Positions 1 to 64,000 of a stretch of 64,000 nucleotides of DNA are shown piece after piece. Source of the DNA: Candidatus Praeruminimicrobium purgamenti (GTDB lineage: Bacteria; Elusimicrobiota; Endomicrobiia; Endomicrobiales; Endomicrobiaceae); contig JAHDQW010000007.1 of assembly GCA_018433585.1 (NCBI GenBank), forward strand, positions 62,001 through 126,000. Reading direction: 5' to 3'. Each line of letters starts with the position of its first letter. Within the stretch, counting starts at the first letter, position 1. The notes under the pieces are model-generated. The model was not told the origin of the DNA. It made no database searches and saw nothing but the letters and a program-made list of their open reading frames with translations. The translations under genes were made by a program, and so were the position numbers.

Positions 1-656
1 AGTAATTTTAATATGAATATAATAATTACTACGCAAAAACCTATATGCCATCCGCTTACCACAAGAATATGAATAAGTCCTGTATTTATAAAATCTGTTT
101 TTGTTTCTTTGTCCGAAAAATAGCTGCTGCCGATAAACATTGACTTTAAAACCGAAGAAGAAGGTTCTTTAAAGTAAGAAGAAATTTTTTCTTCAATATT
201 TTTATTTGCTTTTAATGCCAAAGCTTTTATCTTGTCGGGTTTTTTGCCTGTCAGTTCAAAAGTATAAAGATAAAATTTTGTATAAATATTTTGTCTCTGC
301 AGATACAGATTATAATTGAAAGTATAAGGAAAAACCGGCTTTTCGATTTTTGAAAGTTTTCCAGATATGCATACTAAATCACCGTATTCTATTTTGTAGG
401 CCTGCGGGGCATAAATAAGAACTTTTTCTTTTATTCTGATGCCGTTAATACCGTCTGCCGCAAGAATAAATTCCTGCCCGTTTGTTTTTATCGACGGTGT
501 ATCAATAACTTTCCCGGTGATGACGACTCTCTTTTGCCCGGTATTGTAAATTAAAAAGCTGTGTTTATCCGGAGAGAAAAATCCTGCGTAATCAAAAATA
601 ATAATAGCGGAAACATAGATAAATAAAACAGTTATTACGGGACGTTTAAACAGCAT
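1..656 (-). CDS. comEC: ComEC/Rec2-type DNA uptake channel, N-terminal part (cut by window edge)
   Basis: About 218 N-terminal residues are visible; the gene continues past position 1. The start is an ATG at 656, overlapping the end of the upstream gene by 11 bases, so the two are probably translationally coupled. A membrane segment at about residues 6-24 is followed by a soluble stretch resembling the N-terminal domain of ComEC. Near residues 190-205 the segment TGLIHILVVSGWHIG matches the start of the Competence membrane domain, where a conserved HxxxxSGxH-type motif is usual. ComEC family members form the inner-membrane channel that carries single-stranded DNA into the cell during natural transformation. 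The C-terminal channel and any metallo-beta-lactamase-like domain lie outside the window, so completeness cannot be judged. Confidence 0.85.
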   Translation of the reverse strand, partial: MLFKRPVITVLFIYVSAIIIFDYAGFFSPDKHSFLIYNTGQKRVVITGKVIDTPSIKTNGQEFILAADGINGIRIKEKVLIYAPQAYKIEYGDLVCISGKLSKIEKPVFPYTFNYNLYLQRQNIYTKFYLYTFELTGKKPDKIKALALKANKNIEEKISSYFKEPSSSVLKSMFIGSSYFSDKETKTDFINTGLIHILVVSGWHIGFCVVIIIFILKL

Positions 657-2250
657 TGTGTCTGTTTTTTAACATTGTTTTTATTTGTTCGAGTTTTTCC
701 GATACGTCAGAATCGTAAGGGTTTATTTTGAAAGCTTCTTTTGTATAGAAGTAAGCTTTTTTTATATTGTTTTTTTTAAGGTAAATTTCTCCGAGAGTAC
801 TCATGCTTCCGAATTTGAGAAACGGTTTATTTCTCGAGTCTGATAAAATATTTAAACATATTTTTTCGGCTTCGTCGGTATTGCCTTCATGTATAAGTAT
901 CGACGTTATATCAAAGATATATCTGTCGCCGTAGCTTAATCTGTAAGCTTCGTAAATAAAATTTTTATACTGTTCGTAATCGCCTGCGGATAAATAAACT
1001 TTTGCAAGCCCGTTGAGGACCAGGTGATAATCGGGTGCATCAATATAAGCCGTCGACCAGTATACGTCTGCTTTTTTGTATTTGTCCGTTTGAATATAAG
1101 ACAGGTATAAAAACATTGAAAAAAACATTAAGTACAAAGCAATCAAATATTTTTTTGATACCGGATAACGCGTTATAACATAATGAACAAGAGACGTTAT
1201 AATAACTGCAACGCCCAAAGACGAAAGTATTAATCTGTGCGGCAGGAAAATATATTCTTTTTGTAAAAAAGTCGGCAAAAGCAAAAGGATAAACCACGCG
1301 GCCGCAAACAGAATATTTTTTTTGCCGGTAATTTTCTTTACATACATAAAGACAAGAAGAAATAAAACTGCGGCATTCATTATAACGATGCTTATACCGA
1401 TTTTAATATTATGAAGCATCAGCGGAATGTAGTCGGGCATTATAAATTTGTCTATATATGTCATAGTCCCTGATATAGTGTTGAAAGCGTATTTTTTATA
1501 GTTTAAAAAATATTCTTTTGAATCTATGGGAGCTACGGCTGAATTTCTGAAAATGAAATAAATTATTATAACAGGAATTAAAATCATAAGGTTTTTGAGT
1601 ATCTGCTGTTTTGATATTTTATAATTGAAACAGCAGATAAGAAAAATATATATCGGCACAAGCATAAACATTGTTTCTTTTGTGAATAAAGCCAGCGTGA
1701 AGAACAAACAATGCAAAAGCAGATATTTGGTTTTATTTTGCTCGATAAAACTTAGAAAATTTATAAATGCTAAACAGATAAATGCCGTAAGAAGAGTATC
1801 GTTTCTTCCGGGAATCCACGCAATGCATGAAACGAATATCGGATGCGCGGCCATAAGCAAAAATATAAATTTTAAAATGTTTTTATCAAATTTTAATTTT
1901 ACAAGCAGCAGATAGCTTGAATACAGCGCAAGAATAAAAAATATTATATTTGTAAAATGATAAATTTTAGGACTTGAACCGAAAAAAATCGTTTCTGCCG
2001 CAAAAGACAGGTTGAGCACAGGCCTGTAATAAAAACTGTTGTTTGAAAGATAGCAGGAAGTAAAAAAAAGGTGCGGGATATTTTTTGCTTCTGACAGAAA
2101 TTTCGTATTATTGATAATCAATATGTCGTCATCGTGATATGTAAAATCAAAGTTAATGCTTTTGCCGTATAACAGAAATACCGTTATTGAAAGCAGCAGT
2201 AAAAATCCGGCGTTTGTCGTAATAAAATTTTTTATTTTAGATAAAAACAT
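646..2250 (-). CDS. Polytopic membrane protein with C-terminal TPR repeats, TMTC/GT-C-like
   Basis: This 534-residue protein has many hydrophobic segments between about residues 12 and 390, followed by a soluble C-terminal part (about 400-534) that reads as helical TPR repeats. After the first membrane segment there is an acidic loop with D40, D41 and D42, the position where GT-C glycosyltransferases such as PMT and TMTC carry their catalytic acidic residues. Combined with the C-terminal TPRs, this layout resembles bacterial TMTC-like proteins. A role in transferring a sugar from a lipid-linked donor to an envelope target is inferred and no substrate can be named. It lies between glyS and comEC in the same orientation. 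The Shine-Dalgarno sequence before the ATG at 2250 is weak. Confidence 0.65.
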   Translation of the reverse strand: MFLSKIKNFITTNAGFLLLLSITVFLLYGKSINFDFTYHDDDILIINNTKFLSEAKNIPHLFFTSCYLSNNSFYYRPVLNLSFAAETIFFGSSPKIYHFTNIIFFILALYSSYLLLVKLKFDKNILKFIFLLMAAHPIFVSCIAWIPGRNDTLLTAFICLAFINFLSFIEQNKTKYLLLHCLFFTLALFTKETMFMLVPIYIFLICCFNYKISKQQILKNLMILIPVIIIYFIFRNSAVAPIDSKEYFLNYKKYAFNTISGTMTYIDKFIMPDYIPLMLHNIKIGISIVIMNAAVLFLLVFMYVKKITGKKNILFAAAWFILLLLPTFLQKEYIFLPHRLILSSLGVAVIITSLVHYVITRYPVSKKYLIALYLMFFSMFLYLSYIQTDKYKKADVYWSTAYIDAPDYHLVLNGLAKVYLSAGDYEQYKNFIYEAYRLSYGDRYIFDITSILIHEGNTDEAEKICLNILSDSRNKPFLKFGSMSTLGEIYLKKNNIKKAYFYTKEAFKINPYDSDVSEKLEQIKTMLKNRHNAV

Positions 2251-2280
2251 AAAGACTCTTTTTCAGTAAACAGTATTTGT

Positions 2281-4389
2281 TTATTGCAATGATGACAGAG
2301 AAACAAAAGAATTAAATCTGTCAGTTATAAAATTTATTAAAGATATTCTGTTAAGCTTAAGATTTTCGTCTTCGCACATAACCATTACTTTTTCAAAAAA
2401 CAAATCCAAAAACGGTTTTATATCGTTTAATTTGCTGATGGCTTCCGAATAATTTTTTGTTTCGATAAGAGAAATAAGCTCTTGGTCTGTAAGAGAATAC
2501 TTTTCATATAACTTTTTCTCGGCTTCTTCCTGCAATAACGAAACATTCACTTTTTCGGGAATCTGCAGCTTTTGTTTTTTTGCCTGGTTCAGAATATTGG
2601 TCGCTCTTTTAAAAATGGTTGTAATCGATTCAAAAGAAGCTTCTTTTCTTAAGCTTTGCAAAGCTTCCAGCTTTATTTTTATATCTCCGATATTCTTTAT
2701 GCCGTTTTTTTGGCACGGAATAATTACGCATTTTACTTCGTCGGGTTTAAAACCTTCGTTTTCGTATATGTTTTCTATTCTGTTCCATAAAAATTTTTCG
2801 AACCTTTCTTTTGCCGTTTTGAAAGTGTCCATATTTTTTATCTTTTCAGGCATATTGTACAAAGCGGTATCGATCATTTTTTCGATATCAGCTTCAGGTA
2901 TAAAATCTCTTATCATTCTTATCATGCCGATTGACATTCTTCTGAGTCCGTAAGGATCCGCAGAACCTGAAGGCTCCAGACCTATTGCGAAATCGGCTGT
3001 CAAAGTATCGAGTTTATCGGCAAGAGAAACGACCGCCGCGAGCTTGCTTTGCGGAAGCGCGCCGGAAGCGCTTAGAGGATAATAATGCTGCTCGACTGCC
3101 TGTGAAATATCAAAAGGCTCTCCTGCGGCATCTGAGTATATCCTTCCCATAATGCCCTGAAGTTCCGGATATTCAAAAACCATTTCGCTGACCAAATCCG
3201 TTTTTGATAAATCAACGACTTTATTAATCTTTTGAGAATCGCATGATAAATGACTCTCTTCGTTTATAAAATGCGCAAGAGCTTTTATCCGGAGAAGTTT
3301 TTCATATACGGTTCCGATTTCCTTTTGGAATATTAATCCTTTAAGCCTTTCAAGAGAAGATTCCGTGGTTTTTTTTATGTCATTTTCATAGAAAAATTCC
3401 GAATCTGAAAGTCTTGCTGCGACGACTTTTTCATAACCTTCTCTTACGATATGCTGGTTTTCGGATTTTCCGTTCCTTATACCGATGAAATAATTTGTAA
3501 GTTTTCCGTTAGCGTCTTTTATTGCGAAACATTTTTGCTTTTTCTTCAAACATGTAATTAAAACTTCAGGAGGAAGCTTTAAATATTTTTCTTCAAATTT
3601 GCATAATACTGCGGTAGGAAATTCTACAAGCTGGTTGACTTCATCAACAAGTTCGTCATCCAAAACGGCTTTTGATGAAATTGTATCTGCCGCTTCGTTG
3701 ATTGAAAAAATAATTTTTTTTCTTCTTTCTTCCTGATCAACCAAAACACAGTTGTTTTGTAAAATATTTTTATAATCGTCAGCGCGGGTTATAATGACAG
3801 GCTTTGAGGTTAATGTATGGAGTCCTGTTGTTTTATTGGAAGATTTTATTGAGCCGCCGGCAAGAGAAAATTTAATTACTTTATCGCCGAACATCGCAAC
3901 TATTGTTCTTACCGGTCTTGCAAATTTAAGGCAGGAGCTTTCCCAAACCATTGTTTTCGGAAAATAAATTTTTTGTATCAGGCACGGCAGTATTTCCGAT
4001 AAAAGAGCTTCGGTTTTTACTCCTTTTATTTGTTTTACATAATGGAAATATTGTCCTTTTTCCGTTTCTTTGATTAAAAGCTGTTCAGGTTTTATATTAA
4101 GTTTTGAGGAAAAACCTATGACTGCCTGAGTCCAGTTTCCGTTGGCGTCTTTACCGGCTTTAACGGAAGGCCCGTTAAATTCCTGAGTTTTGTCTTCGCT
4201 TTTTTCCGCAACGTCATTTATTATTAAAACAAGTCTTCTTGGAGTGGAATATGTCTTTATGCCTGAAAAGTTCAAACCGGCGTTATTAAGCATATCTGTC
4301 GCAAACTTCTGCATCTGTTCAAGAGCAGGGGCGATATATGATGACGGAATTTCTTCAGTTCCTATTTCAAGTAAAACATTTTTTGCCAT
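2281..4389 (-). CDS. glyS: Glycyl-tRNA synthetase beta subunit
   Basis: Beta subunit of the heterotetrameric bacterial glycyl-tRNA synthetase. It recognises tRNA-Gly and supports glycine attachment by the alpha subunit. The N-terminus (MAKNVLLEIGTEEIP) is a signature of the family, and the 702-residue length is usual. An upstream TTG at 4407 gives a six-residue extension, but an AAGGA ribosome binding site lies inside that extension and is well placed for the ATG at 4389, so I chose 4389. The gene follows glyQ by 27 bases, the normal arrangement for this two-gene enzyme. The C-terminal region is the expected helical anticodon-binding part. No key residue is obviously missing. Confidence 0.96.
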   Translation of the reverse strand: MAKNVLLEIGTEEIPSSYIAPALEQMQKFATDMLNNAGLNFSGIKTYSTPRRLVLIINDVAEKSEDKTQEFNGPSVKAGKDANGNWTQAVIGFSSKLNIKPEQLLIKETEKGQYFHYVKQIKGVKTEALLSEILPCLIQKIYFPKTMVWESSCLKFARPVRTIVAMFGDKVIKFSLAGGSIKSSNKTTGLHTLTSKPVIITRADDYKNILQNNCVLVDQEERRKKIIFSINEAADTISSKAVLDDELVDEVNQLVEFPTAVLCKFEEKYLKLPPEVLITCLKKKQKCFAIKDANGKLTNYFIGIRNGKSENQHIVREGYEKVVAARLSDSEFFYENDIKKTTESSLERLKGLIFQKEIGTVYEKLLRIKALAHFINEESHLSCDSQKINKVVDLSKTDLVSEMVFEYPELQGIMGRIYSDAAGEPFDISQAVEQHYYPLSASGALPQSKLAAVVSLADKLDTLTADFAIGLEPSGSADPYGLRRMSIGMIRMIRDFIPEADIEKMIDTALYNMPEKIKNMDTFKTAKERFEKFLWNRIENIYENEGFKPDEVKCVIIPCQKNGIKNIGDIKIKLEALQSLRKEASFESITTIFKRATNILNQAKKQKLQIPEKVNVSLLQEEAEKKLYEKYSLTDQELISLIETKNYSEAISKLNDIKPFLDLFFEKVMVMCEDENLKLNRISLINFITDRFNSFVSLSSLQ

Positions 4390-4416
4390 TTTTTTATCCT
4401 TTATCAAATTATATAT

Positions 4417-5271
4417 TTATTTATCTTTGGAATCTAACAGTTTTATATATCCTTCGGCAACCATTTTTGCAAGTGTTCTTACCCTTAAAACATAGCTCAC
4501 TCTTTCGGATACGGAAATAGCGCTTCTTGCGTCTAACATGTTAAACAAGTGCGAACATTTCATTACGGCATCGTAAGCCGGCAGAACCAAATTTGCTTCA
4601 ACAAGTTTTTTTGCTTCCGTTTCCCAGTCAGTAAAATGTTTCAGCAGCATTTCAGTATTTGCTATTTCAAAGTTGTATTTTGACCATTGCTTTTCATCTT
4701 CAAGATGGACGTCTCCGTAAGTTACTTCGTCAGTCCACATTAAATCGTAGACATTGCTTTTCTTTTGGGAATACATGGCAAGCCTTTCAAGTCCGTATGT
4801 TATTTCCACGGAAATAGGATTAAGTTCTATTCCTCCGACCTGTTGGAAATATGTAAATTGGGTTGCTTCCATTCCGTCAATCCATACTTCCCAGCCGAGT
4901 CCCCATGCGCCAAGCGTAGGCGATTCCCAGTCGTCTTCAACAAATCTTATATCGTGTTCGGTAGGATCAAGCCCTATTGCTTTTAAACTTTCCAGATACA
5001 TTTGCTGTATGTTTGCAGGCGCAGGTTTCATGATTACCTGAAATTGGTAATAGTGCTGCAGTCTGTTAGGATTTTCTCCGTATCTGCCGTCCGTAGGTCT
5101 TCTTGAAGGTTCAACGTAAGCAACGTTCCACGGTTTATTTCCCAGACATCTTAAAAATGTAGCCGGATTAAAAGTTCCCGCTCCTTTTTCCAAATCGTAA
5201 GGCTGCCATATCAGACATCCTTTTTTTGCCCAAAACGTATGGAGCTTCATAATAATTTCTTGAAAATTCAT
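4417..5271 (-). CDS. glyQ: Glycyl-tRNA synthetase alpha subunit
   Basis: Catalytic alpha subunit of the heterotetrameric class II glycyl-tRNA synthetase, 284 residues, close to the usual length of about 290-300. The opening stretch [20 protein letters not shown] and the later segment [14 protein letters not shown] are strongly conserved family landmarks covering the motif 1 and motif 2 regions. The start at 5271 is supported by an AGAGGA ribosome binding site. It sits between recO (15 bases upstream) and glyS (27 bases downstream) in one operon. It makes glycyl-adenylate and transfers glycine to tRNA-Gly together with GlyS. Confidence 0.97.
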
Positions 5272-5286
5272 TTTGTCCTCTGTATT

Positions 5287-5955
5287 TTAATTTATATATT
5301 TAATTTTTTTAAGAAAAATGCCGACAGACGGCTGGGGAATGTATGTCTTGATATAACTTTCAACATAGTTCCACATAATTTTATCTTTCTTATCCTCAAA
5401 ACCTTCAATATTTTCAAGATCGTCGCCGCAGCAGTTAGATACTCTTTTCAGATATAAAAAATCTTCTTTCTTTATATGTGAAGAATATTCTCTTACAAGG
5501 TATTCCATCATGTTGTATCCTGAAAGCTTTAATAATCTTAAAGAAAAAGCCGTTAAAACACGCAAAGGAGTTTTTGAAGTGCCCAGCAGATTCCACGTTC
5601 TTGATATTAACTCGTATTTCTTTGTGTTTTCCATATGTATCGGGGCGAATTTATCGCTTATTTCGCTTACGTATAAAGCAAGTATATGCCTGTCAAAATC
5701 CTGTTTAACTTCAGTATTGTTGTTTAATATTCTTGCTCCTGTAACCGTAGGCTTTGCATAAATTGAAGTCTGGTAAATCATAAGCTCGCTTTCAGTAACA
5801 GGCTCTGTGGCGCATGCCAGTTTTGCAACTATTTTTTTTGCTCCCGGCACAACGGCGTTAATTTTTCCCCATTTGCATGTATAAACCGTAATCATTTTAT
5901 CGGATTCCGATAAAACTTTACTGTTTAATATCAAACCTCTAACATTATAATACAT
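5287..5955 (-). CDS. recO: DNA repair protein RecO
   Basis: RecO loads RecA onto SSB-coated single-stranded DNA together with RecR, which is also encoded in this window at 16353. The 222-residue protein starts with the OB-fold signature (VRGLILNSKVLSESDKMITV) and has the helical C-terminal domain. The four-cysteine zinc site found in many RecO proteins appears reduced: only an adjacent C-C pair (SNCCGD) is visible near residues 175-180. Its ATG overlaps the end of the upstream CNNM gene by 11 bases. The neighbourhood ybeY, recO, glyQ, glyS is common in bacteria and supports the call. Confidence 0.9.
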   Translation of the reverse strand: MYYNVRGLILNSKVLSESDKMITVYTCKWGKINAVVPGAKKIVAKLACATEPVTESELMIYQTSIYAKPTVTGARILNNNTEVKQDFDRHILALYVSEISDKFAPIHMENTKKYELISRTWNLLGTSKTPLRVLTAFSLRLLKLSGYNMMEYLVREYSSHIKKEDFLYLKRVSNCCGDDLENIEGFEDKKDKIMWNYVESYIKTYIPQPSVGIFLKKIKYIN

Positions 5956-7213
5956 TTTGTTTAATTCTTAAAATAATCCTTTTAATTTTTTTAATATCAA
6001 CGCTTTCAATTTCAATCTCAAAATTTTCCCATGAAACTTTTTCGCACACTTTCGGAATATATCCGAAACATTCAAGAACCCAGCCGTTTATGGTTGAAAA
6101 ATGGTCTTCCGGAATATTGATTTTTAATTCGTCGTTTACGTTTGCTATGGATTCGGAAGCGTTTATAAGGTATTCATTTTCTTCGAGTTTTATGACATTT
6201 TTTTCTTTAACGTCATATTCATCCCATACTTCTCCTATAATTTCTTCAAGCAAATCTTCTATTGTCACAAGTCCTATCGTTGAGCCGAACTCGTCCACCA
6301 CTATTGCCATATGATGTCTTCCTGTTTTAAAATTTACAAGAAGCTGTTTCGTGTATGCAGTCTCAGGAACATAATATACTGGGCGTAAAATATCTTCAAT
6401 GGTAAACAAATTTTCGTTTCTCCAAGTGGCTGCAATATCTTTAACGTTCAGAATACCTATAATGTTATTCATTGTTCCTTTGTATACGGGAACTCTTGAA
6501 TACTGCGTAGCTATAATCTGCTCTATTATTTTATCTTTAGGCTGGTCCAAATTAACCGCAAAAATTTCAGATCTTGCCACCATAACCTGAGTAATTTTTG
6601 TTTTTCTGAATTCTATTATTCTGTTTATGATTTTTCTCGAGCCGAGAGACAGCGGAGAAACATTTTCGTTTGACAGTAAAAAATCCACTTCATCGGCGCC
6701 CATAGACTGCGGTTCAGATGTTTTTCTGCCGAAAAAATTAAGAAGACCGTTAGATATCGATACAAGAAAAGAGTTTAGATGTGTTGTTATCGAAGTCAAA
6801 TTTACTATTACAGGCAGAGCTTTTACGGCATATTGTTCGGCTTTATAACGGCATATAGTTTTTGGAAGAATATTGGCAAAAATCAGAGTTATTATTATTG
6901 ACAAGACTGATAAAATTGTCAGCCAAACGGCTTTATCAAGATTATAAGAGGCTATAATATCTAACGTAATGGAAGCCGCCATAACTCCCACTGCCACAAC
7001 AGACATGTTCATCCATACAAGCAAAGTGGTTATAACGTCATCCGGATTTTTTTCCCAATATGATATGTATTTGTATATTTTATTATATTTTTCTTTAGCT
7101 CTTCTTATATGAGAATTTGTCAGGCTGGTTATAGCTGTTTCAGCGCCTGAAAAAAACGCATTTAAAGCCAGAAAGAAAAGGAAGATAAATAATTTAATAA
7201 TTAAAACGGTCAT
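5945..7213 (-). CDS. CNNM/CorC-type membrane protein with CBS pair and C-terminal CorC_HlyC domain
   Basis: This 422-residue protein has the full layout of the family often annotated as hemolysin or magnesium/cobalt efflux protein. A DUF21 (CNNM) transmembrane domain spans about residues 1-190. Two CBS domains follow at about 205-330, with the typical sequences MVARSEIFAVNLD and VVDEFGSTIGLVTIEDLLEE. The C-terminal CorC_HlyC domain covers about 335-420. CNNM proteins are linked to divalent-cation transport, with the CBS pair sensing nucleotides; the substrate cannot be read from sequence. The start has an AAAGGA ribosome binding site. It follows by 9 bases a paralogue that lacks the last domain. 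Confidence 0.87.
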   Translation of the reverse strand: MTVLIIKLFIFLFFLALNAFFSGAETAITSLTNSHIRRAKEKYNKIYKYISYWEKNPDDVITTLLVWMNMSVVAVGVMAASITLDIIASYNLDKAVWLTILSVLSIIITLIFANILPKTICRYKAEQYAVKALPVIVNLTSITTHLNSFLVSISNGLLNFFGRKTSEPQSMGADEVDFLLSNENVSPLSLGSRKIINRIIEFRKTKITQVMVARSEIFAVNLDQPKDKIIEQIIATQYSRVPVYKGTMNNIIGILNVKDIAATWRNENLFTIEDILRPVYYVPETAYTKQLLVNFKTGRHHMAIVVDEFGSTIGLVTIEDLLEEIIGEVWDEYDVKEKNVIKLEENEYLINASESIANVNDELKINIPEDHFSTINGWVLECFGYIPKVCEKVSWENFEIEIESVDIKKIKRIILRIKQNVL

Positions 7214-7222
7214 AATATCCTT

Positions 7223-8221
7223 TTAAAGTTCATACTCGTCGAGTATTTCTCCTACAATTTCTTCAACAATATCTTCAAGAGTTACCATTCCCAAAATAAC
7301 GTCTTTTTTATCTTTTATAAACGCAATGTGAGTTCTTCCGGACTGCAGTTCTTTTAAAAGTTCGCTTATTTTTTTGTCCGGATCTATAAAGAATGCCGGC
7401 TTTATGCATGTTCTTGAAAATTTACCGCCGTTTTCTTTCCATATCCAGAAGATGTCGTTGATATGTATATATCCGATAATATTTGTTTTCTTGCCTTCAT
7501 ATACAGGCACTCTGCTTCTTGAAGTTTCAATTACCATATCAATGAATTTTTCTTCGTTTTCGGCAATATTGACCGATTCTATATCAGCAAACGGAGTCAT
7601 AACTTTTACGGCAGGCGTTTCTGAAAACCAGACCGAACGTTCAAGCATTCCGCTTATGTCTTTGTCAAAGACTCCTTCTTTATCGGCTTCCGATATAAGA
7701 GACTTGACTTCATCTTTGCTTAGAGTAGGATATACGGCGGAAGTTTCGTTTTTGTTATAAAAAATATCAAGAATTTTTAATACCGGAAAAAGAAACGGTT
7801 TTGCGATGAATTCTATTTTGGCCAGTATAGGGACGGCAAACAGGGCGACTCTCTGCGAATTGGCCCTGCTGTATATTTTCGGAGTAATTTCACCGATTAC
7901 AAGCACTACGAAAGTTGTTGCTATCCATGTGAAAAATTCGAGAATATGTCTGTTAACCATACTGAATATGGATTCAGATAACGAAGTCGACAAAAAGCTT
8001 ATTACCATGTCAGAAACGACGTTCCCCGTTAAAATCACGGTAAGCAGGTAGTAAGGGCTGTCAAGCCATCGTAAAAGAGGCGTTGCAATTGATTTTTTTA
8101 GAACGATAAGTTTCTTTACTCTGTATTTTGAAAGGCTGTTTAATGCTATCTCCGAAGCCGACCAAAAAGCAGATAACATAAAAAAAATAATAAGAAATAT
8201 TAACCCTAAGAAAATAAACAT
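7223..8221 (-). CDS. CNNM/DUF21 membrane protein with CBS pair, lacking the CorC_HlyC domain
   Basis: A shorter (332-residue) paralogue of the next gene. It has a DUF21 transmembrane region at about residues 1-180, a CBS pair ending in MVTLEDIVEEIVGEILDEYEL, and then stops. The C-terminal CorC_HlyC domain present in its 422-residue neighbour is absent. The ending falls exactly at the domain boundary, so it looks like a stable architecture and not a frameshift. It overlaps ybeY by 16 bases upstream and is 9 bases from the full-length paralogue downstream. Tandem CNNM genes are known in several phyla, and the two products could form a heterodimer. Function in divalent-metal handling is inferred from the family. 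Confidence 0.82.
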   Translation of the reverse strand: MFIFLGLIFLIIFFMLSAFWSASEIALNSLSKYRVKKLIVLKKSIATPLLRWLDSPYYLLTVILTGNVVSDMVISFLSTSLSESIFSMVNRHILEFFTWIATTFVVLVIGEITPKIYSRANSQRVALFAVPILAKIEFIAKPFLFPVLKILDIFYNKNETSAVYPTLSKDEVKSLISEADKEGVFDKDISGMLERSVWFSETPAVKVMTPFADIESVNIAENEEKFIDMVIETSRSRVPVYEGKKTNIIGYIHINDIFWIWKENGGKFSRTCIKPAFFIDPDKKISELLKELQSGRTHIAFIKDKKDVILGMVTLEDIVEEIVGEILDEYEL

Positions 8222-8658
8222 TTAAATATTTTATCCTGTCTGGAGAACATTAATGATTTATTTTCGGCATCATAATCCGTGTATCCTTCAAGGTGCAGAA
8301 TTCCGTGGATTATTAAATAACATAATTCCTGTTCATGCGTAAAACCGTATTTCTTTGCGTTTTTTTTAGGTCTGTTTGAAGATATGTATATGTCTCCCAT
8401 AAACAGCTCTTCGGAAACCAAAAAAGATATCACGTCGGTAATTCTGTTTACTTTTCTGTATTTTCTGTTCATCTTTTTAATTTCATCGTCTGAAATCATT
8501 GTAAAACTTATTTGGCATTTTTTTATTTTTTCATGTTTCAAAGCCGTATCGGCCGCTCTTTGAAGAAGCGGAAGCATTTTTTTATTAAAACCTTTAAAGA
8601 TTACTTCTGTTTTCCGTGAGTTATTTTCTTTCCGATGTTTTGTATTCAATTCTTGCAT
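8206..8658 (-). CDS. ybeY: Endoribonuclease YbeY, 16S rRNA 3'-end maturation
   Basis: YbeY is a zinc-dependent single-strand endoribonuclease involved in 16S rRNA 3' processing and ribosome quality control. The 150-residue protein has the family core RITDVISF, MGDIYIS and the metal motif HGILHLEGY. In typical YbeY the motif is HxxxHxxxxxH; here H118 and H122 are present but the third position (residue 128) is Asp. The motif is therefore HxxxHxxxxxD, which could still bind zinc as in Asp-zincins. The gene overlaps the upstream HD gene by 38 bases and the downstream CNNM gene by 16 bases, suggesting coupled translation. Confidence 0.9.
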   Translation of the reverse strand: MQELNTKHRKENNSRKTEVIFKGFNKKMLPLLQRAADTALKHEKIKKCQISFTMISDDEIKKMNRKYRKVNRITDVISFLVSEELFMGDIYISSNRPKKNAKKYGFTHEQELCYLIIHGILHLEGYTDYDAENKSLMFSRQDKIFKCLFS

Positions 8659-10096
8659 GATATATCCCGCATAATGTAATGGTCATACTTTCGGCTATTT
8701 TAACCAAGTCTGCCAGAGTTATCGGACAGTCTGAAAATTGTCCGTCGGTAAATTTGTTGTTAATGACTTTTTCAACTACTTCTTTAAGTTTTCCTGCGCT
8801 TGTGTCCTGCATTGTTCTTGAAATTGCTTCTATTGAATCGGCTATCATCAGAATAGCCGAAATTTTTGTCGTAGGTTTTTGACCGGGATAACGGAAATCC
8901 TGTTCGTTAACGTCTTTGCTTTGTTCAAGTGCCCTGTGATAAAAATACTGAATCAGCGATGTCCCGTGATGCTGGTTTATGGCATCAATGATAACCTGGT
9001 CTATTTTGTATTTTCTCGCAAGAGCCACTCCGTCTTTAACGTGCGATACGAGAACGAGTCCTGACATTGAAGGAGACAGATTATCGTGCGGGTTTTCATT
9101 GTTGTTTTGGTTTTCTATAAAATATTCAGGATTTTTAAGTTTTCCTATATCATGGTAATATGCGCATGTTCTTGCAAGAAGGGAGTTTATTCCTATTGCG
9201 CCGGCGGCTTGTTCTGCAAGAGAAGCCGTCATAAGGCTGTGGTGGTATGTTCCGGGGGCTTCAACCATCAGCCTTTTTAAAAGCGGATTATTGAAGTCTG
9301 CAAGCTCTATGAGTTTAATATTTGTCGTTCTTGAAAACAGATTCTCTAAAATAGGAAGAAGCGCGAGTATAATAAGCACCGATGAAAATCCGTTCAGCAC
9401 CGCAAACCATATATCAAGCTCAGCCTGTTCGAGAGACGTTTCTCCGAAAAGGAAAAATGATATGATGATAGCCGTCATTGCGGCCGAAACTTTTATTCCG
9501 ACTTTCGTGAACTGCGTTCTGCTTCTGATTTTTCTTATGTTTATTATTGAGACAAAACTTCCTGCAATCTGTATTATCGGCACAGCTGCTGAAAAATCGT
9601 TTATTATCGCCATAAAGACAGCCATTGCGAAAGTGTAAGTGAGCCCTACTCTTACGGATATCAAAAGAGAAAGCAGCACTGTAAAAGCTGTCATTGGGAA
9701 AGCTATCTGCGAAAGAGTATGCGAAAAAATCTGAAACAGCAAAAATGAAAAAACGAAAATAAAACAAATTAACATTACTTTATTGCTGTCAAGAAGCGAT
9801 TTTTTAAACTGCGTTATAAAATAAAAAAGGACAAAACTGAATACCAAAAGCAGCAGTATAAATATTCCTATCATTGTCTGTACAGTTGCTCCGACCTGCA
9901 TAACAAGCATAAAATACAGGCATATAAAAGAAACAGCCGCCGTTATTGCGGGATGAATTTTAATGTCTTTTTTTAATATATTGCCTGAAGATAAACGTAT
10001 TATCGGAGTATTAGGGACGTCTTCGTCCATCTTTCTTATAAGAAACAATAAGAATTTTTTTATTTTAGCTTTTAACCAATCGTTTAAATTTTTCAC
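8621..10096 (-). CDS. 7TM-HD cyclic-di-AMP phosphodiesterase of the PgpH type, without the extracellular domain
   Basis: The C-terminal half carries an HD-type phosphohydrolase with H285/H286, the H315-D316 pair in YYHDIGK and the family stretch NPHDNLSP; this matches PgpH, which hydrolyses c-di-AMP. Residues about 48-250 are a set of hydrophobic helices (7TM region). Typical PgpH proteins are about 700-800 residues long, with a large 7TMR-HDED extracellular domain after the first helix. This protein is 491 residues and goes from a short N-terminus straight into the membrane region, so the sensor domain appears absent. The start codon is GTG with only a weak ribosome binding site. It lies 12 bases after aspS and directly before ybeY, the usual pgpH-ybeY order. 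Confidence 0.85.
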   Translation of the reverse strand: MKNLNDWLKAKIKKFLLFLIRKMDEDVPNTPIIRLSSGNILKKDIKIHPAITAAVSFICLYFMLVMQVGATVQTMIGIFILLLLVFSFVLFYFITQFKKSLLDSNKVMLICFIFVFSFLLFQIFSHTLSQIAFPMTAFTVLLSLLISVRVGLTYTFAMAVFMAIINDFSAAVPIIQIAGSFVSIINIRKIRSRTQFTKVGIKVSAAMTAIIISFFLFGETSLEQAELDIWFAVLNGFSSVLIILALLPILENLFSRTTNIKLIELADFNNPLLKRLMVEAPGTYHHSLMTASLAEQAAGAIGINSLLARTCAYYHDIGKLKNPEYFIENQNNNENPHDNLSPSMSGLVLVSHVKDGVALARKYKIDQVIIDAINQHHGTSLIQYFYHRALEQSKDVNEQDFRYPGQKPTTKISAILMIADSIEAISRTMQDTSAGKLKEVVEKVINNKFTDGQFSDCPITLADLVKIAESMTITLCGIYHARIEYKTSERK

Positions 10097-10108
10097 AATT
10101 TTTTCCGT

Positions 10109-11887
10109 TTAGTCTTGCTTTGCGTTTACTTTCTGGACTGTTCTTATACCCAGTTCCTTTAATTGTTTTTCGCTTACAGGTGACGGAGCATTTGACAAAG
10201 GACATATCGCTTTCTGCGTTTTAGGGAAAGCAATCACTTCTCTTATAGATTCTTCGCCTACAAGCAGTGCGCATAATCTGTCAAATCCTAAAGCGACGCC
10301 GCCGTGAGGAGGAGCTCCGTAAGACAATGCGTCAAGCAGGAAGCCGAATTTTTCTCTTGCCGATTCCTGCGAAATATTTAATAATCCGAATATTTTTGAC
10401 TGCATATCTGATTTGTGTATTCTTATTGAACCGCCGCCGAGTTCTACGCCGTTTAAAACAACGTCGTAAGCTCTTGCTTTTGCTTTTCCCGCATCTTCAA
10501 AAGTTAATTTGTCGGCGTCGCTTTCTTTAACGGCAGTGAACATATGGTGTATTGCGTCCCATCTTTTTTCTTCGCTGTTCCAGCCGAACAGAGGAAAATC
10601 GGTTACCCATAAGAAATTAAATTTATTTTTATCTATAAGTCCGAGCTGTTTCCCCATTTTTATTCTTAAAGCTCCCAGACCCTGCGCCGCCACTTCGGCA
10701 TTATCCGCCAGAAATACGACCAAATCTCCTTCTTTTGCTTCAAATTTGGTTATGATGGCGTTTATTTCTTCCGGCGTAAAGAATTTAACAATGTTTGATT
10801 CTGCTCCGCCTGCGGTTATTTTCATCCATGCAAGTCCCTTTGCCCCGTATTCGGAAACAAATTTTGTCAGACCGTCTATTTCCGATCTTGAAAATTTTGC
10901 TCCGCCGTTGATGCAGAGACCTCTTACTACGCCGCCTTTTTCGATTACGCTTTTGAAAACGCCGAAGCCGCAATTAGCAAATTCCGATGAAAAATCTTTT
11001 ATTTCCATGGCAAATCTCGTATCGGGTTTGTCTGAACCGAATCGCAGCATCGCCTGATCATAAGGCATTCTTTCAAAAGGAGTCTTGATATCTCTGTCCA
11101 AAGCTGTTTTGAATATTTTTACAAGCATTTTTTCTATTACGTTCATAACGTCGTTTTCGTCTACAAAAGACATTTCCATATCTATCTGGGTAAATTCAAG
11201 CTGTCTGTCGGCTCTTAAATCTTCATCCCTGAAGCATCTTGCGACCTGGTAATATTTGTCAAAACCTGCAACCATAAGAATCTGCTTGAATATCTGCGGA
11301 GACTGCGGAAGAGCATAAAAGCTTCCGTGGGCCATTCTTGCAGGCACCAAAAAATCTCTGGCTCCTTCAGGCGTCGATTTGTTTAAAAACGGCGTTTCTA
11401 TTTCCAAAAAACCTTCTTCGTTAAGAAAATTTCTGACTTCCTGCAAAACTTTATGTCTTATTATAAAATTCTTCTGAAAAGACGGCCTTCTTAAATCAAG
11501 ATATCTGTATTTAAGCCTTATTTCTTCGGAAGTTTCTTTGTAGTCGTCTATTTCCAAAGGCAGAGCAGGGCATGGATTTACAATTTCCAGAACATTGGCG
11601 ACTATTTCAATTTTTCCCGTAAACATATTCGGGTTCACCGTTCCTTCCGGTCTGTTGCGCACTTCTCCTTTAACCGAAAGGACATATTCGCTTCTTAAAT
11701 GTTCCGCCTGTTCAAAAATTTCTTTCTTTTCAGGCTGAAATACTATTTGAACAAGGCCTTCTCTGTCTCTGAGATCAATAAAAATAACTCCGCCGTGGTC
11801 TCTTCTTGAGTGCACCCATCCGTTTACTACAACTTCTTTGCCAATAAAACTTTCGTCAACTTTACCGCAATAACAGCTTCTTTTCAT
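10109..11887 (-). CDS. aspS: Aspartyl-tRNA synthetase
   Basis: Class IIb aspartyl-tRNA synthetase of 592 residues, the usual bacterial length. It has an N-terminal OB-fold anticodon-binding domain (VVNGWVHSRRDHGG), a catalytic core with motif 1 and flipping-loop sequence (IETPFLNKSTPEGARDFLVP), a bacterial GAD insertion at about residues 285-410, and the motif 3 segment LGFDRL near the C-terminus. An ATG at 11899 opens the frame four codons earlier, but a GAGGA ribosome binding site overlaps those codons and is correctly spaced for the ATG at 11887, so I use 11887. It is the first gene of the long minus-strand operon. Whether the enzyme is discriminating or also charges tRNA-Asn cannot be decided here. 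Confidence 0.96.
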   Translation of the reverse strand: MKRSCYCGKVDESFIGKEVVVNGWVHSRRDHGGVIFIDLRDREGLVQIVFQPEKKEIFEQAEHLRSEYVLSVKGEVRNRPEGTVNPNMFTGKIEIVANVLEIVNPCPALPLEIDDYKETSEEIRLKYRYLDLRRPSFQKNFIIRHKVLQEVRNFLNEEGFLEIETPFLNKSTPEGARDFLVPARMAHGSFYALPQSPQIFKQILMVAGFDKYYQVARCFRDEDLRADRQLEFTQIDMEMSFVDENDVMNVIEKMLVKIFKTALDRDIKTPFERMPYDQAMLRFGSDKPDTRFAMEIKDFSSEFANCGFGVFKSVIEKGGVVRGLCINGGAKFSRSEIDGLTKFVSEYGAKGLAWMKITAGGAESNIVKFFTPEEINAIITKFEAKEGDLVVFLADNAEVAAQGLGALRIKMGKQLGLIDKNKFNFLWVTDFPLFGWNSEEKRWDAIHHMFTAVKESDADKLTFEDAGKAKARAYDVVLNGVELGGGSIRIHKSDMQSKIFGLLNISQESAREKFGFLLDALSYGAPPHGGVALGFDRLCALLVGEESIREVIAFPKTQKAICPLSNAPSPVSEKQLKELGIRTVQKVNAKQD

Positions 11888-12059
11888 TATAGTCCTCATA
11901 TATTAAGTATTAATTTGCTATCACGTTATTTTATCAAAAAAATGCCTCTAATAACAAGGAAGATAAAGGAAAATATTGTGAAAAAACTTCAAAAAAATTT
12001 AAAAATAAATATTTAAGAGACGATTATAAAATTAAGATGAAAAAAAAATAAATTTTTAT

Positions 12060-12065
12060 TATAAT
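12060..12065 (+). promoter_or_regulatory. -10 element (TATAAT) 6 bases before the PilZ-like gene start
   Basis: A consensus -10 hexamer ends six bases before the ATG at 12072, and no Shine-Dalgarno sequence is present. Transcription would begin at about the start codon, giving a leaderless mRNA. No good -35 hexamer is visible at 16-18 bases upstream. The DNA is AT-rich, so a chance match is possible. Confidence 0.45.
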
Positions 12066-12071
12066 ATCTTA

Positions 12072-12401
12072 ATGAATATATTTGATGAAAAAAGATCAAA
12101 TCAAAGAAAACTCACATCTCTTTATACAAACATTCTTTCCGTAGGCAGCCAGGATGTTATAGGGGAGTGCCTTATGACCGATGTGTGTGAATATGGATTT
12201 GCCATAGAAACCGAGCAGAAATTTTCAATTAAACAGAAAATCCTTTTAAAAATTTCACTGCTGAACGAAGTTGTTTTTCTGGCGGGAGAAATTGTCAGGT
12301 TTGACAAAGGTTATCTCTATCCTCTTTACGGAGTAAAAATCTGCGAAGAAGACAGCAAAAATCTTAATATTTTCAGAGAGTATATAAATTATCACTTGTA
12401 A
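12072..12401 (+). CDS. PilZ-like domain protein
   Basis: A 109-residue single-domain protein. The N-terminal R8xxxR12 motif (EKRSNQRK) and the later segment TDVCEYGFAIE resemble the two c-di-GMP-contacting motifs of PilZ domains, RxxxR and D/NxSxxG. The second motif has Cys (C39) in place of Ser (D37-V-C-E-Y-G42). The rest alternates hydrophobic beta-strands, as expected for the PilZ barrel. PilZ proteins relay c-di-GMP signals to motility or envelope functions; with the altered motif, ligand binding is uncertain. It stands 9 bases before folD but is separated by 184 bases from divergent aspS. Confidence 0.65.
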   Translation: MNIFDEKRSNQRKLTSLYTNILSVGSQDVIGECLMTDVCEYGFAIETEQKFSIKQKILLKISLLNEVVFLAGEIVRFDKGYLYPLYGVKICEEDSKNLNIFREYINYHL

Positions 12402-12410
12402 AGGATATTT

Positions 12411-13274
12411 ATGCAAATCATTAACGGAAAAGAAATTTCAAAAAAAATAAGAGAAGAACTGAGGGAAAGAGTAAGCGGTATCAGCGGCAAAAACAAAGGC
12501 GTACCGGCGCTTGCGACTATACTTGTCGGGGAAAATCCCGCAAGCAAAGTTTACATAGCTTCCAAAATAAAAGCCTGCGGTGAAGTCGGAATAAAATCAG
12601 TTCATCATAACCTTCCGGCAACGGCTTCTCAGGAAGAAATAATAGCATTAATACAAAAATTAAATGCGGATAAAGAAATAAGCGGCATTCTGCTTCAGCT
12701 GCCTCTGCCTGAAGGACAGAATGCGGAAAAATGCATAGACGCCATTTCCCCTGACAAAGACGTTGACGGTCTGCACCCTTATAACGCAGGTATGCTGACT
12801 CTTGTCAAATCGTGGCAGGAAATATTAAACCAGAAACTTTTAGTTTCATGTACTCCTATGGGAGTAATATATCTTTTAAAGTACTCGAATATAGATATCA
12901 AAGGAAAAAATGTCGTTGTAATAGGCAGATCTAACCTTGTCGGCAAACCTGTTTCGATGCTTATGCTAGCAAACAACGCAACCGTGACAATGGCTCATTC
13001 CGCTACGGTGAATTTGCGGGAAATAACAAAAAATGCAGATATTGTGGTTGCCGCTATAGGAAAAGCAGGTTTCGTCAATAAAGATTTTATTAAGGAAGGC
13101 GCGGTCGTAATAGATGTAGGCATTAACAGATGCGGAGATAAATTGTGCGGAGACGTTGATTTTGAATCCGTAAAAGATATGAATATACATATTACTCCGG
13201 TTCCGGGCGGAGTCGGACCGATGACTATAACAATGCTGCTTCACAATACGATTTTAGCTTTTGAAAGACAATGA
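12411..13274 (+). CDS. folD: Bifunctional methylenetetrahydrofolate dehydrogenase/cyclohydrolase
   Basis: FolD interconverts 5,10-methylene-, methenyl- and 10-formyl-tetrahydrofolate in the cytoplasm. The 287-residue protein contains the catalytic SKVYIASKIKAC segment (Tyr and Lys of the YxxxK type), the loop QLPLPEG, DKDVDGLHPYNAG, the nucleotide-binding GRSNLVGKPVSMLM and the C-terminal PVPGGVGPMT. An AAAGGA ribosome binding site precedes the ATG. Its stop overlaps the next start by 4 bases (ATGA), so it is probably coupled to the unrecognised 182-residue gene. Confidence 0.96.
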   Translation: MQIINGKEISKKIREELRERVSGISGKNKGVPALATILVGENPASKVYIASKIKACGEVGIKSVHHNLPATASQEEIIALIQKLNADKEISGILLQLPLPEGQNAEKCIDAISPDKDVDGLHPYNAGMLTLVKSWQEILNQKLLVSCTPMGVIYLLKYSNIDIKGKNVVVIGRSNLVGKPVSMLMLANNATVTMAHSATVNLREITKNADIVVAAIGKAGFVNKDFIKEGAVVIDVGINRCGDKLCGDVDFESVKDMNIHITPVPGGVGPMTITMLLHNTILAFERQ

Positions 13275-13819
13275 AAACTATCAATTTAACTCCTGTTAAA
13301 TCTTCCGTAAAAGTATTTAATATGCTTGAGAAAAAAGGGTTAATAAGAACTTTTAAGCCTACCGAAAAAGCATTGTCTGCAAAGACCAAAACAGGCACGG
13401 TTGATATATTGTACACTTCAAAAAAAGAATTTGCCGCGCACAGGCTTATGTGCATAGGAAAAAGGACCCGCAATATTCAGTTTTGTTATCATCAGGATAA
13501 TGAGGATTTTATATTTTTAAATCCTTTAAATATTGATTTTGAAAAATTATTCCTTGTTTTTGCTTTTGATAAAATTGATGTTTTTTCAAAAAAACTATCA
13601 AAAGATTCTTTAAAAAGCGGCGATTTTCTTGCTCTCGAGGTGGTTTACAATGATCCTTCTTTAAGTTTTTTTACAATGCTTAAAAAGACGGTGCACTGCG
13701 AAGTCGCCTTAAATGAAAATAAGCAGCATCCTGTTTTTTTTGTAACCGAATCTTCCGAATTGAAAAACAATAAAATAGCGCATAAAAACATACAATTTGT
13801 AATAAACGGAGAAAAATAA
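13271..13819 (+). CDS. Conserved-looking protein of unknown function between folD and dnaX
   Basis: I do not recognise this 182-residue protein. It has no signal peptide or clear membrane segment. The central part (about 40-95) reads as mixed alpha/beta with a basic stretch (CIGKRTRN). Residues 85-115 alternate hydrophobic strands (EKLFLVFAFDKIDVF), and the end (KIAHKNIQFVINGEK) is strand-like. It starts in a 4-base overlap with folD and ends in a 1-base overlap with a membrane-protein gene, so it is expressed as part of the folD-dnaX-recR operon. The tight coupling argues that it is a real gene. Confidence 0.6.
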   Translation: MKTINLTPVKSSVKVFNMLEKKGLIRTFKPTEKALSAKTKTGTVDILYTSKKEFAAHRLMCIGKRTRNIQFCYHQDNEDFIFLNPLNIDFEKLFLVFAFDKIDVFSKKLSKDSLKSGDFLALEVVYNDPSLSFFTMLKKTVHCEVALNENKQHPVFFVTESSELKNNKIAHKNIQFVINGEK

Positions 13820-14619
13820 TGTTGTTTGAAATTTTTGTTAATCTTTGTGTTCCTGTCATAACCGGTCTTGTCTATTTTATTATGGCTTATGAAATCACAA
13901 GAGTAAGCAAAATAAGAAAAATAATGTTCGGAGAAATAGGCTATAAAAAATTATATGCGGCGTTTATTTTGTTCGGCATATATTTTATAACCAGACCTTT
14001 GCAAAATCTGATGGGTCCGCATCCTTGGCCGATGATTATTAATTCGGCAAGACAGTTTTTTATAATGGCTGTAATAGCACCTTCTATATTTGTCGGTATT
14101 CTTCATTGGGTGCCGGGGGAAGGAGGAGCTCCGAAGTCTTCAGTTGTCGCTTCATATACCATAGGAATATTAATGGGAATTATATTTGTGCTTACAAATT
14201 CGATGGCGGTTGACGGTTCAAAAATAATATTGTCGACAGGTAATTTTACTCTTTATGACGCAACTTGGTTTTCGTCCGGAGACAGAAAGATTCAGCTTGT
14301 CTTAATACACTTGATTTCCCAGCTTGTTTCTCCTGTAGGACTTATTATTTTGGCGGGAGCTTTTGTAAGGCACAGAAGGCATAATTATATGCTCGGAAAC
14401 ATATATACGCAGATGAAAACGAAATGGAGATACCTTGAAACCGGGCTTATAATAATGTCATGGTCAATTATCTTGGCCGGCATAGCAGTAATGTTCGGGA
14501 GATATTATACGTATCTTTGGGTAATATATTTTGTCGGCGCAATTATTGCGGGATTTTTTGTTTTGTACAGCATTAAACTTGCTCCAAGAGAAAAGCCGGC
14601 TGATTTGAAGCATTTATAA
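13819..14619 (+). CDS. Multi-pass membrane protein of unknown function
   Basis: A 266-residue protein with about seven hydrophobic helices, beginning at residues 5-25 (VNLCVPVITGLVYFIMAYEI) and ending near residue 255. Between helices two and three there is a polar motif, GPHPWPMIINSARQFF, and a charged loop HRRHNYMLG follows a later helix. The layout recalls sensor-type 7TM domains, but I see no attached kinase, cyclase or HD domain and no family signature that I can name. Its start overlaps the previous stop by 1 base. dnaX follows after 12 bases with an AGAGG ribosome binding site. Confidence 0.6.
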   Translation: MLFEIFVNLCVPVITGLVYFIMAYEITRVSKIRKIMFGEIGYKKLYAAFILFGIYFITRPLQNLMGPHPWPMIINSARQFFIMAVIAPSIFVGILHWVPGEGGAPKSSVVASYTIGILMGIIFVLTNSMAVDGSKIILSTGNFTLYDATWFSSGDRKIQLVLIHLISQLVSPVGLIILAGAFVRHRRHNYMLGNIYTQMKTKWRYLETGLIIMSWSIILAGIAVMFGRYYTYLWVIYFVGAIIAGFFVLYSIKLAPREKPADLKHL

Positions 14620-14631
14620 GAGGTAACAAAA

Positions 14632-16356
14632 ATGTCTTATCTCGTTTTGGCAAGAAAATTCAGGCCTTCCACTTTTGACGAAGTTATAGGGCAGGAACAC
14701 ATATCGCAGACGTTAAAAAACGCAATCAACGAAAATAAAGTCGCTCATGCGTATTTATTCAGCGGCCCCAGAGGGACCGGTAAAACTACAATGGCGAGAA
14801 TTTTTGCAAAAGCCCTTAACTGTAAAGAAGGGCCTACCGCCGAACCGTGCGGCAAATGCCAGAATTGTCTGGAAATAAGCAAAAACCAAAGCATAGACGT
14901 TTTTGAAATAGACGGCGCTTCAAACACAGGCGTTGATAATATAAGGGAGCTTAGAGAGAACGTAAAATTCGGCACCACTTCTTCAAAATATAAAATTTAT
15001 ATTATAGATGAAGTCCACCAGATTTCAACGGCCGGTTTTAACGCTCTGCTTAAAACTCTTGAAGAGCCGCCGTCTCATGTTATATTTATTCTTGCCACTA
15101 CCGAACAGCACAAAGTTCCTATTACGATATTGTCAAGGTGCCAAAAATACAGATTCAGATTATTATCAACAAAAGAAATTGCGGGAGCAATTAAAAATAT
15201 AGCCCGCAAGGACAATTTTGAAATAGATGATGAAGCGCTGGAGATAGTTATTAACTCTTCTGGCGGTTCTATGAGAGACGCTCTCAGCCTTCTTGATCAG
15301 GCGATATCTTCTTCAACCGGTAAAATAACGGCTGAATATATGAGAAATTTGATAGGACTTCTTCCTAAAGAGCTTATAGCCAAAACAACGGAAGACATTG
15401 CAAACAATAATATAGACGCTCTGCTTAAAACATGCAAAGAAGTTTATGAAGAAGGTTATAATATTTTACAGTTTGCAAGAGATTTGAGAGACCATTTGAG
15501 ACAGTTAATGATATTTTCCGTTAATCCTAAAATAGCCGAAATTTCAACCGAAGATACTAAATTGTACGATAAACAAAAAAATCTTTTCCCTGTTTCCAGA
15601 TTTATACGCATGGGAAATCTAATATCAAAAGCTTTGGAAGAAATGAAATGGCATGACCAGCCTAGGATACTGCTGGAACTTTATCTTTTAAAAATGGCCG
15701 AACCTTATTATAATGTAAGGGAACTGGTTTCAAAAATAGACGAACTCGGTAAAAAGTCCGTCGTTTCTGTTTCCGCGCAGAATTTCAGCGAAGAAAGCAG
15801 CGCGTATTCCGGAGAGCAGATTCATAGCGGCAGTGTTGTTCATGAAGATGTCGCCGTTATGGCGGAAGCAACCGGATACGATATAATAGATTTGTGGAAA
15901 CAGTCAGTTTGCGAAATAAGGAAAAAACATCCTATGACTTCGCAGCCGCTGGAAACAAAGAATATCAAAGAATTAAGCCCGGATGTTTTGCAGATATCGC
16001 TTCCGGATTCATTATCTTATAATATGGTTAAAGAATATACTGAAGTTCTGCAGAAACTCATAACAAGAAAAGCCGGCAGAGAAATTACGGTAAAGATGAT
16101 AGTCGATACTGAAATGGAAGCTGCCGATGCGGTGATAAAAGAAGATATTATCGTTAAAGAAGAAATTGAAAGTAACCACAGTGAAATTTATGAGGTCGGA
16201 GAAGATTTGAAAGAAACTGCAAAAACGGCCGTTCCTTCGCGTATTGAAAGCATAGCTAAAAAATTTGGCGGCAGGGCAATAAAACGGCAGTCTGTTTCGG
16301 CTGAGAAAAGCCAGGATGAAAACAAAACTGATGCTGTTCAAGAGATTGAAGAATGA
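14632..16356 (+). CDS. dnaX: DNA polymerase III subunit gamma/tau
   Basis: Clamp-loader ATPase of the replicative polymerase. The 574-residue protein has the Walker A motif GPRGTGKTT (about residues 45-53), the four-cysteine zinc module (C64, C73, C76, C79), a DEVH Walker B box in IIDEVHQIST, sensor 1 and the SRC motif (LSRCQKYRF). Residues 360-574 correspond to the tau-specific, less conserved part. I see no convincing internal frameshift signal, so only the full-length product is predicted. The last codons overlap recR by 4 bases. The gene ybaB, which usually lies between dnaX and recR, is absent here. Confidence 0.96.
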   Translation: MSYLVLARKFRPSTFDEVIGQEHISQTLKNAINENKVAHAYLFSGPRGTGKTTMARIFAKALNCKEGPTAEPCGKCQNCLEISKNQSIDVFEIDGASNTGVDNIRELRENVKFGTTSSKYKIYIIDEVHQISTAGFNALLKTLEEPPSHVIFILATTEQHKVPITILSRCQKYRFRLLSTKEIAGAIKNIARKDNFEIDDEALEIVINSSGGSMRDALSLLDQAISSSTGKITAEYMRNLIGLLPKELIAKTTEDIANNNIDALLKTCKEVYEEGYNILQFARDLRDHLRQLMIFSVNPKIAEISTEDTKLYDKQKNLFPVSRFIRMGNLISKALEEMKWHDQPRILLELYLLKMAEPYYNVRELVSKIDELGKKSVVSVSAQNFSEESSAYSGEQIHSGSVVHEDVAVMAEATGYDIIDLWKQSVCEIRKKHPMTSQPLETKNIKELSPDVLQISLPDSLSYNMVKEYTEVLQKLITRKAGREITVKMIVDTEMEAADAVIKEDIIVKEEIESNHSEIYEVGEDLKETAKTAVPSRIESIAKKFGGRAIKRQSVSAEKSQDENKTDAVQEIEE

Positions 16357-16949
16357 ACAGACCTCAGTCAGTTGAAAGAATGATAGAAGTCTTTAAAAAG
16401 CTGCCGGGTGTCGGTCCTAAAATGGCGGAAAGGCTGTGCTATCATATATTAAAACTGCCTTCTCATGAAATTGACAGACTTATAGATTCGATACAGAAAG
16501 CCAGACAAAAAATAAGAATTTGTTCCGTTTGCTATAACATGACGGAAACTGATCCGTGCCCTATATGCGCGGACAGCTCAAAAAACAGGGAAATTCTCTG
16601 CGTTGTTGAAACCCCTCAGGATTTAATCGCGGTAAGCAAAGTAAAAGATTATAATGGATTGTACTTTATATTGGGAGGCGCTTTATCTCCTTTGGACGGG
16701 ATAGGGCCAAACGATATAAGAATCGAAAAGTTGATAAAAAGATTAAAAAGTGATAAAATCAACGAAGTTATACTTGCCACAGATATGGATTCAAAGGGAG
16801 AAACTACGGCAATTTACTTAGCGCAGCTGATAAAACCTCTTGGAATAAAAGTTTCAAGGTTGGGTTACGGTATTCCTGTCGGCGGCGATATTGAATATGC
16901 GGATGAAGTTACAATATCAAGAGCCATAGCCGGCAGAAGAGAAATGTAA
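16353..16949 (+). CDS. recR: Recombination mediator RecR
   Basis: RecR works with RecO to load RecA at gaps. The 198-residue protein has the N-terminal helix-hairpin-helix (LPGVGPKMAERLCYHIL), the four-cysteine zinc finger (CSVCYNMTETDPCPIC) and the Toprim domain (ILCVVETPQDLIAV through GGALSPLDGIGP), ending in a C-terminal Walker-B-like region. Length and domain order are standard. It overlaps dnaX by 4 bases and closes the operon. The spacer after it (16950-17044) carries a TATAAT at 16968-16973 that may belong to the following por operon. Confidence 0.96.
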   Translation: MNRPQSVERMIEVFKKLPGVGPKMAERLCYHILKLPSHEIDRLIDSIQKARQKIRICSVCYNMTETDPCPICADSSKNREILCVVETPQDLIAVSKVKDYNGLYFILGGALSPLDGIGPNDIRIEKLIKRLKSDKINEVILATDMDSKGETTAIYLAQLIKPLGIKVSRLGYGIPVGGDIEYADEVTISRAIAGRREM

Positions 16950-17044
16950 TCCGCATTAATAATCTTATATAATTATGAACTCTCATTTCTACGTTTACAA
17001 TAAAAGATTTAGTTAAGTAAAAAATATATTCAAAGGAGTAAATA

Positions 17045-17626
17045 ATGTCAGCAAAGATGATTGAAGTTCGTTGGCATGGACGCGGTGGGCAAGGTGCCAA
17101 AACTGCGGCATTGCTTTTTGCACAAGCTGTATTGACGACCGGAAAATACATTCAGGCGTTTCCTGAATACGGTCCTGAAAGAATGGGTGCGCCTGTTCAG
17201 TCTTTTAACAGAGTCAGCGATTCCCCTATCACGATTCACTGCTCTATTACAGAACCGCAATTTGTAGTTATCTTGGACCCTACTCTTCTTGACGCGGTAG
17301 ATGTTACGGAAGGCGTCGGAACGCAAGGGAAAGTTATTGTAAACACTTCTTTTTCTGCAGAAGAGATGGCTAAAAAACTCGGCATAGCAAAAGAACAGGT
17401 TTATGTTGTAAACGCAAGCAAAATCGCCGAAGAAACAATAGGCAAAAATATCCCTAACACGCCTATGCTCGGAGCATTGGTAAAAGTTATAGGCAATTTG
17501 GATATTAACGGCGTTCTTAATGATACAAAGGCAAAGCTTGAAGTAAAGTTCCGCAGCAAACCGGAAGTTATTGAAGGAAATATCGCTTCAATAAAAAGAG
17601 CATACGACGAAGTTAAAAATTCATAA
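17045..17626 (+). CDS. porG: Pyruvate:ferredoxin oxidoreductase gamma subunit
   Basis: Gamma subunit of a four-subunit 2-oxoacid:ferredoxin oxidoreductase. The 193-residue protein opens with IEVRWHGRGGQGAKTAA, the GxGGQG signature of the family, and has the GPERMGAPV segment. It is preceded by an AAAGGAGT ribosome binding site 7 bases from the ATG. It heads the operon gamma-delta-alpha-beta, an order typical of Por rather than indolepyruvate or oxoglutarate enzymes. The complex converts pyruvate and CoA to acetyl-CoA, CO2 and reduced ferredoxin in the cytoplasm. Confidence 0.92.
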   Translation: MSAKMIEVRWHGRGGQGAKTAALLFAQAVLTTGKYIQAFPEYGPERMGAPVQSFNRVSDSPITIHCSITEPQFVVILDPTLLDAVDVTEGVGTQGKVIVNTSFSAEEMAKKLGIAKEQVYVVNASKIAEETIGKNIPNTPMLGALVKVIGNLDINGVLNDTKAKLEVKFRSKPEVIEGNIASIKRAYDEVKNS

Positions 17627-17658
17627 TAAAGTTTGTCGAATATATATGGAGGACAAAA

Positions 17659-17970
17659 GTGAAAAAAGAAGATAAAAAATTAACAGCCGCAGAACTTCCT
17701 GCAGGCGGGTTGTTAGAAGGCGGAACGGCAGAAAATTTTAAAACGGGTCCTTGGAGATCACAGAGACCTGTATGGAATAAAGATAAATGTATCAGTTGTC
17801 TTACATGCTGGATTTATTGTCCTGATTCAGCAATAAAAATAGCTCCTGACGAAAAGAAAACCACGGTAGTTACCGGGATCGATTATGATCATTGCAAAGG
17901 CTGCGGAATTTGCGCAAGAGAATGTCCGCCTAAAGTTGCGGCAATAACGATGGAAGAAGAAAAGAAATAA
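17659..17970 (+). CDS. porD: Pyruvate:ferredoxin oxidoreductase delta subunit (2x 4Fe-4S)
   Basis: A 103-residue ferredoxin-like subunit with two CxxCxxCxxxCP clusters, CISCLTCWIYCP and CKGCGICARECP, each binding one 4Fe-4S centre. The preceding GPWRSQRPVWNKDKC is characteristic of the delta subunit of pyruvate:ferredoxin oxidoreductases. Its start codon is GTG at 17659, with a GGAGG ribosome binding site. It passes electrons from the thiamine-diphosphate site on the beta subunit to external ferredoxin. It lies between porG and porA. Confidence 0.92.
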   Translation: MKKEDKKLTAAELPAGGLLEGGTAENFKTGPWRSQRPVWNKDKCISCLTCWIYCPDSAIKIAPDEKKTTVVTGIDYDHCKGCGICARECPPKVAAITMEEEKK

Positions 17971-17999
17971 TATAAGAAAATTTAAAGAGGTAAACAATA

Positions 18000-19208
18000 A
18001 TGGTAAAAACAATGTTTTCTAAGGGGAAAATAGTTGCTAAGACGGGTAATGAAATCATGGCTGAAGCCATGAGACAAATTGCTCCTGACGTCGTTGCGGC
18101 TTACCCTATAACTCCTGCAACCGAAATTGTGCAGATATTTTCTCAATTTGTTGCGGACGGCAAAGTCCCTACGGAATTTGTAGCCGTAGAAAGCGAACAT
18201 TCCGCAATGTCGGCAACAATATCGGCATCAGTTGCCGGTGCAAGGGCGATGACAGGTACGTCTTCGCAGGGTTTCGCTTTGATGTGGGAAATGTTATATA
18301 TAGCCGCAGGTTTGAGACTTCCTATAGTAATGGCTGAAGTAAACAGAGCTCTTTCTGCCCCTATTAATATTCACGGCGACCAGTCTGATACGATGGGAGC
18401 AAGAGACGCCGGATGGATTCAGATTTATTCTGAAAATTCCCAGGAAGCTTATGACAATATGATTCAGTCTGTAAGAATTGCCGAAGCCGCAAAGCTGCCT
18501 GCAATGGTTACGACTGACGGATTTATTATATCACATTGTATGGAAGTTGCCGAAGTTTATCCTGATGCTGATGTAAAAGAATTCGTAGGCGAATATAAGC
18601 CTGAAAGAGCATTGCTTGATTATAAGAGACCTTTTACTCTCGGCGCTATTGATTTACAGGATTATTATTTTGAACACAGATACCAGCTTGCCCAGGCTAT
18701 GAGAGATTCAAAGAAAATAATTTTGGAAGTTGCCGATGAATTCAAAAAGAAATTCGGCAGAGAATACGGTTTTTATGAAAAATATGAAATGGATGATGCT
18801 GAAATTGCAATAGTTACAATAGGTTCAGCGGCAGGTACGACAAAAGCAGTCGTAGATAATTTAAGAGCAAAAGGAATAAAGGCCGGTCTTATTAAGATAA
18901 GAGTTTACAGACCTTTCCCTGCTGAAGAAATAGCAAAAGATTTGTCAAAAGTCAAAGCAATCGCAGTTTTGGACAGAGCTGATTCCTGCTCGGCAACTTT
19001 TGCGCCTGTTTATCTTGACGTTGTCGCCGCTTTGTATGCAAACTGCGGAGACAAAGCTCCGAAAGCCGAAAATTATGTTTACGGACTCGGCGGAAGAGAA
19101 ATTTCATTGGAACACATTGAAGAAGTCTATATGAAACTTGACGCCGTAGCAAAAGGAACTAAAAAAGCGTCAACACAGGTAGAATATATAAACGTAAGAA
19201 TAAAATAA
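18000..19208 (+). CDS. porA: Pyruvate:ferredoxin oxidoreductase alpha subunit
   Basis: The 402-residue alpha subunit. It shows the pyrimidine-binding domain with AYPITPATEIVQ and VESEHSAMSATISASVAGAR, the conserved TGTSSQGFALMWEMLY, and the C-terminal transketolase-like domain. The VNRALSAPINIHGDQSD stretch supports a pyruvate-type enzyme over the shorter Vor alpha also in this window (45592). A GAGG ribosome binding site precedes the ATG. The subunit pairs with PorB to form the thiamine diphosphate site. Confidence 0.93.
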   Translation: MVKTMFSKGKIVAKTGNEIMAEAMRQIAPDVVAAYPITPATEIVQIFSQFVADGKVPTEFVAVESEHSAMSATISASVAGARAMTGTSSQGFALMWEMLYIAAGLRLPIVMAEVNRALSAPINIHGDQSDTMGARDAGWIQIYSENSQEAYDNMIQSVRIAEAAKLPAMVTTDGFIISHCMEVAEVYPDADVKEFVGEYKPERALLDYKRPFTLGAIDLQDYYFEHRYQLAQAMRDSKKIILEVADEFKKKFGREYGFYEKYEMDDAEIAIVTIGSAAGTTKAVVDNLRAKGIKAGLIKIRVYRPFPAEEIAKDLSKVKAIAVLDRADSCSATFAPVYLDVVAALYANCGDKAPKAENYVYGLGGREISLEHIEEVYMKLDAVAKGTKKASTQVEYINVRIK

Positions 19209-19231
19209 GAAGATTTTTTAGGAGATATAAA

Positions 19232-20167
19232 ATGGCAAATCTAAAAGAATTAAGTAAACATGCCGAACGCCTCACAGGCGGACACCGTCTTTGTGCCGGT
19301 TGCGGAGCGGGTGCTGTTGCAAGACAAACGCTTATAGCTGCAGGAGATACTCCGGTTGTTGTCGTAAGCGCTACGGGTTGTTTGGAAGTTTCAACTTCAG
19401 TATTCCCTTATACATCATGGAAAACGCCTTTCTTTCACAGCGCTTTTGAAAACTCTGCGGCAACATGCAGCGGGATAGAAGCGGCATATAAAAGTTTAAA
19501 GAAACAGGGAAAAATTAAAGATGAAGAAATCAGATTCATAGCATTCGGCGGAGACGGCGGAACATATGATATCGGTCTTCAGTCTCTTTCAGGCGCAATG
19601 GAAAGAGGGCACAGAATGCTTTATGTCTGTTACAATAATGAAGCATATATGAATACAGGCATACAGAGAAGCAGCGCAACGCCTAAAGGCGCAAGCGCAT
19701 CTACTTCTCCTGTAGGTAAAGTGATACAGGGAAAAGAACAGCCTAAAAAAGACTTGACCGCAATAATGGTTGCACACAATATTCCTTATGTAGCCCAGTC
19801 TACAATAGGAAACTGGAACGATTATGTGACAAAAGTCCAAAAAGCTTTAAATACCGACGGTCCTACATTTATTAACGTAATGACTCCTTGCAGACTCGGA
19901 TGGGGATGCAAACCGGAAGATTCAATGGAAATGGTAAGGCTTGCGGTTGATACATGTATCTGGCCTGTTTACGAAGTTGTTGACGGCGTTTATAAGATGA
20001 CGATGAAGCCTAGAGGCGGAGAAAAGAAACCGGTTACGGAATTCTTTAAGCACCAGACAAGATTCAAACATTTATTGAAACCTGAAAATGCCGAACTTTT
20101 GGCATCAATACAGGCCGATGTAGATGCAAAATGGAATAAGATTCTTGCGCTTTGCGGTGAAAAGTAA
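19232..20167 (+). CDS. porB: Pyruvate:ferredoxin oxidoreductase beta subunit (ThDP-binding)
   Basis: The 311-residue beta subunit that binds thiamine diphosphate. The N-terminal CAGCGAGAVARQ supplies two of the cluster cysteines, GGDGGTYDIGLQSLSGAMERG is the GDG metal/ThDP motif, and NNEAYMNTGIQRS completes it. The later MTPCRLGWGC region is also family-typical. It is the last gene of the por operon and is followed 25 bases later by a strong intrinsic terminator. Confidence 0.94.
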   Translation: MANLKELSKHAERLTGGHRLCAGCGAGAVARQTLIAAGDTPVVVVSATGCLEVSTSVFPYTSWKTPFFHSAFENSAATCSGIEAAYKSLKKQGKIKDEEIRFIAFGGDGGTYDIGLQSLSGAMERGHRMLYVCYNNEAYMNTGIQRSSATPKGASASTSPVGKVIQGKEQPKKDLTAIMVAHNIPYVAQSTIGNWNDYVTKVQKALNTDGPTFINVMTPCRLGWGCKPEDSMEMVRLAVDTCIWPVYEVVDGVYKMTMKPRGGEKKPVTEFFKHQTRFKHLLKPENAELLASIQADVDAKWNKILALCGEK

Positions 20168-20192
20168 TCTATAAAATAAATTAATATTTAAA

Positions 20193-20225
20193 AACTTCCG
20201 CCTTTTTCAGGCGGAAGTTTTTTTT
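20193..20225 (+). terminator. Rho-independent terminator of the por operon
   Basis: A 10-bp perfect stem (AACTTCCGCC / GGCGGAAGTT, 20193-20202 with 20210-20219), a 7-base loop and a run of eight T residues. It begins 25 bases after the porB stop. Confidence 0.93.
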
Positions 20226-20228
20226 ACG

Positions 20229-20257
20229 TTGACAATGAAAAAAAATTTTTTTATAAT
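20229..20257 (+). promoter_or_regulatory. Sigma70-type promoter of the porin gene
   Basis: TTGACA at 20229-20234 and TATAAT at 20252-20257, separated by exactly 17 bases: both hexamers match consensus. It starts only four bases after the T-tract of the por terminator. The leader to the chosen start codon is about 65 bases. A perfect match in a genome with mostly weaker promoters suggests a highly expressed gene. Confidence 0.88.
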
Positions 20258-20327
20258 TTTAGAAGCTGTTAGGATTTGTTAAGAAAATGTTAAGCAATTG
20301 CAGTTCAAATTAAAAAAAGGAGAAGAC

Positions 20328-21566
20328 ATGAAAAAGATTTTAGGTTTAGTGTTGGTTCTTGCTTTGTTTGTTCCGGCAGCAGCTCAGGCAAAAATTAATT
20401 TGTACGGGCAGTTTGATGTTTCAGGCTATTCTTTTGACGGCACTGGGATTTCAGGTGTTGAAGCTCCAAGCAACACGTACATGAGAGCTATTTTGGGCGC
20501 AAATTTTGGTTTGGCCGAAAACATTGATGCAAACGTAGCATTGTTGTACGGCAGATTTTGGGGAGAATACAGCAAAACTGACGGGAACAATCCCGGAGAA
20601 TCTACACAGTCAGTCTTAGACACGACAAAAATAGCTGAAGCAAACGTAGTTTTTAAGAATTTATTTGAAAACGACAAAATGTCGTTAAAAATCGGTAAAT
20701 TCTTCTACGGAGACAAAGGGAACAGCGTATTTTACATCGGTCCGAAAGATTTAAGTACTTATAATTTTAGCGAAAGGGTTAGTAAAGGCGCTTTAGTAAC
20801 TTTGAATGAAAGCGGAATGGACGGTGCTTTGTTAACTTATAATGACACAAAAGAAAATTTGAAAGTAGACGTAGGTTATTCAAAGCTTTCAAGCGATAAT
20901 TATTCAAACGTCTCAATGTTTTTCTCATCTTCAAATGATAAAGCAAATGTAGTTTTTGCAGATGCAAGATATAAATATAACGATATGTTGGGATTACAGG
21001 CATACGTTTATGATTTTGAAGCTTATGATTCAAGCGCAAGCGACAGAGACAGATATGATTATGTAGGAGTTAAACCTTCTGTTGAAATTAACAAATTAAA
21101 AGCATCGTTGGAGGTAATACAAAGCTTTTACAGCGATAAAGGCAGAATCGCAGATGACGGATATGACAGATATTTCGCAAAAATAGATGCCTCATACCAG
21201 TTAACCGATAGTCTTACCCCGAGAGCCATGTATTTTAAAGCAGGCGACAATTATGTTGCACCTTTAAATGATATTTATTTAGGATTGGTTCTCACTTCAT
21301 TTATGTATTATAGCAATCCTTTGAGCGCTATGGATTGTTTAAATGCAGGTATAGATTATAAAATCGGCAAATTTAAAATATTGGCTGATTACTTCAGAGT
21401 TGTTCCAAATGTACGATATATGCCAATTTATGAAGCAGATTTAAGAGCTGAATATTATTATACCGAAAAAATAGTTTTTAAAGGCGGTGTAGGTTATTTG
21501 TCTCAGGAACAGGGTGGATCGTTTAATTATACAGTCTATAATTTAGGTTTGGGTTGGAAGTTTTAA
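20328..21566 (+). CDS. Outer-membrane porin-like beta-barrel protein
   Basis: The start is the ATG at 20328, preceded by a GGAG ribosome binding site; an in-frame TTG 30 bases upstream has none. The product has a clear signal peptide (hydrophobic residues 4-15, cleavage after AQA) and about 390 mature residues. These alternate short amphipathic strands with polar loops, ending in the aromatic residue Phe (LGLGWKF), as outer-membrane barrels do. I do not recognise a specific family. A consensus promoter, strong ribosome binding site and its own terminator suggest a major surface protein, perhaps a general or sugar porin serving the neighbouring secreted glycoside hydrolases. That functional link is inferred. 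Confidence 0.75.
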   Translation: MKKILGLVLVLALFVPAAAQAKINLYGQFDVSGYSFDGTGISGVEAPSNTYMRAILGANFGLAENIDANVALLYGRFWGEYSKTDGNNPGESTQSVLDTTKIAEANVVFKNLFENDKMSLKIGKFFYGDKGNSVFYIGPKDLSTYNFSERVSKGALVTLNESGMDGALLTYNDTKENLKVDVGYSKLSSDNYSNVSMFFSSSNDKANVVFADARYKYNDMLGLQAYVYDFEAYDSSASDRDRYDYVGVKPSVEINKLKASLEVIQSFYSDKGRIADDGYDRYFAKIDASYQLTDSLTPRAMYFKAGDNYVAPLNDIYLGLVLTSFMYYSNPLSAMDCLNAGIDYKIGKFKILADYFRVVPNVRYMPIYEADLRAEYYYTEKIVFKGGVGYLSQEQGGSFNYTVYNLGLGWKF

Positions 21567-21586
21567 TTAACCAAAGTTTTAAAAAT

Positions 21587-21624
21587 AAAAAAGCAAGCAG
21601 AGAAAAAATTCTGCTTGCTTTTTT
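21587..21624. terminator. Bidirectional intrinsic terminator between porin and glycoside hydrolase genes
   Basis: An 11-bp perfect stem (AAGCAAGCAGA / TCTGCTTGCTT, 21591-21601 with 21610-21620) is flanked by an A-run on the left and a T-run on the right. It can therefore end transcription of the porin from the left and of the glycoside hydrolase operon from the right. Confidence 0.88.
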
Positions 21625-21672
21625 ATTGTGTTAAGAAATATAAATTTTTAAGAAACTGCTTTTAAAGAATTG

Positions 21673-22923
21673 CTAATATTTTGCAGGGTCCCAGTTCCAA
21701 AGTTCTTCCTGATATGTAAAATATACAGTTCTCAATACTCTTTTAAAAGGGCTGTTTCTTCCGTTGCCCTGACTGCATATCCCAAGCCATTCGTCATTGA
21801 AAAGTCCGTCAATGGTAGGACCGGCCCATGCTCCGAGAGTAGTATCATGCAGTTTAGGAGAACCGACAAGCCACCATCTGTCAAGCCAGCAGTAAACTAC
21901 TCCTCCTATTGAATTACCTGCTCCTCTGTCGTCCCAGTAGCTGTTTTTTTCTATATCCTGCCAGGCGTTTTTATGATACTTTGCCTGGTAAGCTTCGTCC
22001 GTCATACTTTTTTTACTGTTATAGGCATCGCAGCCGAATTCGGTTATAAGGACAGGTCTGTCAAAGTCCTGTTTTACTCTTTGCCACAGAGTTCCAAAGC
22101 CGTAAGGACCGGAATATTGGTTAAAACCTAAAATGTCTATGCTTGGAGCATATTCCGCATAAACTTTGATAAATTTTGTGGTGGCGTTGCATACTCCGAC
22201 AGGATGATTCTTGTCTATGCTTTTAATCATCTGGCATATTTCTTCAACGAATTGGGCATATGCTTTAGGATTTTTCGGGGCATTTGTTTTTGTTACTGTA
22301 GAATTCCCGTCCATTCCGACAGAGTCATTTTCATTTCCGAGCATCCACATAAGTACATAAGGCTCATCTTTAAATTCTTCAACCATTTTTCGGACGCTGT
22401 CTTTCATATTTTGGCGCTGTGTTTTATCGGAGTAATCCGTTCCGCTTTGCCAGTCGGCGTTACTGCCTTTCGTATAGGCGCCGAGGAAATTTCCCATAAT
22501 GACTCTTATGCCGAATCTGCTGTATAAGTCCATAAGGACGTCTTTTTTTATATTTTCGCAATGATATATTCTGATAGTGTTGCAGCCCATTGCTTTCATA
22601 AGAGCAAAGTCGCCTACGGCGTTTTCGTCAATATCCTGAAAGTCGTTTCTGTTTAAATCAACCCAGGAATCATACGGCCCGTCGGCTTTTTCATTGCCGT
22701 TTATGTCAGAAGACATCCAGTCGTTTGTAGGAGGATTGCTTATTCCTACCTGATCGGCCGAATATCCCATCCCTTTGATAAAATAGTTCGTTCCGTTTAC
22801 GACTAAACGCCATACGCCGTTTTCATCCTTTACGGTGCGTACTTCTGCAAAAAGATTGTCTGAAAAAACAAAAATCTGTATAGTTGTCAATAAAACAGGG
22901 AGTAAAAATATTCGTTTAAGCAT
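21673..22923 (-). CDS. Secreted clan GH-A glycoside hydrolase with EF-hand-like loops
   Basis: A 416-residue protein with an N-terminal signal peptide (hydrophobic 5-20, cleavage near residues 25-27). It forms a TIM-barrel glycosidase of clan GH-A style: strand 4 ends in MLGNEND with N197-E198 (expected acid/base) and strand 7 ends in LITEFGCD with E295 (expected nucleophile). NTIRIYH marks strand 2. The fold resembles the catalytic domain of GH2 or GH72-like enzymes; the exact family and substrate are not known. Residues 73-100 hold two calcium-loop-like motifs, the second being D89-x-N91-x-N93-x-x-x-D97-x-x-E100. It follows its larger paralogue with no intergenic base. Confidence 0.75.
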   Translation of the reverse strand: MLKRIFLLPVLLTTIQIFVFSDNLFAEVRTVKDENGVWRLVVNGTNYFIKGMGYSADQVGISNPPTNDWMSSDINGNEKADGPYDSWVDLNRNDFQDIDENAVGDFALMKAMGCNTIRIYHCENIKKDVLMDLYSRFGIRVIMGNFLGAYTKGSNADWQSGTDYSDKTQRQNMKDSVRKMVEEFKDEPYVLMWMLGNENDSVGMDGNSTVTKTNAPKNPKAYAQFVEEICQMIKSIDKNHPVGVCNATTKFIKVYAEYAPSIDILGFNQYSGPYGFGTLWQRVKQDFDRPVLITEFGCDAYNSKKSMTDEAYQAKYHKNAWQDIEKNSYWDDRGAGNSIGGVVYCWLDRWWLVGSPKLHDTTLGAWAGPTIDGLFNDEWLGICSQGNGRNSPFKRVLRTVYFTYQEELWNWDPAKY

Positions 22924-24888
22924 TTATTTGTTATTTCTGTATTTTTCCCATAGTTTTTTATAAGTGAAATATGATTTTCTAAGCTGTCTTTTAAACGGAG
23001 AATCTTTTCCGTCTCCTATTGAACACAAGCCGAACCATTCTTCATATGCCCAGCCGTCAATAAAAGGTCCCATCCATTGTCCGGTTTTATCCTGTACCGA
23101 AGGATTAAATTCAGGAGGAGGTCCTGCTTTCCACCATTCATCCGTAAATTCGAATATTATGCCGCCCAAAGCATTTCCGGAACCGTATCCTGCAAAATTT
23201 TCTTCCATGCTTTTCCAGCTTCCTTCATGGTAGAGGGCCTGCTCTTCTTCGTTTCTTTCCATATCGTACATTTTACTGTAAGCCGAACAGCCGTATTCCG
23301 TTATTACTACTGGACGTTCATATATTTTAGAAACATCTTTCCATAAAGTTCCGAAACCTTCTTTTCCTCTGTAAGCGTTTGCTCCGTATATATCAAGTTC
23401 AGGGGCGTTTTGTGCGCATATGTCCATAAACAGCAAATCTCCGTTGCATATTGCAACAGGCCTCTGTTGAGGATCAAGTTCTTTAATTCTTTTTGCGCAT
23501 TCATTTACAAATTTATAATAAGCTGCGATATCTTTTCTTACGTTGCATCCCGTTCCTGCCGAAATTCCTACTACTCCGACAGATCCGTAATTGTTTTCAT
23601 TTCCTAAAACCCACATCAAGACATAAGGTTCGTCTTTGTATTCTTCTACCATTTTTTCTACGCTTGCAAGCATTTTTTTGCATTGTTCAGGGTTTGTGTA
23701 ATCAGTACCTTCAAACCATTCCGCTCCGGAATCTGTACAATACATACCTATAAAATTGCCGATCATATACATAAATCCGTATTTTTCGTAACCTTCTTTA
23801 AGGAGCTGTTTGTTGAAATTAGGATAATGATACAATCTTAAAGTGTTGACTCCCATATCTTTCATAAGCTGGAAATCTCCGACAGGTTTTTCTTTTTTAT
23901 CCTGTTTTTCATTTCTGTTTGCGTCAACCCATGATTCGTAAGGACCGTCTATTATTTTATTGTTGTTATAATCTGCGAACATCCAGTCTCTCGATACGTT
24001 TAATGTTCCGTTATCAGGGGAAGTTCCGACAGGATTCGGAGAATAACATATGCCTCTGACAAAATAAGGCTTGTCATCTACAAACAACTGGTAATGTTTG
24101 TTATTGTATTCGATTAATTTTACTTTCCCTTTTCCTGTAACTTTTTTGATTCCTATTGCGTCAAGATCTGCTTTTTTCAAAATCCAGTCTTGCGCGGTCG
24201 CAGGAACTATTTTGCCCGGGTTAATAACGTAATCGTCGTTATTTTTTTCATCGTCATATTTGTTGAGAATATCTATATCGGCATCGACAAGCTTTATCCC
24301 GAGTTCAGGATGTTCTCTGGTTAAATATTTTATTTTTTCAACGGCAACAGGAGCTATGTACCAATGAGTTTTCCAGAAAGTTACACCGGTGGCTTTAGGA
24401 AAGAATACCGCTATTGAATGGTAAGCTTTAATGGCTCTTTTATAGTTTCCGGCCTGTTCAAGAGCAAGGGCTATATAATATTGTCTTACGCCGGGATCTT
24501 CCTGCGCCGTAGCCCATTTAAAGTAATTAGCCTGAGGATCTGTCGTATTGACAAAACTCCACTTGTCTCCTTCAAGTTTTTTTTCGGCTTTCATTTTTTT
24601 ATATTCAGGATTTTTATAAATGTCTGCAACGTTAGGGTAAATGCCTTCGCCCGATGCGGCTTTTAATCCGGCAAAGTCGCTAGGCACATATTTGTATTTA
24701 TTTGTTCCTAAATTTTGGAATTCTCCGTATTTTTCGTAATCTATGATTTCATCTGTTCCAGGGGTATAAATGTTAAAAGGTTTAACCGTCGGCATGCTTT
24801 TTGGCTTTTTGCCTGATGCTAAAGCAAAAGAAACAGAGCCTATCAGCAGCAGAAACGTTAAAAGCGATAAGATTGATTTTTTTGTCAT
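22924..24888 (-). CDS. Secreted clan GH-A glycoside hydrolase with N-terminal helical (TPR-like) region
   Basis: A 654-residue exported protein with a signal peptide at residues 1-25. The catalytic domain (about 255-650) is a clear paralogue of the next gene: N430-E431 in VLGNENN and E531 in VITEYGC are the expected acid/base and nucleophile. D306-x-N308-x-N310 and D322-x-N324-x-N326-x-x-x-D330-x-x-E333 repeat its EF-hand-like loops. The extra N-terminal region contains a TPR-like helix pair around 130-165 (YYIALALEQAGNYKRAIKAY). An AGAGG ribosome binding site precedes the ATG at 24888. The pair probably acts on an exported or cell-surface glycan. The substrate is unknown. Confidence 0.75.
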   Translation of the reverse strand: MTKKSILSLLTFLLLIGSVSFALASGKKPKSMPTVKPFNIYTPGTDEIIDYEKYGEFQNLGTNKYKYVPSDFAGLKAASGEGIYPNVADIYKNPEYKKMKAEKKLEGDKWSFVNTTDPQANYFKWATAQEDPGVRQYYIALALEQAGNYKRAIKAYHSIAVFFPKATGVTFWKTHWYIAPVAVEKIKYLTREHPELGIKLVDADIDILNKYDDEKNNDDYVINPGKIVPATAQDWILKKADLDAIGIKKVTGKGKVKLIEYNNKHYQLFVDDKPYFVRGICYSPNPVGTSPDNGTLNVSRDWMFADYNNNKIIDGPYESWVDANRNEKQDKKEKPVGDFQLMKDMGVNTLRLYHYPNFNKQLLKEGYEKYGFMYMIGNFIGMYCTDSGAEWFEGTDYTNPEQCKKMLASVEKMVEEYKDEPYVLMWVLGNENNYGSVGVVGISAGTGCNVRKDIAAYYKFVNECAKRIKELDPQQRPVAICNGDLLFMDICAQNAPELDIYGANAYRGKEGFGTLWKDVSKIYERPVVITEYGCSAYSKMYDMERNEEEQALYHEGSWKSMEENFAGYGSGNALGGIIFEFTDEWWKAGPPPEFNPSVQDKTGQWMGPFIDGWAYEEWFGLCSIGDGKDSPFKRQLRKSYFTYKKLWEKYRNNK

Positions 24889-24951
24889 AGAAATACCTCT
24901 TTTGTGTATTTTTTATAAGTTTTTTCTTTGTCTGGAGGGAAAATCTTAAAA

Positions 24952-25025
24952 TGGGCAGTGCAGGGATTGAACCTGCGACCTCCTCCTTGTAAGGGAGATG
25001 CTCTCCCTAGCTGAGCTAACTGCCC
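24952..25025 (-). tRNA. tRNA-Val (anticodon UAC)
   Basis: A full cloverleaf reads on the minus strand: a 7-bp acceptor stem (GGGCAGT with ACTGCCC), D-arm TTAGCTCAGCTAGGGAGAGCA, anticodon loop CTTACAA with anticodon TAC, and T-arm GCAGGTTCAATCCCTGC. The discriminator base is A and the 3' CCA is not encoded. It is 74 bases long. Confidence 0.96.
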
Positions 25026-25042
25026 GTTTTCAAGATTGCATT

Positions 25043-25072
25043 AGTCTACAATATTTCTGGTTTATCTGTCAA
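25043..25072 (-). promoter_or_regulatory. Probable promoter of the tRNA-Val gene
   Basis: On the minus strand TTGACA (25067-25072) is followed after 18 bases by TAGACT (25043-25048), 17 bases before the tRNA 5' end. The -35 matches consensus; the -10 matches at four of six positions. Confidence 0.6.
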
Positions 25073-25190
25073 ATAGTTATATAATCTTCTTAAGTAAAGT
25101 TTATGTTTAAGCCGGCTGGTTTTGACGGGATTACAGAAAAATTCAGTTGTTTTTTGTATCAAGTTTAATTATAATGATAAAAATAAATAG

Positions 25191-25208
25191 ATTATTATTA
25201 TTATTATT
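25191..25208 (+). repeat. (ATT)6 trinucleotide repeat upstream of ilvN
   Basis: Six perfect ATT units lie immediately before a TATAAT hexamer (25212-25217) and 30 bases before the ilvN start codon. The repeat falls where a -35/-10 spacer would be, so a change in copy number would alter promoter geometry. Confidence 0.8.
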
Positions 25209-25238
25209 TGATATAATAACAGCGTTAAGGAGCATATA

Positions 25239-25718
25239 ATGAAACATACGATATCCGTTTTAGTGGAAAACAAATTCGGCGTGCTTGCAAGAATATCGAC
25301 TCTTTTTGCGGCAAGAGGTTTTAATATTGATTCTTTGTCTGTAGGCGAAACTGAAAATTCGAATATTTCCAGAATGACGATAGTCGTTAACGGAGACGAC
25401 TCTGTTTTGGAACAGGTCGAAAAACAGCTTAACAAGCTTATTGATGTTATAAAAGTGTCAAATTTCTCGGAAACTGAATTTATTCAGCGCGATCTTGCTT
25501 TAATAAAGGTTGCAATTAATAAAAACACAAGAACCGAAGTCATACAGATCATAAATATCTTCAGGGCAAAAATAGTTGATGTTTCCGCAGATTCGGTTAT
25601 AGCCGAAATTACGGGAGACGAAGAAAAAATAGAGGCTTTTCTCACGTTGCTGAAGCCTTTCTCTATAAAAGAAATGTGCAGAACCGGCGTAATAGCGATG
25701 GCAAGAGGCTTAAAGTAA
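25239..25718 (+). CDS. ilvN: Acetolactate synthase small (regulatory) subunit
   Basis: A 159-residue regulatory subunit of acetohydroxyacid synthase. The N-terminal ACT domain ([32 protein letters not shown]) is diagnostic and the C-terminal part ([17 protein letters not shown]) completes the family. It normally confers valine feedback control on the catalytic subunit IlvB. No ilvB is found in this window, although ilvC follows directly. An AAGGAG ribosome binding site precedes the ATG at 25239. It is the first gene of a long forward operon. Confidence 0.93.
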
Positions 25719-26761
<1,043 letters not shown>

Positions 26762-26762
<1 letters not shown>

Positions 26763-27721
26763 TGAAAATGAATAAATTATCGCTGGTTTTGTTAAAAATC
26801 GGTTTGATTTTAACGATAATATTAGTTGCTTTATACTATTCATTTAATACCGTTATGTCTGCTTTCGTACAGGAGAAAGCAGACGTTTTGGTTCCTGATT
26901 TACAAGGCAGAACTTTGATTGAGAGTCTTGAAATACTGTCTCAGTCAAAGTTAGCCTTGATAAAAGAAGGGTCCGAATTCAGCCAGGATTTGCCAGCAGG
27001 AGTAGTTATCAGACAAATCCCGCCGGCCGGCATGAACGTAAAAGAAGGCAAAGTAGTCAGAATAACTGTAAGCCGCGGAGGAGAAAGCGTATATGTTCCC
27101 GATTTAGTCGGACAGACTATAAGATCTACAAACATATCTTTAAGGTCTGCCGGTCTTATTCTTGGAGAGCTTTCCAAGAAAGCGTCGGTTAAATATGAAG
27201 AAGGAATAGTTATGTCGCAGGATCCTCTTGCAGGAACTACAGTGGAAAAAGATACTGCAGTTAACGTTGTAGTTTCAAACGGACCTATGACTGACGGAAC
27301 CGTACTGATGGTTGACTGGATAGGAAAAGACGCAGCGGAAGCAAAGAAATGGGCTGAAGATGCGAAATATGAAGTTGATATTATATCCCAGCAGACAGCA
27401 TCCGCCAATCCCGGGCAGGTTTTTGACCAATACCCTAAACCTGACGAACAAATAGACAAAAATGCAAAAGTTATTTTTTATGTTGCAGACGATAACAGTT
27501 CCCAGTCTTTGGATGAAAAGCAGTTTAATTATACAATTCCTAACAAAGGCGACAGTAAAAGAGTCAGACTTATTCTGTCTGATGACAACGGCGAAAAAGA
27601 TATTTTCAACGGAGTAAAAAAGCCGGGATCAAAGATATCTGTTCCTGTTAAAATAAAAGGGAAAGCGTCCGTAAAAGTATTTTTCAACAACGTTTCTATA
27701 GAAGAAATACAGTTAAAATAA
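26762..27721 (+). CDS. Membrane-anchored PASTA-domain protein without a kinase domain
   Basis: A 319-residue protein with one N-terminal membrane helix (about residues 10-30) and three PASTA repeats: VPDLQGRTLIESLEIL (about 42-108), VPDLVGQTIRSTNISL (about 110-178) and a weaker one (about 180-246). The C-terminal part (250-319) is beta-rich and unassigned. PASTA repeats in serine/threonine kinases and penicillin-binding proteins contact peptidoglycan fragments. Here no kinase or transpeptidase domain is attached, so the role is probably structural or regulatory at the cell wall. It starts in a 1-base overlap with ilvC and ends one base before the rpe start codon. Confidence 0.8.
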
Positions 27722-27722
27722 A

Positions 27723-28382
27723 ATGAAAAAAGTTTTAATAGCTCCATCAATTTTATCTGCCGATTTTTCGAATTTGGACAGAGATATAGCAATGATAGAA
27801 CAAGCCGGAGCAGATTGGCTGCATATAGACGTTATGGACGGACATTTTGTCCCTAACATTACCATAGGTCCTCTTGTCGTAAAGTCAATAAGAAAATGCT
27901 CAAAATTGTTTTTTGACGTTCATCTTATGATTACGAATCCGGAAAAATATTGGAAAAATTTCCATTCTGCCGGAGCAGATGCGATAGTTTTTCATGAAGA
28001 AGCGGTAACCGATAAAATAAAACTCGTTAATGAAATTAAAAATTCAGGGCTCAAAGCCGGAGTTTCCATAAAGCCTAAAACGCCTGTAAGCAGTATTGAA
28101 AAAATGTTGCCGCTTTTGGATATTGTTTTGGTGATGACTGTAGAGCCTGGTTTCGGAGGACAGTCATTCATGGAAGATATGCTGCCTAAAATTTCTCAGT
28201 TAAGAAAGATTATAGACGAAAATAAATATAATTGTCTGATTGAGGTTGACGGCGGCATTAACATTGACACCGCTAAGCAGTGTTTTTCTGCCGGAGCAGA
28301 CGTCTTGGTAAGCGGTAATTCTATTTTTGCGGCAAAAGATCCGCAGCAGTCTTTAAAAGATTTAAAATCTGTCAGAGTATGA
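27723..28382 (+). CDS. rpe: Ribulose-phosphate 3-epimerase
   Basis: TIM-barrel epimerase that interconverts ribulose 5-phosphate and xylulose 5-phosphate in the pentose phosphate pathway. The 219-residue protein has all family landmarks: APSILSADFSNLDRD, HIDVMDGHFVPNITIGP, DVHLMI, the central VMTVEPGFGGQSFME and the C-terminal EVDGGIN plus VSGNSIF. Its stop overlaps the next start by 4 bases (ATGA). Confidence 0.97.
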   Translation: MKKVLIAPSILSADFSNLDRDIAMIEQAGADWLHIDVMDGHFVPNITIGPLVVKSIRKCSKLFFDVHLMITNPEKYWKNFHSAGADAIVFHEEAVTDKIKLVNEIKNSGLKAGVSIKPKTPVSSIEKMLPLLDIVLVMTVEPGFGGQSFMEDMLPKISQLRKIIDENKYNCLIEVDGGINIDTAKQCFSAGADVLVSGNSIFAAKDPQQSLKDLKSVRV

Positions 28383-29758
28383 TTTTTTTATTAAAACTCA
28401 AATTTAAAACGATATGTCTTGTTTTTTTTGTTATGCTTTTTGTCTGCATGGCAAAAACAAGTTTCTGCGGACAGTTAAAAAGCCAGCTTATTCCTTCGAA
28501 TGAGAAACCTGAAATTCCCGCAATAGCAAAAAAAGATATAGACATAATAACAAAGCAAAATATAGTTGAAGCCGATGAATATTTTAATAAGGCTTCGGAA
28601 GCTTCCTCGCAGGGCGATCATGCCGCTGTGGCAGAAAATTATCATAAATTTTTAGAAAAACTTAATTCTGTTGACGTGGATCCTTCCATGTCCGAGTATC
28701 TTCTGACGGACTGCGAAAATATTCTTGCTAAAATCAAAAATATACATAATATAGATGCGAACAGAACGCATTTAAACAGAGATGAAACTTACGAAATATC
28801 AATGGATTATGACAAAGACATTCTTGATAAATGGATGAGAATATATACTACCGGCAGGGGAAAGAAAAGCGTTCAGCTTGCTTTGGAAAGAAGCGGCAGA
28901 TACAGGGATATGATTTTGTCTGTTCTCAAAGAATATAAACTGCCGGAAGAACTGGTTTATCTTCCTATAGTTGAAAGTTTATTTTACAACAATACCGTTT
29001 CCAGGGCAAAGGCTGTCGGATTGTGGCAGATAATGGCAAACAGAGGGAAAGCTTTGGGACTGCAGATAAATTACTGGGTTGACGAAAGAAGGGATCCCGT
29101 AAAAGCGACGAGAGCCGCTGCTAAATATCTGAAAGAATTGTTTATACTGCTTAACGACTGGAATCTAGCACTGTCCGCATATAACAGAGGAGAGTACGGA
29201 CTTATCAGAGATATGAAATTTTCAAATGCTTCTTCTGTTTTTGAAATGAAAGAGAGAAACGCCGTTCCGAAAGAAACCCAAAATTACGTTCCGCAGTTTA
29301 TAGTGGCGGCAAAAATAGCTTCTGACCCTGAAAAATACGGTTTTACGGATTTGCAGTATCAACAGCCGCTCCAATACGATACGGTGCTGATAGAAAAAGT
29401 TATGGATTTAAAAGTCGTTGCCAAGTGCGCAAATACTACAGTTGAAGAAATAAAAGAATTGAATCCGTCCATAATGGCATGGTGTACTCCGCACGGATAT
29501 AAAAATTTTGAGCTGAACCTTCCTTACGGTTCAAAAGAAACATTTTTGGAAAATATAGCAAAAGAAAAAGAGTTAAATCCAAGCCCTGGTTGCGTAAAAC
29601 ACAAAGTAAAAAACGGGGAATGGACAGAACAAATAGCTTCAAGATATAAAACAACGGTTGCTGCCATAAAAGAAGATAATCCTAAGATAAAAAAACAGAA
29701 ACATTTAAAACCCGGGCAGGTTTTGATAATAAGACCGGGCAGACAATATTATAAATAA
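28379..29758 (+). CDS. Membrane-bound lytic transglycosylase, MltD-like, with LysM
   Basis: A 459-residue exported protein with a hydrophobic N-terminus (residues 10-27). The central GH23 transglycosylase domain has the catalytic glutamate E199 in LPIVESLFYNNTVSRAKAVG, followed by GLWQIM and ALSAYNRGEYG. A C-terminal LysM repeat (about 410-455, HKVKNGEWTEQIASRYKTT) binds peptidoglycan; a weaker LysM-like stretch lies near 345-395. This layout is that of MltD. It would cleave the glycan strand, leaving 1,6-anhydro-muramic ends. It overlaps rpe by 4 bases. Confidence 0.88.
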   Translation: MIFLLKLKFKTICLVFFVMLFVCMAKTSFCGQLKSQLIPSNEKPEIPAIAKKDIDIITKQNIVEADEYFNKASEASSQGDHAAVAENYHKFLEKLNSVDVDPSMSEYLLTDCENILAKIKNIHNIDANRTHLNRDETYEISMDYDKDILDKWMRIYTTGRGKKSVQLALERSGRYRDMILSVLKEYKLPEELVYLPIVESLFYNNTVSRAKAVGLWQIMANRGKALGLQINYWVDERRDPVKATRAAAKYLKELFILLNDWNLALSAYNRGEYGLIRDMKFSNASSVFEMKERNAVPKETQNYVPQFIVAAKIASDPEKYGFTDLQYQQPLQYDTVLIEKVMDLKVVAKCANTTVEEIKELNPSIMAWCTPHGYKNFELNLPYGSKETFLENIAKEKELNPSPGCVKHKVKNGEWTEQIASRYKTTVAAIKEDNPKIKKQKHLKPGQVLIIRPGRQYYK

Positions 29759-29773
29759 TTTATTCGGGGGTTT

Positions 29774-30883
29774 ATGAGAATAGTAATTAAAATAGGAACG
29801 AGCACTCTGACGGATAAAAAGGGTAAATTAAATATTTCCTACATAACATATTTTGCCAAAGAAATTGCCGCATTAAAAAAAGAAAAAAATATCGATATCA
29901 TTTTGGTCAGTTCAGGCGCAATCGGAGCGGGGATCGGTTATTTAAATTTATCGAAAAGGCCTAAACTGCTGAGAGAAAAACAGGCGCTTGCTTCAATAGG
30001 GCAGCCGTTGATAATGGAAGCTTACCGGCAGGCTTTTGAACCTTTAAATTTATCTGTCGCGCAGATTCTCCTCACAAGATATGATTTTGACGACAGACAG
30101 AGGTATATAAATATAAGAAATTCGATAAATGAGCTTTTGCTCAAAAAAAATATAATTCCGATAATAAATGAAAATGATTCGATAGCAGTGGATGAAATTA
30201 ATTTCGGAGATAACGATACGTTAAGCGCTTTGGTTGCGGTTTCAAACCAGGCGGATTTGCTTTTTATACTGACAGATGTCGACGGATTATATGAGGGAGT
30301 GCCCTGCAAATCTGAGATTATTAAACAGATTAAAAAAATTACCGACGATTTGTTAAAAGTCGCAACGCCGGATTCAAGCAGCGGGAAAGGGACCGGCGGC
30401 ATGAAAACAAAATTGATTGCCGCAAAGATAGCGGCAAGTTCCGGAGTAAAAACTTTTATAATGAACGGAACAAAGCTGAATTTAATATGCGAAGCCGTGA
30501 GAGGAAAATCTGTCGGCACCGAAATTCTTCCGGATAAAAAGTTACAATCGCGGAAATCATGGATAGCTTTCGGTAAAAAAACGAAAGGCTGCGTAATAAT
30601 AGACGAAAATGCTTCCGTGGCAATAAAAAAGAAAGGGAAAAGTCTGCTGGCGTCAGGCATTGTCGATATTAAGGGAAACTTTAACAGAGGCGATACCGTA
30701 GGAATTTATTCTGCAGGTCATGCTGAAAAAAATAAACAAGAAATAGCCAGAGGACTGTCAAATTATAATTCTAACGATTTGTTCAAAATAATAGGGCTGT
30801 CTTCGTACGAAATAAAACAAAACCATCCTGATATCGCATGTGAAGAGGTTGTTCACAAAGATAACTTGGTTTTAATAGAATAA
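29774..30883 (+). CDS. proB: Glutamate 5-kinase
   Basis: First enzyme of proline synthesis, phosphorylating glutamate. The 369-residue protein has the amino-acid kinase domain (about 1-255) with VIKIGTSTLTDKKGK, SSGAIGAG, NENDSIAVDEINFGDNDTLSA and GTGGMKTKLIAAKIA. A C-terminal PUA domain follows (about 275-369). A GGGGG ribosome binding site precedes the ATG. proA is not adjacent, unlike the common proBA arrangement. Confidence 0.94.
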   Translation: MRIVIKIGTSTLTDKKGKLNISYITYFAKEIAALKKEKNIDIILVSSGAIGAGIGYLNLSKRPKLLREKQALASIGQPLIMEAYRQAFEPLNLSVAQILLTRYDFDDRQRYINIRNSINELLLKKNIIPIINENDSIAVDEINFGDNDTLSALVAVSNQADLLFILTDVDGLYEGVPCKSEIIKQIKKITDDLLKVATPDSSSGKGTGGMKTKLIAAKIAASSGVKTFIMNGTKLNLICEAVRGKSVGTEILPDKKLQSRKSWIAFGKKTKGCVIIDENASVAIKKKGKSLLASGIVDIKGNFNRGDTVGIYSAGHAEKNKQEIARGLSNYNSNDLFKIIGLSSYEIKQNHPDIACEEVVHKDNLVLIE

Positions 30884-30896
30884 AAGGCGGAATATA

Positions 30897-31430
30897 ATGA
30901 AGTTTACGGAAAAAGCGTATAAAAAAGAAAAGGTTTATTTAGGCAAAGCTGTTGATTTTTGCAATGATGTAGTTATCCTGCCTAATAAAGAAAAAGCTAC
31001 AAGAGAATATCTTGATCATCCGGGAGCTGTTGCCGTTGTGCCGTTTTTAAATAAAACCGACATAATTTTTGTTAAGCAGTTCAGGTATCCTGTAAATCAG
31101 GTGACTTATGAAATACCTGCCGGCAAACTTGATAAAAAAGAGCCGCTGATCAAGTGCGTGAGAAGAGAATTGAAAGAAGAAACCGGATACAGCGCAAAAA
31201 CGATTAAAAAATTATTGTCCTTTTGGCCTACTCCGGCTTTTTCAAATGAAGTTTTGCACATATATACGGCAAGCGGCTTGTCTGAGGGCAATAATTGTCC
31301 CGACGAAGATGAGTTTGTCGAGACGGCGGTTCTTTCGTATAAAGAAGCTTTGGAAATGATTAAAAAAGGCAGAATAAAAGATTCAAAAACAATTATAGCG
31401 TTGACCTATTTGGGTACGTATGATAAATAA
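30897..31430 (+). CDS. Nudix hydrolase, ADP-ribose pyrophosphatase-like
   Basis: A 177-residue Nudix protein. The box reads G-K-L-D-K-K-E then seven residues and RELKEETGY, matching GX5EX7REUXEEXGU exactly. The preceding VKQFRYPVNQVTYEIPAGK is typical of the ADP-ribose pyrophosphatase (NudF-like) branch. It would hydrolyse ADP-ribose or related nucleotide sugars to AMP and a sugar phosphate. It is 13 bases after proB and overlaps the next, different Nudix gene by 11 bases. Confidence 0.9.
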   Translation: MKFTEKAYKKEKVYLGKAVDFCNDVVILPNKEKATREYLDHPGAVAVVPFLNKTDIIFVKQFRYPVNQVTYEIPAGKLDKKEPLIKCVRRELKEETGYSAKTIKKLLSFWPTPAFSNEVLHIYTASGLSEGNNCPDEDEFVETAVLSYKEALEMIKKGRIKDSKTIIALTYLGTYDK

Positions 31431-31881
31431 TGCCGGCTCTTATCAGGAAACCTCCGCAGGAGCAGTAGTTTATAAAATTGAAAACGGCGTGACGTTTTTT
31501 CTGCTTGTATATTCGGCGAGAAATAAAGAATGGGGTTTTCCCAAAGGGCATATTGAAGAAGGGGAAACCGATAAAGAAACGGCTCGAAGAGAAATATTCG
31601 AAGAAACAGGAATACAAGATTTAACTTTTATTGACGGTTTTAAAAGTACCGATTCCTATATGATAAAAGGCGTTCTCCCTCATACGAAAGGTAGTATTAT
31701 AAAGAAAAATGTTATATACTATCTTTGTTATACGGAGAGTGATTTTAAAAATCCGGATGACGCTGAAATCGGCCAGTGCCGTTGGCTGTCATATGATGAA
31801 GCTCTTGAAAAACTGGCACATGAACAGCAAAAAAATGTATTAAATTCGGCAAAAAAATATTTGGAGGTAACCAAAAAATGA
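31420..31881 (+). CDS. Nudix hydrolase, diadenosine-polyphosphate hydrolase-like
   Basis: A 153-residue Nudix protein with a perfect box (GHIEEGE, seven residues, REIFEETGI). The start SAGAVVYKIENGVTFFLLVYS followed by WGFPKGHIEEGE is typical of the Ap4A hydrolase or MutT-like branch. Substrate is uncertain. It overlaps the preceding ADP-ribose-type Nudix gene by 11 bases and the following membrane gene by 4 bases, so three genes are chained by overlaps. Confidence 0.88.
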   Translation: MINNAGSYQETSAGAVVYKIENGVTFFLLVYSARNKEWGFPKGHIEEGETDKETARREIFEETGIQDLTFIDGFKSTDSYMIKGVLPHTKGSIIKKNVIYYLCYTESDFKNPDDAEIGQCRWLSYDEALEKLAHEQQKNVLNSAKKYLEVTKK

Positions 31882-32585
31882 ATCCGGCTTTAGGTAACAA
31901 GACATTTACTCACGCAGGTTTTGCGGAACAAACAATGACGGTAAACGGAGTTATAAACAAAAGCTTCTTTTTGTGGCTTATTTTGGCGGTCGGAGCATAT
32001 CTCGGCTGGTCTTATCCGGCAATTACGGCTCCTCTTATGATTCCTATTATTATAGGAACTTTAATTCTTTCCATAGTAACTATTTTTAAGAAAAACATTT
32101 CTCCTTTTACTTCTCCCGTTTATGCTTTTTTTGAAGGTTTGCTGTTGGGCGTTTTGACTTTGATTTTTGAAAAGCAGTATCCGGGTATAGCGGTTAACGC
32201 GATTTTTTTAACAATCAGCGTTTTGTTTTGCATGCTTGCGGCTTTTAAAGCAGGAATTATCAAAGCAACAAATAAATTTTATACGGTTGTTGCAATTTCA
32301 ACAATGGCTATATTTTTGTTATATATAGTAAATCTTGTAATGTCTTTATTCGGAAGTAACGGGATTGCTTTTATAAACGGCTCAAGCACTTTCGGGATAC
32401 TATTTAGTATTTTTGTGGTGATAATAGCTTCTTTGAATCTTATAATAGATTTCGACATTATACAAAAAGGCGTTGAAGCCAATGCTCCGAAATACATGGA
32501 ATGGTACGGCGCTTTCGCTTTGATGATAACTATAATCTGGCTGTATATAGAAATACTCAGACTCTTAAGCAAGTTGAGAAAATAA
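31878..32585 (+). CDS. Bax inhibitor-1/YccA-like membrane protein
   Basis: A 235-residue protein with seven hydrophobic helices starting near residue 28. It resembles the bacterial branch of the Bax-inhibitor-1 family: the N-terminal MTVNGVINKSFFLWLIL, the helix-linker MAAFKAG equivalent and the late IDFDIIQKGVEANAPKYMEW with its acidic residues. BI-1-like proteins are thought to act as pH-sensitive calcium leak channels or to interact with membrane proteases; the role here is not established. It overlaps the Nudix gene by 4 bases and abuts engB directly. Confidence 0.85.
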   Translation: MNPALGNKTFTHAGFAEQTMTVNGVINKSFFLWLILAVGAYLGWSYPAITAPLMIPIIIGTLILSIVTIFKKNISPFTSPVYAFFEGLLLGVLTLIFEKQYPGIAVNAIFLTISVLFCMLAAFKAGIIKATNKFYTVVAISTMAIFLLYIVNLVMSLFGSNGIAFINGSSTFGILFSIFVVIIASLNLIIDFDIIQKGVEANAPKYMEWYGAFALMITIIWLYIEILRLLSKLRK

Positions 32586-33170
32586 GTGGCGGTAAATCTT
32601 TCAAATTCAGTATTTTTTATATCGTCCGTACAACCGGATTTAATGCCGGAAAGCATCTCTGAAGTCGCTTTTGTCGGAAGGTCAAACGTTGGCAAAAGTT
32701 CTGTGATTAATGCTTTATGCAAAAAGAAAAATCTTGCGAGGACTTCAAAAACTCCCGGAAGAACAAGGGCTATCAATGTATTTACTCCTTCAAAAGGCAG
32801 GTGGCTTGTTGATTTGCCGGGATACGGTTTTGCAAGGGTTTCGGAAGATGAAAAAGAAAACTGGAAAAAAATGATCGAAAGTTATATGTCTTCGAGAAAG
32901 AATCTTAGAATGGTGTATATACTTATAGATTCTTTTGTCGGTCCCGGCGAACTTGATTTCGTTATGATGAAGTGGCTTTATGATTTATCCGTACCGTTTA
33001 AAATTGTAGCCAATAAAACTGATAAAATACCTAATTTGAATTTAGATAAACTGAAAGAGGAACTCTCCTCTTGTTTGAAAATACCGCAAAAAGACATTTA
33101 TTGCATAAGTTCAAAAACTCAAGCAGGAATAGGAAGCTTGATTAATGATATCGGTAACTTGTTAGTTTAA
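32586..33170 (+). CDS. engB: Ribosome biogenesis GTPase EngB (YihA/YsxC)
   Basis: A 194-residue single-domain GTPase with G1 GRSNVGKSS, G2/G3 region TSKTPGRTRAIN and DLPGYGFARV, and G4 NKTDK. These are diagnostic of EngB, which helps assemble the large ribosomal subunit. The start is a GTG at 32586 directly after the previous stop codon, with no separate ribosome binding site, so translation is probably coupled. It is the last gene of the ilvN operon. Confidence 0.94.
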   Translation: MAVNLSNSVFFISSVQPDLMPESISEVAFVGRSNVGKSSVINALCKKKNLARTSKTPGRTRAINVFTPSKGRWLVDLPGYGFARVSEDEKENWKKMIESYMSSRKNLRMVYILIDSFVGPGELDFVMMKWLYDLSVPFKIVANKTDKIPNLNLDKLKEELSSCLKIPQKDIYCISSKTQAGIGSLINDIGNLLV

Positions 33171-33191
33171 TAAAGAGGGGGTGAAAAAAGA

Positions 33192-33509
33192 ATGAAGAAA
33201 TTTTTATTATTGGGATTACTTTTGACAACAACTGTTTTGTTCTCAAGTTGTGCAAGCGTAAAATCTCCTTTAATGGGCGTGCTTTATACTGATGTTAAGG
33301 CTCCGGAAGCTATTACCGCAAATGCAGGAAAATCAAAAGTCGGTACAGCTGTAGCAAAGTCTATTTTGGGCTTGGTAGCTACCGGTGACGCAAGTATTGA
33401 AACTGCCGCAAAAAGCGCAGGAATTACAAGAATACACCATGTAGATTACTATTCAAAATCAATACTTGGAATTTATTCAGAATTCACCGTAACGGTTTAC
33501 GGAGAATAA
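33192..33509 (+). CDS. TRL-like family lipoprotein
   Basis: A 105-residue secreted lipoprotein: a signal peptide with lipobox LFSSC (C20 lipidated). The mature part PLMGVLYTDVKAP and AAKSAGITRIHHVDYYSKSILGIYSEFTVTVYG matches the small TRL-like protein family. Function of this family is not known. It has an AGAGGGGGTG ribosome binding site and is followed by a strong terminator. Confidence 0.8.
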   Translation: MKKFLLLGLLLTTTVLFSSCASVKSPLMGVLYTDVKAPEAITANAGKSKVGTAVAKSILGLVATGDASIETAAKSAGITRIHHVDYYSKSILGIYSEFTVTVYGE

Positions 33510-33531
33510 TTTTTGTTTCTGGATTAATCAT

Positions 33532-33580
33532 GACGAGGCGGAAACAGCCGCAAACTGTTCCCGCCTCGTCTGTATTTTTT
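33532..33580 (+). terminator. Intrinsic terminator after the TRL-like gene
   Basis: A long hairpin with a 10-bp GC-rich stem (GACGAGGCGG / CCGCCTCGTC, 33532-33541 with 33561-33570) and an inner 4-bp ACAG/CTGT extension, followed by TGTATTTTTT. Confidence 0.93.
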
Positions 33581-33584
33581 AAAT

Positions 33585-33613
33585 TTGCATTTAAAACAAT
33601 TAAAATATAAACT
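33585..33613 (+). promoter_or_regulatory. Possible promoter of the surface-repeat gene
   Basis: TTGCAT (33585-33590) and TAAACT (33608-33613) are separated by 17 bases and placed right after the terminator. Each hexamer matches consensus at four of six positions. Confidence 0.4.
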
Positions 33614-33652
33614 ATTTACAGTTCGTGGAATATTAAAAATGCGGAGGGTTAA

Positions 33653-34164
33653 ATGAAGAAATTGTTTTTTGTTTGATTGCCGTAACTGTTTTGTTGGGCG
33701 GAGCCGTCAGCTCATCGCAGGCACAGGTTTTTAAGTTGTCTTTATGGGGAGATATTTGCGTACCTAAAGATTCAAAAACAAGCGGACTCGAATTAGCGAT
33801 AGGAACGCAGACAGGCGAAGTTGAAGGTGTTCAGCTTGCATTTTTATATGCTCAGGCTGACAAGATGCAGGGTGTGCAGTGGGCTTTAGTTTCAAAAACA
33901 TCTGACGGCAAAGGCGTACAGTGGAGCTTTGTAAATTTGGCTGACAAATTTCAGGGAGCCCAGTTCAGCGCGGTTAACTGGTCAAAAGATGTTGAAGGCG
34001 TACAGTTTGGTTGGGTTAATAACATCGATTCTATGAACGGTCTTCAGCTTGGTTTTGTAAATATAACAGGGCAAATGAAGGGACTTCAGCTGGGACTTGT
34101 GAACATTATAAAAAATAATCCTGAATTTTTGCCGGTATTTCCGTTCTTCAACTTTTGTTTTTAA
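33653..34164 (+). CDS. Secreted repeat protein (LA_2272-like surface repeats) with a frameshift in the signal peptide
   Basis: A strong GGAGG ribosome binding site precedes the ATG at 33653, but that frame reads only MKKLFFV before a TGA at 33674. The remainder, MKKLFFV plus LIAVTVLLGG to a cleavage site at SQAQ, is a perfect signal peptide if one base is added in the T-rich run at 33663-33674. The downstream frame (from the TTG at 33673) is open to 34164. Its body consists of repeats of the form GxQxxxVN spaced 13-20 residues (GVQLAFLY, GVQWALVS, GVQWSFVN, GAQFSAVN, GVQFGWVN, GLQLGFVN, GLQLGLVN). These resemble surface repeats first named in Leptospira. It could be a recent mutation, a phase-variable switch or a sequencing error. 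Confidence 0.7.
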
Positions 34165-34590
34165 ATGAAAAATTTATGGATGACCGTAATTGTCGGTTTT
34201 ATTGCCGGTCTTGTAATATCAGGCGTTTTATTTGACGCATTTGTCTATATCGGAAAATCTTTCAACAGAATCTCTGTGGCTTGGACTGTTTCCAAAGCCG
34301 AAAAGAGTTTTTCAGCCGGAAGATTTTCCGATGCTGTTTTGCTGTATGAAAAAGTTTTGCCTAAAATCAATATTGAAAACAAAAGACTTTATGCAAAAAC
34401 AAAGAATAATCTTGCTTTAAGCATTTTTAGAAATGCCGAACTTTCCAACAATATCAATGACGTTAGCAAATCGATAGATATTTTCCTCGAAGCCGAACAG
34501 ATTTATCTTGCAATGAACGATAAAGAACTGTCGGAGCAAACTGCAAAAAATATTCAGGCTGCGCAGAAAGCAAAAGAGAGCATGAATTAA
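34165..34590 (+). CDS. Membrane-anchored small TPR-like protein
   Basis: A 141-residue protein with one N-terminal membrane helix (about residues 5-30) and a helical soluble part. AEKSFSAGRFSDAVLLYEKVLPK and a following YAKTKNNLALSIFRNAE look like a pair of TPR helices. Its ATG follows the stop of the surface-repeat gene with no gap, so the two are translated together and may work on the same envelope process. No specific function can be assigned. Confidence 0.6.
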   Translation: MKNLWMTVIVGFIAGLVISGVLFDAFVYIGKSFNRISVAWTVSKAEKSFSAGRFSDAVLLYEKVLPKINIENKRLYAKTKNNLALSIFRNAELSNNINDVSKSIDIFLEAEQIYLAMNDKELSEQTAKNIQAAQKAKESMN

Positions 34591-34624
34591 AACCGTTTTA
34601 TTATTTGTATCGTAAAATGGTAAA

Positions 34625-36613
34625 ATGTCTTTCATGAACAAATCAATTGAACTGCTTGCTCCCGCCGGAAATAAAGAGTCTTTTTTATCTGCTGTGGAAG
34701 CAGGATGTGATGCTGTCTATATAGGACTAAAAAATTTCAGCGCAAGAGCAAAAGCCAAGAATTTCTCTTATCCGCAGCTTTACAGACTGTGCGATTATGC
34801 CAAAGAAAGAAATGTTAAAGTTTTTGTCGCATTTAATACTTTGATTAAACAGAATGAAATATCTGAAGCTTTGCGCTCTCTTGAACAGATAAATTCCTCC
34901 GGAGCCGATGCGGTAATAATTCAGGATTTGGCATTGGCAAATTTAGCCGGTAAATATTTCCCGCGGCTTGGACTTCATGCGAGCACACAAATGGCCATAC
35001 ATAATTCTTTCGGGGCAAAACAAGCCGAACAAATCGGCTTTACAAGAGCGGTACTGTCAAGAGAACTGTCTCTTGACCAAATAAAATCGATAAAACGAAA
35101 CAGCAGTATTGAATTGGAAGTTTTCTGCCACGGAGCATTATGCTTTTCTGTGTCGGGATTATGCTTGTTTTCAAGTTATATAGGCGGTTACAGCGGGAAC
35201 AGGGGCAAATGCACGCAGCCGTGCAGAAGACTGTGGAATATTGAAAATAAAGAGGGCTTTTTTTTATCTCCTAAAGATTTGGAGCTGGCCTGTTATATAA
35301 ATCTGCTGAAAGAGGCCGGGATAACATCGGTTAAAATTGAAGGCAGAATGAAAAGCCCTGATTATGTTTATAAAACTGTAAAGGCTTACAGACTTTTGTT
35401 AGATGCCGGTAAAGACGGTTTTAACGATGCATTAAAACAGGCTCGGCAAATATTGTCTTTTGATTATGCCAGAAAAAAGACAAGTTTTAATTTTATGCAG
35501 AAAAACAGCAAGATTTTTGAACCTGAAAAAACTAAAAATATCGGTTTGTATTTAGGGGTTGCCGAAAATAAGAAAGATAAAGAGTTTTCTTTAAAAACCG
35601 TTTATGATATTAAATCCGGCGACAGTTTGAGAATCGTTGACGTAAATAAAGACAGAAACAGTATTTTAATCGTAAAGGACATTGTAAATAACGCCGGATT
35701 GTTTACGATATGTTGCGGCGATCTTTATGTGGAAAACGGCTTTGAGATATATAAAATCGCAGATAAGCAGGAAAAAGAATACGAAGATATATTCGGTAAT
35801 TTAGATGAAACCAGGCAAATCAAACCTGTTAATGTACACCAGCCTGTTTTGAAACAAAAAACGCCGCTGCCTGAATTATTTTTAAGGATAGATAATTTTA
35901 AATGGATTTCTTTTGTTAAAAATATACCTGCCGCTGTAGTAATCAGACTTTCAAAGCATAATCTGCAAAATATAAAAACTCTTTCAGGAATAGATAATTA
36001 TTATATTGAACTGCCTGCATATATTGAAGAACAGGATTTGCAGCCGTATTTGCATAATATTGAATATCTTACGGCAAAAGGCTGTAAGAATTTTTTTATA
36101 AATAATATTTCCCATTTTTATTTTTTTCAAAAAGCAAAAGTAAATATTTATGCCGGACAATTTTTGTATTCGTTAAACTCTTACAGCTGCGAAATTTTGT
36201 CAAAGCTTGGAATTGCCGCTTTTGCTTCTTCATGGGAAGATGATTTAACAAATATAGCGCTTCTGTCAAAATTTTTAAACGGCAGAATGATTGTGTATCT
36301 TTCAGGATTTCCTGAAATTGCCGTTTCAAAAATGGGTCTTCCTGAAAATACGGGAAATAAAAATATAAAATCAAATAAAGATGAATTTAAAATAATTACG
36401 GACGGCGGAGACAGCATCTTAATACCGAGATTTCCCGTTTCTCTTTTTAATTTGAAAAGCAATTTTATAAAACTTAAAATAAATTCTTTCGGGATAGATT
36501 TATCATATACTGCCCCGAATAAGAATTATCTTGTGCAGATTCTAAAAGCGTTTAACGGACAGGCTTATATAAGTTCTGATTATAAATTTAATATTGAAAG
36601 ACAGCTCAAATGA
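34625..36613 (+). CDS. Peptidase U32 family protein (RlhA/TrhP-like)
   Basis: A 662-residue U32 protein. The N-terminal core IELLAPAGNKESFLSAVEAGCDAVYIG, HASTQMAIHN and EVFCHGALCFSVSGLCLFSSYIGG with GNRGKCTQPCRRLW supplies the conserved cysteines of the family. Bacterial U32 proteins include RlhA and TrhP, which act in 23S rRNA and tRNA hydroxylation; older annotations call them collagenase-like proteases. The C-terminal region (from about residue 380) is a long extension of the RlhA type. The start could be the ATG at 34625 or 34634; no clear ribosome binding site favours either. It overlaps the phosphatase gene by 4 bases. Confidence 0.85.
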   Translation: MSFMNKSIELLAPAGNKESFLSAVEAGCDAVYIGLKNFSARAKAKNFSYPQLYRLCDYAKERNVKVFVAFNTLIKQNEISEALRSLEQINSSGADAVIIQDLALANLAGKYFPRLGLHASTQMAIHNSFGAKQAEQIGFTRAVLSRELSLDQIKSIKRNSSIELEVFCHGALCFSVSGLCLFSSYIGGYSGNRGKCTQPCRRLWNIENKEGFFLSPKDLELACYINLLKEAGITSVKIEGRMKSPDYVYKTVKAYRLLLDAGKDGFNDALKQARQILSFDYARKKTSFNFMQKNSKIFEPEKTKNIGLYLGVAENKKDKEFSLKTVYDIKSGDSLRIVDVNKDRNSILIVKDIVNNAGLFTICCGDLYVENGFEIYKIADKQEKEYEDIFGNLDETRQIKPVNVHQPVLKQKTPLPELFLRIDNFKWISFVKNIPAAVVIRLSKHNLQNIKTLSGIDNYYIELPAYIEEQDLQPYLHNIEYLTAKGCKNFFINNISHFYFFQKAKVNIYAGQFLYSLNSYSCEILSKLGIAAFASSWEDDLTNIALLSKFLNGRMIVYLSGFPEIAVSKMGLPENTGNKNIKSNKDEFKIITDGGDSILIPRFPVSLFNLKSNFIKLKINSFGIDLSYTAPNKNYLVQILKAFNGQAYISSDYKFNIERQLK

Positions 36614-37932
36614 TAAAATTTATAAACAAGACGGTTTTTGTAATATCGGCGCTTATTTTTTTATGCGCTGTATGCACGGAAGCTTCCGGTGTAAAATATA
36701 TTTTTGTTTTTATCGGCGACGGCATGTCTGCTGCAAGCGAATCGGCGGCAAGCAGATTTTTATACGGGCAGGATAATAAACTTGTTTGGCATTCTTTCCC
36801 GGTAAGAACATTTGTAACCACTTGGAGCTTGTCTTCATATAAAGGGGAATATAAAAAAGATAATTTTGATGCGGATAAAGGATACGACATATCGGCAGCC
36901 GGAGATAAACCTTATCCTTATTTGTTTTCTCCGCAGGCGGAAAAATATTTTGAAAAATCGGAAGCAACGGATTCTGCGGCAGCCGGATCCGCAATTTCTA
37001 CCGGGCAAAAATTTTTTAACGGCAGTGTCTGTCTGAATAACAATAATCCGGTTAAAAATATAATTGACATTATTAAAGAAAACGGCGGTTTTAATACGGC
37101 GCTGGTAACTACGACATTGTTTTACCATGCCACTCCTGCGTCTTTTTCAAGTCATAATAAATCAAGAGACAACTACAGGCAAATTGCCGAAGAAATTCTT
37201 TCAAAAACAAAACCTGAACTTATTTTCGGCAGCAATGATTTTTTTTATTTAAGAGAATTCTCTCAAGACAACGGCTATTATTTGGCTGATTCTTCCGATA
37301 TCGGCAAACCTCGTGTTTTTGATGATACTGCTGATAAAAAGATATTTATCAATTTAAATAATTACTCAGTCCCTGCGGTTCGCAATGAATGGAATGAACC
37401 TGACTTTATTTATGAAGAAAATAATATTAAATTCAAAGATATGATTCTTCTGTCTGCAGGACTGCTTTTGGATAAAAAGAAAAAGTTTTTTATTATGGCG
37501 GAACAGTCTCAGATAGATTCTGCAAACCACGAAAACAATTATGTAAAAATGCTTGCATCCGTTTTTGAATTAAACGAAGGAGTAAAAGCTTTGGTTACTT
37601 TGATAAATTCAGGTAAAACAGATATGAACTGGAATAATACTCTGGTAATTGTTACCGCGGATCATGCAACCGGTTTTTTAAGGTTTGATAAAATTTTAGG
37701 AAGAGGTCAACTGCCGAAAAAAAATATCATTTTAGGGAAAAATATTTTAAAGCGCAACGAAAGCATAAGCTATAAAACTACAAAGCATACAAATGAGCTT
37801 GTCGGATGTTATGCCGCCGGCGCGGACTCAGAACTGTTTTATAAGTATATCGGAAAACTTTATAAAAATAAAAATATAATAAACAATACGGATATTTTTA
37901 ATGTGTTAAGAGAAACCGTATCAAACAAATAA
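36610..37932 (+). CDS. Alkaline phosphatase, secreted
   Basis: A 440-residue exported phosphomonoesterase. A signal peptide covers about residues 1-26. FVFIGDGMS holds the metal-binding D37, EATDSAAAGSAIS contains catalytic S122, and EQSQIDSANHENN plus VTADHATG provide the remaining zinc ligands. These are the standard PhoA-family motifs. It would release phosphate from organic monoesters outside the cytoplasm. It starts in a 4-base ATGA overlap with the U32 gene, an unexpected partner for an exported phosphatase. Confidence 0.9.
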   Translation: MIKFINKTVFVISALIFLCAVCTEASGVKYIFVFIGDGMSAASESAASRFLYGQDNKLVWHSFPVRTFVTTWSLSSYKGEYKKDNFDADKGYDISAAGDKPYPYLFSPQAEKYFEKSEATDSAAAGSAISTGQKFFNGSVCLNNNNPVKNIIDIIKENGGFNTALVTTTLFYHATPASFSSHNKSRDNYRQIAEEILSKTKPELIFGSNDFFYLREFSQDNGYYLADSSDIGKPRVFDDTADKKIFINLNNYSVPAVRNEWNEPDFIYEENNIKFKDMILLSAGLLLDKKKKFFIMAEQSQIDSANHENNYVKMLASVFELNEGVKALVTLINSGKTDMNWNNTLVIVTADHATGFLRFDKILGRGQLPKKNIILGKNILKRNESISYKTTKHTNELVGCYAAGADSELFYKYIGKLYKNKNIINNTDIFNVLRETVSNK

Positions 37933-37963
37933 AACAGCCGTGCTTTTTTCGGCTAGGCTGTTT
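37932..37963. terminator. Possible hairpin between convergent genes
   Basis: AAACAGCC (37932-37939) pairs with GGCTGTTT (37956-37963), and an alternative inner pairing AGCCG/CGGCT is possible. There is no T-tract after it, so terminator activity is uncertain. It lies between the phosphatase and the convergent TraF-like gene. Confidence 0.35.
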
Positions 37964-37993
37964 GTATATGCGTAGATTTTATCAAATCACAAA

Positions 37994-39571
37994 TCAGAAG
38001 ATATATCCTACAGTTAAAGCGCATGATGCGCTTGCCGGCACTTTTGTTCCGTCTATGGTTGTTATCTGGCTGCTCATTGCGCCCGCAAGTTCTATTGAAA
38101 ATCCGAAAGTATGAAATCCGAAGCCGGCGGTATATGCCGTATGTGAGTTTACATTAGCTATATTTTTGTTGATTCCTAATCTTACAGGCATGCAAAAAGC
38201 TCTTTTGTTTATGATCGGGTATTCCAAGCCTAAAGCCAAATCCTGCGAATCAAAGTTTTTAACCATGGTTTCGTTTGCCATCACGTCGATATCGCATGCA
38301 ATAATCAAATCAGATACGGGGTTTAAAGAAAGACCGGCTCTTACCTGTCTGCCCATATCGTATTTTTCCGTATTCCATTGCAAATCCGTATATGCCGAAT
38401 CCGTAGGCTTATCAGGTCTGTCAAATTGAGGACTGTTTATATTTCTTGCTGTAATACCTGCTTTTGGATTTAATATGATATCATGGCTGAAGAATCTTTC
38501 AAAGTCTATAAGAACGCCTAAATCAACTCCGAATTGCGTTGTTTTTTTTGTATCTTTCAAAGCTTTCTCTATCGCGTTTCCGATATTTTGTTTATCATCT
38601 AAAATCATTATTCCCGTCTCAGCCATTTGTCCCTGAATAGCTTTAACATTTGCGCCGAGCTGTAATCCTTTCATAACTTCGTATCCGTAACCGATGCTTA
38701 ATTCAGTAAACATTCCGGCATCAATTAAGACTTGTGTTTTGTTGTCTTCATAGCTCCCGGACCCTGCCATCTTTATAAGAGATTCAGCTTTCGGCATTTC
38801 GGTTTTTATTGTTTCCGCCATTTGAGCTATCTGGTCTCCGGTTGCTCCTGTATTTACAGCCATATTAACCAGAGAGTTTCCTATTTGCGTTGCGGTTGTT
38901 CCTGAAGGAAGTCCGAGAAGCGCTCCTAAAGATTGCGTGACTCCGGCGCTTTCAATAGCTTCCGCTATAATGTTTGCCGAGCTTTGGCATTCAGGAGAAG
39001 ACGGAGCTGATGTGTCTCCGAGTTTTATTCCAAGTCCCGGATTTGACGAATCCGAACCAAGTCCAAGCCCTATGTTTTCACTGTCTATAATAGGCGTGAC
39101 TCCGGCATTGACAAAAGTTCTGACCGAAACCGCAAGTTTTTTGATTTTTGCTCCTATGCCTGCATTTGCAGCTACTATCGCTCCTATATTCTGAAAGTTT
39201 AAATCCGAAATAGCCGATAATCCCTCAAATATTGTTGACACGTCTTGAGTCGTCGCTTCTGTTCCGCTGTTTATTTTATCCGTTAAAGATTTATATTTAT
39301 CGACCATATCAGATAATTTATCCACAACCGTCAAAACTTTTTCCGTGGCTTCAATATCAACTCCGACGCTTAAAAGAAGATCGTTTGAGTGTTCTTTTGT
39401 ATCGGCAAGAGTCGCCGGATTCCAATATTGTCCGTCGCTTCCGTAAGCTGCGGCCACTCCTGCTCCTCCCATCCCCATGGCTCTTGTTCCGACGATTTGC
39501 CATTTATCCGCATAAGAAGATGCCGGTGCTGTAAGACAAATAAACATAATAAAAAATAAAAATTTTTTCAT
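37994..39571 (-). CDS. TraF-like outer-membrane beta-barrel protein
   Basis: A 525-residue secreted protein with a signal peptide (cleavage near SYA, residue 21). The mature start, GTRAMGMGGAGVAAAYGSDGQYWNPATLA, is the signature shared by conjugal-transfer TraF-type and FadL/PorV-like barrels. Residues about 60-310 form a long, mostly helical and Gly/Ser-rich insertion. The second half has beta-strands ending in aromatic Phe (LTVGYIF), as expected for outer-membrane insertion. No conjugation genes are nearby, so a general outer-membrane role is more likely. An AGGCGG ribosome binding site precedes the ATG, and a 16-bp palindrome lies just upstream. Confidence 0.72.
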   Translation of the reverse strand: MKKFLFFIMFICLTAPASSYADKWQIVGTRAMGMGGAGVAAAYGSDGQYWNPATLADTKEHSNDLLLSVGVDIEATEKVLTVVDKLSDMVDKYKSLTDKINSGTEATTQDVSTIFEGLSAISDLNFQNIGAIVAANAGIGAKIKKLAVSVRTFVNAGVTPIIDSENIGLGLGSDSSNPGLGIKLGDTSAPSSPECQSSANIIAEAIESAGVTQSLGALLGLPSGTTATQIGNSLVNMAVNTGATGDQIAQMAETIKTEMPKAESLIKMAGSGSYEDNKTQVLIDAGMFTELSIGYGYEVMKGLQLGANVKAIQGQMAETGIMILDDKQNIGNAIEKALKDTKKTTQFGVDLGVLIDFERFFSHDIILNPKAGITARNINSPQFDRPDKPTDSAYTDLQWNTEKYDMGRQVRAGLSLNPVSDLIIACDIDVMANETMVKNFDSQDLALGLEYPIINKRAFCMPVRLGINKNIANVNSHTAYTAGFGFHTFGFSIELAGAMSSQITTIDGTKVPASASCALTVGYIF

Positions 39572-39584
39572 TTTCCGCCTCTTT

Positions 39585-39600
39585 TAACTTAACGTTAAGT
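39585..39600. promoter_or_regulatory. Perfect 16-bp palindrome upstream of the TraF-like gene
   Basis: AACTTAACGTTAAGTT is its own reverse complement. It lies 14-29 bases before the start codon on the minus strand and just downstream of a TATATA-type -10 candidate. This is the position of a repressor operator, or of a stem at the mRNA 5' end. Confidence 0.5.
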
Positions 39601-39637
39601 TATATAAAACATATCGTTAAACACATATATTACGGCA

Positions 39638-40063
39638 TTACTGAGTTTTCAATTTGTTTTTAAACACTTCCATTTTGAGGTTTTTAATTGATCTGATTTT
39701 TGCTTTGTCGTCAAATTCAAGATGTATTTCATATCCTTCCATTTCTTCGCTGCCGAAAACCGTAATTCCCTGTTTTTTTTCATTTATCTGATAAGTCGAG
39801 AAAACGGAAAAGTAAGGATTGTTTCTTGCGTCTAACGGCAATTCTTCAACATAAGAGACTTTATCTAAAGACATAAATTTTTTGTTTTCTGAATAATATG
39901 CCATCTGGGCGTTCATTATCTGATTACATAAAATTTTACCGTCGGTCAGCATAGTGTCTTTTAGATATTTGTTATAAGTGAAATGAAGAGCTAAAATAAT
40001 CATAATGATTATTGCGAGAAACAATAATACGGTTTTAAGATTGTCGAATAGTTTTATATTCAT
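39638..40063 (-). CDS. Pilin-like single-helix protein
   Basis: A 141-residue protein with an N-terminal membrane helix (about 9-28) and a soluble domain whose start, NAQMAYYSENKKFM, resembles the early helix-to-strand region of type IV pilins and pseudopilins. The hallmark prepilin cleavage motif (G followed by F-T-L-x-E) is not visible, so it may be a pilin-related protein anchored without processing. A TATAAT lies 8 bases before the start codon on the minus strand and no ribosome binding site is present. It is divergent from the PorV-like gene. Confidence 0.55.
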   Translation of the reverse strand: MNIKLFDNLKTVLLFLAIIIMIILALHFTYNKYLKDTMLTDGKILCNQIMNAQMAYYSENKKFMSLDKVSYVEELPLDARNNPYFSVFSTYQINEKKQGITVFGSEEMEGYEIHLEFDDKAKIRSIKNLKMEVFKNKLKTQ

Positions 40064-40071
40064 TGCGATTT

Positions 40072-40077
40072 ATTATA
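40072..40077 (-). promoter_or_regulatory. -10 element 8 bases before the pilin-like gene
   Basis: TATAAT on the minus strand ends 8 bases from the ATG at 40063. There is no Shine-Dalgarno sequence, so a leaderless or nearly leaderless transcript is likely. No well-placed -35 element is evident. Confidence 0.4.
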
Positions 40078-40117
40078 TCAAATTTTATTTTTTAATTACA
40101 CAATCTTTTTGCGCAAA

Positions 40118-40146
40118 TTGCCGTAATGTAAATAAATTTGTAAAAT
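40118..40146 (+). promoter_or_regulatory. Promoter for a leaderless PorV-like mRNA
   Basis: TTGCCG (40118-40123), 17 bases, TAAAAT (40141-40146), then six bases to the ATG at 40153. No ribosome binding site lies between. The same TTGCCG with 17-base spacing recurs before the Omp85-like gene at 51504. Confidence 0.5.
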
Positions 40147-40152
40147 ACCGAA

Positions 40153-41106
40153 ATGAGCATAAATATTAAGCGGCACATTTATTTTATAAATGCGTGTCTT
40201 ATACTGTTTGTTTCTTTTTCTTACGGCGCTTTTCTTTCAAAAGAAAATGCAGGCACAACGAGCGCGCAGTTTTTAAAGTTGGGAGTCGGAGCAAAAAGCG
40301 CCGGTCTCGGAAATGCCGTTACGAGCGTTTTTACCGGAACCGAATCGATTTATTGGAATCCTGCAAATTTGGCGCGGGCTGACAGAAAAGAAATATCTTT
40401 CTCGCATACTGCCTGGTTTGAAGATATAAATTACGAATGGCTTGCTTTTGTTCTTCCGGTAAAACAATGCGGAGTTTTTGCCGCAGCCGTGCAGTATGTT
40501 TCTTACGGCAAATTGGACAGAATAGACAATACCGGCGTTAATGACGGTTCTTTTTCTCCTTTCGATATGGCGGCATATTTGTCTTATGCAAAAAACTGCG
40601 GGAATTTAAAATTCGGCGGAAACCTAAAATATATTTATTCAAAAATTGAGAATTCAGCTTCCGCCTTTGCGGCTGATTTCGGAACAGGTTATGATTTTAG
40701 TGACAAAACGGCGGTTGCCGCCGCAGTTTCAAATTTAGGCACTGATATAAAATATAATAATGAAGCCGAACCCCTGCCGCTTCTTTTCAAACTGGGCGTT
40801 TCTCATTTTATAACGAATGCCTGGCTTGCGTCTTTGGATTTGAATTTTCCGAGAGATAATGAAATTTATTTTAATTTCGGGACGGAATATATTGTTGCCG
40901 CAGGTGAGAAAACTGATTTTGCAATCAGAGCCGGTTATGACGGGAGAAACAAGGATATTCCTGGGTTTAACTGGATTAATTTGGGTTTCGGAATAAAATA
41001 TTCCGATTATGTTTTTGATTATGCTTTTGTTCCTTACGGAGATATAGGAATGACCCACAGAATTTCTTTGGGAATAAAATTCGGCAGAAAAACAGAGGGA
41101 AAATAA
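40153..41106 (+). CDS. PorV/PorQ-like outer-membrane beta-barrel protein
   Basis: A 317-residue barrel protein with a signal peptide (hydrophobic 8-24). The mature start, GTTSAQFLKLGVGAKSAGLGNAVTSVFTGTESIYWNPANLAR, is the PorV/PorQ family signature seen widely in Bacteroidota and related phyla. There PorV acts in type IX secretion, but no other type IX components are visible here, so only the family can be stated. Strands end with an aromatic-containing terminus (GIKFGRK). The gene has no ribosome binding site and appears leaderless. An NMP-kinase-like gene follows one base after its stop. Confidence 0.78.
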   Translation: MSINIKRHIYFINACLILFVSFSYGAFLSKENAGTTSAQFLKLGVGAKSAGLGNAVTSVFTGTESIYWNPANLARADRKEISFSHTAWFEDINYEWLAFVLPVKQCGVFAAAVQYVSYGKLDRIDNTGVNDGSFSPFDMAAYLSYAKNCGNLKFGGNLKYIYSKIENSASAFAADFGTGYDFSDKTAVAAAVSNLGTDIKYNNEAEPLPLLFKLGVSHFITNAWLASLDLNFPRDNEIYFNFGTEYIVAAGEKTDFAIRAGYDGRNKDIPGFNWINLGFGIKYSDYVFDYAFVPYGDIGMTHRISLGIKFGRKTEGK

Positions 41107-41107
41107 A

Positions 41108-41671
41108 GTGATAATAGGGTTAACGGGTTCTTATTGCTCAGGAAAAGATACGGTTGCGGATTATATAGTGGGAAAAAGCGGTTTTCTGCATTTTTCTTTA
41201 TCTGATGAGATAAGGCTGATAATGAAAGAGCAAAACATAGAGCCTACAAGAGAAAATTTAATAGTTTTCGGAACTAAGCTCAGACAGGAACAGGGTAATG
41301 ACGTATTGGCAAAATCAGTGATAAGCAAATTTGAGTACGGCAAAAATTACTGCATTACTTCAATAAGACACACGCAGGAAGTTCAAAAATTAAAAACGGT
41401 TCAGAATTTTGTTTTGGTTAATGTTGATGCGCCGCAGTCGGTAAGATTCGCAAGAATGCAGCGCAGAAAAAGACATGGCGATCCGCAGACTCTCGAAAAA
41501 TTTATAGAACTTGAAAATAAAGAGGCGCAGTCTTCAGGCTCGGGACAGCAAGTCGCATTATGTTCGAAAATGGCCGATATAACTTTTATAAACGATACAA
41601 ACGACATAAAAGAATTGTATAAAAAAATAGACGGTCTCCTTAAAGATCTGCAAGAAAAATACCATGAATAA
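41108..41671 (+). CDS. P-loop nucleotide kinase-like protein
   Basis: A 187-residue P-loop protein starting with GTG at 41108. The Walker A motif is GLTGSYCSGKDTVADYI, followed by a DEIR segment and NVDAPQSVRFARMQRRKRHGDPQT, a lid-like Arg-rich stretch. This resembles dephospho-CoA kinases and deoxynucleotide monophosphate kinases. The exact substrate is not clear. Archaeal and bacterial relatives are often annotated as AAA family ATPase. It overlaps the next gene by 8 bases. Confidence 0.75.
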   Translation: MIIGLTGSYCSGKDTVADYIVGKSGFLHFSLSDEIRLIMKEQNIEPTRENLIVFGTKLRQEQGNDVLAKSVISKFEYGKNYCITSIRHTQEVQKLKTVQNFVLVNVDAPQSVRFARMQRRKRHGDPQTLEKFIELENKEAQSSGSGQQVALCSKMADITFINDTNDIKELYKKIDGLLKDLQEKYHE

Positions 41672-42911
41672 AACAGACGTTATTGTTATCGGCGCCGGAG
41701 CTTCCGGCCTTATGGCTGCCGGTAAAGCGGCAGAGTACGGGCTTGATGTTCTTTTGCTTGAAAAAAAATCAAGACCCGGGATAAAACTTTCTATAACAGG
41801 CAAAGGCAGATGTAATATTACAAACAGCGCAGAACTGAAAGATTTTGTCTCGGAGTTTGGGGACAACGGCAAATTCTTGTTCGGCGCATTCAGTAAGTTT
41901 TTTAACAATGATTTGATTGATTTTTTTAAAAAGCTCGGTGTTGACAGCCGTTTGGAAAGAGGCGGAAGATATTTTCCTGAAAGCGACGACGCTCATCAGA
42001 TAGTCAATGCTCTTATAAAGTATGCCAAACAAAATAACGTTAAAATAAGAACGGCGTCTCCGGTTGAAAAAATCATAAGAGAAAATAATAAGATAAAAGA
42101 AATAATTTTAAGCGGCGGAGAAGTTTTGCAGGCTGATAATTATATTTTAGCCGCAGGCGGCAAGTCGTATCCTTTAACAGGTTCTTCAGGAGACGGCTAT
42201 ATGTTTGCAAAATCATTGGGACATACAATCTCTGATCCTTCTCCGGCTTTGGTGCCGCTTGTATTAAACACTCCTTATTTAAAACAGCTTAACGGCTTAA
42301 AATTAAAAAATATTGAATTAACTCTTTATGCCGATGATAAAAAAGTAAATAAACTGTTCGGGGAAATAGAATTTACGATTTTCGGTTTGACGGGGCCTCT
42401 TATTTTAACAATCAGCGCTCAGGTCTATAAATTTATAAAACAAAATAAAAAAGTTGCGGTATCGGTTAATTTCAAACCTGCTTTGGAAGAAAAACAATTG
42501 GATGAAAGATTGGTAAGAGAACTTAATAATTTCGGAGGTCTTCCGGTACGAAATATGTTAAAAACTCTGCTTCCTTTACAGATGGTTGAAGTTTTTATGA
42601 AAGAAAATAATATAAAGCATACGGAAAAATGTTCTTCAGTTAATAAAGAAGCCAGAAAAAAAATATTGCAAGGTCTTACCGATATGAAGTTTAACGTAGT
42701 TTCGACAAGACCGATAGATGAAGCGATAATAACGAGCGGCGGCATTTGTCTTGATGAAGTTGAACAAAATACAATGAAATCAAAAATAATAGATAATTTA
42801 TATTTCTGCGGAGAGATTCTTGATATTGACGGTCCGACCGGCGGGTTTAATCTGCAGGCGGCTTTTTCAACCGGATATCTTGCGGGGACAAGCATCGGAG
42901 AAAACAAATGA
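41664..42911 (+). CDS. FAD-dependent oxidoreductase, HI0933/YhiN family
   Basis: A 415-residue flavoprotein with the dinucleotide-binding motif VIVIGAGASGLMAAGKAAEYG, then LLEKKSRPGIKLSITGKGRCNITN, the family signature. ERGGRYFPESDDA and the C-terminal GEILDIDGPTGGFNLQAAFSTGYLAG, which closes the FAD site, are also present. Family members have an unclear substrate. It overlaps the upstream kinase gene by 8 bases and the next small gene by 4 bases. Confidence 0.9.
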   Translation: MNKTDVIVIGAGASGLMAAGKAAEYGLDVLLLEKKSRPGIKLSITGKGRCNITNSAELKDFVSEFGDNGKFLFGAFSKFFNNDLIDFFKKLGVDSRLERGGRYFPESDDAHQIVNALIKYAKQNNVKIRTASPVEKIIRENNKIKEIILSGGEVLQADNYILAAGGKSYPLTGSSGDGYMFAKSLGHTISDPSPALVPLVLNTPYLKQLNGLKLKNIELTLYADDKKVNKLFGEIEFTIFGLTGPLILTISAQVYKFIKQNKKVAVSVNFKPALEEKQLDERLVRELNNFGGLPVRNMLKTLLPLQMVEVFMKENNIKHTEKCSSVNKEARKKILQGLTDMKFNVVSTRPIDEAIITSGGICLDEVEQNTMKSKIIDNLYFCGEILDIDGPTGGFNLQAAFSTGYLAGTSIGENK

Positions 42912-43192
42912 GCATTTATGAAATAATTATGTTGTTGTGCTTTGCAAGCGCATGGCCGTTTTCTATACGTAAATCTTATGCTTCGAAACAAAATACAGGT
43001 AAAAGCATAATGTTTTTATATATAGTTCTTATAGGTTATATAGCAGGAATGATGCATAAAGTCGTATATAATATGGACGGAGTGTTTTATCTTTATCTTT
43101 TCAATTTCTGCCTGGTTTCAATTGACATGATAATATATTACAGAAATGAGCGGATTGCAAGAAAAGTAAGACAGGAAAAATTTAACGTTTAA
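42908..43192 (+). CDS. Small membrane protein of unknown function
   Basis: A 94-residue protein with about three hydrophobic segments (residues 5-17, 33-50, 57-78) and a basic C-terminus. It resembles small two- to three-helix proteins of the SemiSWEET size class, but I cannot confirm that family. It begins in an ATGA overlap with the flavoprotein gene and is the last gene of this forward cluster. Confidence 0.5.
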   Translation: MSIYEIIMLLCFASAWPFSIRKSYASKQNTGKSIMFLYIVLIGYIAGMMHKVVYNMDGVFYLYLFNFCLVSIDMIIYYRNERIARKVRQEKFNV

Positions 43193-43211
43193 AATTAAAA
43201 ACTTTAGGTTT

Positions 43212-43631
43212 TTACTCTCCTATAATTTTAATTAAAACTCTTTTTCTTCTCATTCCGTCAAATTCGCCGTAAAAAATTTGTTCCCACGGACCGAAATCAA
43301 GCAGTCCGTTTGTTACTGCGACGGTTACTTCTCTGCCCATAATCTGTCTTTTTAAATGCGAATCTGCATTGTCTTCGCCTGTGTCGTTGTGTCTGTATGA
43401 ATTAACGGGAGCGTGCGGAGCAAGTTTTTCAAGCCATTTCTCAAAATCGCTGTGCAGCCCGTGTTCGTGGTCATTAATAAAAACGCTTGCCGTTATATGC
43501 ATTGCGTTTATAAGGCAGAAACCTTCTTTGATTTTGCTTTCGGTAATTGCGTCTTGAACGTCTGCAGTTATGTTGATAAACTCTATTCTTTTTGAAGTAT
43601 TAAAAACTAATTCTTTTCTGTAAGTTTTCAT
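43212..43631 (-). CDS. yjbQ: YjbQ family (UPF0047) protein
   Basis: A 139-residue member of the YjbQ/UPF0047 family. Conserved segments are [46 protein letters not shown] and [19 protein letters not shown]. Some homologues show weak thiamine-phosphate synthase activity, but the physiological role is not settled. A GGAGG ribosome binding site precedes the ATG. The last gene of the neighbouring forward operon ends 19 bases from its stop, so the two are convergent. Confidence 0.92.
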
Positions 43632-43682
43632 TGTTTAATCCTCCGTGCTTTAGTTTTATATATTACAGCTTTTTAAAACGAA

Positions 43683-43708
43683 GCATTCTTAAAAAGAATG
43701 CATTTTTT
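43683..43708. terminator. Intrinsic terminator downstream of the VOR-GNAT operon
   Basis: An 8-bp stem (GCATTCTT / AAGAATGC) with a 3-base loop and T-rich flanks on both strands: ATTTTTT on the plus strand, TCGTTTT on the minus strand. It can end the minus-strand VOR operon before yjbQ. Confidence 0.55.
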
Positions 43709-43826
43709 ACTTTAGCCGCTTTTAAATTAATAAAACCGAATAAGATAGAGATGTGGCAGTTAAATACGTCAAAAAATATAAAAATGAAATTATTGATCAT
43801 TTTTTTGTTGTCTTCTCAGTGTTTTG

Positions 43827-44303
43827 TTATTTGTTTTTTTTCTTTGATTTTTTCAAATCTTTTAATAAAGGAACTTCTCCGCAGTCAGGGAAAAGATGGC
43901 AGTTAATACATTCGCTCCATATTTTCTGTGGCAGAATTTCTTTTGATATTACTTCATAACCGACCTTTTGGAAAAAGCCCGGTTTAAAACTTAATGCAAA
44001 TGTTTTCGAAACGTCAAGTTTCAAAGCATTTTTCTCAAGTACGGAAACAATCTTTCTTCCTATGCCTTTTCCTGCGTAATCTTTTGCTATAGCCAAAGCT
44101 TTAATTTCGGCAAGATTATCCCAGGAAACATGTAAAGCTCCGCAGCCTATAATAACGCCGTTTTCTTCGGCAACCATATATTCCTGGATATTTTCATATA
44201 TTGCGTTAAGAGATCTGTGAAGCATTTCTTTGTTGTTTGCATAAAATTCAACAAGTTTATGTATTTGTTTTACGTCGCTGACTTTTGCGTGCCTTATTTT
44301 CAT
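43827..44303 (-). CDS. GNAT acetyltransferase, short ArgA-like (N-acetylglutamate synthase type)
   Basis: A 158-residue GNAT protein. IKALAIAKDYAGKGIGRKIVSVLE is the acetyl-CoA pyrophosphate loop (motif A). The C-terminal CINCHLFPDCGEVPL matches the cysteine-containing tail of short, stand-alone GNAT N-acetylglutamate synthases. It would acetylate glutamate for arginine synthesis or, less likely, another amine. It lies 8 bases downstream of the VOR gamma subunit in the same operon, linking it to 2-oxoacid or amino-acid metabolism. Confidence 0.75.
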   Translation of the reverse strand: MKIRHAKVSDVKQIHKLVEFYANNKEMLHRSLNAIYENIQEYMVAEENGVIIGCGALHVSWDNLAEIKALAIAKDYAGKGIGRKIVSVLEKNALKLDVSKTFALSFKPGFFQKVGYEVISKEILPQKIWSECINCHLFPDCGEVPLLKDLKKSKKKNK

Positions 44304-44311
44304 ATTTCTAC

Positions 44312-44851
44312 CTATTTATAGTTATATCCGGCATTTACGGCTTTTATGTTTAAATCTATCAAAGCCGGTTTTTTTGAGAAAGCCGTTTTAACGGCTTTGG
44401 TTACGTTCTCCAAATCAGGCACATTGGTAAGTTTTATCAACGCTCCGACGGCAACCATATTGGCGGCTTTGATGTTTCCGATTTCTTTATCGGCAATTTC
44501 GGATATAGGGATAAATTTTATTCTTTTATCTGATTTAAACTCATCTGCGTTTATCATGGATGAATTTGCAATAATTACTGAATTTTCTGACATTCTCGGC
44601 AAAAATTTGTTAAGAGACAGCGTATTTAACGCTATAAGTCCGGAAGGAGCAAAAGCTATAGGAGAACCTATTTCTTCATCTGAAATTATCACTGTCGAAT
44701 TTGCCGTTCCGCCTCTCATTTCAGCTCCGTACGAAGGAAACCATGTTGTTTTTAAATTTTGTTCCAAAGCCGACTGCGCAAGAATCGTTCCTGCCAGCAA
44801 AACGCCCTGACCGCCGAGACCGGCAATAATTATTTCATTGTAAATTTTCAT
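44312..44851 (-). CDS. 2-oxoacid:ferredoxin oxidoreductase gamma subunit (Vor type)
   Basis: A 179-residue gamma subunit with the GxGGQG signature IIAGLGGQGVLLAGTILAQ and the AEMRGGTANS segment. It is the last oxidoreductase gene in the order ferredoxin, alpha, beta, gamma typical of Vor/Kor enzymes, and differs from the por operon order at 17045. It abuts the beta-subunit gene with no gap. Confidence 0.9.
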   Translation of the reverse strand: MKIYNEIIIAGLGGQGVLLAGTILAQSALEQNLKTTWFPSYGAEMRGGTANSTVIISDEEIGSPIAFAPSGLIALNTLSLNKFLPRMSENSVIIANSSMINADEFKSDKRIKFIPISEIADKEIGNIKAANMVAVGALIKLTNVPDLENVTKAVKTAFSKKPALIDLNIKAVNAGYNYK

Positions 44852-45592
44852 TTATTTTGTCGTATCCTTTATAACGCCTAACGGAAAAGTTTTTAAGAAA
44901 ACTTCTTCTACCCACTTTACTGCTTCCAACGGGGTTTTTCCCCAGTCTACCGGACAATGGGAAATAACTTCAATGAAAGAATATCCATTTCCTTCAACTT
45001 GGTTTTGAAAAGCTTTTTTTATTGCTTTTTTAGCCTGAATTACATGAGGCGCATCAAAAACAGTAACTCTTTCTATGTATTTCGTACCTTCTAAATTTGC
45101 CAAAAGTTCGGACACTTTAACAGGGTATCCTTCTCTTAAAGGATCTCTTCCGAAAGGAGTTGTTTCCGTTACCTGTCCTATTAAAGTTGTAGGCGCCATC
45201 TGTCCGCCGGTCATGCCGTAATTTGCGTTATTTACAAAAATAACCGTTATATTTTCTCCTCTGTTTGCGCAGTGGATTGTTTCGGCAGTTCCTATTGCGG
45301 CTAAATCTCCGTCTCCCTGGTACGTAAAAACTATTTTATCGGGATTTGTTCTTTTTATTCCGGTCGCCACCGCAGGAGGTCTTCCGTGAGGAGCTTCCGT
45401 AGTGTCAAAATTAAAATAATCATAAGCAAAAACAGCGCATCCTACAGGAGCGACGGCAATAGTTTTTTCTCTTATTCCAAGTTCGTCTACTGCTTCGGCA
45501 ATCAATCTGTGGATGATTCCGTGTCCGCATCCGGGACAATAAGACAAAGGATTATCTTTTAACGATTCCGGTTTTGAAAGTATTTTATTCAT
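44852..45592 (-). CDS. 2-oxoacid:ferredoxin oxidoreductase beta subunit (Vor type, ThDP-binding)
   Basis: A 246-residue thiamine-diphosphate subunit. YCPGCGHGIIHRL supplies cluster-adjacent cysteines, TYQGDGDLAAIGTAETIHCANR is the GDG metal-binding motif and NNANYGMTGGQM completes the cofactor pocket. It is shorter than PorB (311 residues), as expected for Vor/Kor enzymes. It overlaps the alpha-subunit gene by 1 base. Confidence 0.91.
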   Translation of the reverse strand: MNKILSKPESLKDNPLSYCPGCGHGIIHRLIAEAVDELGIREKTIAVAPVGCAVFAYDYFNFDTTEAPHGRPPAVATGIKRTNPDKIVFTYQGDGDLAAIGTAETIHCANRGENITVIFVNNANYGMTGGQMAPTTLIGQVTETTPFGRDPLREGYPVKVSELLANLEGTKYIERVTVFDAPHVIQAKKAIKKAFQNQVEGNGYSFIEVISHCPVDWGKTPLEAVKWVEEVFLKTFPLGVIKDTTK

Positions 45593-46641
45593 TATTTTTT
45601 TAATTCCATAATTTTATTTAAAACATCTTTGTCCGATACGATTCCGCCGCCTGCTCTTCCGAGAAAATCAACGGAAGAAACGCCGTTTACGGCAAGTCTT
45701 ACGTCTTCAACCATCTGTCCCAGACAAAGTTCAACGCTTAAAAACTTAACTGCAGGTTTTGCATATTTTTTTATTGCTTCTGTCGGGAAAGGCCATAATG
45801 TTACAGGTCTGATCATACCTGCTTTTATGCCATTGGCTCTTGCCGCTTTTATTGCATTTTTTGATATTCTTGAAGATATTCCGTAAGAAACTATAATTAT
45901 TTCGGCATCTTCAACCTGATATAATTCGGCTCTTGCTTCATTTTTTCTTATAAGCTCATATTTTTTCTGCAGATCAAGATTATGCTGTTCCAAAACGCCG
46001 TCTGCCATAAGCAGGGATTTTATTGATCTCGGTTCTCTTCCTTTACAGCCGTCCAAACACCATTCTTTTTTAGCAAATGAAGTTTTCTGCTCTTTGTTGA
46101 AATCTACAGGTTCCATCATTTGTCCTACTATGCCGTCGCAAAGAAGCATTACCGGATTTCTGTATTTTTCAGCTATATCAAAAGACTCATAAGTAATTTC
46201 ATACATTTCCTGGGCGCAGTTCGGAGCAAAAACTATCAAATGATAATCTCCGTGCCCTCCGCCTTTAACTGCCTGAAAATAATCTGCCTGTGAACCGGCT
46301 ATGTTGCCGAGTCCCGGTCCGCCTCTCTGCACGTTGACTATAACGCCCGGTATCTCCATGCCTGCCATATAAGACAGAGCTTCCTGCTTTAAAGATATTC
46401 CTGGAGATGAAGAGGAAGTCATTGCTCTTTTACCTGTTGCGCATGCTCCCAAAACCATATTTGCAGCGGCAAGTTCTGATTCCGCCTGAACAAAAGCTTT
46501 CCCCAAAGAGACCATTTTATTGGACATATATGCAGGAACTTCGTTCTGAGGAGTAATCGGATACCCGAAATATGCATCAAGACCGGCAGCTAAAGCACCT
46601 TCACACAAGGCAATATTGCCTTTAACTAATTTCTTTGCCAT
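45592..46641 (-). CDS. vorB: 3-methyl-2-oxobutanoate:ferredoxin oxidoreductase alpha subunit (VorB-like)
   Basis: A 349-residue alpha subunit. KGNIALCEGALAAGLDAYFGYPITPQNEVPAYM and VMTSSSSPGISLKQE-type sequence (here AMTSSSSPGISLKQE) are characteristic of VorB, which acts on branched-chain 2-oxoacids from valine, leucine and isoleucine. The substrate assignment rests on family resemblance, and 2-oxoglutarate remains possible. It is 6 bases downstream of the ferredoxin subunit gene. Confidence 0.85.
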   Translation of the reverse strand: MAKKLVKGNIALCEGALAAGLDAYFGYPITPQNEVPAYMSNKMVSLGKAFVQAESELAAANMVLGACATGKRAMTSSSSPGISLKQEALSYMAGMEIPGVIVNVQRGGPGLGNIAGSQADYFQAVKGGGHGDYHLIVFAPNCAQEMYEITYESFDIAEKYRNPVMLLCDGIVGQMMEPVDFNKEQKTSFAKKEWCLDGCKGREPRSIKSLLMADGVLEQHNLDLQKKYELIRKNEARAELYQVEDAEIIIVSYGISSRISKNAIKAARANGIKAGMIRPVTLWPFPTEAIKKYAKPAVKFLSVELCLGQMVEDVRLAVNGVSSVDFLGRAGGGIVSDKDVLNKIMELKK

Positions 46642-46647
46642 AATTGT

Positions 46648-46851
46648 TTACCTAAACACTTCTATACAGACATCAGGGCACATCTGGTAACAAAAGCCGC
46701 ACCCTATGCAGTCTTTTTCATTTTTTAAAACGGCATAATGATATCCTATTTTATTTATTTCATCTGAAAAAGAAATACATTTTTTAGGGCAGGCATTTAT
46801 ACAAAGTCCGCAACCCTTGCATCTATTGTTATTAACGGTTATTTTTGCCAT
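46648..46851 (-). CDS. 2-oxoacid:ferredoxin oxidoreductase delta subunit, 2x 4Fe-4S ferredoxin
   Basis: A 67-residue ferredoxin with CKGCGLCINACPKKC and CIGCGFCYQMCPDVC clusters, each holding a 4Fe-4S centre. It is the first gene of the Vor operon. The natural start (MAKITVNNNRCKGCG) leaves no room for a ribosome binding site: a -10-like TATAAG lies 7 bases upstream, so the mRNA appears leaderless. Confidence 0.9.
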   Translation of the reverse strand: MAKITVNNNRCKGCGLCINACPKKCISFSDEINKIGYHYAVLKNEKDCIGCGFCYQMCPDVCIEVFR

Positions 46852-46858
46852 AATTAAT

Positions 46859-46886
46859 CTTATATTTTTTTAGACGTCAAAGTCAA
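46859..46886 (-). promoter_or_regulatory. Promoter of the Vor operon, predicted leaderless
   Basis: On the minus strand TTGACT (46881-46886), 16 bases, TATAAG (46859-46864), then 7 bases to the ATG at 46851. No Shine-Dalgarno sequence fits between. Confidence 0.6.
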
Positions 46887-46977
46887 GATGCGTTTGAGAG
46901 GGAATTTTTTAAAACGCATTGATTTTTTAGTATAATATATAGTAAAAATATATGTGAAATGCTGGCGGAGGTATTTT

Positions 46978-47850
46978 ATGAATTCTTTTAAAACCTTTAT
47001 TTTGCTGTTTACGATTACGGTTTTATTTTTGTTGATAGGCAATATGATAGGCGGAACCCGGGGAATGATAATAGCGTTTATGTTTGCCGTGCTTACCAAT
47101 TTTATTTCATATTGGTTTTCCGATAAGATAGTTCTTTCTATGTACGGTGCAAAAGAGGTTACAAAAGAGTCCGAACCGAAACTTTATCAAATGGTTTCGG
47201 AGCTTGCCGAATCGGCAAAAATTCCAGTTCCTAAAATTTATTATATAAGAAGCAGCATGCCGAATGCTTTTGCAACCGGCAGAAATCCTGAACATGCCGT
47301 TGTTGCCGTAACGGACGGTATTTTACAGCTGCTTAACGAAAGGGAATTAAGAGGCGTAATATCGCACGAAATTTCACATATAAAAAACAGAGATATTTTA
47401 ATAAGCTGCGTTGCGGCCGCTCTTGCAGGAGCGATTATGATTCTTGCCAGATTTGCTTTTTTCTTCGGCGGAAGCAGAGACGACAACGGCGGTTCAAATC
47501 CTGTCGCAATGCTTCTGATGTTTATTCTGGCGCCGGTGGCGGCAATGCTTATTCAGATGGCTATTTCACGCTCAAGAGAATATATCGCCGATTCTTCAGG
47601 AGCAGCAATTTCAAAAGACCCTGCGGCTTTGGCTTCAGCATTAAGAAAGTTGACTTTGGGGAACGAAAAACTTAATAATAACGTAAGTCCGCAGACAGCC
47701 CATATGTTTATAGTAACGCCGTTTTCTTCAAGATCGGCGATGCACCTTTTTTCAACGCATCCGCCTATAGAAGAAAGAATAAAAAAACTGGAAAAAATGG
47801 CTGAGACAGCCGAAAATGAAAAATATAAAACACCTAAGGTGATATATTAG
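46978..47850 (+). CDS. htpX: Membrane zinc metalloprotease HtpX
   Basis: M48 family integral-membrane protease that removes misfolded membrane proteins. The start is the ATG at 46978, with a GGAGG ribosome binding site; an ATG 24 bases earlier lacks one. The product of 290 residues has two N-terminal helices (about 5-45), the zinc motif HEISH in GVISHEISHIKNRDIL, two further helices (about 145-190) and the third ligand in SREYIADSSGA. A TATAAT at 46931-46936 is a likely -10. It is divergent from the Vor operon and lies 7 bases before rlmN. Confidence 0.93.
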   Translation: MNSFKTFILLFTITVLFLLIGNMIGGTRGMIIAFMFAVLTNFISYWFSDKIVLSMYGAKEVTKESEPKLYQMVSELAESAKIPVPKIYYIRSSMPNAFATGRNPEHAVVAVTDGILQLLNERELRGVISHEISHIKNRDILISCVAAALAGAIMILARFAFFFGGSRDDNGGSNPVAMLLMFILAPVAAMLIQMAISRSREYIADSSGAAISKDPAALASALRKLTLGNEKLNNNVSPQTAHMFIVTPFSSRSAMHLFSTHPPIEERIKKLEKMAETAENEKYKTPKVIY

Positions 47851-47857
47851 GATAATT

Positions 47858-48904
47858 ATGAAAACAATAAAAAAACCGTTTATTTTGGATGTTGAGCCGA
47901 AACAGTTGTCTTCAGTATTGAAACCGCTTATAAAAGAGGAATACAGAATAAATCAAATTAAAGAATGGCTTTATTCAAAAAAAGCGGCTTCTTTCGAACA
48001 ATTCACAAATATTCCGAAAGACATAAGAGGCAATTTGGAATCGTCTTTTATACTGAGAAGTTTCTCGAACATAAAAAAGGCCGAATCAGTATTGGACGGA
48101 ACTATACGTTATACTTTTAAAACATGCGACTCTCATTATATTTATGCGGTTTACTTGCCTAGCAACGAAAAAAAAACAGTTTGTATTTCCACTCAGATAG
48201 GCTGCCCGGTATCTTGCAAATTTTGTTTGTCAGGAAAAACAAAATTTGTCAGAAATTTATCCAGAGGCGAAATTTTGGAACAGATTATGCACATTGAAAA
48301 TGATACCGGCGGAAGAATTTCGGGAGTATTGTTTATGGGTATGGGCGAACCGATGCTGAATTATCAAAATGTAGTGTCGGCAATCAATACAATTATTTCA
48401 AAAAAAGAAATGAATATCGGCAAAAGGCATATAACCGTTTCGTCAATGGGCGTAATACCGGCAATAAAAAGTTTTGCGAACGAAATGCAGGGCGTCAGAT
48501 TTGCGTTGTCTCTGCATGCTACGGACGACAAACAAAGAAAAAAAATAATTCCTAATAATTTCGATACAAAAATACAGGATTTGCTGCAGGCTTGCAAATA
48601 TTATTTGAAAAAGACAAATTCAAAATTGACAATAGAGTATGTTTTATTGAAAGATTTTAACGATACTTCGTCAGATGCCCACAGGCTGGCAAGACTTTTA
48701 AAATCAGCTGATTTAATCCAGCCTAATGTTCAGGTTAATTTGATTCCTTATAATGAAACAAACAATACGGAATATAAAACGACCGCGCAGATTTCTGTTT
48801 TAACATTTAAGAAAATACTAAAATTAAACGGGATTACCGTTAATGTAAGAGAGCCTAAAGGTTTGGATATAGGTGCGGCTTGCGGACAGCTTGGAATAAA
48901 ATAA
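47858..48904 (+). CDS. rlmN: Dual-specificity 23S rRNA/tRNA methyltransferase RlmN
   Basis: Radical-SAM enzyme that makes 2-methyladenosine at 23S rRNA A2503 and tRNA A37. The 348-residue protein has the CxxxCxxC cluster (C116, C120, C123) in STQIGCPVSCKFC, the SAM-binding MGMGEPMLNY, and the C-terminal catalytic cysteine C342 in AACGQLG. Length and order are standard. Confidence 0.95.
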   Translation: MKTIKKPFILDVEPKQLSSVLKPLIKEEYRINQIKEWLYSKKAASFEQFTNIPKDIRGNLESSFILRSFSNIKKAESVLDGTIRYTFKTCDSHYIYAVYLPSNEKKTVCISTQIGCPVSCKFCLSGKTKFVRNLSRGEILEQIMHIENDTGGRISGVLFMGMGEPMLNYQNVVSAINTIISKKEMNIGKRHITVSSMGVIPAIKSFANEMQGVRFALSLHATDDKQRKKIIPNNFDTKIQDLLQACKYYLKKTNSKLTIEYVLLKDFNDTSSDAHRLARLLKSADLIQPNVQVNLIPYNETNNTEYKTTAQISVLTFKKILKLNGITVNVREPKGLDIGAACGQLGIK

Positions 48905-48923
48905 ATTTGAGGAAAATAAAATT

Positions 48924-49859
48924 ATGAAAAGAGCAATAGCGTTGGGCGGCGGCGGAGCAAGAGGACTGGCTCATATAGGAGTCTTAAAAGTACTTGAAGA
49001 AGACGGAATAAAATTTGATTGTATTGCGGGGACGTCAATGGGCGCTATTATCGGCGCTTTATATGCAATTGACCAAAATGCCGCAAAGCTTGAAAAAACT
49101 TTAAAAGAATATTTTTTTAATGTTATGTTTTCAAAACTTAATATGCAGAAAATGCAGGATGAAACTCAGGTTTCGTCTGCCAGAAGCCTTATAAGAAAAG
49201 CAAGAGAATTTGTTAAGTACGGATCGCCTGACAGCGGCAACTCTTTTTTATCGCATTCAATGCTTGAAGAAATGGTGAATTCTCTGCTTCCGGATATAGA
49301 CATTACAGATACAAAAATTCCTTTTATCTGTGTGGCGACCGATATTACCAACGGCAAAGAAAAGTCTTTTTCTAAAGGTCCTTTGAGAAAAATTGTTTTG
49401 GCTTCGGCATCAATCCCGGGCGTTTTTCCTCCTGTTAATATAGACGATATCTGGTATACTGACGGAGCTCATGTAAACGTTACGCCTGTATCTGCCGCTA
49501 AGTTGCTGGGAGCTGATTTTATAATAGCTTCCGATGTAAAAAGCAAACTTAAAACTTTGGATGCTCTGCCTGCAAATTCAAAAGATATAATGAACAGATG
49601 TAATTTTATTGCAAATTATCTTTTCTATGAAGTTCTAATTAAAGAGGCTAATATCGTTATAGAACCTAATATAAAACAGATTTCATGGTCTGAATTTAAT
49701 AAATTCAATCTGATGGTTTCCGAAGGCGAAAAAGCCGCAAGAGCCCAGTTGCTGAACATACGAAAAGAAATAAATAAATTTAACGCTCCTGTCGCGAAAT
49801 GCAAAAGATTTTTAAAACATTTTCTAAAGATTAACTGCTTAAAAGCCGCAATATATTAA
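48924..49859 (+). CDS. Patatin-like phospholipase
   Basis: A 311-residue patatin-domain protein resembling RssA/YchK. GGGGARGLAHIGVL forms the oxyanion hole, GTSMG contains nucleophile S38, and YTDGAHVN carries the catalytic aspartate of the Ser-Asp dyad. No signal peptide is visible, so it is cytoplasmic, and its lipid target is unknown. A GAGG ribosome binding site precedes the ATG. It is followed by a double terminator structure. Confidence 0.9.
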   Translation: MKRAIALGGGGARGLAHIGVLKVLEEDGIKFDCIAGTSMGAIIGALYAIDQNAAKLEKTLKEYFFNVMFSKLNMQKMQDETQVSSARSLIRKAREFVKYGSPDSGNSFLSHSMLEEMVNSLLPDIDITDTKIPFICVATDITNGKEKSFSKGPLRKIVLASASIPGVFPPVNIDDIWYTDGAHVNVTPVSAAKLLGADFIIASDVKSKLKTLDALPANSKDIMNRCNFIANYLFYEVLIKEANIVIEPNIKQISWSEFNKFNLMVSEGEKAARAQLLNIRKEINKFNAPVAKCKRFLKHFLKINCLKAAIY

Positions 49860-49877
49860 ACGAGTTAACATAAAAAA

Positions 49878-49950
49878 GAACACTTGCTAAAGACTTTAGG
49901 AGAGATAGCAAGTGTTCCCACATTTTACGGTTAAATAAAATGTGTTTTTT
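49878..49950. terminator. Tandem hairpins between convergent patatin and Spy-like genes
   Basis: First hairpin: a 12-bp stem GAACACTTGCTA / TAGCAAGTGTTC (49878-49889 with 49906-49917). Second: a 9-bp stem CACATTTTA / TAAAATGTG (49919-49927 with 49936-49944), followed by TTTTTT. The second acts as a terminator for the patatin gene; the end of the convergent gene lies in its T-tract. Confidence 0.8.
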
Positions 49951-50563
49951 ATTCTTTAGGCTGAGGCATTTTTTCCATTTGCTTTGCCATTTTTTCTTTC
50001 ATTTTCTGATGCATTTTTATTCTGTCTTCTTCAAGCTGTTTAAATTGGTCGTAAGTAAGAATATTTCTCATCTTTATTTTGCCGTCAATCTGTATTTGGA
50101 TAATATCGCCTGAAAGCTGTCTTATCTCTTTTGTTAAAGAGTCAACGGCAGTTTTGTCATACTCCGCTTTTAAGAGTTCATTGTCCAAAGCCTGTCTCTT
50201 TTCCTGAATTTGTTTCCTTAAGGCGGATCTCTTTATTTTGTCAGATTTCATCAGTTCGTCCATTTTTGCTTTTTGTTCGTCAGTTATTTTAAGTTTTTTA
50301 AGCATTTTTTCGAACTTTTCTTTCATTTTAGAGTCCATTTTACAGCTTTTTTCCTGCATCTTTTTTTCAAATTTAGGATGTTTGTCGGATTCGTTATTTT
50401 TCATGTCCGGTCCGCATTCAGGAGGGCAAGGGGCTTCCATACATTGATTGTCTTCATCTTCCGGAGACATAGGGGGCATTGAAAAAGCCGGTACCGAAAA
50501 AGCTAAAAACATGGCAAATCCGAACAATGTCTTGGAAAATGCCGGTATTGAATTTCTTTTCAT
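49949..50563 (-). CDS. Spy/CpxP-like periplasmic helical protein
   Basis: The start is the ATG at 50563, with an AAGGAG ribosome binding site; a longer in-frame start lacks one. The 204-residue product has a signal peptide (about 1-27), a Pro/Cys-rich stretch with CMEAPCPPECG, and then long charged helices (about 65-190) like the LTxxQ-motif proteins Spy and CpxP and metal-resistance regulators. Such proteins act as envelope chaperones or sensors. The strongly Met- and Lys-rich tail (MHQKMKEKMAKQMEKM) is unusual and could bind metal. Confidence 0.7.
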   Translation of the reverse strand: MKRNSIPAFSKTLFGFAMFLAFSVPAFSMPPMSPEDEDNQCMEAPCPPECGPDMKNNESDKHPKFEKKMQEKSCKMDSKMKEKFEKMLKKLKITDEQKAKMDELMKSDKIKRSALRKQIQEKRQALDNELLKAEYDKTAVDSLTKEIRQLSGDIIQIQIDGKIKMRNILTYDQFKQLEEDRIKMHQKMKEKMAKQMEKMPQPKE

Positions 50564-50687
50564 TATTTTCTCCTTTTTTATAATTTGCAATTAAGACAAC
50601 TTTAAACGGCGAAAAGTTACACAAAATGAAATATTTATGTAAAAATGCTAAAATCACGATAATATGTAAGTATGGAGAATTTTGAAT

Positions 50688-51449
50688 ATGCTTATAGAAA
50701 GCGTGCATAATAATATTGTTAAACAGGTCGTCTCTTTGCAGGATAAACAAAACAGGGACAATAACGGATTATTTGTTGTCGAAGGTTATAAGCAGGTTTC
50801 AGATATACCTGAAACCTGGGATATCGAATACGTGATTTGTACGGAAAAATATAAAGATATTAACTTTAAGGCAAAAACTTATTCCGCTTCTGAAGCTGTT
50901 TTCAAAAAGATGTCAGAGACAAAAACTCCGCAGGGTATTTTAGCCGTAGTAAAAAAACAAAAAAGAGACTTGGAAAATATTTTAAAAGAAAAAGGAATTT
51001 TTGTAGTAATTGACAGCCTGCAGGATCCCGGTAATTTAGGCAGTATCATAAGAACAGCTGCGGCATATAATTGCAAAGGTATATTTCTTTCGAAAAATAC
51101 CGTTGATTGTTTCAGCGGTAAAGCCGTAAGGTCTTCAATGGGGGCTGTTTTTAACGTGCCGCTGTTTCAGGAATGCGATTTAATCGTGTTAATGACAGCA
51201 TTTAAAAAACATAATATAAAAACTTATGCGTTGGCTTTGCAAACGGATAATTTACTGGCAAATACAGCTTTCGCAGACAGTACGGCAGTAATTGTGGGGA
51301 ATGAAGCTGACGGTGTAGGGGAAAATATTTTGAAAAATGCCGATAAGCTTGTAAAAATAGAAATGCCTGGGAAAGCACAGTCATTAAATGCCGCTATCGC
51401 ATGTTCAATAGCCGTATATGAAATTTTCAGACAAATAAATATAAAATAA
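50688..51449 (+). CDS. TrmH/SpoU-family RNA 2'-O-methyltransferase
   Basis: A 253-residue SPOUT enzyme. DSLQDPGNLGSIIRTAAAYN is motif 1, IVGNEADGVGENIL motif 2 and IEMPGKAQSLNAAIACSIAVYEI motif 3, forming the trefoil knot SAM site. The N-terminal part is a small RNA-binding domain as in RlmB/TsnR-type proteins. The target nucleotide is not predictable. The ATG at 50688 is preferred over an upstream TTG because it has a GGAG ribosome binding site. Confidence 0.91.
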   Translation: MLIESVHNNIVKQVVSLQDKQNRDNNGLFVVEGYKQVSDIPETWDIEYVICTEKYKDINFKAKTYSASEAVFKKMSETKTPQGILAVVKKQKRDLENILKEKGIFVVIDSLQDPGNLGSIIRTAAAYNCKGIFLSKNTVDCFSGKAVRSSMGAVFNVPLFQECDLIVLMTAFKKHNIKTYALALQTDNLLANTAFADSTAVIVGNEADGVGENILKNADKLVKIEMPGKAQSLNAAIACSIAVYEIFRQINIK

Positions 51450-51468
51450 TATCAGACATAAGGAAACG

Positions 51469-51497
51469 TTGCCGGGTCATTTAATTAAAAATAATTT
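51469..51497 (+). promoter_or_regulatory. Possible promoter of the Omp85-like gene, leaderless
   Basis: TTGCCG (51469-51474), 17 bases, TAATTT (51492-51497), then six bases to the GTG start at 51504. The geometry is the same as in the PorV-like gene. No ribosome binding site is seen. Confidence 0.4.
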
Positions 51498-51503
51498 TTT
51501 AAA

Positions 51504-52589
51504 GTGCAGAAATTGATAAAAACGATATATAAATTAATTAATATAACAAGAAAAATCTCTGTTTCGGCGGTAATATTTTTTTTCTTTGTCTCCTCTTCAC
51601 ATTCGGCGGATGTAAAAAATATAATATTTGCAGTGCCTTTCTACACTCCTGGAACAAGCGCAGGTCTTGTTTTAAACGATATAATAATTTTTAAGGAAAA
51701 AGAACAAAAATATAATTCAAATATAAACACGTTTTTTATGTATACGGCTAAGAAGCAGACTGTTGCCGGAATCATGCCGAAATTGTATTTTGACGCCGGC
51801 AATTATCTTTTCGAATCCAGACTTATATATTCTAACTTTAAACGTAAATTTTACGGCATAGGAAACAATTCTTCGGAAGAGTCGGAAGAAGATTATGTTA
51901 AAAGATCTCACGGAATTTATTTGGGGTTGTCTAAAAAAATATTTAAAGACATATCTTTTGGACTGCAGTATGATTTTTCAGACACTACAATGCAGGATTT
52001 AGACGGAAACGGACAATTGCGTTTTTATAATAACGACGGCCTTTTATCAGGTGTAGGAGCGACGCTTTCCTTTGATACAAGAGACAGCAATATATATCCT
52101 GAAGCAGGGTGTCTGCTGGATTTTTCATATCTTTTATACAATAAAAATATAGGAAGTGATTTTAATTATTCGTCTGTTAATGTCGATTTTAGAAACTACA
52201 TCGGTTTATACGGGCATGAAATCCTTTTTTCTTATCAGATTTTTGCGGGGTTTATTAGCGGAAATGCTCCTGTGCAGTCATTGTGTGCAGTAGGCGGGCA
52301 GAACTTTTTGAGAGGTTTTTATTCAGGCAGATACATTGACAATATAGTTGCGGCGGTACAGCCTGAAATAAAATTTAAAATTTCAAAAAAAATAGATATT
52401 GCCGTTTTTACGGGTATAGGGAATGTTTACAAAAATTTGGAATCTATATATTTAGACAAGCTTAAAATCGCATCAGGCGCAGGAATCAGAATCAGAACAA
52501 AAGACAGTCCCAGAATAAATTTCAGGATAGATTATGCGTTATCTAATGAATCTAAAGAAATATATTTTACTCTGATGGAGGCTTTTTAG
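51504..52589 (+). CDS. Omp85-superfamily beta-barrel protein without POTRA domains
   Basis: A 361-residue secreted protein with a GTG start and a signal peptide of about 34 residues (cleavage near SHSA). The barrel contains GVGATLSFDTRDSNIYPEAG and CAVGGQNFLRGFYSGRY. The latter carries the L/V-RGF signature of Omp85 (BamA/TamA-like) proteins. At this size it is just a 16-strand barrel with no room for POTRA repeats. Short POTRA-less relatives are known as surface antigens of uncertain role. The C-terminus ends in Phe, as outer-membrane proteins do. Confidence 0.75.
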   Translation: MQKLIKTIYKLINITRKISVSAVIFFFFVSSSHSADVKNIIFAVPFYTPGTSAGLVLNDIIIFKEKEQKYNSNINTFFMYTAKKQTVAGIMPKLYFDAGNYLFESRLIYSNFKRKFYGIGNNSSEESEEDYVKRSHGIYLGLSKKIFKDISFGLQYDFSDTTMQDLDGNGQLRFYNNDGLLSGVGATLSFDTRDSNIYPEAGCLLDFSYLLYNKNIGSDFNYSSVNVDFRNYIGLYGHEILFSYQIFAGFISGNAPVQSLCAVGGQNFLRGFYSGRYIDNIVAAVQPEIKFKISKKIDIAVFTGIGNVYKNLESIYLDKLKIASGAGIRIRTKDSPRINFRIDYALSNESKEIYFTLMEAF

Positions 52590-52609
52590 CAGTTTTGTTT
52601 AAAAAAATG

Positions 52610-52615
52610 TATAAT
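52610..52615 (+). promoter_or_regulatory. -10 element 7 bases before the YhcH-like gene
   Basis: TATAAT at 52610-52615 is followed by seven bases and the ATG at 52623. No ribosome binding site is present, consistent with a leaderless transcript. No -35 match is evident. Confidence 0.4.
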
Positions 52616-52622
52616 CGTTGAT

Positions 52623-53090
52623 ATGTTAATATCTTCTTTAAAAAATTACCGCAATATTTTAAAAATATTTCCTTCTCTTGCATGCGTATTTGATTTCATT
52701 AAAGAAAACATTCATTCTGATACGGTTGAAGGCAGATATGATATGTCAGACGGTATATACGCCGTCGTACAGAAATGCGTGCCTAAAGATGAAAATGAAA
52801 GGTTTCTTGAAACGCATAAAAAATACATAGATCTGCAGTATGTAATTTCAGGAAAAGAAAAAATAGGCTGGAAGTTTGTTGATAAAACTTTTCAAGTTCA
52901 TAAAAGATATAATTCGAAAAACGATATTTCTTTTTTTTCAAATAAGCCGGATACTTACATAGAACTGAAAAAAAACGAATTTGTGCTGTTGTTCCCTGAA
53001 GATGCTCACGCTCCGCTGAGCGGCAGCGGAATCGTCAAAAAATGTATTGTCAAAATTCCGAAAGACTTTCTTTGCCCGAATATTATCTAG
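52623..53090 (+). CDS. YhcH/YjgK/YiaL family protein
   Basis: A 155-residue cupin-like protein of the YhcH/YjgK/YiaL (EbgC-like) family. HKKYIDLQYVISGKEKIGW and LFPEDAHAP with metal-ligand-type histidines are conserved landmarks. Relatives act in sugar metabolism, for example sialic acid or beta-galactoside use. Its stop overlaps the stop of the convergent nfnB-like gene by 8 bases. Confidence 0.85.
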   Translation: MLISSLKNYRNILKIFPSLACVFDFIKENIHSDTVEGRYDMSDGIYAVVQKCVPKDENERFLETHKKYIDLQYVISGKEKIGWKFVDKTFQVHKRYNSKNDISFFSNKPDTYIELKKNEFVLLFPEDAHAPLSGSGIVKKCIVKIPKDFLCPNII

Positions 53091-54459
53091 ACAAATATGC
53101 GTGTATATTCTTTGCCGCCTGCTTTCCCATACCCATAGCCTGAATGACGGTGCTGCCTCCCGCTATGTCTCCGCCGGCAAAAACGCCGTCAAGCGTGGTC
53201 ATGAATTTGTCGTCTATTATTAAATATCCTTTAGCATTCGTTTCAAGTCCTTTTGTGAGAGACGGAAGAATAGGATTAGGATGAAGCCCGAGCGCCAATA
53301 TTACTAAATCCGTTTCTATAATAAAGTTGGATCCTTCTATTGCCACAGGTTTCTTTCTGCCTGAAGCATCCGGTTCAGTAAGCCTCATTTTTATGCATTC
53401 GACGGCTTTTACAAAACCTTTTTCGTCTGCAATAAATTTTACTGGAGCGGTTAATTCTATAAATTCAATTCCTTCTTCAAGAGCATGGTGTCTTTCTTCA
53501 AGCCTTGCAGGCATTTCTTCTGCCGTTCTTCTGTATACAAGTTTTACGGATTCGGCTCCTATTCTTTTTGCCGTTCTTACGGAATCCATAGCCGTATTTC
53601 CGCCGCCTATTACTACAACATTTCTGCCTTTGTATATAGGAGTGTCGAAATCCGGGAATTTGAAAGCGGACATTAAATTTATTCTTACTAAAAATTCGTT
53701 TGCAGAATAAATATTGTTAAAATTTTCGCCTTCTACTCCGGGAAATGTCGGAAGTCCCGCGCCTGCACCTATGAATACTGCTTCAAAACCGTCTTCAAAT
53801 AAATCTTGTATAGTTTTTGTTCTGCCTATTAAATAGTTGAAAATAAATTTAATGCCCAGAGCTTTAAGAGAATCAATTTCTCTGTCCAAAACTTTAGCGG
53901 GAAGCCTGAATTCTGGAATCCCGTATCTTAAAACTCCTCCGCTGTCATGAAGTGATTCGAAAACGGTCACGTCATAACCCATTTTTGCCAAATCGCCTGC
54001 ACATGTAAGTCCGGCCGGTCCGGAACCTATAACGGCAACTTTTTTCCCGTTAAGGACTGCTTCTTTTTGAGATGTTTGCGTAGCTTTGGCAGCTTTGTCT
54101 GCCGCATACCTTTCTAAATTCCCGATTGCTACAGGTTCTTGTTTTATGCCGAGGATACAGTGCTTTTCACATTGGTTTTCCTGAGGGCAGACTCTTCCGC
54201 ATACGGCCGGAAGATTGTTTTTTTCTTTTAAGACTTTAATTGCGCCTGCAGGGTCGTTTGCGGCTATATGTTTTATAAATCCGGGAATATTGATTTCGAC
54301 AGGACACCCTGTAACGCAAAGAGGTTTTTTGCATTGAAGGCATCTTTTTGCTTCGGCTGCTGCTTGTTCGTCTGTATAACCTAAGTTAACTTGTTCAAAA
54401 TCTTTGTTTCTTATCTCAGGCGCTCTTTCGGACATCTTTATTCTTTGTGACATTTGCAC
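53083..54459 (-). CDS. nfnB: NfnB-like / glutamate synthase small-subunit-type oxidoreductase (GltA family)
   Basis: A 458-residue flavoprotein with N-terminal 4Fe-4S ligands (CLQCKKPLCVTGCPVEINIP and CGRVCPQENQCEKHC) and two nucleotide-binding domains (AVIGSGPAGLTCAGDLAKMGYDV and VVIGGGNTAMDSVRTAKR). The family includes glutamate synthase beta and NfnB. Its partner upstream is an NfnA-like protein, and the two overlap by 22 bases. The most likely role is therefore the NADH-dependent ferredoxin:NADP+ oxidoreductase, which links NADPH oxidation to ferredoxin and NAD+ reduction by electron bifurcation. Confidence 0.82.
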   Translation of the reverse strand: MQMSQRIKMSERAPEIRNKDFEQVNLGYTDEQAAAEAKRCLQCKKPLCVTGCPVEINIPGFIKHIAANDPAGAIKVLKEKNNLPAVCGRVCPQENQCEKHCILGIKQEPVAIGNLERYAADKAAKATQTSQKEAVLNGKKVAVIGSGPAGLTCAGDLAKMGYDVTVFESLHDSGGVLRYGIPEFRLPAKVLDREIDSLKALGIKFIFNYLIGRTKTIQDLFEDGFEAVFIGAGAGLPTFPGVEGENFNNIYSANEFLVRINLMSAFKFPDFDTPIYKGRNVVVIGGGNTAMDSVRTAKRIGAESVKLVYRRTAEEMPARLEERHHALEEGIEFIELTAPVKFIADEKGFVKAVECIKMRLTEPDASGRKKPVAIEGSNFIIETDLVILALGLHPNPILPSLTKGLETNAKGYLIIDDKFMTTLDGVFAGGDIAGGSTVIQAMGMGKQAAKNIHAYLSR

Positions 54460-55283
54460 TCCGGGTTATGTTTGAAATTTTCGAAAGACGCGCTTTCGAA
54501 TTTTTTGAAGAGTGACAGCCTTGAAATTAATTCGTCCCAGTTGACCTGATGCGCATTAAATTCAGGACCGTCTACGCAGGCAAACTTAATTTTATCGCCG
54601 ACGCTTACTCTGCATGCTCCGCACATGCCTGTTCCGTCAACCATTATCGGATTTAACGAAACCAAAGTTTTTATGTTTAAAGGTTTTGTCATATTTGCTA
54701 CCGCTTTCATCATAGGCACAGGACCGATTGCATATACTATGTCAACTTTTTCTTTTGAAACGACGTCTGATAAAACCGTTGTTACAAAACCTTTAATGCC
54801 GTAAGAACCGTCATCCGTAGCTATTAGAAGCCGGGAAGAATTTTCTTTTAACTCGTCTTCAAGAATCAATAAATCTTTATTTCTGGAACCTACTATTGTA
54901 ATGACTTTGTTTCCCGCTTTCAGCAGATCTTTTATTACAGGCAGAACTTCAGCCGTACCGACTCCGCCTGCAACAGCTACTACCGTTCCGAATTTTTCTA
55001 TTTCCGTAGGATGCCCCAATGGACCGACAATGTCTCTTATGCTGTCGCCTTCATTAAGCATTCCGAGTTCTGTCGTTGTTTTCCCGGCTTCCTGGAAAAT
55101 AATATTTATTGTGCCTTTTATCGTATCTTTTCCCGCAATTGTAAGCGGAATTCTTTCGCCTTTTTCATGCAGTCTTAAGATTACAAACTGTCCTGCTTTT
55201 GCATTTTTTGCGATATCACCGGCTTCAATTTCATACCGTTTGATGTTTGATGATAAGGATTTTTTGGATATAATTTTAAACAT
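54438..55283 (-). CDS. nfnA: NfnA-like / SudB-type FAD-NAD-binding subunit
   Basis: The start is the ATG at 55283 with a GGGGA ribosome binding site; the longer frame has none. The 281-residue product has an FAD/NAD reductase fold (GQFVILRLHEKGERIPLTIAG, VVAVAGGVGTAEVLPVI) and a C-terminal 2Fe-2S site with CGACRVSVGDKIKFACVDGPEF. This matches the subunit paired with GltA-type proteins in Nfn and in sulfide dehydrogenase (SudAB). Assignment as Nfn and not Sud rests on the fermentative context. Confidence 0.82.
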   Translation of the reverse strand: MFKIISKKSLSSNIKRYEIEAGDIAKNAKAGQFVILRLHEKGERIPLTIAGKDTIKGTINIIFQEAGKTTTELGMLNEGDSIRDIVGPLGHPTEIEKFGTVVAVAGGVGTAEVLPVIKDLLKAGNKVITIVGSRNKDLLILEDELKENSSRLLIATDDGSYGIKGFVTTVLSDVVSKEKVDIVYAIGPVPMMKAVANMTKPLNIKTLVSLNPIMVDGTGMCGACRVSVGDKIKFACVDGPEFNAHQVNWDELISRLSLFKKFESASFENFKHNPECKCHKE

Positions 55284-55311
55284 GGAGTCCCCGTGAAAAA
55301 TTATTTTTTCT

Positions 55312-55340
55312 ATTATATATTTTTTATGAAATTTATTCAA
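55312..55340 (-). promoter_or_regulatory. Promoter of the nfnAB pair
   Basis: On the minus strand TTGAAT (55335-55340), 17 bases, TATAAT (55312-55317), 28 bases before the nfnA start codon. The -10 is consensus. Confidence 0.55.
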
Positions 55341-55943
55341 TTATTGCTTAATTACAGCGTCGATGTTTTTGAATATTTTTTCGGCTACTATTTTGTATCC
55401 GTCAGAATTAGGATGCAAAGTGTCTGAAAACAGCGCTCTGTTATCCCATATATCGTTTAACATTCCGTCAATGAATTTTGTCTTTTTGTTTTTAGCTATT
55501 TCTTTAACGGTATTGTAAAGTTCAGGCAGCTGTGTGTCTTCCGTAGAAATTAAAACGACAACAGCTCCGGTTTCCTGAAGTTTGTCTACTATTGTTTCAA
55601 GCGCCTGTTTAGTATCTTTCATAGGAACTTTTTTAAAGAAATCGTTGGCTCCGAATTCCACCAAAACCAAAAATGCTTTTTGTTTTATAACATCGTCTAT
55701 TCTTGCCAGCCCTTGAACGGAAGTGTTGCCGCTTACTCCGAGGTTTATAACCTGGATATTTGTCATTTTGTTCAGAAAATCCGGATAAGTCTCTCCCGGA
55801 TTTGCTCCTTTCCCTTCAGTAAGACTGTCTCCAAAACAGACTATTTTTCTTTCCAAATTTGGATTAGGCACGCTGTTTTTTGCGCATGAAACAAAAGCAA
55901 ACATTAAAAACAAAGGCATAATAAGACATAATTTTTTAAACAT
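55341..55943 (-). CDS. SGNH/GDSL-type esterase lipoprotein (TesA-like)
   Basis: A 200-residue lipoprotein with signal peptide and lipobox FVSC (C20). The mature part has the four SGNH blocks: FGDSLTEG with nucleophile S40, NLGVSGNTS, GANDF and DTLHPNSDGY with the catalytic Asp-His pair. It resembles arylesterase TesA (thioesterase I/protease I). It would hydrolyse lipid or acyl esters in the periplasm. An AAGGAA ribosome binding site precedes the ATG. Confidence 0.9.
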   Translation of the reverse strand: MFKKLCLIMPLFLMFAFVSCAKNSVPNPNLERKIVCFGDSLTEGKGANPGETYPDFLNKMTNIQVINLGVSGNTSVQGLARIDDVIKQKAFLVLVEFGANDFFKKVPMKDTKQALETIVDKLQETGAVVVLISTEDTQLPELYNTVKEIAKNKKTKFIDGMLNDIWDNRALFSDTLHPNSDGYKIVAEKIFKNIDAVIKQ

Positions 55944-55955
55944 TTCGGTTCCTTG

Positions 55956-56744
55956 TTAAATATTGAGAAATTTTGTTATATTCGAATGCAGTATTTTTTT
56001 TAAATTGTCTTTTTCTATATCCAAAGATTTTAAAAATTCTATTTCGTATTTTTGATTTCCTACAGGGAAGTCGCTTCCGAAGAAAATCTTGTTTATGTCA
56101 TGTTTTTTGAAAAATCTGTATATTTGTTCTTTTTTCATAAAACTTATGCTGGAGGAAGTGTCAATATATATATCTTTCCCTATGAGTTCGTTTTCTATTT
56201 CATCCCACATTTTAAAGCCGCCCATATGGGCTCCTATAAATTTGATTGACGGAAAAGCTTTTAAAACTTTTAATATTTGGTCCGGGCCCGCATGCACAAG
56301 TCCCGTTAAACTAAGCTCATATCCGCAGTGAACAAGCATAGGGATGCCTAATTTCTCCATTTTTTCATATATAGGGAATATTTTTTCGTCATCAATATAA
56401 AAATCCTGAAATTCAGGCTGGAATTTTATTCCGAAAGAATTATCTTTTATTCTGTCCAGCTCGTTTGACCAGTCTTTATAAAACGGATGCAGCGAAGCAA
56501 ACGGCAGAAATCTGTCTGATTTTAATGAAAAGAGCCAGTTGTTTATTGATTTAACCTGATCAGGTCTTGAAGCAACGGAAGCTATAATGCTTTTTGATAT
56601 TTCGTTTTCATCCATTGTTTTAAGCAGTCCGTCTACTGTCGGCAGAGCCGTCATCGGTCTGCGGAAAACTTTTTCAAGATAATCTTTTGCTTTTTGCGCT
56701 ACTTTATCAGGCCATACATGTGTATGCGAATCTATTATTTTCAT
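55956..56744 (-). CDS. Amidohydrolase-related TIM-barrel protein (amidohydro_2 type)
   Basis: A 262-residue TIM-barrel metal hydrolase. DSHTHVWPD holds the first histidine pair, VHCG and IGAHMGG supply further ligands and FFGSDFP the aspartate. This set is typical of the amidohydrolase-2 family, which includes decarboxylases such as ACMSD and lactonases. The substrate is unknown. The next gene downstream, the SGNH lipoprotein, begins 12 bases after its stop. Confidence 0.85.
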   Translation of the reverse strand: MKIIDSHTHVWPDKVAQKAKDYLEKVFRRPMTALPTVDGLLKTMDENEISKSIIASVASRPDQVKSINNWLFSLKSDRFLPFASLHPFYKDWSNELDRIKDNSFGIKFQPEFQDFYIDDEKIFPIYEKMEKLGIPMLVHCGYELSLTGLVHAGPDQILKVLKAFPSIKFIGAHMGGFKMWDEIENELIGKDIYIDTSSSISFMKKEQIYRFFKKHDINKIFFGSDFPVGNQKYEIEFLKSLDIEKDNLKKILHSNITKFLNI

Positions 56745-56894
56745 GATGTGCTCTATTATATAACTATATTATTTTATTGTAAAGCAGAACGGGGAAATGA
56801 TGTTGTAAATTGACAAAGAAGAAATGTTTTAATAAAATGAAGAGTGTTCGGTAAAAATATTTGGTTTTCTTAAAAACAGTAATACAAATACAGA

Positions 56895-56924
56895 CCGTTT
56901 AAACCGAGTTTTAAGGTTTGACGG
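56895..56924 (+). other. Imperfect hairpin in the purA leader
   Basis: CCGTTTAAACC (56895-56905) pairs with GGTTTGACGG (56915-56924) with a small bulge, 21 bases before the purA start codon. No known riboswitch consensus fits. It may be a simple mRNA 5' stem. Confidence 0.3.
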
Positions 56925-56942
56925 TTATTTTATGGAAGGTAA

Positions 56943-58238
<1,296 letters not shown>

Positions 58239-58258
58239 TAAACACATATAATAATTTC

Positions 58259-58295
58259 TATCCGCAGGGACAAAATCCCTGCGGATATTTTATTT
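58259..58295 (+). terminator. Intrinsic terminator of purA
   Basis: A 12-bp perfect stem (TATCCGCAGGGA / TCCCTGCGGATA, 58259-58270 with 58276-58287), a 5-base loop, and TTTTATTT. Confidence 0.92.
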
Positions 58296-58368
58296 ATAAT
58301 GCTTGTCAAGAATGTCTATCTTTACTATAATTTATCAGCAAACATCATTGATAAAAGAGGAAATTCAA

Positions 58369-59040
58369 TTGATAGTAAAACTTTTAAGATTCACAAATGA
58401 GCCTGAAAAAACCTGTGCGATAGCCGGAAGATTATGTTATTCGGCGGTTGGAATCGAAGAACTTAACGAAAAATTAACTCAAGCTAAAATCGAAGATATC
58501 TTAAAAAGAATAATTAAGTCCGGACATTTGTCTGTTTTGGAACATGCTTCTTTTACTTTCGGAATAGAAGGCGTTTCAAGGGCGCTTCTCGCACAGCTTA
58601 CAAGACACAGAATAGCCTCTTTTTCAGTTCAGAGCCAAAGATACGTGAATTTTAAAAAAGGCGTTGATTCAGTTATACCTCCTTCAATAGAAAAAGATGC
58701 GAAACTCCTTAAAGAATATAAAGAATTTTTAAAAATATCACAGGAATACTATACAAAATTTTTAGATGCAGGCATTTTGGCTGAAGATGCCAGATATGTT
58801 TTGCCTAATGCTTCGGCTACGAAGATAGTTCTTACCATGAATGCCAGAGAATTAAGACATTTCTTTGCTTTGAGATGCTGCAACAGAGCCCAATGGGAAA
58901 TCAGAGATATGGCTTGCAGGATGTTAAAACTTGCAAAACAAGCCGCTCCTGTTTTGTTTGATACTGCCGGACCTGACTGTGTTTCGACAGGATGTACGGA
59001 GATGAGTCCGTGCAATACTCCTTGGAAGAAAATAAAGTAA
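58369..59040 (+). CDS. thyX: FAD-dependent thymidylate synthase
   Basis: ThyX makes dTMP using FAD and methylene-tetrahydrofolate, replacing ThyA. The motif RHRIASFSVQSQRY matches the ThyX signature RHRxxSxxxxSxRY. I choose the TTG at 58369 as start because an AGAGG ribosome binding site lies 8 bases upstream and the sequence then begins MIVKLLRFTNEPE, a normal ThyX N-terminus. The open frame extends to an ATG at 58303, but the extra 22 residues are unlike the family. The product has 223 residues. Confidence 0.93.
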   Translation: MIVKLLRFTNEPEKTCAIAGRLCYSAVGIEELNEKLTQAKIEDILKRIIKSGHLSVLEHASFTFGIEGVSRALLAQLTRHRIASFSVQSQRYVNFKKGVDSVIPPSIEKDAKLLKEYKEFLKISQEYYTKFLDAGILAEDARYVLPNASATKIVLTMNARELRHFFALRCCNRAQWEIRDMACRMLKLAKQAAPVLFDTAGPDCVSTGCTEMSPCNTPWKKIK

Positions 59041-59218
59041 CTCTATAGCGACTACAATCTTTTAGTTGCAACTTTGAATTTTTAAAGCTCATTTACTGCT
59101 TCGCTTAAATATAAACTTCACTTTAAAAATTCTTCGTTTCACTTACAAATATTGTATCCTTTAAAAACTATATTTCATTTAAAATATTGATTCCAAAAAC
59201 AGAAATAAAATTTTGAAT

Positions 59219-59248
59219 TTGACAAAACATACATCTGTATGGTATAAT
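59219..59248 (+). promoter_or_regulatory. Promoter of the restriction-modification operon with an operator-like inverted repeat
   Basis: TTGACA (59219-59224), 18 bases, TATAAT (59243-59248). A perfect inverted repeat, CATACA-TC-TGTATG (59228-59241), occupies the spacer. It is placed where a bound dimer would block polymerase, as control proteins or regulatory methylases do in other restriction systems. The leader to the chosen start is about 75 bases. Apart from this promoter, the 59041-59331 spacer holds no gene-sized frame that I can support. Confidence 0.7.
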
Positions 59249-59331
59249 AAAATAACTTTAAAATTTGTTAATTTACTAAGTATTAAAAATAAATGTATAA
59301 TTGTACAAATAATAAAAATAACAAAGGTGTC

Positions 59332-60234
59332 ATGACAACAAATACTATTATAAAACCATTCATAAAATGGGCGGGTGGTAAAAAACAGTTGTTATCAGAT
59401 ATCCGTCAAAAATATCCATTCAATATAGATAATAAAATTAATAAATACTGTGAACCTTTTGTAGGTGGCGGAGCGGTTTTATTTGATATTTTATCTAATT
59501 ATCAAATAGAAAAAATCTTAATTAACGATATCAATAAAGAATTAATTAATGTGTATACTCAAATTAAAGAAAAAGTTTCTGAACTTATTATTGAATTATC
59601 AAAAATTCAAAATAAATTTTGGAAAATGGATAATGAAGCACAAAAAAAGTTTTACTATAAAAAAAGAGAAGAATTTAATTATCTTAAAGTGAACGGCGAT
59701 GAAAAAGTTAATATAAAAAAAGCAGTGTTATTTATATTTCTTAACAAAACATGTTTCAATGGCCTTTTTAGAGTTAATTCAAAAGGGTTGTTTAATGTTC
59801 CTAAAGGAGCATATAAAAAACCTCTTATTTGTGATGAAAATAATTTAATATCAATATCAAAAAAAATGAAAAAAGTGTCTATTCTTTGTGGAGATTACGA
59901 AAAATGCTTATCTTTTATTGATAAGAATGCTTTTGTTTATATTGATCCTCCATACCGTCCAATATCGTTAACGGCTAAATTTACTGCATATTCTGAAAAT
60001 ATATTTAATGATCCTGAACAATACAGATTAGGCAAATTTATTGATGAAATAAATAAAAAAGGGTCAAAAGTTATATTAAGTAATTCAGATCCTAAAAATA
60101 CAAATAAAAAAGATAACTTTTTTGATGATATGTATAAAAATTATAATATTGATCGTATTATCGCAAAAAGATTTATAAATTGTGATGCAACAAAAAGAAG
60201 CGAGATAACAGAATTATTAATAACTAATTATTAA
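59332..60234 (+). CDS. Dam/DpnM-type DNA adenine N6-methyltransferase (GATC)
   Basis: Class alpha D12 adenine methylase. KPFIKWAGGKKQLL and CEPFVGGGAVLFDIL form motifs X and I; VYIDPPYRP is catalytic motif IV (DPPY). The family methylates A in GATC and protects against the DpnII-type nuclease encoded downstream. The frame opens at 59293, but the ATG at 59332 follows an AAAGG ribosome binding site and gives the normal N-terminus (300 residues). Confidence 0.92.
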   Translation: MTTNTIIKPFIKWAGGKKQLLSDIRQKYPFNIDNKINKYCEPFVGGGAVLFDILSNYQIEKILINDINKELINVYTQIKEKVSELIIELSKIQNKFWKMDNEAQKKFYYKKREEFNYLKVNGDEKVNIKKAVLFIFLNKTCFNGLFRVNSKGLFNVPKGAYKKPLICDENNLISISKKMKKVSILCGDYEKCLSFIDKNAFVYIDPPYRPISLTAKFTAYSENIFNDPEQYRLGKFIDEINKKGSKVILSNSDPKNTNKKDNFFDDMYKNYNIDRIIAKRFINCDATKRSEITELLITNY

Positions 60235-60246
60235 TAGGCAGGCGTT

Positions 60247-61041
60247 ATGAAAAATACTGTAGATTTAGATTTTAATGAAAGACAAAAATTATTGCAACAT
60301 TTTTATGAATATTTTCAAGACGGATATCAGTTTGAAGAATTTTTAAAATACTATTTAGAAATATTTGGGTTGGATGAAGTTGTAGTTACACAGAGATCGC
60401 GAGATGGTGGAATTGATTTGAAAGCAATAAGAAAAGGTCTTGGCGGATTCAGTGAAACAGATTCTATATCGTATTATGTCCAAGCTAAGAAAAACAAACC
60501 AAATAAATCAATATCAGTTAGGAATATCAGAGAATTAAAAGGTACAATCCCTTTTGGACACAAGGGAATATTTATTACTACTGCAAAATTTTCAAGAGAT
60601 TCTATCAAAGAATCTAATAATGACCTATCCAAACCTATAATTTTAATTGACGGCAAAGCTTTAATAGATAGTTGTATAGAAAAAGAAATAGGCTTCAGCT
60701 ATAAACCAATATTTAGTAAATCAATCATGGATAAAATATTACAAAACACTGGTATAGTTGATTCTGTAGAAAAACAAATTACTGCAAACGATATAAGAGC
60801 ATATATTTTACCTATTCCTAGAGATATTATTAATAAAATTCCGGAAAATCTTACTAAATTAAAAGTATCATTTAATGGTGGAGAATTTAAGCAATATAAT
60901 ATTGATAATGGTAGAAGGTATTTGGGCGGAATAGCTCAAATATATCGTCAATATGGACTTAGGACAGAAGATAACATAATTATCCCTAAAAAAGCAAAGT
61001 GGAATATAGCAGATGATAACAAAATTACAATTATTATTTAA
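60247..61041 (+). CDS. Mrr-like restriction endonuclease
   Basis: A 264-residue protein with an N-terminal Mrr-type PD-(D/E)xK domain: FEEFLKYYLEIFG, then RDGGID with catalytic D57, and YYVQAKK with Q79 and K81. HKGIFITTAKFSRDSI continues the domain. The C-terminal part (about 170-264) is unassigned. Mrr relatives cleave either modified DNA (type IV) or act as type II enzymes with their own methylase. It lies between a Dam-type methylase and a DpnII-type nuclease in one operon. Confidence 0.82.
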   Translation: MKNTVDLDFNERQKLLQHFYEYFQDGYQFEEFLKYYLEIFGLDEVVVTQRSRDGGIDLKAIRKGLGGFSETDSISYYVQAKKNKPNKSISVRNIRELKGTIPFGHKGIFITTAKFSRDSIKESNNDLSKPIILIDGKALIDSCIEKEIGFSYKPIFSKSIMDKILQNTGIVDSVEKQITANDIRAYILPIPRDIINKIPENLTKLKVSFNGGEFKQYNIDNGRRYLGGIAQIYRQYGLRTEDNIIIPKKAKWNIADDNKITIII

Positions 61042-61063
61042 TAATTTAATATTAGGATAAAAA

Positions 61064-61912
61064 ATGACAAGAGATTTTAATGAATGGTTTAGTAAATTTT
61101 GTTCCAGTATTTCAGATTATGCATATTATGTAGATTTTGAAAAAGTTTTTAAAAATACTGAGAAAATTAAAATTGAGTTGAATATTCTTAATTCATTGAT
61201 TGGTTCAAAAAATATAGAACAAGATTTTGAAAAAATCATAAAAGAATATCCTCAAACATTAAAATGTATTCCAATATTATTAGCAGTCAGGTCTTTTGAA
61301 ATATTTGCTATGGATGCAGATGGCTCATTTTTTTATAATTTTAAGAAAATGAATTATTCTGTAGAACAGTATAAAATTTTTATGAGAAAAACAGGACTAT
61401 TTGATTTATTGGCAAATCATTTAATTAATAATCTGGTTGATTATATATATGGAGTTGAAACAGGGCTTGATTCAAATGGGCGTAAAAACCGTGGTGGTCA
61501 TATAATGGAAAATCTTGTAGAAAGTTATCTTAAAAAAACAAGTATAGTTTATTATAAAGAGATGTATTTAAAAGATATAGAAGAAAAATGGCATCTTGAT
61601 TTGTCTGCTTTATCAAATAATGGCAAGGCTAAAAAGCGTTTTGATTTTGTTGTAAAAACAGATTCTACAGTTTATGCGATTGAAACTAATTTTTATGCTG
61701 GGGGCGGTTCAAAATTAAATGAAACAGCTCGTAGTTATAAAATGTTAGCTGTAGAATCACAAAAGATAAATGGGTTTTCTTTTGTTTGGTTTACTGATGG
61801 TATGGCATGGAAAACAGCCCGTAGAAATTTGGAAGAAACATTTGATGTTATGGAACATATATATAGTATTAACGATATAAAAAATGGAATTATGGATAAA
61901 ATTTTTAAATAG
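61064..61912 (+). CDS. DpnII-family restriction endonuclease (GATC)
   Basis: A 282-residue protein with strong similarity to R.DpnII over its length: FNEWFSKF, LNSLIGSKNIEQDF, LDSNGRKNRGGHIMENLVESYL and GGSKLNETARSYKM. The catalytic core is D194 (KRFDFVVK) and E207-T-N209 in IETNFYAGGGSK, the DpnII form of PD-(D/E)xK. It cuts unmethylated GATC. The upstream Dam-type methylase supplies protection. It starts 22 bases after the Mrr-like gene. Confidence 0.93.
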   Translation: MTRDFNEWFSKFCSSISDYAYYVDFEKVFKNTEKIKIELNILNSLIGSKNIEQDFEKIIKEYPQTLKCIPILLAVRSFEIFAMDADGSFFYNFKKMNYSVEQYKIFMRKTGLFDLLANHLINNLVDYIYGVETGLDSNGRKNRGGHIMENLVESYLKKTSIVYYKEMYLKDIEEKWHLDLSALSNNGKAKKRFDFVVKTDSTVYAIETNFYAGGGSKLNETARSYKMLAVESQKINGFSFVWFTDGMAWKTARRNLEETFDVMEHIYSINDIKNGIMDKIFK

Positions 61913-61914
61913 CT

Positions 61915-62658
61915 ATGGCGAAAAAATATATTGAATTTCCACCAGAGGATTTTGAACTTGAATTAAATACTGTATGGAGTTTTCCGCAAAGAGGCAATTG
62001 GGCAACTCATGATGCTAAATACCGCGGAAATTGGTCACCATATATACCAAGAAATATATTGTTAAGATACTCTCAAGAAAAAGATTTAGTGTTAGATCAA
62101 TTTGTCGGTGGTGGAACAACTCTTGTTGAAGCTAAATTACTAAATAGAAATATTATAGGTATTGATGTTAATCCTGAATCATTACAAAGATGCAAAGAAA
62201 AATGTAACTTTAAAATAGAAAACTCATCAAAAATTACAATCAAAAAAGGTGATGCTCGTAAATTAAATTTTATTGAAAATGATTCAATAGATTTAATATG
62301 CACACATCCTCCTTATACGAATATAATTCAATACAGTGAAAATATAAAAGAAGATATTTCTCATTGTGATATCAAAGAATTTTTAGAACAAATGAAACTT
62401 GTAGCAAACGAAAGTTGCCGTGTTTTAAAAAAAGATAAATTCTGTGCTATTTTAATGGGTGATATAAGGCGTAAAGGACATGTTGTCCCTTTAGGATTTG
62501 ATGTTATGAATATATTTGTTAACTCCGGATTAAAACTAAAAGAAATTATCATAAAAGAACAGCATAATTGCAAAGCAACAGGATACTGGAAAACAAGCAG
62601 TATTAAATATAATTTTTTATTACTAGCCCATGAATATTTATTTGTGTTTAAAAAATAA
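61915..62658 (+). CDS. Putative DNA methyltransferase with HPPY motif
   Basis: A 247-residue SAM-dependent methylase. Motif I is DQFVGGGTTLVEAKLL (residues 61-76), followed by IIGIDVNPESL, and motif IV is THPPY (130-134) in place of DPPY. Motif I precedes motif IV, unlike DpnA-type enzymes, where motif IV comes first. The HPPY form occurs in some DNA and RNA N-methylases, so the target base and sequence are uncertain. Its ATG is two bases after the stop of the DpnII-like gene, so the two are coupled. Confidence 0.78.
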   Translation: MAKKYIEFPPEDFELELNTVWSFPQRGNWATHDAKYRGNWSPYIPRNILLRYSQEKDLVLDQFVGGGTTLVEAKLLNRNIIGIDVNPESLQRCKEKCNFKIENSSKITIKKGDARKLNFIENDSIDLICTHPPYTNIIQYSENIKEDISHCDIKEFLEQMKLVANESCRVLKKDKFCAILMGDIRRKGHVVPLGFDVMNIFVNSGLKLKEIIIKEQHNCKATGYWKTSSIKYNFLLLAHEYLFVFKK

Positions 62659-62769
62659 TAAAATTTTCCTCTTTTAGAAAATTACTTGTTTTGCATTTAT
62701 AACAATGATATTATATTCATATATTTTTAATTGACCGACTGAAAAATAGAGTAGTATTAGAATATAACA

Positions 62770-63312
62770 ATGATTAAATTATCTTTAAATGTTAACCATA
62801 ATACATTGACTACCAGGCAAGATGTACGCAATTATTTAATCCAAGAATTTTTGAAAGAAAAACCGGGTACTGGTAATCAAAAATCTGCATATCGCTATGA
62901 TGTTGAAACTCTTTCTAATGGGGATAAGATTTTTTTGGAAAGACCTGCTCATTTAAATAAAGGAATGGATTTTGTAATTAAAGTAGATAATAATATTTTT
63001 CCTCATGCTTCATACTATAAAAAACGACAAAAATGGATTTGGAAAAACATTGAAGCGCCTTCACATAAGTCTATCTTTATTGATTTGTATTATAAGAAAA
63101 TTGAGAATTCTCAAGTATATCAAAATCTATTTCTGGAAATAGAAAAGATATATAATGTAAAAAACTACTCAACAAGTTTAAATTTTAAGTATGGATATCC
63201 GTGCGATATGTTGTTAGGTATTATAAAATGGATGTTTATAGAGCAGGATATTACTTATTGGAATTATTCTGGAAGAGAAATGCTGATGAAAGAAATTTTA
63301 AAATATAAATAA
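62770..63312 (+). CDS. Unrecognised protein in the restriction-modification island
   Basis: A 180-residue protein with no family that I recognise. It reads as mixed alpha/beta with an aromatic, charged middle (YYKKRQKWIWKNIEAPSHKS) and a Trp/Tyr-rich C-terminus (WMFIEQDITYWNYSG). No PD-(D/E)xK, HNH or helix-turn-helix is evident. It is the last gene of the AT-rich island. TTGACC (62731-62736) and TATTAG (62755-62760) 18 bases apart could be its own promoter. Confidence 0.5.
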   Translation: MIKLSLNVNHNTLTTRQDVRNYLIQEFLKEKPGTGNQKSAYRYDVETLSNGDKIFLERPAHLNKGMDFVIKVDNNIFPHASYYKKRQKWIWKNIEAPSHKSIFIDLYYKKIENSQVYQNLFLEIEKIYNVKNYSTSLNFKYGYPCDMLLGIIKWMFIEQDITYWNYSGREMLMKEILKYK

Positions 63313-63386
63313 ACATTCCCAAGAGTAGTTGAAAACAGGTTCAAATCCCATTGGTAGGATTCTCAAAATAAGTTCACAAAAATCTT

Positions 63387-64000
63387 TCATTTCTTCTTAT
63401 ATCTGGCTTTTTCAATCAGTTCAATGATTTTCTGATCGCCGCTTTCTGTTGCAAGCATAAAAGGCGTAACTCTGTTATAATTTATTGCATTAGGATCTGC
63501 TCCGTGATCAAGCAGCATTTTGATAATCGGTATGTTTTTGTTTTGTATTGCAAAGAACAAAGCGCTGCCGCCCGGATTTCTTCTGTGCAGAGTAATCATT
63601 ATGTTTACGTCGGCATCATAATCTAAGAATAATTCCACAAGATCTGCATTGTTGTTTTTTACGGCAGTTATAAGAGGAGTTCCGCCTGAAACCAAATCCG
63701 TTTTTACATTAACGTTTGCTTTATGGTCAAGCAGCATTTTTGCAAGTTTCAGATTGTTCGTTTTTGCCGCAATCATCAAAGGAATATCTCTTGAAAAGCC
63801 TGATTCGTTCGTATCTGCGTTTCGGTCAAGCAGCATTTTAATAATTTCAGCATTGTTGTTGCGTATTGCAATCAGAAGAGGAGTTCCTCCTTCAATAATT
63901 CCTGTTTTTACATTTACCGCGGCGTCTTTATTAAGCAAAAATTTTACAAGCTTAACATTATTGTCTTTCACCGCAATTATTAAAGGATTTTCAATTGCCG
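63387..64000 (-). CDS. Ankyrin-repeat protein (5' end beyond window)
   Basis: The frame is open to the right window edge: the reading continues upstream of position 63971 as AIENPLIIAV, so the true start lies outside. The visible 200 or so residues hold about five ankyrin repeats of the form GGTPLLIAIRNNNAEIIKMLLDRNADTN. The end, PFMLATESGDQKIIELIEKARYKKK, closes the repeat domain. Ankyrin proteins mediate protein contacts; in host-associated bacteria some are secreted effectors. No signal is visible here. Confidence 0.9.
   Translation of the reverse strand, partial: AIENPLIIAVKDNNVKLVKFLLNKDAAVNVKTGIIEGGTPLLIAIRNNNAEIIKMLLDRNADTNESGFSRDIPLMIAAKTNNLKLAKMLLDHKANVNVKTDLVSGGTPLITAVKNNNADLVELFLDYDADVNIMITLHRRNPGGSALFFAIQNKNIPIIKMLLDHGADPNAINYNRVTPFMLATESGDQKIIELIEKARYKKK

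What the first reader, a model, noticed from the sequence alone, without database searches (positions are those of the whole stretch)
59219..63312. Compound GATC restriction island with two nucleases and two methylases in one operon
A Dam-type methylase, an Mrr-like nuclease, a DpnII-type nuclease and an HPPY methylase lie head to tail with 2-22 base gaps. Classical DpnII loci have two methylases and one nuclease. Here an extra Mrr nuclease is embedded and the second methylase is not of the DpnA type. It could combine GATC restriction with cutting of a second, possibly modified, site.
Basis: partly seen in the sequence, partly recalled or inferred. Interest (0 to 1): 0.6.

Follow-up and report, generated by a model that had tools for sequence, protein, structure and literature searches.

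The report
GATC restriction operon with embedded Mrr nuclease
A bacterium related to termite-gut Endomicrobia carries a DpnII-type DNA-cutting defence operon in which a second, Mrr-type nuclease sits between the usual genes; the same set recurs in distant bacteria, so this looks like a modular defence locus whose methylases stay fixed while its nucleases are exchanged.

Summary
Four intact genes, Dam methylase, Mrr-type nuclease, DpnII nuclease and HPPY methylase, lie head to tail with gaps of 12, 22 and 2 bases behind a consensus promoter, in a 25% GC island. A fifth gene, here called U180 (62770-63312), belongs too. The HPPY protein is the circularly permuted counterpart of DpnA, the second methylase of DpnII systems, and is not the Mrr enzyme's partner: of 65 related loci with enough upstream sequence, 63 have Dam just before HPPY, usually with DpnII and without Mrr. 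Between the two methylases is a variable slot holding DpnII, MutH-like, PD-(D/E)XK, HNH or Mrr nucleases. In a related Endomicrobiaceae genome both methylases are about 89% identical in DNA while the nuclease block is replaced. The Mrr protein joins an MspJI-like PD-QxK domain to a predicted B3-like DNA-binding domain. It recurs in DpnII or MutH loci (8 of 10 copies), once beside DpnI in a Dam-less genome, and once alone. A nuclease carried with and without host GATC methylation probably reads neither GATC nor GmATC; modification-dependent (Type IV-like) cutting is most likely, unproven. New variant of a known kind.

The parts
59219..59248 (+). operon promoter TTGACA-18-TATAAT, with a perfect 5-bp inverted repeat ATACA-TC-TGTAT (59229-59240) in the spacer
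   Evidence: 12/12 consensus with TG before -10; 59217-59249 conserved at 94% in L023 although the surrounding non-coding DNA is not
59332..60234 (+). Dam-type D12 adenine methylase (DpnM role); an upstream in-frame ATG at 59293 is also possible
   Evidence: PF02086 6.4e-62, TIGR00571 3.9e-85, intact DPPY; start by comparison with L023
60247..61041 (+). Mrr-type nuclease, 264 aa, whole gene
   Evidence: PF04471 3.7e-21; D..QAK active site present in 10 of 10 homologs
60319..60672 (+). MspJI-like Mrr catalytic domain of that nuclease (PD-QxK)
   Evidence: profile matches MspJI 1.2e-10 and AspBHI 8.8e-07; Foldseek MspJI 8.4e-08
60757..61038 (+). predicted B3-like DNA-binding domain, C-terminal part of that nuclease
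   Evidence: AlphaFold2 mean pLDDT 80.5, about 80-91 over most of this part; Foldseek to LlaJI.R1 N-terminal domain 6c5d and plant B3 domain 1yel, probability 1.00 each, E-values 0.005 and 0.013
61064..61912 (+). DpnII-family GATC endonuclease
   Evidence: PF04556 1.8e-107 over the full length; 66% identical to the Fusobacterium copy
61915..62658 (+). HPPY methylase: circularly permuted counterpart of DpnA
   Evidence: PF01555 in two stretches, C-terminal part of the profile matched by the N-terminal half; same inversion against 2zie; rotated-DpnA profile alignment 190 columns, E 7e-17
62770..63312 (+). U180: accessory of GATC restriction loci, function unknown
   Evidence: relatives next to HPPY or in the slot in L042, L046, L049, L066, L071, L100; 9 of 9 viral-contig relatives lie beside GATC restriction genes

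Best explanation
The locus is a horizontally acquired DpnII-type GATC restriction-modification operon of the HPPY subtype. Dam methylates GATC in double-stranded host DNA; HPPY, a circularly permuted DpnA counterpart, is the second GATC methylase (probably for single-stranded or newly entered DNA); DpnII cuts unmethylated GATC. Between the two methylases lies an exchangeable nuclease slot. Here it also holds an Mrr nuclease: an MspJI-like PD-QxK domain aimed by a B3-like domain. I propose that this enzyme is modification-dependent (Type IV-like) and cuts foreign DNA carrying base modifications that DpnII cannot cut, so one operon covers both unmodified and modified invaders. Shown by sequence comparison: gene identities, permutation, slot exchange, recurrence, domain make-up. 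Inferred: GATC specificity, the ssDNA role of HPPY, modification dependence of Mrr. Unknown: the role of U180.
For: Dam directly upstream of HPPY in 63 of 65 testable loci; 58 Dam-containing slots have DpnII, others MutH-like or PDDEXK_11 nucleases, sometimes as the only one recognised. Window against L023: 88.8% DNA identity over Dam, 89.7% over HPPY, no match across 60233-61940. HPPY-DpnA permutation. Mrr in 8 GATC loci: window, L002, L062, L068, L100, L030, L109 and a classical DpnA-DpnII locus, L161, never as the only nuclease. Mrr homolog beside DpnI (PF06044 4.7e-75; phmmer 4esj 1.1e-79) in G339, which has no D12 methylase, and solitary in G414, whose only full D12 methylase is paired with a TdeIII-type nuclease. 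The DpnI-linked copy groups with the Fusobacterium DpnII-locus copy, support 100/99. Catalytic relatives MspJI and AspBHI are modification-dependent. Canonical Mrr (Mrr_N + Mrr_cat) also occurs in such loci (L008; an Mrr_N-type homolog in L039), and a slot HNH protein matches a type IV model.
Against: No activity or methylome data. Catalytic-domain similarity does not by itself fix modification dependence (PMC3874153 cites LlaGI). Known B3-like restriction domains such as BfiI read defined sequences (PMC4081073), which would fit a plain Type II specificity. The C-terminal domain diverges faster than the catalytic domain (window-L002 37% against 67%), so homologs in DpnI or solitary settings may have other targets. 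Only two Dam-less cases are known. The fold match for the B3-like domain is of modest E-value.
Confidence: 0.6

Rival explanations
1. The Mrr-B3 protein is a second Type II nuclease that cuts unmethylated GATC, or a longer site containing GATC, and is kept harmless by Dam and HPPY; the slot simply stacks isoschizomers against phage inhibitors or modified bases.
For: Other slot nucleases look like GATC enzymes: MutH-like, and PDDEXK_11, which can be the only recognised nuclease. Mrr sits in the same slot. B3-like domains in known restriction enzymes read defined sequences.
Against: Homologs live in two genomes without a Dam-type GATC methylase, one of them with an intact DpnI that requires unmethylated host GATC. 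Mrr was never the only nuclease in a slot. Its putative recognition domain is less conserved than expected for one shared target.
Confidence: 0.2
2. Mrr and HPPY form an independent restriction pair with its own target, interleaved with a Dam-DpnII pair.
For: In Fusobacterium Mrr is directly followed by HPPY.
Against: HPPY is nearly always with Dam and usually without Mrr; Mrr occurs without HPPY in L110, L111 and L161; HPPY is a permuted DpnA; in L023 HPPY is 90% identical with no Mrr present.
Confidence: 0.07
3. The Mrr gene is a passive passenger of a defence island with no functional link to the GATC system.
For: Defence genes cluster; Mrr is rare and can be solitary (L111). In Elusimicrobiota it was found only in this genome, 1 of 248.
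Against: It recurs inside the operon, same strand, between Dam and DpnII, in several lineages, and also beside DpnI. Of five copies found by searching with Mrr itself, four are in GATC-directed loci.
Confidence: 0.13

Closest known systems
DpnII system of Streptococcus pneumoniae (DpnM, DpnA, DpnII; PMC3573125)
   Same: D12 Dam methylase, DpnII-family nuclease and a second methylase in one operon; DpnI is an alternative cassette in relatives
   Different: second methylase is circularly permuted and comes after the nuclease; an extra Mrr nuclease and U180; nuclease block exchangeable
MspJI / AspBHI (Type IIM modification-dependent enzymes)
   Same: Mrr-like PD-QxK catalytic domain, best sequence and fold match
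   Different: no SRA-like N-terminal domain; instead a C-terminal B3-like domain
Canonical Mrr (Type IV)
   Same: Mrr_cat domain
   Different: no Mrr_N domain; the DNA-binding domain is C-terminal
B3-like restriction specificity domains (LlaJI.R1 N-terminal domain, BfiI C-terminal domain)
   Same: predicted fold of the C-terminal domain
   Different: attached to an MspJI-like nuclease rather than to a McrB-type motor or a PLD nuclease

Membership tests
DpnII-type GATC restriction-modification system | D12/Dam-family methylase | tested here: met
   PF02086 6.4e-62, TIGR00571 3.9e-85
DpnII-type GATC restriction-modification system | DpnII-family endonuclease | tested here: met
   PF04556 1.8e-107, full length
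DpnII-type GATC restriction-modification system | second methylase of DpnA type (DPPY half first, motif I half last) | tested here: not met
   order reversed; HPPY aligns over its length with rotated DpnA only: a counterpart, not a collinear member
DpnII-type GATC restriction-modification system | methylation and cleavage at GATC | not testable with these tools
   needs methylome and cleavage assays
Mrr (Type IV) | Mrr_cat domain with intact catalytic residues | tested here: met
   PF04471 3.7e-21; D..QAK in 10 of 10 homologs
Mrr (Type IV) | Mrr_N DNA-binding domain | tested here: not met
   no PF14338 match in the window protein, whereas L008 has it
Mrr (Type IV) | modification-dependent cleavage | tested here: inconclusive
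   only indirect: Dam-less genomes with homologs, no constant methylase partner
MspJI family | MspJI-like PD-QxK catalytic domain | tested here: met
MspJI family | N-terminal SRA-like modified-base reader | tested here: not met
   the protein begins close to the catalytic domain; its other domain is C-terminal and B3-like

The most novel reading that the evidence does not exclude
GATC restriction loci are a platform: a fixed methylase pair (Dam plus DpnA or its permuted counterpart HPPY) carries an exchangeable set of nucleases and accessories, including a new Mrr-B3 nuclease family that reads modified DNA independently of the host's GATC state and can therefore move between DpnII loci and DpnI loci, plus a dedicated unknown component (U180).
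Probability: 0.4. Interest if true: 0.7.

Novelty: new variant of a known kind. Interest (0 to 1): 0.5.

Why it matters
DpnI/DpnII is the textbook case of complementary restriction. This locus suggests that it belongs to a wider modular arrangement in which methylases are fixed and nucleases are exchanged, and in which a nuclease for modified DNA is built into the same operon, closing the escape route of base modification. It also gives a permuted DpnA counterpart whose substrate can be tested, a new Mrr-B3 nuclease with possible use in mapping DNA modifications, and an uncharacterised component, U180.

Tried and rejected
Mrr-HPPY as an independent pair: suggested by the Fusobacterium hit, dropped after the 80-locus survey. 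Mrr as a GATC isoschizomer: kept as a rival but disfavoured by Dam-less hosts. Viral-contig searches for the Mrr family found none; the phage collection gave one full-length match, a 5-kb clone. The AlphaFold model of U180 is poor (pLDDT 63.6) and matched nothing in the PDB; phage and plasmid collections have no U180 by tblastn. Second methylases in the viral U180 loci first scored as HPPY but are true DpnA. Papers describing this arrangement: none found.

Full report
Observation. The region 59219-63312 holds Dam (59332 or 59293-60234), an Mrr-type nuclease (60247-61041), DpnII (61064-61912) and an HPPY methylase (61915-62658), all intact, on the + strand, with gaps of 12, 22 and 2 bp. A 12/12 promoter starts the interval. 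GC is about 25% against 37% in the rest of the window. The upstream neighbour is thyX (PF02511); in relative G002 the region beside thyX has no such genes. The closest named relative is an Endomicrobiaceae MAG (L023). The four families are confirmed in Pfam and PADLOC, Dam also in NCBIfam.

What HPPY is. The PF01555 match is in two stretches, and the N-terminal half of HPPY matches the C-terminal part of the profile; the PDB match 2zie shows the same inverted order. Seven true DpnA proteins were collected from viral contigs. Against the HPPY family their profile aligns over 84 columns as it stands and over 190 columns (E 7e-17) when the DpnA sequences are rotated. HPPY is therefore a circularly permuted counterpart of DpnA. 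None of the 80 HPPY loci has a close DpnA; one distant methylase (31% identity) lies about 3 kb away in L079.

A conserved frame with a variable slot. A scan of species genomes with the HPPY alignment gave 80 loci, mainly Clostridia, also Spirochaetaceae, Planctomycetaceae, Lentisphaerae, Oxalobacter and Granulicatella. Of 65 with more than 2.5 kb upstream, 63 have Dam upstream in the same direction. Between Dam and HPPY lie DpnII (58 loci), PDDEXK_11 proteins (15), MutH-like proteins (6), a 178-aa family F4 (6), Mrr-B3 (4), HNH (3) and others; DpnII is the only recognised nuclease in 38, PDDEXK_11 in 5, MutH-like in 1, Mrr-B3 in none. MutH itself acts at GATC (established knowledge), which supports GATC as the common target. 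In L023, Dam and HPPY are 88.8% and 89.7% identical in DNA to the window and the promoter 94%, but 60233-61940 has no match: Mrr and DpnII are replaced by a DpnII only about 37% identical in protein. This is an exchange of the nuclease block between fixed methylase genes.

The Mrr protein. The catalytic part matches MspJI and AspBHI by profile and fold, with D..QAK in all ten homologs. PD-QxK sites are described for modification-dependent enzymes such as MspJI (PMC12707154) and the BisI family (PMC11347163). The C-terminal 94 residues are modelled with good confidence and match B3-like domains (LlaJI.R1 6c5d; plant 1yel). The family is rare. Eight of ten copies are in DpnII or MutH loci, including one classical DpnA-type locus, L161. 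One is beside a full-length DpnI in a genome without any D12 methylase. One is solitary between housekeeping genes in G414, whose only full D12 methylase is paired with a TdeIII-type nuclease. The DpnI-linked copy is sister to the Fusobacterium DpnII-locus copy (100/99). If specificity is conserved, the target can be neither unmethylated GATC (DpnI and solitary hosts) nor double-stranded GmATC (Dam hosts). With no methylase as constant partner, modification dependence is the simplest reading. The weak points are the fast divergence of the C-terminal domain, the known sequence-reading B3-like domains, and the small number of Dam-less cases. Mrr proteins with an Mrr_N-type front (L008 by Pfam; L039 by similarity to it) also enter such loci, which fits.

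Ascertainment. Most slot copies of Mrr were found through HPPY and cannot measure association. Copies found by searching with Mrr itself are L002, L161, L109, L110 and L111: three in GATC loci, one with DpnI, one solitary.

U180. The ORF 62770-63312 has no significant Pfam, PADLOC or PDB match. Relatives lie beside HPPY or in the slot, and all nine viral-contig relatives lie beside Dam, DpnA, DpnII, MutH-like or PDDEXK_11 genes. It is a recurrent component of GATC loci of both subtypes; its function is unknown.

Novelty and score. No paper found in the searched library describes this arrangement; REBASE was not searchable. I rate it a new variant of a known kind. The recurrent architecture is well supported; the mechanism of Mrr is an inference.

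Noticed in passing
L130 (G321) 1474-3137; L133 (G424) 1270-2747: DpnI genes flanked by remnants of DpnII-type loci: an N-terminally truncated HPPY in L130 (residues from about 29 on) and a C-terminally truncated Dam in L133; these look like scars of DpnI/DpnII cassette exchange in Clostridia.
   Followed up: partly
L137-L145: Contigs called viral carry GATC loci, several with MutH-like, Dam, DpnA, DpnII and U180 together.
   Followed up: partly
L005 and L006: HPPY methylase inside longer proteins of 515-558 aa with a second methylase-like stretch; in L005 a distant U180 relative is adjacent.
   Followed up: no
G017 contigs C85, C142, C7, C26 (L004, L019, L022): One Endomicrobiaceae genome has two complete and two partial HPPY matches on separate contigs; it is 9% contaminated by the tool's estimate.
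   Followed up: no
L161 (MT838632) 2104-2706 and 4491-4892: A 5-kb clone labelled bacteriophage carries DpnA-Mrr-DpnII followed by a protein that reads like a TIR domain, and near its end one that reads like an insertion-sequence protein; the phage label is doubtful.
   Followed up: no
59229-59240: Perfect inverted repeat ATACA-TC-TGTAT in the promoter spacer, in a block conserved in L023; a possible operator for an unknown regulator.
   Followed up: no
63387-63998 (-): Ankyrin-repeat ORF running off the window end next to the island.
   Followed up: no
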